From Oscillospiraceae bacterium (GTDB taxonomy: Bacteria > Bacillota > Clostridia > HGM11514), in assembly GCA_015068925.1 (NCBI GenBank), contig SVJP01000006.1, positions 1 to 32,597 of the forward strand: a stretch of 32,597 bases of DNA, written 5' to 3'. A program made the translations under genes and the position numbers. Below, one piece after another: positions 1-32,597 of this stretch (position 1 is the stretch's first letter; each line of letters opens with the position of its first letter). The notes under the pieces were generated by a model. The model was given only the letters and a program-made list of their open reading frames with translations. It searched no databases and was not told the DNA's origin.

Positions 1-167
1 AAAGCAAGCAACCGTCAGGAAAATCCGACATTCTCCTGACGGTTTTTTATTTGTTATTGTAAATATGAAAGAATATGTTTTTTCTTGTTTTATTTTACTT
101 CGCTTGCGGTAGACCGACTTTTTCGACGGTCTGAGGGGTGTAGCATTTTGCTACACCCCTCATTTTT
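1..167 (+). repeat. Interspersed hairpin/terminator repeat, copy R1
   Basis: AAAGCAAGCAACCGTCAGGA...TCCTGACGGTTTTTT hairpin, AT-rich spacer, CTTGCGGTAGACCGACTTTTTCGACGGTC, then terminator GAGGGGTGTAGCA-ttt-TGCTACACCCCTC-ATTTTT. Matches loci near 21.0, 28.4-28.7 and 32.3-32.5 kb. Confidence 0.85.
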
Positions 168-179
168 GTTGAAAAATGA

Positions 180-208
180 TTGACAAATATACAGTTTCAT
201 TTTATAAT
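180..208 (+). promoter_or_regulatory. SigmaA-type promoter for ald
   Basis: TTGACA (180-185), 17-nt spacer, TATAAT (203-208). Confidence 0.8.
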
Positions 209-240
209 AGTAGTATACTTGTAAAAAGGAGAAATGTGAA

Positions 241-1353
241 ATGAAAATCGGAACAACCAAGGAATTGAAAAATCATGAGTACCGCGTAGGGATGACACCT
301 GATAATGCAGCTGCATTTGTGGCAGATGGGCATACTGTTTATGTAGAATCAAAAGCAGGAGAAGGGGTCGGCTTTACGGATGAAATGTACCGCGAAGCAG
401 GTGCTGTTGTTTTGGATACCCCTGTGGAAGTATTCAATCAATGTGATATGATTATTAAGGTCAAAGAACCGGAGCCCTGTGAGTATGAATATTTAAAGGA
501 CGGACAGATTTTATTTACATATCTGCATCTTGCTCCCAATCCCGGTCTTGGCGAGGCGTTGATGAATCGTGGTGTAAAAGCGGTGGCATATGAAACCATT
601 ACCGATGAGGAAGGAAATCTTCCTTGTCTTCGTCCCATGAGCCAGATTGCAGGTCGTCTCAGCATTCAGGAAGGTGCAAAATATCTGGAACGTAGTTTTG
701 GTGGTCGCGGAATACTGTTGGGCGGTGTTCCCGGTGTAGAAAGAGGTAAAATTGTCATTTTAGGTGGCGGTGTTGCAGGTACCTATGCGGCAAAAGCGGC
801 TGTGGGAATTGATGCTCAGGTTACCTTGCTGGATATTAACATGAATCGTCTTTCTTATTTGGAGGATGTATTTGGTGCATCTGTTACCACTTTGTACAGT
901 ACAGACGCCAACATTAAAAAATGCTTGCAGGAAGCAGATTTGGTTATTGGCTCTGTCTTGATTCCCGGTGGAAAAGCTCCCTGGCTGATTCGCAAGGAGC
1001 ACCTGAAACTGATGAAAAAAGGTTCTGTAATTGTTGATATCGCTATTGACCAGGGCGGTTGCTGCGAATCCTCTCATGTAACCACCCACGATAATCCTGT
1101 GTTTATTGAAGAAGGAATTGTTCATTACTGTGTTGGTAATATGCCCGGTGCAGTTCCCTATACTTCTACCATCGCTCTTTCAAACTCTACTTTTAAATAT
1201 GCAAGAATGATGGCAAATATTGGATTTGAAGCTGCGGTGAAGAAGGATGCAGGCTTGTTTAACGGTGTGAATATTTACAATCATCATTGCACCAATAAGA
1301 ATGTTGCAAAAAGTCTTGACTTAGAATATGTAGATCTGAACAGCTTGATTTAA
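241..1353 (+). CDS. ald: Alanine dehydrogenase
   Basis: 370 aa; MKIGTTKELKNHEYRVGMTP start, GGGVAGTYAAKAA nucleotide-binding motif, full-length family pattern; RBS AAAGGAG. Confidence 0.97.
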   Translation: MKIGTTKELKNHEYRVGMTPDNAAAFVADGHTVYVESKAGEGVGFTDEMYREAGAVVLDTPVEVFNQCDMIIKVKEPEPCEYEYLKDGQILFTYLHLAPNPGLGEALMNRGVKAVAYETITDEEGNLPCLRPMSQIAGRLSIQEGAKYLERSFGGRGILLGGVPGVERGKIVILGGGVAGTYAAKAAVGIDAQVTLLDINMNRLSYLEDVFGASVTTLYSTDANIKKCLQEADLVIGSVLIPGGKAPWLIRKEHLKLMKKGSVIVDIAIDQGGCCESSHVTTHDNPVFIEEGIVHYCVGNMPGAVPYTSTIALSNSTFKYARMMANIGFEAAVKKDAGLFNGVNIYNHHCTNKNVAKSLDLEYVDLNSLI

Positions 1354-1382
1354 CCGGAATCAAGAGAATTTCGAGAAAAGTC

Positions 1383-1411
1383 TTGACAATTTGACAAAAA
1401 AGGTGTATAAT
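1383..1411 (+). promoter_or_regulatory. SigmaA-type promoter for riboswitch transcript
   Basis: TTGACA (1383-1388), 17-nt spacer, TATAAT (1406-1411). Confidence 0.8.
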
Positions 1412-1444
1412 AAAATGCAATTAAATACTTGAGCTAAGTGAAGT

Positions 1445-1602
1445 GTGCAGGAGAAAGGCGTTTGCCTTGCCGAAGGAGTAATGCTCTCAGGTGCGATAGC
1501 GGTGACTGTTCACAGATAGCACTCCGGAGAAGTCCTAACATAACAGGATGCCGAAGGTGTAAAGCCCTTTTGGGTTAATCTCTCAGGCAAAAGGACGGAG
1601 AA
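1445..1602 (+). ncRNA. Tandem glycine riboswitch
   Basis: Two aptamer-like cores: GCCGAAGGAG...CTCTCAGGTGC and GCCGAAGGTG...CTCTCAGGCAAAAGGACGGAG, upstream of an AGCS-family symporter. Confidence 0.93.
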
Positions 1603-1629
1603 AAAAAGGTTTTAGTCGGCTTTTTTGAT

Positions 1630-1663
1630 GCGGAGTTTTTGTATTTCAAAAACTCCGCTTTTT
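1630..1663 (+). terminator. Intrinsic terminator, likely riboswitch expression platform
   Basis: GCGGAGTTTTTG-tattt-CAAAAACTCCGC followed by TTTTT. Confidence 0.85.
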
Positions 1664-1695
1664 ACTTTATTTAGCCCAATCAAGGAGGAAATATT

Positions 1696-3216
1696 ATGGT
1701 AAGTTTTGTGGAAGCGTTGACCAATTTTAATAATAGTGTCAACAGTTTTGTTTGGGGAAAGGGTCTTTATCTGCTTTTGGCAACAGGCTTGATTATGACC
1801 GTAATTACCGGTGTGTTTCAGATTACACATATCGGTCATTGGTTCTCTCAAACCATCGGAAAGATTTTTGACAAAAAGGTATCCGGTCATGTGCAGGGAA
1901 AATCTATTTCTCAGTTCCAGGCACTTTGTACTGCTTTGGCGGCAACCGTTGGTGTTGGTAACATTGCCGGTGTGGCAGCAGCAATCGTAGGAGGTGGTCC
2001 CGGTGCGGTATTCTGGATGTGGATTGCTGCATTTTTTGGTATGATGACCAACTATTCTGAAAATGTTTTAGGGATTTACTACAGAAGAAAGAATGCAGAC
2101 GGCGAGTGGTCAGGCGGTGCGATGTACTACTTAAGAGACGGTCTTGGCAATTTTAAGGGTTGTCGGTGGATTGGTAAGGTTTTGGCTGTTCTGTTCTCCA
2201 TTTTTGCCATTTTGGCATCCTTTGGAATTGGTGCCATGGGTCAGATTAACAAGATTGTTGTGAACGTGGTAGATGCCTTTCAAATTCCTTCTCTGGAAGC
2301 AATGCCTTTCGGAGATGTTACCATGTATCATCTGATTATCGGTATTGTGCTTGTTGTAATTGCGGGATTGATTATCTTAGGCGGTTTGAAGAGAATTGCA
2401 AACTTTGCAGAAAAAGTGGTACCTTTTATGGTTGTCTTGTTTGTACTGGGAAGCTTGATTATTATCGGTATCAATTACAGTATCATTGGTGCTGCATTTG
2501 CTTCTATCTTTAAGTATGCCTTTACCGGACCTGCCGTATGGGGCGGTGTAACAGGGATTGCGGTGAAGGAAATTGTCACTCTTGGTTGTAAGAGAGGAGT
2601 TTTCTCCAACGAAGCAGGTCTTGGTTCTTCGGTTATGGTTCACTCCAACTCCAACGTGGTAGAGCCTGTTCGTCAGGGTTTGTGGGGTATCTTTGAAGTG
2701 TTTGCAGATACCATGGTTGTTTGTACCATGACTGCGCTGGTTGTATTAACCTCCGGTGTGATCAATCTTGACACAGGTGCCCTGATGCAGGGTGCAACAG
2801 ATGCCAACCTGGTAGCAAAGGCATTTTCCATTTTGTTTGGTGTATGGGGCGAACGATTTATTGCGATTGCCATTTTGTTGTTTGCATTTACCACCGTTCT
2901 CGGATGGGATCACTATGGTACAAAGGCCTGGGAATATCTGTTTGGAACAAAGGCTACCAAGATTTATAAAGTAATTCATCTTGTAATGATTTTCTGCGGT
3001 GCATTGTTAACTTCTTCTCTTGCTTGGGATATTTCAGATACCTTTAACGGATTGATGATGGTACCCAACTTGATCGGTGTATTGGTACTTTCCGGTCTGG
3101 TAGTGAAGATTACAAGAAATTATATTGACAGAAATTTGAAAAATAAAGACATCAAGCCTATGCTTTCTGCTTTCCCTGAAGTTCAGGAAGAGGAAGAAAA
3201 ACAATTGGCAGAATAA
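1696..3216 (+). CDS. Sodium:alanine/glycine symporter (AGCS family)
   Basis: 506 aa, many TM segments; motifs ATVGVGNIAGVAAAIVGGGPGAVFWMW and GVFSNEAGLGSS typical of AGCS; RBS AAGGAGG. Confidence 0.96.
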   Translation: MVSFVEALTNFNNSVNSFVWGKGLYLLLATGLIMTVITGVFQITHIGHWFSQTIGKIFDKKVSGHVQGKSISQFQALCTALAATVGVGNIAGVAAAIVGGGPGAVFWMWIAAFFGMMTNYSENVLGIYYRRKNADGEWSGGAMYYLRDGLGNFKGCRWIGKVLAVLFSIFAILASFGIGAMGQINKIVVNVVDAFQIPSLEAMPFGDVTMYHLIIGIVLVVIAGLIILGGLKRIANFAEKVVPFMVVLFVLGSLIIIGINYSIIGAAFASIFKYAFTGPAVWGGVTGIAVKEIVTLGCKRGVFSNEAGLGSSVMVHSNSNVVEPVRQGLWGIFEVFADTMVVCTMTALVVLTSGVINLDTGALMQGATDANLVAKAFSILFGVWGERFIAIAILLFAFTTVLGWDHYGTKAWEYLFGTKATKIYKVIHLVMIFCGALLTSSLAWDISDTFNGLMMVPNLIGVLVLSGLVVKITRNYIDRNLKNKDIKPMLSAFPEVQEEEEKQLAE

Positions 3217-3225
3217 TTGGAATGG

Positions 3226-3264
3226 AATCGTCGGAAAAATAATGTATTTTTCCGACGATTTTTT
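3226..3264 (+). terminator. Intrinsic terminator
   Basis: 16-bp stem AATCGTCGGAAAAATA / TATTTTTCCGACGATT followed by T-run. Confidence 0.92.
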
Positions 3265-3285
3265 ATTGATTCCGTGCGGAAAAGG

Positions 3286-3314
3286 TTGTTTTTTTTGGGT
3301 TTTTATGGTATAAT
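3286..3314 (+). promoter_or_regulatory. Probable promoter of glycan operon
   Basis: TTGTTT (3286-3291), 17-nt spacer, TATAAT (3309-3314). Confidence 0.55.
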
Positions 3315-3420
3315 GATTTCAAAAAAGTTGAAATCATTAATTAAGTTTGCCTTTGCAGGCAAGTGAAGTTCTGCCTTGCGGCAGAGTGGCAATCTTAATT
3401 TCACTTTTGCGTATGCAAAA
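3313..3420 (+). repeat. Short hairpin array
   Basis: ATGATTTCA-N7-TGAAATCAT; then units AAGTTTGCCTTTGCAGGCAAGTG and AAGTTCTGCCTTGCGGCAGAGTGG back to back; then perfect palindrome TTTTGCGTATGCAAAA. Confidence 0.75.
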
Positions 3421-3536
3421 ACTTCAAAAAATGATGGCATCTCAATTGTTTACTGATTTTGGAATAGATTTAATAAAACGAAATCTGTTCTTACAGACAA
3501 TGGGTTTGGAGAAGCAGGAAAAGGAGGATAAAGTGG

Positions 3537-5351
3537 ATGAAATATACGATGAAAGCAACATCAGAATACGGAGTATGTGAAATCAGCGAGTCGCATATTT
3601 CTTTTACAGCAGATAAAACCTCAGAACAAGCATTTTTTGATGTAGAAATTACCTTTTCTGATTGGGAAGAAGATTGTTATGTGATGATGCCTGCCTGTGC
3701 TTATAACGGAAATCGGTTGCAACGGGTGGCCAGAGGATATCCGCCCATGTATTTTCCAAAGGAATCAGGGGTGCATTGTGAACCCTTGATGACGGATGTT
3801 CCGGCTTTCAATCCTGACGGAAGCGGAAGCATTCAGGTAACGACAGGGGATATGGCAACACCCTGTGCAGGCATTTTTTATCGGCAGAGCAAGCAAGGTT
3901 TTTTGCTATTCACCCATCAGGAGGTGAAAGGAAAAAATCTGGGATTTACCTTGGAAAAAGGGAAAATACAGATTTCTTATCCTGCCAATCGTACGGACCT
4001 TTACAGGTTTTGCCGTCCTCATGATACATCGGGAGATAGGGGGATTTTTGTTACGGCAGGAGAGCAAATATGTTCACCATATCAAATTGCTTCTTTTGAC
4101 TGTGCCGATATCTTTGAATTTTACAAGTATTATTTTCAGTTGAGAAAATCGGTGTTGCAGGATAAACGGGCAGAATTTGGCTATACTAAAGAGCTTTGGG
4201 ATTTGCTGGAGCAGCATTTTAATGAAGCTAATTTTAGCGGAGAGTATTATGCAGAGGCTTCAAAAATCTGGCAATGCGGTTGGGTAGGAGGCGGAATGTC
4301 TACTTATCCTTTGTTGAAATACGGAACGGATTTGTCCCGTGAACGAGCCGTACAAACCCTTGACTACATGACCCGTCATCAGGCGAAAAGCGGTTTTTAT
4401 TATGGTATTATCAAAAACGGAGCAATCATGGATGACAGCTTTTGTACTTCGGGAATGGAACAGCTTCATTTACTGCGAAAAAGTGCCGATGCTTTGTATT
4501 TTTTATTTAAAAACTTTACAGCTGTCTCTCCAAAGCAAAGCTGGATTGACAGTGCAAAATGATGTGCCGATGCATTTGTCACTTTGTTTGATACATATGG
4601 AAAAATCGGTCAATTTGTCAATATCAATAGTGGAGAATTGGTGATAGGAAACAGCACCTCTGCCGCCATTGTTTCTGCAGCTTTGGCAAAGGCGAGAGTG
4701 TTTTTTGATGATGTCAGGTATTTAAAGGCAGCAGAAGACAGTTTGGAGTATCATATCGAACTTTTCAAGCAAATAGGAATCACAAATGGAGGACCCGGAG
4801 AAATTTTGGGAGCACCTGACAGCGAAAGTGCATTTGGATTGTTGGAAAGCTGTGTCGTTCTTTATGAAGTAACCAAAGCCGAAAAATGGCTTTCTTATGC
4901 AAAAGGAGTTGCATGGTATTGTTCTTCGTGGGTGGTATCTTATGCCTATCATTTTCCGAGCAGCAGTGAATTTGGTCGGCTGAATATTAACACGGTCGGC
5001 AGTGTGTTTGCGAATGTGCAGAATAAACATTCTGCCCCGGGGATTTGTACATTGTCGGGAGATAGCTTGTTGAAACTGTATCGTTACACCAAGCATGAAG
5101 AATACCTTGATTTAATCAAGGATATTGCATATTTTATTCCTCAATGTGTTTCCACTGAAACTAAACCGATTTATTCATGGGATTCCCCTCCCAAACAATT
5201 GCCCGCAGGGTATATTTGCGAACGGGTGAATATGAGTGATTGGGAAGGGTTTGAACGGGTTGGCGGAGTGTTTTGCGGTACTTGCTGGCCTGAAACTAGC
5301 TTAATACTGTCTTATGCAGAATTGATGACAGAGAGGGAAATGCTTCCATAA
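3537..5351 (+). pseudogene. Glycoside-hydrolase-like (alpha/alpha barrel-type) protein, reading frame interrupted by in-frame TGA at 4560-4562
   Basis: Track ORFs 3537-4562 and 4584-5351 share a frame and join as ...SWIDSAK-*-CADAFVTLFDTYGKIGQFVNINSGELVIGNSTS...; the downstream half has only a TTG start and no RBS. Confidence 0.8.
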
Positions 5352-5387
5352 TATAACGAGATGATATTCATGAAAGGAGAAAAGAAG

Positions 5388-6080
5388 ATGTTTCAAGGAA
5401 AAATGAAGGCGGTAACCTTTAGCTATGACGATTGCATTATGCAGGACATTCGTTTGGTTGAGTTGTTCAACAAATATGGTGTCAAGGGGACATTTAATGT
5501 AAATTCAGAGCTTTTGGGAACCAAGCGCGAGATTATTAGAAAGGGTGTGACGGTTCGTCATGACAAGCTTCCTGCAACAGAGGTAAAGAAGGTGTTTGAA
5601 GGTCATGAGGTTGCGGTTCATACCTTGACTCATCCTTATTTACAGGAGATTGAGGATGATGAGGAAGTGGTTCGGCAAATCGAGGAAGACAGAAAGAATT
5701 TAGAAGCCCTTGTGGGTTACCCGATTTGTGGTATGGCATATCCCGGCAACGGTAACAATGCAGACAGAGTGGCAGAGTTGATTCAAACCCGTACCAAGAT
5801 AAAATATGCCAGAACTACCATTTCCACCCTGAATTTTGATTTGCAGGACAATCTTTATCAGTTTAACCCCACGGTCCATCAGGATGATTATGATGATTTG
5901 TTCCGATTGGGTGAGGAGTTTTTGAATTTGAAACCGGAAACACCGAAATTGTTTTATATTTGGGGACATAGCTTTGAATTTGATGTTCATGATAATTGGG
6001 ACAGATTTGAAGAATTTTTACAACTGATTAGCGGAAAAGACGATATTTTTTACGGTACCAATAAAGAAGTATTGTTATAA
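5388..6080 (+). CDS. Polysaccharide deacetylase (NodB-like) family protein, apparently cytoplasmic
   Basis: AVTFSYDDC...GTFNVNS and HEVAVHTLTHPYL (HxxxH-type) motifs; start 5388 preferred over 5361 because AAAGGAG lies just upstream; no signal peptide. Confidence 0.85.
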   Translation: MFQGKMKAVTFSYDDCIMQDIRLVELFNKYGVKGTFNVNSELLGTKREIIRKGVTVRHDKLPATEVKKVFEGHEVAVHTLTHPYLQEIEDDEEVVRQIEEDRKNLEALVGYPICGMAYPGNGNNADRVAELIQTRTKIKYARTTISTLNFDLQDNLYQFNPTVHQDDYDDLFRLGEEFLNLKPETPKLFYIWGHSFEFDVHDNWDRFEEFLQLISGKDDIFYGTNKEVLL

Positions 6081-6094
6081 ACAGGAGAAGTAAG

Positions 6095-6745
6095 ATGAAG
6101 CTGACTGCATTTCAATACGGCAAAACGGAAATTACGGAGAAAATGGCATTTCCGGACGGAAATCCTGACAAAAAATTACCCATCTCCTTATTGTTTTTTC
6201 TGGTGGAAACGGGAGATAGGAAGATTTTGATTGATGTAGGTTGTGATACCATGCCCGGGTTTCCTTTATATGAATTTCAAAAACCTGTGGAGGTGCTGGA
6301 AAAGTACAAAATTCGTCGGGAAAGTATTACCGATGTTGTATTGACCCATGCCCATCACGACCATATTGATGGAGTGAGACATTATAACAATGCAACCGTA
6401 TTTTTGCAGGAATCAGAATGGAATCGTGCAAAGCAGTATCTTGTCGATTGTAAGGAGGTTATCTTGTTTCAGGAGAAGCTTTCTTTGACGGATGAGATAC
6501 TGGTCAAGCGGATTGGCGGTCATACGATGGGGTCTTGCATTGTGTTGATTCAGAATCATATTGTTCTTTGCGGTGATGAATGTTACACAAGAGAAAATCT
6601 GAGTCAAAGGATTCCCACAGGCAGCAGCGAATGTCCAAAAAACAGTATTTCTTTTGTGGAGGAATACAGAAAAGAATGCTATCGTCCCATTTTGTTTCAC
6701 GACCCTGATTTGGTTGGGAAAATTGGTTTTTGTCAGATTGTTTAG
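6095..6745 (+). CDS. Metallo-beta-lactamase-fold hydrolase (lactonase-like)
   Basis: THAHHDHIDG (HxHxDH) motif, GGHTMGS, CGDECY. Confidence 0.9.
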   Translation: MKLTAFQYGKTEITEKMAFPDGNPDKKLPISLLFFLVETGDRKILIDVGCDTMPGFPLYEFQKPVEVLEKYKIRRESITDVVLTHAHHDHIDGVRHYNNATVFLQESEWNRAKQYLVDCKEVILFQEKLSLTDEILVKRIGGHTMGSCIVLIQNHIVLCGDECYTRENLSQRIPTGSSECPKNSISFVEEYRKECYRPILFHDPDLVGKIGFCQIV

Positions 6746-6759
6746 AAGGGGAGAAACAG

Positions 6760-8871
6760 ATGTTTCACGAAACATGGATTTGGTTGCCCGAGGAGAACTA
6801 TCCAAAACGGCAGACCACGAAATACAGCGGATTTTTGGAACGAAATAATGTGGAAAGCTACACAGTTGCAGAGTTTGAACGGGAGTATCGGTTTGACAAA
6901 CAGATTTCGTATGTTCAGCTTCGGTTCAGCGGCGATACGGAATTTCAGCTTTTTTGCAATGACGAGTTCCTTGCCACAGGCCCCGTTCCTTCGGGGGGAG
7001 ATTTTATCGGGAATGAACTGCCCAGAAGCAATTTTTATGCTACAAAAACGACGCTGACTCCCCATTCTGATACCTTGCATTTTTTTGCACGGGTAAAAAT
7101 GATGCCCGTGAAAATCTGTGAATATTCTAAAGGACACGGCGGATTTATGCTGACGGGTCATATTTGCTTTGAAGACGGCAGTCAGTACATTTTTTCTACA
7201 GACAGTAGTTGGAATTGTCGGTTAAACGGTGCATACTGTTCTCCTTTTCATTATGACGGAAGAATTGCACCCGACCCATATGTTTCGGCACAGGTGATTC
7301 CAAATTTTTGGAACACCAAAACAGCACCCCTTGCCATTCGCACAGAACGGGAAATGAAAACGGATGAAGTAATCGTGCCGCCCCACAGTCAGGTAGAGCA
7401 GAATTTGGAATTTGATATGATTTATGCCGGTTTTTTGTCCCTGAAGGTGAAAACCAAAGGAGAAGTGCGGATGACTGTTACCTGCAAGGAAACAGAGGAG
7501 GAAGGCTCCAAAGAAACCTTTGTGTTTGACAAAGACGGCACCTATCGCGGATTCGCATTACATAGTGCAGGAAAACTGGTAATCAGGGCAGAAAATGATT
7601 CAGACGAGACCGTATGGATACAGCCTGTCTTCCTACTTACTCATTATCCCGTAAAGGAATGTGCCATTACTACGACGAATGACAAAGCCCTTAACCGGGT
7701 GTTGGAGGTTTGCCGTCATACTCTGCAGTATTGCAGACAATTGCATCATCTTGACAGTCCCAGGCATTGCGAACCCCTTGCCTGTACGGGGGATTATTAT
7801 ATCGAGAGTCTGATGACTGCCGTTTCTTTTGGAGATATGACATTGGCGGAATTTGATGTGGTGCGGACGGCTGAACTGCTTCGGAACAACGACGGAAGGA
7901 TGTTCCATACCACCTACAGTTTACTCTGGGTGTTGATGCTTTATGAGGTGTATTTGTTTGCGGGAAACAAGGTCCTTTTGGAGGAATGTAAGGATGCACT
8001 CCTGCTGTTGTTACAACGGTTTGAAACTTATCTTGGGGAGAACGGATTGATTGAAACACCCCCTGATTATATGTTTGTGGATTGGATTTATATTGATGAA
8101 ATTTCCATGCACCATCCCCCGAAAGCGTTGGGGCAAAGTTGTTTGAATTTGTTTTATTTTGGTGCTTTGGAAAAGGCGGAGTTGATTTTTCGGGAGCTTT
8201 CTGAATCCGAAATGGCAATTCGTTGCGGAAAACAGAAGGAAGCCTTAAAAAATGCCATCAATTCCTTGCTGTATGATGAGGAAAAGGGGTTGTATTTTGA
8301 AGGACTCAATACCCCTACTCCTGAACATTTGTTGGGACAATGGATGCCCCGTAACACGGAAAAACGGTATTATCTGAAGCATTCCAATATTTTAGCGGCA
8401 TGCTTTGGAGTATGTGACCAAACGACGGCACAAGAGCTAATCAGAAAAATTATGACAGGGGAATGTGAGGGAGAATATCAGCCTTATTTTGCCCATTATT
8501 TGTTAGAGGCAATTGAACGAAACGGTCTTCGCGATGGTTATACTGTGGCGGTTTTAGAACGATGGAAGGTGCCTGTTTCCGATTGCCCCAAGGGGTTGGT
8601 GGAAGGATTTGTTGCACCTGAACCAACTTATCATTTTGACCATAGTCATGCATGGGGCGGAACTCCTCTTTATTCTCTTCCCAAAGCGTTGTTGGGATTT
8701 AAGGTTTTGGAGGCGGGCATGAAACGACTGGAGTTGTCTCCTTCCCTGTTAGGATTAAAGGAAGCAAGAGTGGAATTGCCCACTCCTTACGGTATGGTTG
8801 TTTGTGATATGAAGGAAGGGCAACCGCCTGTGATTACTTGCCCTAAAGAAATTCAGATTGTGAGGAAGTAA
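6760..8871 (+). CDS. Alpha-L-rhamnosidase-like protein (GH78-like)
   Basis: Beta-rich N-terminus; DSPRHCEPLACTGDYYIESLM and HAWGGTPLYSLPKALLG. Start 6760 preferred (AAGGGGAG upstream). Confidence 0.8.
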   Translation: MFHETWIWLPEENYPKRQTTKYSGFLERNNVESYTVAEFEREYRFDKQISYVQLRFSGDTEFQLFCNDEFLATGPVPSGGDFIGNELPRSNFYATKTTLTPHSDTLHFFARVKMMPVKICEYSKGHGGFMLTGHICFEDGSQYIFSTDSSWNCRLNGAYCSPFHYDGRIAPDPYVSAQVIPNFWNTKTAPLAIRTEREMKTDEVIVPPHSQVEQNLEFDMIYAGFLSLKVKTKGEVRMTVTCKETEEEGSKETFVFDKDGTYRGFALHSAGKLVIRAENDSDETVWIQPVFLLTHYPVKECAITTTNDKALNRVLEVCRHTLQYCRQLHHLDSPRHCEPLACTGDYYIESLMTAVSFGDMTLAEFDVVRTAELLRNNDGRMFHTTYSLLWVLMLYEVYLFAGNKVLLEECKDALLLLLQRFETYLGENGLIETPPDYMFVDWIYIDEISMHHPPKALGQSCLNLFYFGALEKAELIFRELSESEMAIRCGKQKEALKNAINSLLYDEEKGLYFEGLNTPTPEHLLGQWMPRNTEKRYYLKHSNILAACFGVCDQTTAQELIRKIMTGECEGEYQPYFAHYLLEAIERNGLRDGYTVAVLERWKVPVSDCPKGLVEGFVAPEPTYHFDHSHAWGGTPLYSLPKALLGFKVLEAGMKRLELSPSLLGLKEARVELPTPYGMVVCDMKEGQPPVITCPKEIQIVRK

Positions 8872-8873
8872 AA

Positions 8874-10025
8874 GTGAACTGTGAAAAGGTGTTACAAACC
8901 ATTGATGCATTAGAGAAAGAATATCGTTCTCTTTGGGAGGATGTGTGTAATATAGAAAGTCCTACCGACCATAAAGCAGGGGTCGATCAGGTGGGTCTCT
9001 TTGTTGCAGGGCTTGCTGAAAAGCAAGGCTGGAAGGTGGAATTTTTTCGTCAGCCTGTATCAGGAGATGTGGTGTGCATTACCATGAACGAAGAGGCGGA
9101 GGGTAAGCCTGTTTCCCTTTCGGGGCATATGGATACGGTGCATCCTGTAGGAATGTTTGGTTCTCCTGCGGTGAGGAAGGAGAAAGAAAAAATATACGGT
9201 CCCGGTGTGACGGATTGTAAGGGCGGAATTATTGCGGCAATGCTGGCCATGGATGCTTTAAAACGATGTGGTTTTTCTTCCCGTCCCGTACAGCTTTTGT
9301 TGCAAAGTGATGAGGAAACCGGCAGCAAGGGAAGCAACAAGGAAACCATTCGTTATATTTGTGAAAAGGCGAAGGATTCGATTGCATTTTTGAATTTAGA
9401 AGGACATACAAAGGGAGTGGCATGTCTGGAGCGAAAAGGAATTGTCACCTTTACCTTCACCGTAACGGGGCAAGAAGCACATTCTTCCAAATGCGCAACC
9501 TTAGGTGCCAATGCCATTTTAGAGGCGGCACACAAAATTATTGAATTAGAAAATATTAAGGATGAGGATGGATTGACCTGTTGCTGCAGTACCATTCAAG
9601 GGGGTACGGTTCCCAATACGGTGCCCGGCAGTTGCGTATTTCAGGCAAATGTTCGGTTTGCAACGGCAGAGCAGCTTGCATGGATGAGAGAGAAGGTGCA
9701 AGAGGTGGCAAATCGGACGGTTGTTCCCGGTTGCAGTTGCAGAGTGGATCAGCCCGAGGGCAGACCTGCTATGGAATTGACAAAACAGAATGAGGCGTTG
9801 TTGGAAACCGTCAATAAGATTTATCAGGAAAACGGACTGCCTGTGTTAGAGAAAGGGAAACGGACAGGAGGGTCAGATGGGGCAGATGTGACGGCATTCG
9901 GAATCCCTTGTATCGACTCCTTGGGTGCAGAAGGAGACGGGATTCATTCTATTGATGAGTTTGCATGGCTTTCCTCTTTGGCGGAATCGGCAAAAAGGAT
10001 TGCATCGGTAGTATATTGTATTTAA
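8874..10025 (+). CDS. M20 family metallopeptidase (ArgE/DapE/CPG2-like)
   Basis: SGHMDTVHP, GPGVTDCKGGI, SDEETGSKGS, GGSDGADVTAFGIPCID; GTG start. Confidence 0.93.
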   Translation: MNCEKVLQTIDALEKEYRSLWEDVCNIESPTDHKAGVDQVGLFVAGLAEKQGWKVEFFRQPVSGDVVCITMNEEAEGKPVSLSGHMDTVHPVGMFGSPAVRKEKEKIYGPGVTDCKGGIIAAMLAMDALKRCGFSSRPVQLLLQSDEETGSKGSNKETIRYICEKAKDSIAFLNLEGHTKGVACLERKGIVTFTFTVTGQEAHSSKCATLGANAILEAAHKIIELENIKDEDGLTCCCSTIQGGTVPNTVPGSCVFQANVRFATAEQLAWMREKVQEVANRTVVPGCSCRVDQPEGRPAMELTKQNEALLETVNKIYQENGLPVLEKGKRTGGSDGADVTAFGIPCIDSLGAEGDGIHSIDEFAWLSSLAESAKRIASVVYCI

Positions 10026-10036
10026 GGAGGAGAATG

Positions 10037-11029
10037 ATGAATTTTCAATATAAAAAGTTTTGTTTGAATCAAACCACAGAAGTAAAATTGTTGGGAAGAA
10101 CCCTGTTGGATGAAGGTCTTCATATTTCCTGGTGCAACAGTGGGGTAGAATTGGTGTTTTCAGGACATCGAATCGAATTTGAATTTGCAGAATATAAAAC
10201 CGCGGATCCTGTTTATATGAAAGCAATCACCGAAAACGGGGAGCAACGGTTTGAATTGTTTGGCTCTTCCCCCAGAGTGATTCTGGATTTTGAGGAGGAC
10301 AAGGCTCACCCTGTGACCTTAATCAGAGTGTCGGAATTGGATGATGGTCTGGTGCTGAAAAGAATCACGGTAATGGGAGAGACTCCCGAGCTTTTGCCCG
10401 TAACCGACCAAAAGGATTTGAAAATTGAATTTATGGGAGATTCCATTGTAACGGGATGGGGTGTGCTTGCTCCCCAGGACAGAGCAGAGTACCACGGATA
10501 CGAGCAGGACAGCACCAAATCTTTTGCCTACATGACGGCAAAACTTCTCAATGCCGAAATCCGCAGTGAAGGCTGGGGCGGTCAGGGAGTATGGCGCAAT
10601 TGTGCAGGGCAGGATGATGTGCAGTTTCAGGAAATTTTTGATATGGTTATCAGAGGTGTAAAAGGATACGACCATTCTCAATGGATTCCCGATGTGTTTG
10701 TTCTGTGTTGCGGAACCAACGATTGTGCAGGAGGCACCACCGATGAGGAAATGATTCGGGAAGGGAATATTTTGCTGGATAATATCAGAAGGGTGTATCC
10801 TGACACAAAAATTATCTGGACGTACGGCTTGATGAACGGCAGACTTCACGGTGCATTGGAACGGTTGATTGCAATGCGGAAGGAACAAGGGGATTTCAAT
10901 ATTTGGTACCTTCCTCTTGAGAAAATAACGGCAGAAAAGGAGGAAATCGGTGCAGTAGGGCATCCCAATGTGAATTCCTCTATCAAGGTTTCCAAACAGC
11001 TTTCCGAATTGATTCAAAGGATATTATAA
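10037..11029 (+). CDS. SGNH/GDSL hydrolase, CE2-like two-domain carbohydrate esterase
   Basis: IEFMGDSIVTGWG (block I), CCGTNDCAGG (block III), VGHPN near C-terminus; AAGGAGG RBS. Confidence 0.85.
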   Translation: MNFQYKKFCLNQTTEVKLLGRTLLDEGLHISWCNSGVELVFSGHRIEFEFAEYKTADPVYMKAITENGEQRFELFGSSPRVILDFEEDKAHPVTLIRVSELDDGLVLKRITVMGETPELLPVTDQKDLKIEFMGDSIVTGWGVLAPQDRAEYHGYEQDSTKSFAYMTAKLLNAEIRSEGWGGQGVWRNCAGQDDVQFQEIFDMVIRGVKGYDHSQWIPDVFVLCCGTNDCAGGTTDEEMIREGNILLDNIRRVYPDTKIIWTYGLMNGRLHGALERLIAMRKEQGDFNIWYLPLEKITAEKEEIGAVGHPNVNSSIKVSKQLSELIQRIL

Positions 11030-11053
11030 CAATAACAGTTGGAGGGAGCGTTT

Positions 11054-11533
11054 ATGAAAGTAAATTCTTGGAAAAAAGCATTATTGTTTGGTTTTCTTCG
11101 AGGAGCACTTTTGATTCTTACTTGGATTGGTTTTACTTTTGTTATCAATTGTTTGACAGGCGGAGAATATTTTGTAGATAAACTCTATACAAAGGATGAA
11201 ATCAATGGGATTTCTTTTGAGGTTGTATTAAATATGGCAATTGTAGTCTCGGCCTTGGTTTCGAGTTTATCTTTGTGGTATACTTCTCAAAAATATTTAG
11301 CGGTATCGATACCGGTGTGCTTTGTTTCATTTATTGGGTTGTTTTATTTATTGGGTATAATACCGGGAAGTCTCGGTGAGATGCTTCAAAAGGCTTATGT
11401 TGCATTAGGAACCCTTCACTTCGATGCAATATTTTATGCAATTAGATTTCTTTTGGGAATAGTGATAGGAACTGTAATATCAATTATTATCAATGACTGG
11501 ATAAACAAGAAAAGGAAAGGAGAATCGTTATGA
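11054..11533 (+). CDS. Hypothetical membrane protein
   Basis: About four hydrophobic segments; RBS GGAGGG; overlaps nagA start. Confidence 0.8.
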   Translation: MKVNSWKKALLFGFLRGALLILTWIGFTFVINCLTGGEYFVDKLYTKDEINGISFEVVLNMAIVVSALVSSLSLWYTSQKYLAVSIPVCFVSFIGLFYLLGIIPGSLGEMLQKAYVALGTLHFDAIFYAIRFLLGIVIGTVISIIINDWINKKRKGESL

Positions 11534-12669
11534 TTATTAAAAACGGCCTTGTGATGAACGAGGAATTTCAGCTTGTTAAGTGTGATTTGCGGATTGAAAA
11601 TGGAGTGATTGCTGAAATTGGTCATAATTTGTCAGGAGAGGGTGTGGATGCCGAAGGTTTGTATGTTTTGCCCGGGTTTATTGATACTCATATTCACGGA
11701 GCGAATGGGGTTCGTATCAGCGATAAGAACGGAGATTTATCTAAGATTACAACCTTTGAGGCAACCCAAGGGGTGACAGGCCTTGCCATTACCTCGGGGT
11801 CTTCTCAATACGACTCCTTATTAAAGCAATTCCAAATGGCGGCAGAGGCGGCAAAAACTGCTCCCGGTGCCAAGTGTTTGGGGATTCATGCAGAAGGACC
11901 TTTTTTGAGCAAGGAACGAAAAGGTGCCATGAATGTGGATAATCTGATAGAACCCTCTCGTGAAAAATTAGATTGTATGATTGAGGCGGCAGGTGGGCTT
12001 TTAAAACTCATTACCATCGCTCCCGATACAGAAGAAGGAAGAGCGCTGATTTCTTATGCGGTCAGCCGTGGTCTTACTGTTTCCATGGGTCATACCGTTT
12101 CTGATTATGATACGGCAATGAAGGGAATAGAAGCAGGAGCAACCCGTGCAACCCATACCTTCAATGCCATGAAGGGATTACATCACAGAGAACCCAATCT
12201 TTTGGGTGCGGCGTTGACAGAGGATGCCATCACCTGCGAAATGATTTGTGATTTTGTGCATCTTCATCCTGCGATTGTAAAGCTGATTTACCGCGCAAAG
12301 GGTGCGGATAAGATTTGTATCATCAGTGATTCGGGTCATGCGGCAGGAATGGAAATTGATTGCTTTGAGGTAGACGGCATTATGCGGTATGTGAAGGATA
12401 AAGTGATTCGTCTGGCAGACGGCACCATTGCGGGAAGTGCCATGACCATGCTTGACGGGGTTCGTCATCTGGTGCAAACGCTTGAAATTCCCTTGGAGGA
12501 TGTTTCAAAAATGGTGTCGTTAAATCCTGCTAAGGGGTTGAAAATGGAGGACAAAACAGGAAGCATCGGGTTGGGAAAATGTGCCGACCTTGTGTTGATG
12601 GATCAGCAACTGAATGTGGTTGCTACTTATGTGGATGGAATTTGTGTATTTCAAAATAAAGAAAGATAG
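11530..12669 (+). CDS. nagA: N-acetylglucosamine-6-phosphate deacetylase
   Basis: PGFIDTHIHGANG, GIHAEGPFLSKERKGAMN, MGHTVSDYDTA, THTFNAMKGLHHREPN, SDSGHAAG. Confidence 0.96.
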   Translation: MIIKNGLVMNEEFQLVKCDLRIENGVIAEIGHNLSGEGVDAEGLYVLPGFIDTHIHGANGVRISDKNGDLSKITTFEATQGVTGLAITSGSSQYDSLLKQFQMAAEAAKTAPGAKCLGIHAEGPFLSKERKGAMNVDNLIEPSREKLDCMIEAAGGLLKLITIAPDTEEGRALISYAVSRGLTVSMGHTVSDYDTAMKGIEAGATRATHTFNAMKGLHHREPNLLGAALTEDAITCEMICDFVHLHPAIVKLIYRAKGADKICIISDSGHAAGMEIDCFEVDGIMRYVKDKVIRLADGTIAGSAMTMLDGVRHLVQTLEIPLEDVSKMVSLNPAKGLKMEDKTGSIGLGKCADLVLMDQQLNVVATYVDGICVFQNKER

Positions 12670-12677
12670 GAGAAGCT

Positions 12678-14360
12678 ATGATGAAAAAGCCAAATGTAAA
12701 GGAAATGACAATTCGGGAAAAGGTGGGACAATGTGTTTGTATCCGTCAGTATGATTTGTTGCAAAAAACAGAGGTTGATGAGTATTTGCCGAGACCTTTG
12801 GAGGAACGGGATGAAATTTTACAAAAAAATCCTTACGGTGTTCTTTGGTGTGCAGGAAATCAGAATCTGAAAAATATTAACATGAGCGAGAAAAACTACG
12901 GAAATTACAAGGTGACCAGCGACGAGTATAGGGAATGGATTAAGGGTTTGAACAAAAACTGGGAAATCCCCGGTCTTATGGCAACCGATGCGGAATCTTC
13001 GGGAGCAGGCACCATTTTTTCTGATTTAACCATAGTGGGAAGCGGTCTTTCCATCGGTGCGGCAAATTCTGAAGAATTATCCTATGAGCTGGGGGTTGCC
13101 GTCGGAAAGGAGCTTCGTTGTGCAGGAATTAATTGGAGATGGGCACCTGTTGCAGACCTTCCCAGCAGATTTTCCATGAGTTGTATGCGACCCTTTTCTT
13201 TGAATCCCGACCAGTTGGTTCGTCTGGCTTCTGCTCACATTAAGGGAATGCAGTCGGTGGGTGTTGCGGCAACATTAAAGCACTTCCCCGGTTCTGACGG
13301 CTATGAATACAGAGATTCTCATTTCACCAACGCGGCATTGAATATTTCCATGGAAGAATGGTGGGAACGGCAGAGAAAGGTGTTCCAGAAATTGATTGAC
13401 AGCGGTGCATATTCCGTTATGATTGCCCACGAAACCTTTGAATCTGCCGATGATACCATGGTAAACGGAAAACTGATTCCTTCTACCTTGTCCAAAAAAA
13501 TCATTACTGATTTGCTCAAAGGAAAAATGGGCTTTGAGGGAGTTGTTATTACCGATGCGGTGGGAATGGCAGGGTTGCAGGCTTGTTATCCTTATCAACA
13601 GTTGTTGGTGGAATTGATCAAAGCAGGAAATGATGTATTGCTGGGAACAGGCTTGGATGCTGTGGATATTCTGGAACAGGCAGTATTAAACGGTGAATTG
13701 CCCGAAGAACGGGTGGATGATGCTTGCCGCCGTGTGCTGGAAATGAAGGAAAAGCTGGGCTTGTTTGATGAAGATTATCGGATTGACGAGTATCGGGCTT
13801 GTGAGGTAACACCCCGTACACGGGAAGTTGACAATCTGATTTCTGAAAAATCCATTACCTTGATTCGTGATAAGCAGAATCGTTTGCCCTTTGACAAAAA
13901 TCAGGTGAAGAAGGTTAGTGTGATTTGTTCTACCCATGATGATACCTTTATGGATCGGATGGAGGTTTTGAAAGCAGAACTGGAAAAGATGGGCATGGAG
14001 GTCAGAATGCAGCGTCGCCTTTCTTCCTTTGAAGAAATACAGGAGATTAACCAAAACAGCGACTTGATTCTTTATGCTGCATATCTGGCACCCCACAGAC
14101 CGAAAGGTGCTATGAGTTTTTATGATGAGGAATGCCAGACCTTCGGGTTTGCCTTTACGGAAGGAAATGAAAAATCGGTTGGTGTGTCTTTTGGATATCC
14201 TTACATATTCTATGATTTCATGGGAAATGCAGATATTTGCGTTAATGCTTACTCAACCAGCGATGCCACCATCAAAGCTTTTGCAAAAACCTTGTTCGGA
14301 GATTTGCCTATGGATGGAGTGTCTCCCGTCAAGTTGAATCCTGATCGAAGAGTGTTTTAA
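12678..14360 (+). CDS. Glycoside hydrolase family 3 protein (beta-N-acetylhexosaminidase-like)
   Basis: GINWRWAPVADLPS, ATLKHFPGSDGYEYRDSHF (KHFPG motif), GVVITDAVGMAGL. Confidence 0.92.
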   Translation: MMKKPNVKEMTIREKVGQCVCIRQYDLLQKTEVDEYLPRPLEERDEILQKNPYGVLWCAGNQNLKNINMSEKNYGNYKVTSDEYREWIKGLNKNWEIPGLMATDAESSGAGTIFSDLTIVGSGLSIGAANSEELSYELGVAVGKELRCAGINWRWAPVADLPSRFSMSCMRPFSLNPDQLVRLASAHIKGMQSVGVAATLKHFPGSDGYEYRDSHFTNAALNISMEEWWERQRKVFQKLIDSGAYSVMIAHETFESADDTMVNGKLIPSTLSKKIITDLLKGKMGFEGVVITDAVGMAGLQACYPYQQLLVELIKAGNDVLLGTGLDAVDILEQAVLNGELPEERVDDACRRVLEMKEKLGLFDEDYRIDEYRACEVTPRTREVDNLISEKSITLIRDKQNRLPFDKNQVKKVSVICSTHDDTFMDRMEVLKAELEKMGMEVRMQRRLSSFEEIQEINQNSDLILYAAYLAPHRPKGAMSFYDEECQTFGFAFTEGNEKSVGVSFGYPYIFYDFMGNADICVNAYSTSDATIKAFAKTLFGDLPMDGVSPVKLNPDRRVF

Positions 14361-14389
14361 GAAAAAAATTGTAAAAATGTTCAAAACGG

Positions 14390-14476
14390 AACAACCAAGC
14401 AAAAGCAAAGCTTTTGGTTACCCAAAGGCGTACGGGGAGTACGTTGAGCGGTGATGTTTTTTCGCAGCAAAAAGGT
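14390..14476 (+). ncRNA. Conserved structured noncoding motif, copy A
   Basis: AACAAC-hairpin-ACCCAAAGGCGTACGGGGAGTACGTTGAGCGGTGATGTTTTTTCGCAGCAAAAAGG; matches 28507-28592. Confidence 0.6.
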
Positions 14477-14514
14477 TGAAAATCTTTTGTAAGAGATTGT
14501 TCAACCTTTTTTTA
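14470..14514 (+). terminator. Intrinsic terminator
   Basis: AAAGGTTGAA...TTCAACCTTTTTTT with inner stem AATCTT/AGAGATT. Confidence 0.85.
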
Positions 14515-14541
14515 TTTCACACTTTTTACATTTTTTGAATT

Positions 14542-15270
14542 TTACAGATAACCGAGTCTTCTTGCCAGTAATGTGAGAAATTGCTTGTTGGTCAGTTTGC
14601 CTTTATCAGCAGATGTTTGATCAAGAATTTCTTGTATGTAAGAATTGCTACACTTTGTAAAAATGCAATCAATCTCATATCGGATTTTTCGTTCTATGCT
14701 TTGAGGAGTAGTCTCAAATTGTTCTGCAAGCTTGGGATATAGTACGGATGTGATGCTTTTTGCACAGTCTTTTTGTGAGGAAATCAGCAGTAATGCATGT
14801 TGAATCAACTGATATCCGTCTGTATGAGATCGTAATTCAAATTTGTTTAACAGATTACTGATGCGGTTCTTCTGAACTTCAATTTTTTCTTCTTGAACTT
14901 TGCAAAGCTGAAGGATTCTTTCTTGCAAAATGCTCCATTCCACAGGTTTTTTGATTACATAAGTGATGGCTGACCGAATTTGATCAGGAATTAGCATTTG
15001 ATTGATTTCCCAAGCACTCATAGTGAAAATAAAGGGCCGATAAGAAGGTAATGTTTGAGTCATCCAGGTGATGACACCAATTCCGTCCATCAAAGGCATA
15101 CAATGATCCAATAAAATCAAATCCGGTTGAAATTGTCTGATTTTAATGCAAGCATCCTTTCCGTTATGCGCAATGCCAATCAATTCCATGGAAGGGTGCA
15201 GACGAACCATTTCGCCAATACAAAGACAAAAGTCTTTATCATCATCTACAACTAAAATTTTCATTTTCAT
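14542..15270 (-). CDS. Spo0A-like response regulator (receiver plus Spo0A C-terminal DNA-binding domain)
   Basis: MKMKILVVDDDKDF, PDLILLDHCMPLMDG, KK at receiver end; C-terminus SITSVLYPKLAEQFETTPQSIERKIRYEID...LTNKQFLTLLARRLG aligns with Spo0A effector domain including the ER..IR helix. Confidence 0.88.
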   Translation of the reverse strand: MKMKILVVDDDKDFCLCIGEMVRLHPSMELIGIAHNGKDACIKIRQFQPDLILLDHCMPLMDGIGVITWMTQTLPSYRPFIFTMSAWEINQMLIPDQIRSAITYVIKKPVEWSILQERILQLCKVQEEKIEVQKNRISNLLNKFELRSHTDGYQLIQHALLLISSQKDCAKSITSVLYPKLAEQFETTPQSIERKIRYEIDCIFTKCSNSYIQEILDQTSADKGKLTNKQFLTLLARRLGYL

Positions 15271-15405
15271 TCCTCATTTCAATCATTCCTTATTATTATA
15301 CAGTGTTTTTCCGATTTGTTCCATTCGCTTTTTCACCAAAAATATTACTGTTCATAGGCGAAATTTTAAAATCTTATGATTTTTTGTAAAAAAAACTGGT
15401 CAAAT

Positions 15406-15412
15406 GTCGAAA
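15406..15412 (+). promoter_or_regulatory. 0A-box-like site upstream of SLH gene
   Basis: TGTCGAA core in AAATGTCGAAAC, just upstream of a TATAAT -10 box. Confidence 0.45.
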
Positions 15413-15461
15413 CCTGTGATATAATAAAAGAAACAAATGCAAAGGAAAGGGATGATATTCT

Positions 15462-16430
15462 GTGAGAAAGTGGATTGCAGGAATCTTAAGTGTTGTTTTG
15501 GCATTGTCTTCTGTCGCTTCTGTGGCGAGAGCATATTCCTTGGAGCAAACCTATCGGGTGCTTCAGATTACGGCAGAGGATTTTATTAATGAATTGAAGG
15601 GTGCCGGTGTTTCGGAAGAAATGATTTCGGATTTCTTAACGGATTTAAGTAACCGCATTGCCCAGCAGGAAACACTGACAGAAGAAAATTTCAATTCCGT
15701 GATGGCAAGCGTAATGGCAGGATTGCTTTACAGCGGAAATTATAATAATTTGCAAATTGCAATGATTTCGTTGTATTCTCAGCAGGTTCAGGTCATGCTG
15801 GTTACCAAAACCATTCCGGAAGAATTTCAGCCTCTTTACGATACCGTGAAAGCTTGTTTGCTGGAAACGGGAGATTTGCAGATTTTCTTAGATGTTCCAA
15901 AGGACCATTGGGCAGAGCAATCCATTGAAGCGTTAACGGTAGACGGGATTGTCAACGGAATGGGAAATCGTCTTTTTGCACCCGATGATATGGTGACCAG
16001 AGAACAATTTGTGAAAATGGCAGTAGATAGCCTTGGTTTGCAAGGAACAGCAGATGGATTGCCTTTTGAAGATGTGCAGACGGGAGCCTGGTATGTTCCT
16101 TATGTAACAGCGGCTTACCAAAATCAGATGATTAGCGGAATCAGTGCCGAACAGTTTGGTGTGGGACAACCCATGAAAAGACAAGATATGGCGGTGATTA
16201 TTTATCGTATTATGAAGCAAAAAGGCTGTCTTCCTTCAAAAAGTGTTTCGCGTTTCGACTCATTTGAGGATGCAGAAGAAATTGATGATTACGCAAAAGA
16301 AGCAGTGCAGGTTTTGTGTGACGGAGGAATGATTTCCGGAATGAGTGCTGCGCAATATGCACCCCAAGCCTTTGTTACTCGTGCCCAAGCGGCAAGAATG
16401 ATTGATTTGATGTGCCAATCCATAGATTAA
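15462..16430 (+). CDS. Secreted S-layer homology (SLH) domain protein
   Basis: Signal peptide MRKWIAGILSVVLALSSVASVARA; three SLH-like units; GTG start with AAAGG RBS. Confidence 0.9.
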   Translation: MRKWIAGILSVVLALSSVASVARAYSLEQTYRVLQITAEDFINELKGAGVSEEMISDFLTDLSNRIAQQETLTEENFNSVMASVMAGLLYSGNYNNLQIAMISLYSQQVQVMLVTKTIPEEFQPLYDTVKACLLETGDLQIFLDVPKDHWAEQSIEALTVDGIVNGMGNRLFAPDDMVTREQFVKMAVDSLGLQGTADGLPFEDVQTGAWYVPYVTAAYQNQMISGISAEQFGVGQPMKRQDMAVIIYRIMKQKGCLPSKSVSRFDSFEDAEEIDDYAKEAVQVLCDGGMISGMSAAQYAPQAFVTRAQAARMIDLMCQSID

Positions 16431-16454
16431 TTTCAAGAGAAAAGAGGAATGATT

Positions 16455-16907
16455 ATGAAATGTCCTTATTGCAGTGAAGCAGACAGCAAGGTAATTGATT
16501 CGCGTTCGACAGAGGAAGGCGTATCCATCCGCAGAAGGAGAGAATGTTTGATTTGCGGAAAGCGGTTTACCACTTATGAAAAAGTAGAAAATGTTCCGAT
16601 TATGGTTATTAAAAAGGATCATAGCCGTCAGCCTTTTGACCGTACAAAAATTTTGAATGGGTTAAAACGTGCTTGCGAAAAACGCCCTATTTCCATGGGG
16701 GAAATCGAATCCATTGTCTATGAAATTGAAACTTCTATTTATAATTCCCTGGAACGGGAAATTTCAACCGAGGAAATCGGAGAAATGCTGATTGAAAAGC
16801 TTCGAAAATTAGATCAAGTTGCTTTTGTTCGTTTTGCATCGGTATACCGCGATTTTCAGGATGTGGAAACATTCCGTCATGAAATTGACAAAATTTTAAA
16901 GAAATAA
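16455..16907 (+). CDS. nrdR: Transcriptional repressor NrdR
   Basis: [17 protein letters not shown]...[17 protein letters not shown] zinc ribbon and ATP-cone domain. Confidence 0.97.
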
Positions 16908-16970
16908 TTGTTAAAATCGCCAAATGAAGTGTTTTTGTTTTGTTTAAAATAACGAAAATTAAAAATTAAC

Positions 16971-16999
16971 TTTACAAAATGATTAAGATGTGTTATAAT
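16971..16999 (+). promoter_or_regulatory. Strong sigmaA-type promoter for small peptide gene
   Basis: TTTACA (16971-16976), 17-nt spacer, TATAAT (16994-16999). Confidence 0.8.
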
Positions 17000-17043
17000 C
17001 AAATTGAATTATAATTCTATACTTGTACAAGGAGGAACGAGTC

Positions 17044-17241
17044 ATGAAAGCTTATGTAAAACCGTCTTTGGCGGTAACTCGTTTTACTTCTCAGGAAACC
17101 ATTGCAAATGCATATGATACTCCTACTGTAGGTACTGAAAGTGTTACAATTGATGGTGCACAGGTTAGTGTTCCTGTAACTACTTACAATATCACCAGTT
17201 TGGGAGAAACATCTGCAATGAATCCCCTTCTTGAGCAGTAA
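17044..17241 (+). CDS. Small 65-aa Ser/Thr-rich peptide of unknown function
   Basis: MKAYVKPSLAVTRFTSQETIANAYDTPTVGTESVTIDGAQVSVPVTTYNITSLGETSAMNPLLEQ; AAGGAGG RBS, own promoter and terminator. Confidence 0.85.
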   Translation: MKAYVKPSLAVTRFTSQETIANAYDTPTVGTESVTIDGAQVSVPVTTYNITSLGETSAMNPLLEQ

Positions 17242-17259
17242 TTCTAAATAATTCAATTG

Positions 17260-17291
17260 AAAAAAGACCGATTCATGACCGGTCTTTTTTT
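17260..17291 (+). terminator. Intrinsic terminator
   Basis: AAAAAAGACCG-attcatgac-CGGTCTTTTTTT. Confidence 0.85.
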
Positions 17292-17309
17292 ATTTTTTTA
17301 AAAAAAGGG

Positions 17310-17338
17310 TTGACAGAAATAGAAAAAAGCTTTATAAT
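17310..17338 (+). promoter_or_regulatory. Consensus sigmaA promoter of metal efflux operon
   Basis: TTGACA (17310-17315), 17-nt spacer, TATAAT (17333-17338). Confidence 0.85.
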
Positions 17339-17343
17339 AATAC

Positions 17344-17359
17344 TTGAACAATCGTTCAA
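17344..17359 (+). promoter_or_regulatory. ArsR/SmtB-type operator
   Basis: Perfect inverted repeat TTGAAC-aatc-GTTCAA containing TGAA-N6-TTCA, just downstream of the -10 box. Confidence 0.8.
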
Positions 17360-17379
17360 TTGTTAAAGTGAAGGTGATA

Positions 17380-17733
17380 ATGATGCATACACCCCAATGT
17401 GATTATTTACATGCGCATCCTGATGTAATTGACCGAATTACGAAAAAGCTTCCGCCCCAAGAACATTTGTATGATTTGGCAGAACTTTATAAGGTGTTTG
17501 GAGACAGCACCAGAATCAGACTTCTCTATGTACTGATGGAAGAGGAGCTTTGTGTTTGTGATTTGGCGGCACTGTTAGGAATGTCTTTGTCTGCAGTTTC
17601 CCATCAGCTGCGGATTTTGAAGCAGGCGCGCTTGGTGAAATTTCGCAAAGAAGGAAAGACCGTTTTTTATTCTCTGGCAGATAATCATGTGAAAACGATA
17701 ATTGCACAGGGGATGGAACATATCGAGGAATAA
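17380..17733 (+). CDS. ArsR/SmtB-family metal-sensing repressor (CadC-like)
   Basis: ELCVCDLAALLGMSLSAVSHQLRILKQARLV with ELCVCDL metal box; Cys/His-rich N-terminus. Confidence 0.93.
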   Translation: MMHTPQCDYLHAHPDVIDRITKKLPPQEHLYDLAELYKVFGDSTRIRLLYVLMEEELCVCDLAALLGMSLSAVSHQLRILKQARLVKFRKEGKTVFYSLADNHVKTIIAQGMEHIEE

Positions 17734-17749
17734 GAAAGGAACTATTACA

Positions 17750-17968
17750 ATGAAAAAAGTATATCGTATAGAAAATTTGGATTGCGCTCATTGTGCTGCA
17801 AAAATGGAACAAGCAATTGGAAAATTGGATGGAGTAGAGTCGGTTTCTATCAGTTTCCTGACGCAAAAGCTAATTCTGAATACAGAGGAAAGCAAGCTGG
17901 AACAGATTTTGACGGAAGCAGAAAAGATTTGCAAAAAAATTGAACCGGATTGTGCGATAAAGAGGTAA
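17750..17968 (+). CDS. Heavy-metal-associated (HMA) domain protein
   Basis: MKKVYRIENLDCAHCAAKMEQAI with CxxC. Confidence 0.92.
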   Translation: MKKVYRIENLDCAHCAAKMEQAIGKLDGVESVSISFLTQKLILNTEESKLEQILTEAEKICKKIEPDCAIKR

Positions 17969-17972
17969 TGGT

Positions 17973-19799
17973 ATGAACAAAAAAAGAAAAAAGCTGCTCA
18001 TCAGAATTCTGATTAGTGTGGCGTTGTTTGTTATCTGTATGTTATTGCAGGATCAAACCACTCCTTATTTGCTTCTGGTTTCCTATCTGATCGCCGGTGG
18101 AGATGTGTTGTTTTGTGCCATCCGCAACTTGTTTCGCGGTCAGGTATTTGATGAAAAAATTTTGATGGCAATTGCAACGGTCGGAGCAGTTTTATTGCAG
18201 GAATTTCCCGAGGCTGTATTTGTTATGGTGTTTTATCAGGTCGGGGAATTGTTTCAAAGCTATGCAGTGGAGAAAAGCCGAAATTCCATTGCACAGTTGA
18301 TGGCGCTCGCTCCTGACAGTGCATGGATTGAAGAACAAGGAACGTTGAATGAGGTTTGTCCTGAAAAAATTGAAATAGGGCAAATTGTGGTGGTTAAGCC
18401 GGGAGAAAAGATTCCTGTGGATGGTGTTGTGGAATTTGGTAATTCTTGTTTGGATATGGCTGCGCTGACGGGAGAAGCTTTACCTCGTGACGTTGCAGTA
18501 GGCGATGAAGTCATCAGCGGATGCATCAATCTGAAAGGTGTTTTAAAAATTCGTGCAAGCAAGGAATTTTCTGATTCGATGGTATCAAAAATTTTGGAAT
18601 TGGTGGAAAATGCTGTTTCTACAAAAGCAAAAACAGAGCAATTTATCACCCGATTTTCCCGTTGGTATACTCCTGTTGTGGTGGCTTTTGCCGTTTTTTT
18701 GGCAATGCTTCCTCCTTTGTTCGGATGGGGAGCATTGGGGATGTGGTGCCATAGAGCATTGAATTTTTTGGTAGTGTCTTGTCCTTGTGCTTTGGTAATT
18801 TCTGTGCCCTTATCTTTTTTTGGCGGAATCGGGAAAGCTTCCCGTCAAGGAATTTTAATCAAAGGTTCTCAGTTCGTTGAGGTGTTAGAACGGGTCACTA
18901 CCGTAGTTTTTGATAAAACCGGAACGTTGACCAAGGGATGCTTTTCGGTGGTGCAAATCAAAAGCAATGACCCTGAGGAAACACTTCGTCTGGCAGCTAT
19001 AGCGGAAAGCGCTTCCAATCATCCCATTGCCCAATCCTTACGACAGGCTTACGGAAAGGAAATTCCAACCGTTTCTCAAGCAGAAGAATTGGCAGGCTTT
19101 GGAATCAAAGCGATTATCGAAGGAAAAGAAGTATTGGCAGGCAATCAGCGGCTGATGGAACAATACGGGATTCCCACTCAAGATTGTGAAGGAGTCGGAA
19201 CGCGAGTGTTTGTGGCGGTGAATGGTGTGTTTTACGGCGTCATTTTGATTGCGGATCAACTGAAAGAACAAGCTGTCACAGCGGTGGAGCAATTAAAAAA
19301 ACAAGGCGTTAGTCGTATCATGTTGTGTACAGGAGATGAGGAAACGACAACCAAAGAAATAGCGAAGTGCTTGAAAATAGAAGAAATGTATGCACAATTA
19401 CTTCCTCAGGATAAGGTTTCTCTGATGAGGGGAATTTTGGAATCGGAGCAGAAAGGAAGTGTATTATTTTCAGGAGACGGCATCAACGATGCTCCTGTTC
19501 TGGCGTTGGCGGATGTAGGTGTTGCCATGGGTGCCTTAGGGTCAGATGCGGCAATTGAAGCGGCAGATGTGGTGTTGATGGATGATAACCCTGAAAAAAT
19601 ACCCCAAGCAATTTGTATTGCCAAGAAAACGATGGGGATTGTACGGCAAAACATTGGCTTTGCCTTGGGAATTAAATTGACGGTATTACTATTGAGTGCT
19701 TTTGGCATAACCGGAATGTGGGAAGCAGTATTTGCGGATGTGGGCGTGTCTGTTCTTGCCATCTGCAATGCTATGCGTACTCTTTACGGGAAAAAGTGA
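17973..19799 (+). CDS. cadA: Heavy-metal P1B-type ATPase (Cd/Zn/Pb-type)
   Basis: SCPCALVIS, VVFDKTGTLTKG, FSGDGINDAPVLALADVGVAMG; no N-terminal HMA domain. Confidence 0.95.
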   Translation: MNKKRKKLLIRILISVALFVICMLLQDQTTPYLLLVSYLIAGGDVLFCAIRNLFRGQVFDEKILMAIATVGAVLLQEFPEAVFVMVFYQVGELFQSYAVEKSRNSIAQLMALAPDSAWIEEQGTLNEVCPEKIEIGQIVVVKPGEKIPVDGVVEFGNSCLDMAALTGEALPRDVAVGDEVISGCINLKGVLKIRASKEFSDSMVSKILELVENAVSTKAKTEQFITRFSRWYTPVVVAFAVFLAMLPPLFGWGALGMWCHRALNFLVVSCPCALVISVPLSFFGGIGKASRQGILIKGSQFVEVLERVTTVVFDKTGTLTKGCFSVVQIKSNDPEETLRLAAIAESASNHPIAQSLRQAYGKEIPTVSQAEELAGFGIKAIIEGKEVLAGNQRLMEQYGIPTQDCEGVGTRVFVAVNGVFYGVILIADQLKEQAVTAVEQLKKQGVSRIMLCTGDEETTTKEIAKCLKIEEMYAQLLPQDKVSLMRGILESEQKGSVLFSGDGINDAPVLALADVGVAMGALGSDAAIEAADVVLMDDNPEKIPQAICIAKKTMGIVRQNIGFALGIKLTVLLLSAFGITGMWEAVFADVGVSVLAICNAMRTLYGKK

Positions 19800-19909
19800 T
19801 GGTACATTTTATTGCTTCGTGACATCATAATTTCAGCAAAGATGAAATTAACGAATTGCACCTTAGGTGCATGAAAGACGATTCCAAACAAAGAAAGGAT
19901 GATCAATTG

Positions 19910-20944
19910 ATGAACTATATACAGACTGTGACGGGCCGGATTTCTCCCGATGAAATGGGGTTTACATTGCCCCATGAGCATGTATTCTGGGATTTGAGCT
20001 TTTATTTGCCTGCAGATTTGAAGGATACGGATGAAACAGATGAAAGAAAGCAACCGGTATGCCCCCAAAATCTTGCGCAAATGAAATATCACTTAACAGA
20101 TTATCCCGATAACGTGATACAGCAGGATATGGAGATTGCATTAAAGGAGCTGAATTGGTATCAAGAAGCAGGGGGTGTGACCATTTGCGACAATGGCAGT
20201 TACGGACTGAACTGTGACCCTGTGATGCTTCGTGAGGCTTCCCAAAGAAGCGGTGTGCAGATTGTTCGCGGAACAGGAGCATATCAGGGAATTACATTAC
20301 CGTCTGAGATAGCAAAACTGGGCGTTGACCGGTTGGCAGAGCTTTTTATCAAAGAAATTGTTGTGGGAATTGGAACCACGGGCATCCAATGCGGATTTAT
20401 TGGTGAAATCGGCTTAAATGCAGGAATGCCTGAACGTTCTATTCGTTCTTTGGCAGCTGCAGCAATTGCGCAAAAAGAGACGGGCGCTGCCATTACTATT
20501 CATCAGCCCGGTCTTGAACATCGTGCCGATGAGATTTTTAAAATAATTGACGAAAATGGTGGAGATATTACAAAAACTGTGATGTGCCATTGTGACCCGT
20601 TTTTGCCGGAGCCTGAGTATATTGACCATATTGCAAAAAGCGGTGCTTATATTTCTTTTGATTTCTTTGGGCTTGAGGCTGTTTTGGGAGGTACGTTATG
20701 GCTTCCCACCGATCGTGACCGAATTGTGGGAATAAAAAAACAGATTGAATTGGGGAATTTAGAACATATTTTAATGTCTCACGACACCGCATATAAGTGT
20801 ATGCTTCGTCAATATGGAGGCTTTGGTTACGGACATATTAAAAAGCATATCATTCCCTTTATGCGATCCTTCGGATATGAGCAGGCATGGATTGATTGTA
20901 TGACTGTAGAAAATCCTAAGCGTGTTTTCAGCTTGGAAGTATAG
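19910..20944 (+). CDS. Phosphotriesterase-family metal-dependent hydrolase
   Basis: TLPHEHVFWDLS, GFIGEIGLNAGMPERSIRSL, ITIHQPG, MCHCDPF, LMSHDTAYKC. Confidence 0.9.
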   Translation: MNYIQTVTGRISPDEMGFTLPHEHVFWDLSFYLPADLKDTDETDERKQPVCPQNLAQMKYHLTDYPDNVIQQDMEIALKELNWYQEAGGVTICDNGSYGLNCDPVMLREASQRSGVQIVRGTGAYQGITLPSEIAKLGVDRLAELFIKEIVVGIGTTGIQCGFIGEIGLNAGMPERSIRSLAAAAIAQKETGAAITIHQPGLEHRADEIFKIIDENGGDITKTVMCHCDPFLPEPEYIDHIAKSGAYISFDFFGLEAVLGGTLWLPTDRDRIVGIKKQIELGNLEHILMSHDTAYKCMLRQYGGFGYGHIKKHIIPFMRSFGYEQAWIDCMTVENPKRVFSLEV

Positions 20945-21065
20945 TTGAAAAAGTCGGACTGCCGGGAGTAATTAAAAAATAAAAGAGATTGATTATAAAT
21001 TTCTAAATATAAAACAAAAAACCGTCAGGAAAATAAACGAAATTCCCTGACGGTTACTTGCTTTT
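20944..21065 (-). repeat. Interspersed hairpin/terminator repeat, copy R2
   Basis: Reverse complement reads AAGCAAGTAACCGTCAGGGAAT...TTTTCCTGACGGTTTTTTGTTTTATATTTAGAAATTTATAATCAATCTCT...CCGGCAGTCCGACTTTTTCAACT, closely matching R3. Confidence 0.85.
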
Positions 21066-21149
21066 ATAAAAAAGATATTTGTTTGCTGTGCTCTCCCATA
21101 AATCGTAGAGCCTAACATACCCATAATCAAAAGAACGAAGCAGCTTTTT

Positions 21150-22043
21150 TCATTCTTCTGAATTCCCTTTGTCGTTAAAAAAATTGTACGTAATTTCTGA
21201 CAGTTTGGCAATTGCCTGGTGACTGTCCCAACTGCTCCGGGTATTGTTTACCATGGCGCAAATCACATAATCTCCTTTGGGAGAAAATACAATTCCTACA
21301 TCAGCTTGAATATCGTCTGTTTCTCCTGTTTTATTGGCAATTTTGGTGCCTTCGGGGAGAAGAGCAGGAATTTTCTCTCTTCTTGTTTGACCCAACAACA
21401 GCTTTAACATTTCTTCATCATATTTGGGAGAAATACATTCTTTTCGGTAAATTTTTTCCAATGCAATACCACAATCTGTGACACAGGAATAATTGATTCC
21501 GGGAACCAGATATCCCGGGTCGTAATCAAACAACATCATCCCGTCTTGGGTTTGTGTGCAGCCGAGTTTTGCGGCGGTTTCATTCACATATTCTGCACCC
21601 TTATAAAAATCGCCATTTCCAATATAGGTTACCACTTCATTGGAGGCTGCATTTTCACTGTAAATAATCATTCGCTTTACTGTGTCCAGAATTTCAGGTG
21701 AAGAAGAAATCAACCCTTCCTGCAGTGCACGGTAAAACGCAATCATACGAAACATTTTAATCACGCTGGCAGGCTGCAATTGTTGGTTCTGATATTCCAA
21801 AACAGAATCAGAATCCAGGTGCTTTACATAAAAGGACCAGTCACCGCCGATTCCTGCGATTGCTTCTTCTACCTGTTCTCTTAACGGTTTCATATCAACG
21901 GGTTCGGGAGTCGGTTCCGGTGTTATCTCCACCGCAACCGGCTTCGCGGTAAGGGATGACACTGCAACGCCTGTCAGAACACTGCCAATTATCAGGATGG
22001 CGGCAAGAGTGATGAGTAATGATTTCCATTCTCTTTTATTCAT
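21150..22043 (-). CDS. Class A beta-lactamase-like serine hydrolase, membrane anchored
   Basis: N-terminal TM; PASVIKMF (SxxK), YSENAA (SDN-like), KTGETDD (KTG). Confidence 0.88.
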   Translation of the reverse strand: MNKREWKSLLITLAAILIIGSVLTGVAVSSLTAKPVAVEITPEPTPEPVDMKPLREQVEEAIAGIGGDWSFYVKHLDSDSVLEYQNQQLQPASVIKMFRMIAFYRALQEGLISSSPEILDTVKRMIIYSENAASNEVVTYIGNGDFYKGAEYVNETAAKLGCTQTQDGMMLFDYDPGYLVPGINYSCVTDCGIALEKIYRKECISPKYDEEMLKLLLGQTRREKIPALLPEGTKIANKTGETDDIQADVGIVFSPKGDYVICAMVNNTRSSWDSHQAIAKLSEITYNFFNDKGNSEE

Positions 22044-22055
22044 AAAAACACCTTT

Positions 22056-23303
22056 CTACGGAGTATAGACACAATTTCCGTTCTCGTCGTAAACTTCATA
22101 TCCGTCTGCCTTATGTTGATTTGCTAAATTTACTGCATTGGAGTATACTGCAAAAGCACCAAGCTGAGAAGATTTATCTCCTGCAAATTTTTGCACATAA
22201 TAAAGTCCCGTATATTCCGAGGAACTTGTAGACGAAGTGGTACTTGGGGTATAGATGCAATTGCCATAGTCGTCATAAACTTCATATCCGTCTGCTGCAT
22301 TTTTATCGGCTAAATTGATGGCGTTGCTTAATATTGCAAAAGCGCCAAGCTGAGAAGATTTATCTCCTGCAAATTTTTGTACATAATAAAGTCCCGTATA
22401 TCCCGAGGAACTTGTAGACGAAGTGGTGCTTGGAGCATAGATGCAATTTCCATAGACATCGTATACTTCATAGCCGTATGCCGCATTTTTGTCAGCTAAA
22501 TTGATGGCGTTGCTTAACACTGCAAAAGCGCCAAGCTGAGAAGCTTTATCCCCCGCAAATTTTTGCACATAATATAGTCCCGTGTATCCTGAGGAGGCAG
22601 TAGGGGTTGGGATGGGTTGAGGAATTTCGTCAAATAACCCTGAAACATCAAGGATATCTCCCGGTAAACCAACCATTCTTTTCTTTTGGCTGGAGGATGT
22701 CAAAAAGGAAAAATCCGTACTTTGATTATCGTAAAAAATGGTTGCGCCGAAATTGGCATACGCATCCTGAGAGGAGCTGTAAACAAAAACCGTTCCTGTT
22801 GTTTGTTCAATTATTTTGCCTTTAACAACTGCTCCTGACGAATCTAACTTCTGTTCATAAATTGTTACCGTGCTGTCTTGATATTTGGGAATGACAACGA
22901 ACAACTCCTGACCACCGCAATGAACCACATTGGGATTTTGAATCCCCAATTTGCTTGTCCAGACCGAAAGGTCAGACACCGAAGCGGTTGCTCCCAAAAC
23001 AGAGACCTTTCCTTGAGATACTTTTTCAAAATCAGAATTGATTTCATAGCTCGGCGTTTCTTGTGTCATCTGGTTATTGCCTGACAAATTTGGTTTCAAA
23101 ACGGAGCCGAAGAACACAATCATAGCAATAATGAGTAATAAGCAAACGCCTATGATGACAGAAATCAACAAGGCATGATTTTTTTGTTTTTGGGAACCCA
23201 TGTTGTTTGGTATGTACTGACTTTCTCTTCTCAGAGCATTTCCGCATCTGTGACAATGAGTATCATTTTGATTGACTTGTGTACCGCATTTTGAACAAAA
23301 CAA
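22056..23303 (-). CDS. Zinc-ribbon membrane protein with three C-terminal repeats
   Basis: MFCSKCGTQVNQNDTHCHRCGNAL zinc ribbon, one TM, three YTGLYYVQKFAGDKxSQLGAFAVLSNAINLADKNAADGYEVYDDYGNCIYTP units. TTG at 23303 preferred because the track GTG at 23312 lies inside the Shine-Dalgarno GGAGGTGAT. Confidence 0.85.
   Translation of the reverse strand: MFCSKCGTQVNQNDTHCHRCGNALRRESQYIPNNMGSQKQKNHALLISVIIGVCLLLIIAMIVFFGSVLKPNLSGNNQMTQETPSYEINSDFEKVSQGKVSVLGATASVSDLSVWTSKLGIQNPNVVHCGGQELFVVIPKYQDSTVTIYEQKLDSSGAVVKGKIIEQTTGTVFVYSSSQDAYANFGATIFYDNQSTDFSFLTSSSQKKRMVGLPGDILDVSGLFDEIPQPIPTPTASSGYTGLYYVQKFAGDKASQLGAFAVLSNAINLADKNAAYGYEVYDVYGNCIYAPSTTSSTSSSGYTGLYYVQKFAGDKSSQLGAFAILSNAINLADKNAADGYEVYDDYGNCIYTPSTTSSTSSSEYTGLYYVQKFAGDKSSQLGAFAVYSNAVNLANQHKADGYEVYDENGNCVYTP
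22059..22605 (-). repeat. Intragenic tandem repeat, three near-identical units of 186 nt (62 aa)
   Basis: Spacing GYTGLYYVQ to GYTGLYYVQ is 62 aa; long identical DNA stretches such as CTGAGAAGATTTATCTCCTGCAAATTTTTG. Confidence 0.9.
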
Positions 23304-23321
23304 TGTTATCACCTCCTTTTT

Positions 23322-23350
23322 ATCATACCATAAACAACCTCTTTTGTCAA
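23322..23350 (-). promoter_or_regulatory. SigmaA-type promoter of zinc-ribbon/serine hydrolase operon
   Basis: Minus strand TTGACA (23350-23345), 17-nt spacer, TATGAT (23327-23322). Confidence 0.75.
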
Positions 23351-23354
23351 TTCA

Positions 23355-23385
23355 TTTTCGACATAAAAACAGGTGATTTTCGACA
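23355..23385 (-). promoter_or_regulatory. Two tandem 0A-box-like sites
   Basis: Minus strand TGTCGAAAA at 23385-23377 and 23363-23355, period 22 nt, the proximal one 4 nt from the -35 hexamer. Confidence 0.6.
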
Positions 23386-23526
23386 TAAAACAGGTGATTT
23401 GCCAAGGTTTTCCTTTCATTTTTATTGACAAAAGCCCTGTTTTGGTGTACAATAAAAAACAGAACGAACTTATGACAACAGGAAGGAGGATTCAAATTTG
23501 TTTTCTGATACGGGAAAATTGATTTG

Positions 23527-24318
23527 ATGGATAAAAGGATGTTACTTTTGGTTGATGTGGGAAATACGAATATTGTATTCGGTATTTATCAGGAAGACAC
23601 CCTGGTCAGCAGTTTTCGGATGTCTACTCAGGCGGATCGTTCTCTGGATGAGATGGGTGTGCTGATTTTACAATTTCTGGCACTGAAGAATGTGAAAGCG
23701 GAAGAAATTGAAGATATTATTCTTGCTTCGGTTGTACCACAGATTATGTATCCTTTGTGTAAAGCGTTAAAATCCTATGTGGGAAGAGAACCCATTGTGG
23801 TGGATGGTTCGATGAATTTGGGTATGAAAAATAAATATGATAATCCAAAAGAAGTGGGCGCTGACAGGCTGGTCAATGCTGTTGCAGCAAAGGAATTGTA
23901 CGGTACGCCTTGTATTATTGTGGATTTCGGAACGGCAACCACCTTTTGTGCCATTGACAAAAACGGAGATTATTTGGGCGGTTCCATTTTGCCCGGTATT
24001 AAAATTTCTTTAGATGCACTTTTTTCCAAAACGGCAAAGCTGCCGAAAATTGAAATTGAGGACCCGGGAAAAATCATTGGAACCAATACAGTCACCAGTA
24101 TGCAATCCGGTATTTTTTACGGTTATGTGGGCTCGGTTGATTATATCGTAGATGAAATGACAAAGGAATTGGGCGGCGATACGAAGGTGGTTGCAACGGG
24201 CGGACTTTCTTCTTTGATTTCCACCAAATCCAAAACCATTCAGACAATCGACCGTAAATTAACCTTAAAAGGGTTAAAGCTGATTTATGACCGTCTGAAA
24301 AAAGGAGAACTCAAATGA
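23527..24318 (+). CDS. coaX: Type III pantothenate kinase
   Basis: MLLLVDVGNTNIVFGIY, GADRLVNAVAAKELYG, IIVDFGTATTFCAI, GGSILPGI. ATG at 23527 preferred to TTG at 23524. Confidence 0.96.
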   Translation: MDKRMLLLVDVGNTNIVFGIYQEDTLVSSFRMSTQADRSLDEMGVLILQFLALKNVKAEEIEDIILASVVPQIMYPLCKALKSYVGREPIVVDGSMNLGMKNKYDNPKEVGADRLVNAVAAKELYGTPCIIVDFGTATTFCAIDKNGDYLGGSILPGIKISLDALFSKTAKLPKIEIEDPGKIIGTNTVTSMQSGIFYGYVGSVDYIVDEMTKELGGDTKVVATGGLSSLISTKSKTIQTIDRKLTLKGLKLIYDRLKKGELK

Positions 24319-24782
24319 AGCAAATCATCCAATCTCCCATTAAAGCAAAAAAATGGGCAGGCTTGCTTGCCTTGGGTGTCATTATGGTCTTGTTGCTTCG
24401 GGCAAGATTGTCCAATTTTGCAGGAACCTTATTGACCATCGGCATTATGATTTTGTTTATTGATATGCTGGTGAATGGTGTTTTGGCGGAATATGAATAC
24501 GAAATTATGGACCATGTATTCCTTTATAAGAGAAAGTTTCAAAATCGGGAAAAGATTCTTTTTTTCGTTCCGTTGGATTCTGTGGTGATCATGGCAAAGG
24601 AGAATGACCCTATCTTGTCCCGGTATCAAATCCATAGCACCGGTAATTTGATTCCCCGTTTTTGTGAGGAAGAAAAATATGAGGTAGTGTATCGGGAAAA
24701 TGAGCGTTATTTTAAATTTCGGTTCATTCCCAATGAGGAATTTTCAGAAGGGTTTGCTGAGCAAATCAAGCCGATAGAATAG
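24315..24782 (+). CDS. Hypothetical membrane protein
   Basis: Overlaps coaX end (ATGA); two hydrophobic segments. Confidence 0.8.
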   Translation: MKQIIQSPIKAKKWAGLLALGVIMVLLLRARLSNFAGTLLTIGIMILFIDMLVNGVLAEYEYEIMDHVFLYKRKFQNREKILFFVPLDSVVIMAKENDPILSRYQIHSTGNLIPRFCEEEKYEVVYRENERYFKFRFIPNEEFSEGFAEQIKPIE

Positions 24783-24809
24783 AAATGAGGGCTGTTTGAA
24801 ACAAATAGA

Positions 24810-24847
24810 GGCTGTAGCAAGCAAAATAATTTTTGCTTGCTACAGCC
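24810..24847 (+). terminator. Terminator-like hairpin between convergent genes
   Basis: GGCTGTAGCAAGCAAAA-taat-TTTTGCTTGCTACAGCC. Confidence 0.8.
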
Positions 24848-24856
24848 CCTTGAATT

Positions 24857-25765
24857 TTACCAAGTTGTGATGTAGGGAGTAATTACTGCATCCAAATTAT
24901 CATATCTTGAATCACAATCGTCAAGATTTATGTCCGGTAAATTACGTGCCCAATTATGAGATGCAACGGTGTACCCATGAATTCTGTTAATGTTTGAAAC
25001 CAATTTGTTTGCTTCGGATAAGGCGGAGTTAATATAGTTGACAAAATCACCTTTATAATAGAAATTAGGATTTTGGTTCAAATGATACAGACGTTCCTGC
25101 AAAAAGGCTTGAACACTTTTTGCTCTGTTGATATTTCCTTGATTAATATAAAGAATGTCGTTTTCGTAATACAATTTTCCGCCAAATGTATCATCAATTG
25201 CATTAGTAACTTGTCCGATGGAGTTTCTGGCATAACGAATACTTTCGTTTAATTCATAAGCAGGCAGTAAGGTTTGCCAATCGGGATTGTATTCCATGAA
25301 AATATTACTGGTAAAGCTGATGCTGTCGGATACGGGATAGTAATTCACTTTTCCGTACCGCCATAAATCAGTCATGCTGATTAACATTCTTCCGTCTAAG
25401 CTATAAGCATTTACATAATCCCCATCCAAACGAACCCTTGTATTGCTGGAAACGACTGTGGACATTTTTTCTCTGACAAAAGTAGGTTCTATATCATCAA
25501 AGTTGTAAGGTGTCCAGGTTTTAAAAGGGTTATAATAAATGTCTAAAATTTCGGTTTTACCATTCCAACTGATGTCAAACCCATATCCTTGCAAATCTTC
25601 GGCAACGATATAGGATTCTCCGTTATAAACATATTGAGGGATTGCTTCGTTGTCAATATACGCCATGGTATTGGATGTGTAAACTGTGTTGTCAGCAGAA
25701 ACAGCCAAGCCTGCCAACAGAATCAAACATACACTGATTAACAGTGCGATTGAACATTTTTTCAT
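24857..25765 (-). CDS. Secreted protein, copper amine oxidase N-terminal/stalk-domain-like
   Basis: Signal peptide MKKCSIALLISVCLILLAGLAVSA; domain starting AYIDNEAIPQYVYNGESYIVAEDLQGYGFDISW; start 25765 by RBS. Confidence 0.75.
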   Translation of the reverse strand: MKKCSIALLISVCLILLAGLAVSADNTVYTSNTMAYIDNEAIPQYVYNGESYIVAEDLQGYGFDISWNGKTEILDIYYNPFKTWTPYNFDDIEPTFVREKMSTVVSSNTRVRLDGDYVNAYSLDGRMLISMTDLWRYGKVNYYPVSDSISFTSNIFMEYNPDWQTLLPAYELNESIRYARNSIGQVTNAIDDTFGGKLYYENDILYINQGNINRAKSVQAFLQERLYHLNQNPNFYYKGDFVNYINSALSEANKLVSNINRIHGYTVASHNWARNLPDINLDDCDSRYDNLDAVITPYITTW

Positions 25766-25794
25766 TTTGTTACTTCCTCTCATAAAAATTTTAA

Positions 25795-25998
25795 TTAGTT
25801 TCCTGCTAAGTAATTGTTGATTTTTTGAATCAACTGTTCCACGTCTGCCCCGTGAATGGCACAAGCGTCTTCAATGCTTTCACCGCTGGCGGAGGGACAA
25901 CCTAAGCAATGCATACCGATTTCTAAGAAAAATTCAGCAGTGCCCGGATCCAACGCCAAAACATCGGCAATAATCATATCCTTTGTTACTGTGGTCAT
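25795..25998 (-). CDS. DUF1858 domain-containing protein
   Basis: MTTVTKDMIIADVLALDPGTAEFFLEIGMHCLGCPSASGESIEDAC; AAAGGAG RBS fits ATG 25998. Confidence 0.92.
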   Translation of the reverse strand: MTTVTKDMIIADVLALDPGTAEFFLEIGMHCLGCPSASGESIEDACAIHGADVEQLIQKINNYLAGN

Positions 25999-26079
25999 GG
26001 GATTCACTCCTTTCTGTCAAAAAGTTTTCCTAATTCTATTATACATCTTTTTTCTTACTTTTGCAAGGGGAAAACGAGA

Positions 26080-26769
26080 TTATTCTAAAAATCCTCGTAA
26101 TTTTTCTACTGTTCTGATGGGAGCATCTTTTGAGTTTCCCCAGGGAAGGGATTCGTTTTTGTAATCAAATTTTTGGGTGAACCAATGAATTTCTTCTTTG
26201 ATTCTTGCCAGTTCTCTTTTTTCTATGGCAATTACCTGATTGCAAAATTCATTGGCTTCCTTTTTGGATAGGAATTTGGCAGCTTCCCTGAGCAACCGAT
26301 TAAAGTGAGGCAGGCAAAAGCCCTTGCAATTGTTGAATTTTTCTGAAAATTCATGGTTTTTCTTCCACATATAGAAAATTACATCCATATATTTCTCCAT
26401 GACAAATGCAATTTTGTCGCAGGCGGCACAAGTCTTTTCCGTTTGCTCCAATTCCTTTTTGATGGCTTCGGTTTGGGGTGCTTTGGACAACAGAGCGGTT
26501 TTGTTTAAAATTTCGTTTAAAGTATCCATATGGGTGTCCAACACCAATGCCAAGGGTAATTTATTTTGTGCTTCAAACAATAGACGGTAATGATGGGAAC
26601 AGAACCCTTTTTTATTGGTTTGAATCCGAAAATCCGGCTCCATCATGGCAGGACCTAACACAAATTCTACTGTGTTTTTTTCCAAATCCCGTTCTAACAC
26701 ACAAATGGGACATTCGCAGTCTTGGTCAAATGCTTCGTTGACCGGGATTTCATAAATTTTTTCTTTCAT
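26080..26769 (-). CDS. DUF6062-like family protein
   Basis: CECPICVLERDLE, GFCSHHYRLLFEAQNKLPLALVLDTHMDTL, CAACDKI, GFCLPHFNRLL. Confidence 0.7.
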   Translation of the reverse strand: MKEKIYEIPVNEAFDQDCECPICVLERDLEKNTVEFVLGPAMMEPDFRIQTNKKGFCSHHYRLLFEAQNKLPLALVLDTHMDTLNEILNKTALLSKAPQTEAIKKELEQTEKTCAACDKIAFVMEKYMDVIFYMWKKNHEFSEKFNNCKGFCLPHFNRLLREAAKFLSKKEANEFCNQVIAIEKRELARIKEEIHWFTQKFDYKNESLPWGNSKDAPIRTVEKLRGFLE

Positions 26770-26909
26770 GGTTACAATTCCTTTCTGCCCTTTCGCTGAG
26801 AGGGTGCTTTTATTATATCAGAATTCTTTAAAAAAAACAATAGATTCTCTGATATTTCTGAAAAACAAAGGATTTTTCCGGAAAAAGTCGAACATGGAAA
26901 GTGGGAGTG

Positions 26910-27545
26910 ATGGGTATGACACAAGGATATCTTTTGAATTGTAATTGTTTTTCCAATCAGGAACTGTTTTTGCAGGGGATGGGGAGGTTGTCTTCTTTCA
27001 GACGAAAAAAAGTGAACCATGCAAAAAGTCTTCAAGCCAAGTATCAGCGTCTGGGTGCAGGAGTGCTTTTGGATCAGGCGTTGAGACAGAGGGGGTTGTC
27101 GGAAAAAGAGATGGAATATATGGTAGATACCAACGGAAAACCCTTTTTTGCACACTGTTCCAATTTGTTTTTCAGCTTGTCCCATTCCGGTGATTGGGCG
27201 GCATGCACGTTAAGTGATCAACAGGTTGGCGTAGATGTTCAGGTCCTTTCGGAATACAATGCCCGTGTTTCGGAGCGCTGCTTTTCAAAGGAAGAGGCTA
27301 AGGTGTTAGCTCAACTGAGCGGAGAGGAAAGAGATAGAGAGTTTACAAGATTGTGGGTGAGAAAAGAGAGTCTGGTGAAATATTTTGGTACATGGAAAAA
27401 ACAGGAAACAGCTCCAAAGGTGATGGATTTTTATGATGAGGTACATGTGGGAGTATGCACAGAGGATGATAGCCATGTGTCCTTCAAAAGATTGTATATC
27501 AATGAAAAAGAAGAATTAATGATTGACTTATTTGGAAAAATGTGA
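26910..27545 (+). CDS. 4'-phosphopantetheinyl transferase (Sfp-type)
   Basis: NLFFSLSHSGDWAACTLSDQQVGVDVQ and RLWVRKESLVKYFG motifs. Start could be 26910 or 26916. Confidence 0.88.
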   Translation: MGMTQGYLLNCNCFSNQELFLQGMGRLSSFRRKKVNHAKSLQAKYQRLGAGVLLDQALRQRGLSEKEMEYMVDTNGKPFFAHCSNLFFSLSHSGDWAACTLSDQQVGVDVQVLSEYNARVSERCFSKEEAKVLAQLSGEERDREFTRLWVRKESLVKYFGTWKKQETAPKVMDFYDEVHVGVCTEDDSHVSFKRLYINEKEELMIDLFGKM

Positions 27546-27583
27546 TATGATAACAGTATCAAAATTTATGAGGAGGCTTTTTT

Positions 27584-28333
27584 ATGAAAAAGCAAATGTT
27601 ACGTTTGTCAATGGTATTGAGCATTGCTCTTGTGGTGATTTTGGCTTTGTCTGCCATGGGAGTTAGTGCAGGAGAAGGAATGTATGTTTCAGGAGCAGAA
27701 ACCGGTGCGGTATATCTGAGAAAAGCACCTGCATCTTCTGACTATTACACCACCTTGAGTAACGGTACTTATGTGGAAAGTGTTGGCTGGCAGTTGGGTT
27801 GGGACGGCGTTGGTTACAACCAGGTGATCTATAACGGTACTTGGGGCTGGATTACCACCAGATATCTGTCTTATAACAATTATGCCAATATGCCCGGTGA
27901 AACCATGTATGTTTATGGTGCAGAAACCGGTAGGGTGTATTTGAGATATTCCCCTGCCTCTTCCGGCTATTATACCACCATCAATAATGATACCAAGGTA
28001 AAAAGCATTGGTTGGCAATTAGGTTGGGACGGTGTTGGTTATAATCAGGTTGTTGTCAACGGTCAGGTTGGCTGGATTACTACCAAATATCTGTCTTATT
28101 CCACTCCCGGTGCAACATGGAGAAGCGGTGTCATCAAAGGAGCATCGACCGGTAATGTATATATTTGGAAAGATGCTTACAGCCAAAGTTGGATTACTAC
28201 CATTCCTGTTGGAACCTGGATTCAGTATAAACCTGCCAGTGCAACCAACGGCAGAGTATATGGTCGATATGCAAACAGTTATGGTACTGTCTATGAGGGT
28301 TGGTTTACCGGTCAATATGTTTATAATTGGTAA
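27584..28333 (+). CDS. Secreted SH3-like domain protein
   Basis: Signal peptide; repeats G(A)ETG.VYLR..PAS..YYTT..N.T.V.S.GWQLGWDGVGYNQV...GWITT.YLSY. Confidence 0.85.
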   Translation: MKKQMLRLSMVLSIALVVILALSAMGVSAGEGMYVSGAETGAVYLRKAPASSDYYTTLSNGTYVESVGWQLGWDGVGYNQVIYNGTWGWITTRYLSYNNYANMPGETMYVYGAETGRVYLRYSPASSGYYTTINNDTKVKSIGWQLGWDGVGYNQVVVNGQVGWITTKYLSYSTPGATWRSGVIKGASTGNVYIWKDAYSQSWITTIPVGTWIQYKPASATNGRVYGRYANSYGTVYEGWFTGQYVYNW

Positions 28334-28427
28334 ATTGATATGAAACTTTTTTCGATAGAAGAAGCAGTCCGTTGAAAAAGTCGGTCTGATGTAAACAAAA
28401 GGAATTTGTTGGACTTTTATCTCAAAA

Positions 28428-28459
28428 GGAGGGGTAGCAAAACATTTTGCTACCCCTCC
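28428..28459. repeat. Perfect 15-bp inverted repeat
   Basis: GGAGGGGTAGCAAAA-ca-TTTTGCTACCCCTCC. Confidence 0.9.
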
Positions 28460-28506
28460 GGTTCGTTTCAGGGTGGAAGAAAAATAGTGCAGAATGGACA
28501 AAATCT

Positions 28507-28592
28507 AACAACGGGATTATCATCCCGTTTGTCACGCCCGAAGGCGTACAAAGGTACATCGAGAGACGAGTTTTGTTCATAGCAAAAAGCAG
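28507..28592 (+). ncRNA. Conserved structured noncoding motif, copy B
   Basis: AACAACGGGATTATCATCCCGTTTGTCACGCCCGAAGGCGTACAAAGGTACATCGAGAGACGAGTTTTGTTCATAGCAAAAAGCAG; aligns with 14390-14476. Confidence 0.6.
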
Positions 28593-28700
28593 TTTTTACC
28601 TCTTGTTTTCTGTTATTTATGAAATTTTAGTTTATCTGAACGGCATAAATAAAGTTTTTTGTTTTGTGCGATCTGTGCATTTTGCTACATCCTCTTTATT

Positions 28701-30071
28701 TTATTGTTGTTCTGCAATTTTCACCATCAATGCACATTCGATTCGCTTGCGGAACAATTCGCATCCGTATTCATAAATTCCGTTGATGGAGCCGGTGGCG
28801 TGATAAGCATTCGCCGCACATCCGCCTGCACAGTAGAGCTTTGCCCAACAGTCTTCACAATCGGGTCTTGTATATACGTTGCAGCTTGCAAATTGATTTC
28901 TCAAATCCGTATTGGTAACGCCATCGCGAAGATTTCCCATGCAATATTCTTTATTGCCTACAAACTGATGGCAAGGATACAAGTCCCCTTCAGGGGTAAC
29001 CGCCAAATACTCTGTACCGGAACCGCATCCCGACACACGCTTATAGATGCATGGTCCACCTGTAAGACTTAACATATAATGATAAAAGGTAAAGCCTTTT
29101 CCCTCATTGTTTCTCCGAATCATTTCCCGCGCCAAGTCTTCATATTGTTGTTTTAATACAGGCATATCCTCTGCAGTCAATGCGCAAGGGTCAGAAGGGT
29201 CACACACCACAGGCTCCATGCTAAGCTCAGAAAAGCCCAAGTCTGCCATGTGAAGAATATCCTGTAAAAAGTCGGTATTATGATGGGTATAAGTGCCGCG
29301 GATGTAATAACTCTTATCTCCGCGCTGATTTACAAATTCTTGAAATTTGGGTACAATCGTATCATAACTGCCTTTGTTTTGGTAATCCACACGGAATCGG
29401 TCGTGGACTTCTTTTCTGCCGTCCAGACTCAACACCACATTGTGCATTTCCTTGTTGCAAAATTCTGTTACTTCATCGTCCAACAGCATCCCGTTTGTGG
29501 TAAGGGTAAAACGGATATTTTTATTGTGCAGTTTTTCTTGTTCTCTTCCGTAAGCCACAAGCTCCTTTACCACCTCCCAGTTTATGAGAGGCTCTCCACC
29601 GAAAAAGTCAATATCTAAATTTTTATGATGCTCTGAATTGGCAATGAGAAAATCAATTGCCTGTTTTCCTGTTTCCAAGCTCATCAAACCGCATTTCCCT
29701 TTATATGCCCCCTGACCTGCAAAGCAGTAAGAGCAAGCCAAATTGCAAACGTGAGCAACATGGAGGCAAAGTGCCTTCACCGCTGTCTGATTCCGACGGT
29801 AATTTTTTGCAACCGTTTCGTAAACATCTTGAGTAAACAGTTTTCCTGCCTGCTTGAGCGCTTCAATATCTTCCAGACATTCTGCAATTTCCTGTTCATT
29901 CACATCTTCTCGGTCTCTGTATTTTTTCAAAATAAATGCGGTAATGTCATCTTTGGAGGAGGTTTCGTACATGCCGATGATGTCATACGCTACCTCATCC
30001 ACCACATGAACCGAGCCGCTGAAAATATCCAGCACCACAAAGGTGCCGTCCATAGTAAATTGATGAATCAT
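28701..30071 (-). CDS. scfB: SCIFF peptide maturase, radical SAM/SPASM protein
   Basis: MIHQFTMDGTFVVLDIFSGSVHVVDEVAYDII start; CNLACSYCFAGQG radical SAM CxxxCxxC; Cys-rich SPASM tail; adjacent to six-Cys precursor. Confidence 0.96.
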   Translation of the reverse strand: MIHQFTMDGTFVVLDIFSGSVHVVDEVAYDIIGMYETSSKDDITAFILKKYRDREDVNEQEIAECLEDIEALKQAGKLFTQDVYETVAKNYRRNQTAVKALCLHVAHVCNLACSYCFAGQGAYKGKCGLMSLETGKQAIDFLIANSEHHKNLDIDFFGGEPLINWEVVKELVAYGREQEKLHNKNIRFTLTTNGMLLDDEVTEFCNKEMHNVVLSLDGRKEVHDRFRVDYQNKGSYDTIVPKFQEFVNQRGDKSYYIRGTYTHHNTDFLQDILHMADLGFSELSMEPVVCDPSDPCALTAEDMPVLKQQYEDLAREMIRRNNEGKGFTFYHYMLSLTGGPCIYKRVSGCGSGTEYLAVTPEGDLYPCHQFVGNKEYCMGNLRDGVTNTDLRNQFASCNVYTRPDCEDCWAKLYCAGGCAANAYHATGSINGIYEYGCELFRKRIECALMVKIAEQQ

Positions 30072-30090
30072 AGTCTTATCCTCATAGAAA

Positions 30091-30116
30091 ACGGTCTCAT
30101 AATCATTATGAGACCG
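30091..30116 (-). terminator. Attenuator-like hairpin between scfA and scfB
   Basis: Minus strand GCGGTCTCATAATGATTATGAGACCGTTTTC. Confidence 0.7.
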
Positions 30117-30134
30117 CTTACTGACTTTCTGTTC

Positions 30135-30281
30135 TTATTTGCCGTTGTTTTCGCAAGGCTGATTTGCAACACCGCAAGAGGTTTTGCAAGCGGACTGACA
30201 AGAAGTTTGACATTCGCCGCATCCGCCGGTTTTCAGAGATTTGTTCAAATCCCTTGTTTGAAGGGTTGTAATTCTTTTCAT
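30135..30281 (-). CDS. scfA: SCIFF (six-cysteine) ranthipeptide precursor, absent from the supplied ORF track
   Basis: Reverse-strand translation MKRITTLQTRDLNKSLKTGGCGECQTSCQSACKTSCGVANQPCENNGK (48 aa, 6 Cys), RBS AAGGAG. Confidence 0.97.
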   Translation of the reverse strand: MKRITTLQTRDLNKSLKTGGCGECQTSCQSACKTSCGVANQPCENNGK

Positions 30282-30314
30282 GATAAAAACTCCTTACTTT
30301 TTAATGATAGTATC

Positions 30315-30343
30315 AGTATATCACAATTTTTTCCTAATGTCAA
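30315..30343 (-). promoter_or_regulatory. SigmaA-type promoter for scfA, overlapping the 3' end of the upstream decarboxylase gene
   Basis: Minus strand TTGACA (30343-30338), 17-nt spacer, TATACT (30320-30315). Confidence 0.75.
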
Positions 30344-31703
30344 GGGGTTTTGTGTCTTTCACCACCGCAATTGTTTGCGGATATTGTCCTCTTGTAGAGT
30401 GAAGCGATGTTTCAGGAAGGAAGGTAATTTCCTCCCCCGGAATCAGAAAAGGAATACCGGGGGGATAACTCCAAAGGTATTCTGCTGAAATCCGTCCCTT
30501 TGCATCAGCGGGTGCAATCAGTTCAAATTCCTGCTCCAATGCTTGTTCGGGTAACATCACCTGCTCTGGAATCAGAGGAATCAAGGGCTCTGATTTAATT
30601 TCGTCAAAGGATAGCCTGTCAATTTCCGACAAAGCATCTGCCAAGGCTTGTAATGTTTGCCTGGTATCTCCCATGCCCGTCATTGCCAGCACGAAATTTG
30701 GAACAATCAATTCAGGCTCAATCTTTCTGTTTCTCAATTCCTCTCCCAACTGAAAACCGTTGTGGGAAAAAATGATGATTTTACTCGGGTCTTTTAAAAA
30801 CTGTTCCTTGGTTTTTTGTAAGATACGAAGGTTTTTTAGAGAACTTGTTGTCTGATAAAAGGTAATCAATGCTTGTTCCCAACCGCAAAAACGTTCTTTG
30901 GTCATTTGACGTACACATCCATCAATGGATGCCATCAGCAAATAAGAGGGACTGCTGGTTTCAAAAACAGACAACTGGTGCTCCAGTCTTTCCTTGTCCA
31001 CCAAAGAACCCTTGATGTGCAAAATAGCGGTCTGAGTCAAAGAAGGCAGAGTTTTGTGCAGACTTTGTACCACCACATCTGCCCCTGCTTTCACAGCACC
31101 GCCTGAGAAATACGGATGAAAATCCAGATGAGCACCATGGGCTTCATCCACAATCAGGGGAATGTTTTTTTGATGGACAATCTTGCAAATGGAAGTGATA
31201 TCCGAAATCACACCTTCATAGGTGGGACTGGTTATCACCACAAGCTTACAATCAGAATACTCTTTCAGCTTTTCTTCCACCTGTTTAGGCGCAACGGAAC
31301 CGAATATGCCTGGTTCCATCAAGGGCGGTAAAACAAAAATCGGTTGCAATCCGCAAAGCTCAATAGCATGAAACACCGATTTATGACAATTCCTTGCCAC
31401 TAAAATCCGATCTCCCCGTTTGGTCATGGCGCGGATGCCTGCCAAGATACCACAGGTGCTTCCGTTAACCAAAAAATAGGATGCATCACTTCCCCAAACA
31501 CGGGAGGCGCCGTCCATTGCTTCTTTCAGGATGCCATCTGCCCCGTGAAGATTGTCAAATCCATCAATTTCCGTGATGTCCCATTGTTCGGATAAGCGAT
31601 TGAGATAAGGTGCAATTTCTGCATTTCTTTTATGTCCAGGCATGTGCATGGGAATCATTTCAGCTGCCTGATATTCTTTTAATTGTTGTTCAAGAGATTT
31701 CAT
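30321..31703 (-). CDS. Orn/Lys/Arg decarboxylase family PLP enzyme
   Basis: MIPMHMPGHKRN, LVNGSTCGILAGIRA, IVDEAHGAHLDFHP, VVQSLHKTLPSLTQTA; ATGA overlap with the upstream gene. Confidence 0.94.
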   Translation of the reverse strand: MKSLEQQLKEYQAAEMIPMHMPGHKRNAEIAPYLNRLSEQWDITEIDGFDNLHGADGILKEAMDGASRVWGSDASYFLVNGSTCGILAGIRAMTKRGDRILVARNCHKSVFHAIELCGLQPIFVLPPLMEPGIFGSVAPKQVEEKLKEYSDCKLVVITSPTYEGVISDITSICKIVHQKNIPLIVDEAHGAHLDFHPYFSGGAVKAGADVVVQSLHKTLPSLTQTAILHIKGSLVDKERLEHQLSVFETSSPSYLLMASIDGCVRQMTKERFCGWEQALITFYQTTSSLKNLRILQKTKEQFLKDPSKIIIFSHNGFQLGEELRNRKIEPELIVPNFVLAMTGMGDTRQTLQALADALSEIDRLSFDEIKSEPLIPLIPEQVMLPEQALEQEFELIAPADAKGRISAEYLWSYPPGIPFLIPGEEITFLPETSLHSTRGQYPQTIAVVKDTKPLDIRKKL

Positions 31704-32251
31704 GGCTGAAACTCCTTTGCACAAGTGATGATGTGGTTTAATTGTTCCATGGTCTGTTGGCATGCAAGAGGATTGGCGTTTTGAGGATTGTCTGTTCCGG
31801 AATGGTAAACTGTTGCAATCTCTTTTACTCCCAATAAATGAAGAAGCCGTTTTCCCATCTTTAAGGCATCCTCGAAAATTCCCATACCGCCGTCTACCAA
31901 AACAACAGCACCCAAACGTTTTTTTGGAAAGAGTCTGTTTTTGTCAGTCCAAAAATATTGCAATCGGCTCAAAAGGGAAAGCAAAGAGCCGGTCAGTTGA
32001 CCGAAGTAAATGGGGGAGGCAAGAATGATTGCATCCGCTTCGTTAATCAGACGGTAAATTTCTTGCATTTCATCTTGTAAAGCACAAGCATTGTGTGTAC
32101 GGCAATGGCGACAATCAATGCAAGGGGAAGCAGAGACTGTATAGCTGTCAATCCGAATCACTTCTTCGGGCAGGTTTTTTTGTAAATAAGAAACAATTGC
32201 CGAGGTTGCACCCGTCTTTCTGGGAGAACCGTTAAAAATGACTGTTTTCAT
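31700..32251 (-). CDS. NADPH-dependent FMN reductase-like flavoprotein
   Basis: KTVIFNGSPRKTGATSAIV, CIDCRHCRTHNACALQDEM, ASPIYFGQLTG. Confidence 0.93.
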   Translation of the reverse strand: MKTVIFNGSPRKTGATSAIVSYLQKNLPEEVIRIDSYTVSASPCIDCRHCRTHNACALQDEMQEIYRLINEADAIILASPIYFGQLTGSLLSLLSRLQYFWTDKNRLFPKKRLGAVVLVDGGMGIFEDALKMGKRLLHLLGVKEIATVYHSGTDNPQNANPLACQQTMEQLNHIITCAKEFQP

Positions 32252-32272
32252 GGGAATCACCGCCTTTCTTCC

Positions 32273-32301
32273 ATTATATCAAAAATAAAAAAAACTGTCA
32301 A
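32273..32301 (-). promoter_or_regulatory. SigmaA-type promoter for flavoprotein/decarboxylase operon
   Basis: Minus strand TTGACA (32301-32296), 17-nt spacer, TATAAT (32278-32273). Confidence 0.8.
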
Positions 32302-32308
32302 CAAAAAA

Positions 32309-32508
32309 GAGGGTGTAGCAAAATGCACAGATCGCACAAAGCAAGAAACCGTCAGGAAATTTCGATCGTTTCCTGACGGTTTTTCTCGTGTTTTATATTC
32401 GATTAGAAATTCATAATTTATCTCTGCATTCTTTATTTGCTTGCGGTAGACCGACTTTTTCGACGGTCCGGGGGCTGTCTCACTAAAAGTGAGGCAGCCC
32501 TGATTTTT
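32309..32508 (+). repeat. Interspersed hairpin/terminator repeat, copy R3 (fullest copy)
   Basis: GAGGGTGTAGCAAAATGCACAGATCGCACAAAGCAAGAAACCGTCAGGAAA...TTTCCTGACGGTTTTT...TTGCTTGCGGTAGACCGACTTTTTCGACGGTC, then GGGCTGTCTCACT/AGTGAGGCAGCCC terminator. Confidence 0.88.
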
Positions 32509-32519
32509 TGCACACAAAA

Positions 32520-32551
32520 AGCCGCTGAAGTATGGAAACTTCGCGGCTTTT
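32520..32551 (+). terminator. Terminator-like hairpin
   Basis: AGCCGCTGAAG...CTTCGCGGCTTTT. Confidence 0.7.
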
Positions 32552-32597
32552 GTGGTATCATGAAGTATGATTAGTAATTCAAAAATACAAGTAGATT

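Follow-up and report, generated by a model that had tools for sequence, protein, structure and literature searches.

A putative cross-phylum family of REP-like mobile hairpins with a near-invariant tip

For the extragenic palindromes of bacteria, the usual explanation is a single enzyme family, the RAYTs, and such repeats are generally regarded as lineage-specific. REP sequences have been linked to RAYT-type Y1 transposases (PMC6006769). The REP, BIME and REPIN sequences of E. coli and other bacteria are dispersed, multi-copy, imperfectly palindromic and intergenic, lie often just past stop codons and are patchily distributed, and the element described here shares all of these properties. However, it is conserved at its tip, whereas REP sequences are conserved at a GT[AG]G foot; in addition, one and the same tip is present in many phyla, and a Y1/RAYT partner is missing in half of the 12 bearer genomes. 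At the foot, where REP sequences carry GTAG or GTGG, the element is not sharply delimited, and the sequences inspected there vary by lineage. It is not a RAYT-type REP as defined.

Two other types of element are also close. Like MITEs, the clostridial units, of about 230-290 bp, have matching ends (terminal inverted repeats) and occur as near-identical dispersed copies. Unlike MITEs, the element has lineage-specific ends and an internal fold that is kept across phyla, and neither a clear target duplication nor, among the matches of the hairpin arms, a parent transposon was seen for it. Integron attC sites are, like the element, folded single strands at gene 3' ends, on the template strand and in arrays, and the bottom strands of attC sites would have the same orientation as the folded strand of the element. 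However, no cassettes and no known integrase accompany the element, and its tip is conserved. Similar intergenic palindromic families, present in many copies, have been described in Geobacter (PMC2996986, PMC2700814), a genus which also bears the element. The palindromic, terminator-like candidate structured RNAs obtained by comparative genomics from the human microbiome (PMC8040213) are comparable as well, although no description that fits the element was found in the passages of the main text that were inspected.

The best explanation, with a probability of about 0.58, is that the copies belong to a family of REP-like mobile hairpins, non-autonomous and shared by many phyla, the tip of which would be recognised as a single strand by a putative factor.

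The two copies in the window

The window, the whole stretch of DNA that was analysed, comprises 32,597 nucleotides of contig SVJP01000006.1 from an Oscillospiraceae bacterium (GCA_015068925.1). In an initial annotation, made from the sequence, a two-copy motif had been described, and both copies were found again at the same places and on the same strand (Table 1). The pattern shared by them, AAGGCGTAC-N3-8-GTACRTYGAG, matched exactly twice in the window, with 0 matches expected from shuffled sequences.

Table 1. Coordinates of the element and of neighbouring features in the window
Feature	Positions	Strand	Remarks
Glycine riboswitch aptamer	1514-1608	+	58.5 bits
GH3 glycosidase gene	ends at 14360	+	flank of copy A (Pfam)
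Copy A, whole element	14362-14538	+	fold; outer stem 14362-14379 / 14522-14536
Copy A, P1 5' arm	14387-14395	+	pairs with 14456-14464; fold and P1 covariation in 26 clostridial copies
Copy A, variable side hairpin P2a	14400-14416	+	arms 14400-14406 / 14410-14416
Copy A, conserved core	14423-14448	+	apical stem P3 14427-14433 / 14439-14445; E=4.8e-5
Copy A, match of the shared pattern	14425-14448	+	
Copy A, terminator-like hairpin	14469-14511	+	inverted repeat within the 3' half of the element; arms 14469-14480 / 14500-14511
spo0A-like gene	14542-15270	-	flank of copy A (Pfam)
Solitary hairpin	24808-24849	+	shares the GGCTGTAGCAA arms but lacks the core; related terminator-like repeat
CCGTTGAAAAAGTCGGTCTGATG	about 28368-28391		upstream of copy B
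Copy B, upstream hairpin	28428-28459	+	GGAGGGGTAGCAAAA/TTTTGCTACCCCTCC; also ahead of most clostridial copies
Copy B, whole element	28471-28692	+	fold; outer stem 28471-28493 / 28672-28692
Copy B, P1 5' arm	28495-28503	+	pairs with 28571-28579; fold and covariation
Copy B, variable side hairpin P2a	28511-28528	+	arms 28511-28517 / 28522-28528; ACGGGAT/ATCCCGT
Copy B, P2 around conserved core	28531-28567	+	GTC 28531-28533 / GAC 28565-28567; E=2.6e-4
Copy B, match of the shared pattern	28541-28563	+	
Copy B, P3	28543-28549 / 28554-28560	+	one C.A mismatch

The proposals that a variable hairpin lies at an equivalent position in both copies and that copy A leads into a terminator were confirmed, the latter by the terminator-like hairpin of copy A. 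Other parts of the architecture had to be reassigned. GTTTT, which had been read together with AGCAAAAAG as one stem, is the 3' arm of P1, the 5' arm of which lies upstream, as indicated by the fold and by covariation. The AACAAC strings considered to be shared are not equivalent, since the string is located inside P1 in copy A and in a junction in copy B. Both copies also extend, with an outer A/T-rich stem, beyond the ends assigned to the motif before (14390-14476 and 28507-28592) to the approximate limits given in Table 1, and the revised end of copy B agrees with full-length copies of related genomes. Compared to dinucleotide shuffles, folding gave z = -3.8 for copy A with its terminator and z = -3.3 for copy B, better than almost all shuffles, and z = -1.4 and -2.6, respectively, for the copies trimmed to the earlier ends.

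According to Pfam, copy A lies between a GH3 glycosidase gene and a spo0A-like gene, whose 3' end directly adjoins it and which codes for the domains Response_reg and Spo0A_C. Copy B is flanked by an ORF without Pfam assignment on one side and by a radical-SAM gene on the other. The arm pattern GGCTGTAGCAA has 25 matches in the genome, several of them without the element, and 0 for the reversed control; this hairpin is a separate repeated terminator-like hairpin. The stretch CCGTTGAAAAAGTCGGTCTGATG upstream of copy B resembles a genome repeat, GGTAGACCGACTTTTTCGACAGTCTGAGG, of the loci L007 and L280-L283, which likewise adjoins an GTAGCAAAA hairpin, so that the repeats are nested. Within the window, Rfam matched only a glycine riboswitch aptamer, far from both copies.

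Copy number and distribution of the family

The core of the element, CC-GAA-GGCGTAC-N3-8-GTACGTC-GAG-GG, caps a long, interrupted hairpin. The view of a motif restricted to two copies did not survive, since 8 exact cores were identified in the source genome (2.18 Mb in 220 contigs, estimated to be 86% complete), and none for the reversed control pattern. With R1, a covariance model of the core and the adjoining stem, 14 matches were obtained in this genome at E<=10 and 10 at E<=0.0013, so that the family has about 10-14 members there. At several further sites of the source genome, a decayed core is accompanied by an upstream hairpin and a 5' end like those of the other copies. The covariance-model search of related Clostridia, which had been suggested for host and relatives alike, also yielded further copies.

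A scan of GTDB genomes with the core pattern identified at least 118 stretches in many phyla, of which about 8, apparently chance matches in coding sequence, were left out by eye. Conservation outside the host genome is thus evident. The hosts include Clostridia, Oscillospiraceae, Phascolarctobacterium, Nitrospira, Geobacter and other Desulfuromonadales, Bifidobacterium, Acidimicrobiia and Helicobacteraceae, as well as Gammaproteobacteria, Fibrobacter, Omnitrophota, Acidobacteriota and one Synergistota species. Among the matches listed, the common layout begins with an outer stem, which is separated by an internal loop from the inner stem; beyond this follow the GAA/GAG internal loop and the GGCGTAC/GTACGTC tip. 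The exact core pattern was also present in ten viral contigs (loci L252-L261), as pattern matches which may be real elements or chance.

The copy number is high in some genomes. At E<=1, a rough count since 150 candidates were scored per genome, 100 and 128 copies were found in two Nitrospira genomes, 106 in a MAG of the Gammaproteobacteria, 51 in B. simiarum and the same number in Phascolarctobacterium, and 26 in Geobacter AOG1; stricter cut-offs gave 27 copies for Nitrospira RSF3, 45 for B. simiarum and 21 for Geobacter AOG1. In the class of the source organism, 44 of 388 genomes and 29 of 220 genera were positive at E<=1e-5, after 6 of 60 genomes in a first sample. Presence is patchy even among relatives.

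The element belongs to no Rfam family: with Rfam 15, nothing was found at the element in the window and at 18 loci from many phyla, at curated and at permissive cut-offs, in agreement with the earlier statement that no named class could be recognised. In the papers listed by a literature search, the core letters occurred only in primers and unrelated oligonucleotides.

Fold, strand and pairing with gene ends

Covariation among homologues is present. In the inner stem, compensatory changes were identified at all eight pairs among 98 distinct model matches, with a covariation score of 0.326 compared to 0.124 in shuffles; none of 500 shuffles reached the score, and controls with slid positions stayed at or below 0.128. 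For P1, 9 of 11 pairs showed changes on both sides among the 26 clostridial copies, and no shuffle was as good. The tip, in contrast, is nearly invariant, with rare exchanges of C-G to U-A among the 98 matches. This invariance is partly imposed by the seed pattern, so that the tip informs more on sequence recognition than on pairing. The clostridial copies contain an extra variable side hairpin, P2a, between P1 and the tip, which differs between copies A and B and, in length and sequence, from copy to copy, and an added 3' half with the terminator-like hairpin and the outer stem.

When both strands were folded with the core masked, the AAGGCGTAC strand was favoured in the clostridial copies (p = 2e-5), in the other groups (p = 2e-9) and, at p = 0.06, in Bifidobacterium. 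Single mismatches on this strand were G.T in 93 cases and A.C in 32, in helices found with Watson-Crick pairs only; the ratio was 19:5 in the clostridial, 67:24 in the other and 7:3 in the Bifidobacterium copies. The asymmetry in folding and the excess of G.T imply that one strand is selected to fold. The constraint postulated at the RNA level was borne out as far as folding is concerned, as the covariation indicates. However, RNA and single-stranded DNA both fit the folded strand, and the designation as a noncoding RNA motif is not established. An operator in double-stranded DNA is unlikely, since the GTAC halves are set apart by a spacer of variable length, 3 to 8 nt. In post hoc GC-skew tests on three genomes, the structural strand was the C-rich strand in Geobacter AOG1 (17:4) and, weakly, in Nitrospira (16:7), whereas it was the G-rich strand in B. 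simiarum (21:3, with arrays collapsed by hand). The opposite skew in B. simiarum and Geobacter argues against a single replication-strand rule.

The core lies close behind gene 3' ends, mostly those of genes on the opposite strand. Downstream neighbours, taken as long ORFs with approximate positions, were antisense for 37 of 55 non-clostridial copies, with most stops 48-92 nt from the core, and for 19 of 26 clostridial copies, with most stops at 149-187 nt. Across the loci, the neighbours are ordinary housekeeping genes with no common theme, function or enzyme. Clostridial copies are usually preceded immediately by a terminator hairpin, which leaves little space for a promoter. The element is not a riboswitch, a named ribozyme or a known IS end; a riboswitch or 5' leader was rejected because of the position at 3' ends and the unrelated neighbours. 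An intrinsic terminator was likewise rejected, since no U run follows the conserved hairpin in Bifidobacterium and the terminator is a separate hairpin in Clostridia.

On the 3' side of purD, at least one copy is present in 9 of 10 Bifidobacterium species. There, the outer stem takes in the stop codon and the last codons of the gene, with matched changes between species (AATAAC/GTTATT, GATAAC/GTTATC, CGTAAT/ATTACG and AATAGC/GCTATT), and in the one species without the purD element, the complementary arm is missing too. At purD, selection may maintain the hairpin; alternatively, the arm may be a copy of the gene end which template switching keeps palindromic. The presence in 9 of 10 species and the compensated outer stem resemble a function kept by the host more than a free parasite. 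Half of 38 non-clostridial copies near an antisense stop also pair at least two of its three bases. A repeat which pairs and coevolves with a stop codon offers a handle on the role of 3' hairpins in translation and decay.

These pairings, together with the location at 3' ends, would suit an RNA element with a function at mRNA 3' ends, selected by the host for protection against 3'-5' exonucleases, for termination or for slowing of the ribosome over the stop codon. In E. coli, REP sequences within 15 nt of the stop codon stall ribosomes (PMC12306157). However, the constrained strand is usually the antisense strand of the adjoining gene, the clostridial terminator hairpin leaves little room for a promoter, and presence is patchy with random neighbours, so that this explanation, though the main rival, is considered rather unlikely. 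Still less probable is a multiplied family of independent small noncoding RNA or ribozyme genes. The near-invariant core within variable stems, the strand asymmetry and the terminator hairpin after many clostridial copies would fit such genes, but the small promoter space, the missing Rfam match and copy numbers of at least 100 in some genomes, very unequal between relatives, would not.

Probable mobility of the element

The initial annotation had named a mobile palindromic repeat as an alternative, and this fits better, in view of the dispersed near-identical copies, tandem arrays, patchiness and random gene neighbours. In one clostridial genome, three copies share 93-94% identity over about 270 bp, whereas the identity of their flanks, 49-52%, is at the chance level. 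Tandem arrays were identified with a period of about 240 bp in the genome G062 and of about 107 bp in B. simiarum.

For the family of mobile hairpins favoured here, it is proposed that the AAGGCGTAC strand, which is the + strand in the window, would fold into a long interrupted hairpin, with the near-invariant tip as the recognition site of a putative trans-acting factor, presumably as a single strand; the remaining stem would be variable, needing pairing alone. Copies would settle in the non-coding space that immediately follows stop codons and terminators; in some genomes they would multiply, including as tandem arrays, and in others they would decay and vanish. Effects on termination or on mRNA 3' ends would be by-products. 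For a purely selfish repeat, conservation of one tip in many phyla is unusual.

Repeats of this kind are usually spread by one of two enzymes, neither of which appears to move the element. No Y1 transposase (PF01797) was found in 6 of 12 bearer genomes, namely those of Geobacter AOG1, the two Bifidobacterium, Phascolarctobacterium, Helicobacteraceae and Acidimicrobiia with 14-51 copies, and no reverse transcriptase (RVT_1) in 11 of the 12, which led to the rejection of a retroposed element. This implies a mover still to be found, or host replication and repair, and either may account for the mobility. More tentatively, the tip could be the recognition site of an undescribed system of single-strand hairpin mobilisation or of a host factor, based neither on Y1/HUH nor on reverse transcriptase and present in many phyla. 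One tip sequence kept in repeats of many phyla, also in RAYT-less genomes, suggests an overlooked mobile-element or RNA-processing system, and what recognises the tip is a directly testable question.

A REP of the known type, mobilised by a REP-associated tyrosine transposase (RAYT/TnpAREP), is very improbable: the multi-copy, intergenic, palindromic and patchy character and the Y1 proteins encoded by some bearer genomes would agree with it, but Y1 is missing from the six bearers named above, the three Y1 genes of the source genome are IS200-like with no core beside them, bearer loci have no neighbouring gene in common, and conservation is seen at the tip instead of the foot. Equally improbable is a single-strand recombination site for a tyrosine recombinase, like the attC hairpins of integrons, for although the folded strand is the template strand of the adjoining gene, at its 3' end, and tandem arrays occur, there is no grouping of gene cassettes, the tip is conserved rather than the base, and no integrase was seen among the adjoining genes.

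By eye, neither a clear target-site duplication nor an empty site was seen for the full-length clostridial units. Their ends, also judged by eye, are mutual inverted repeats, AAAAGGGGCTGTAAA and TTTACATTCCCTTTT, or the equivalent GTAGCAAAA. In gammaproteobacterial copies (L009, L031, L055, L111 and others), the element is followed by an extra common 3' hairpin, CCGCAGTAGAAG..TCATGAATAATGCGGGCT.
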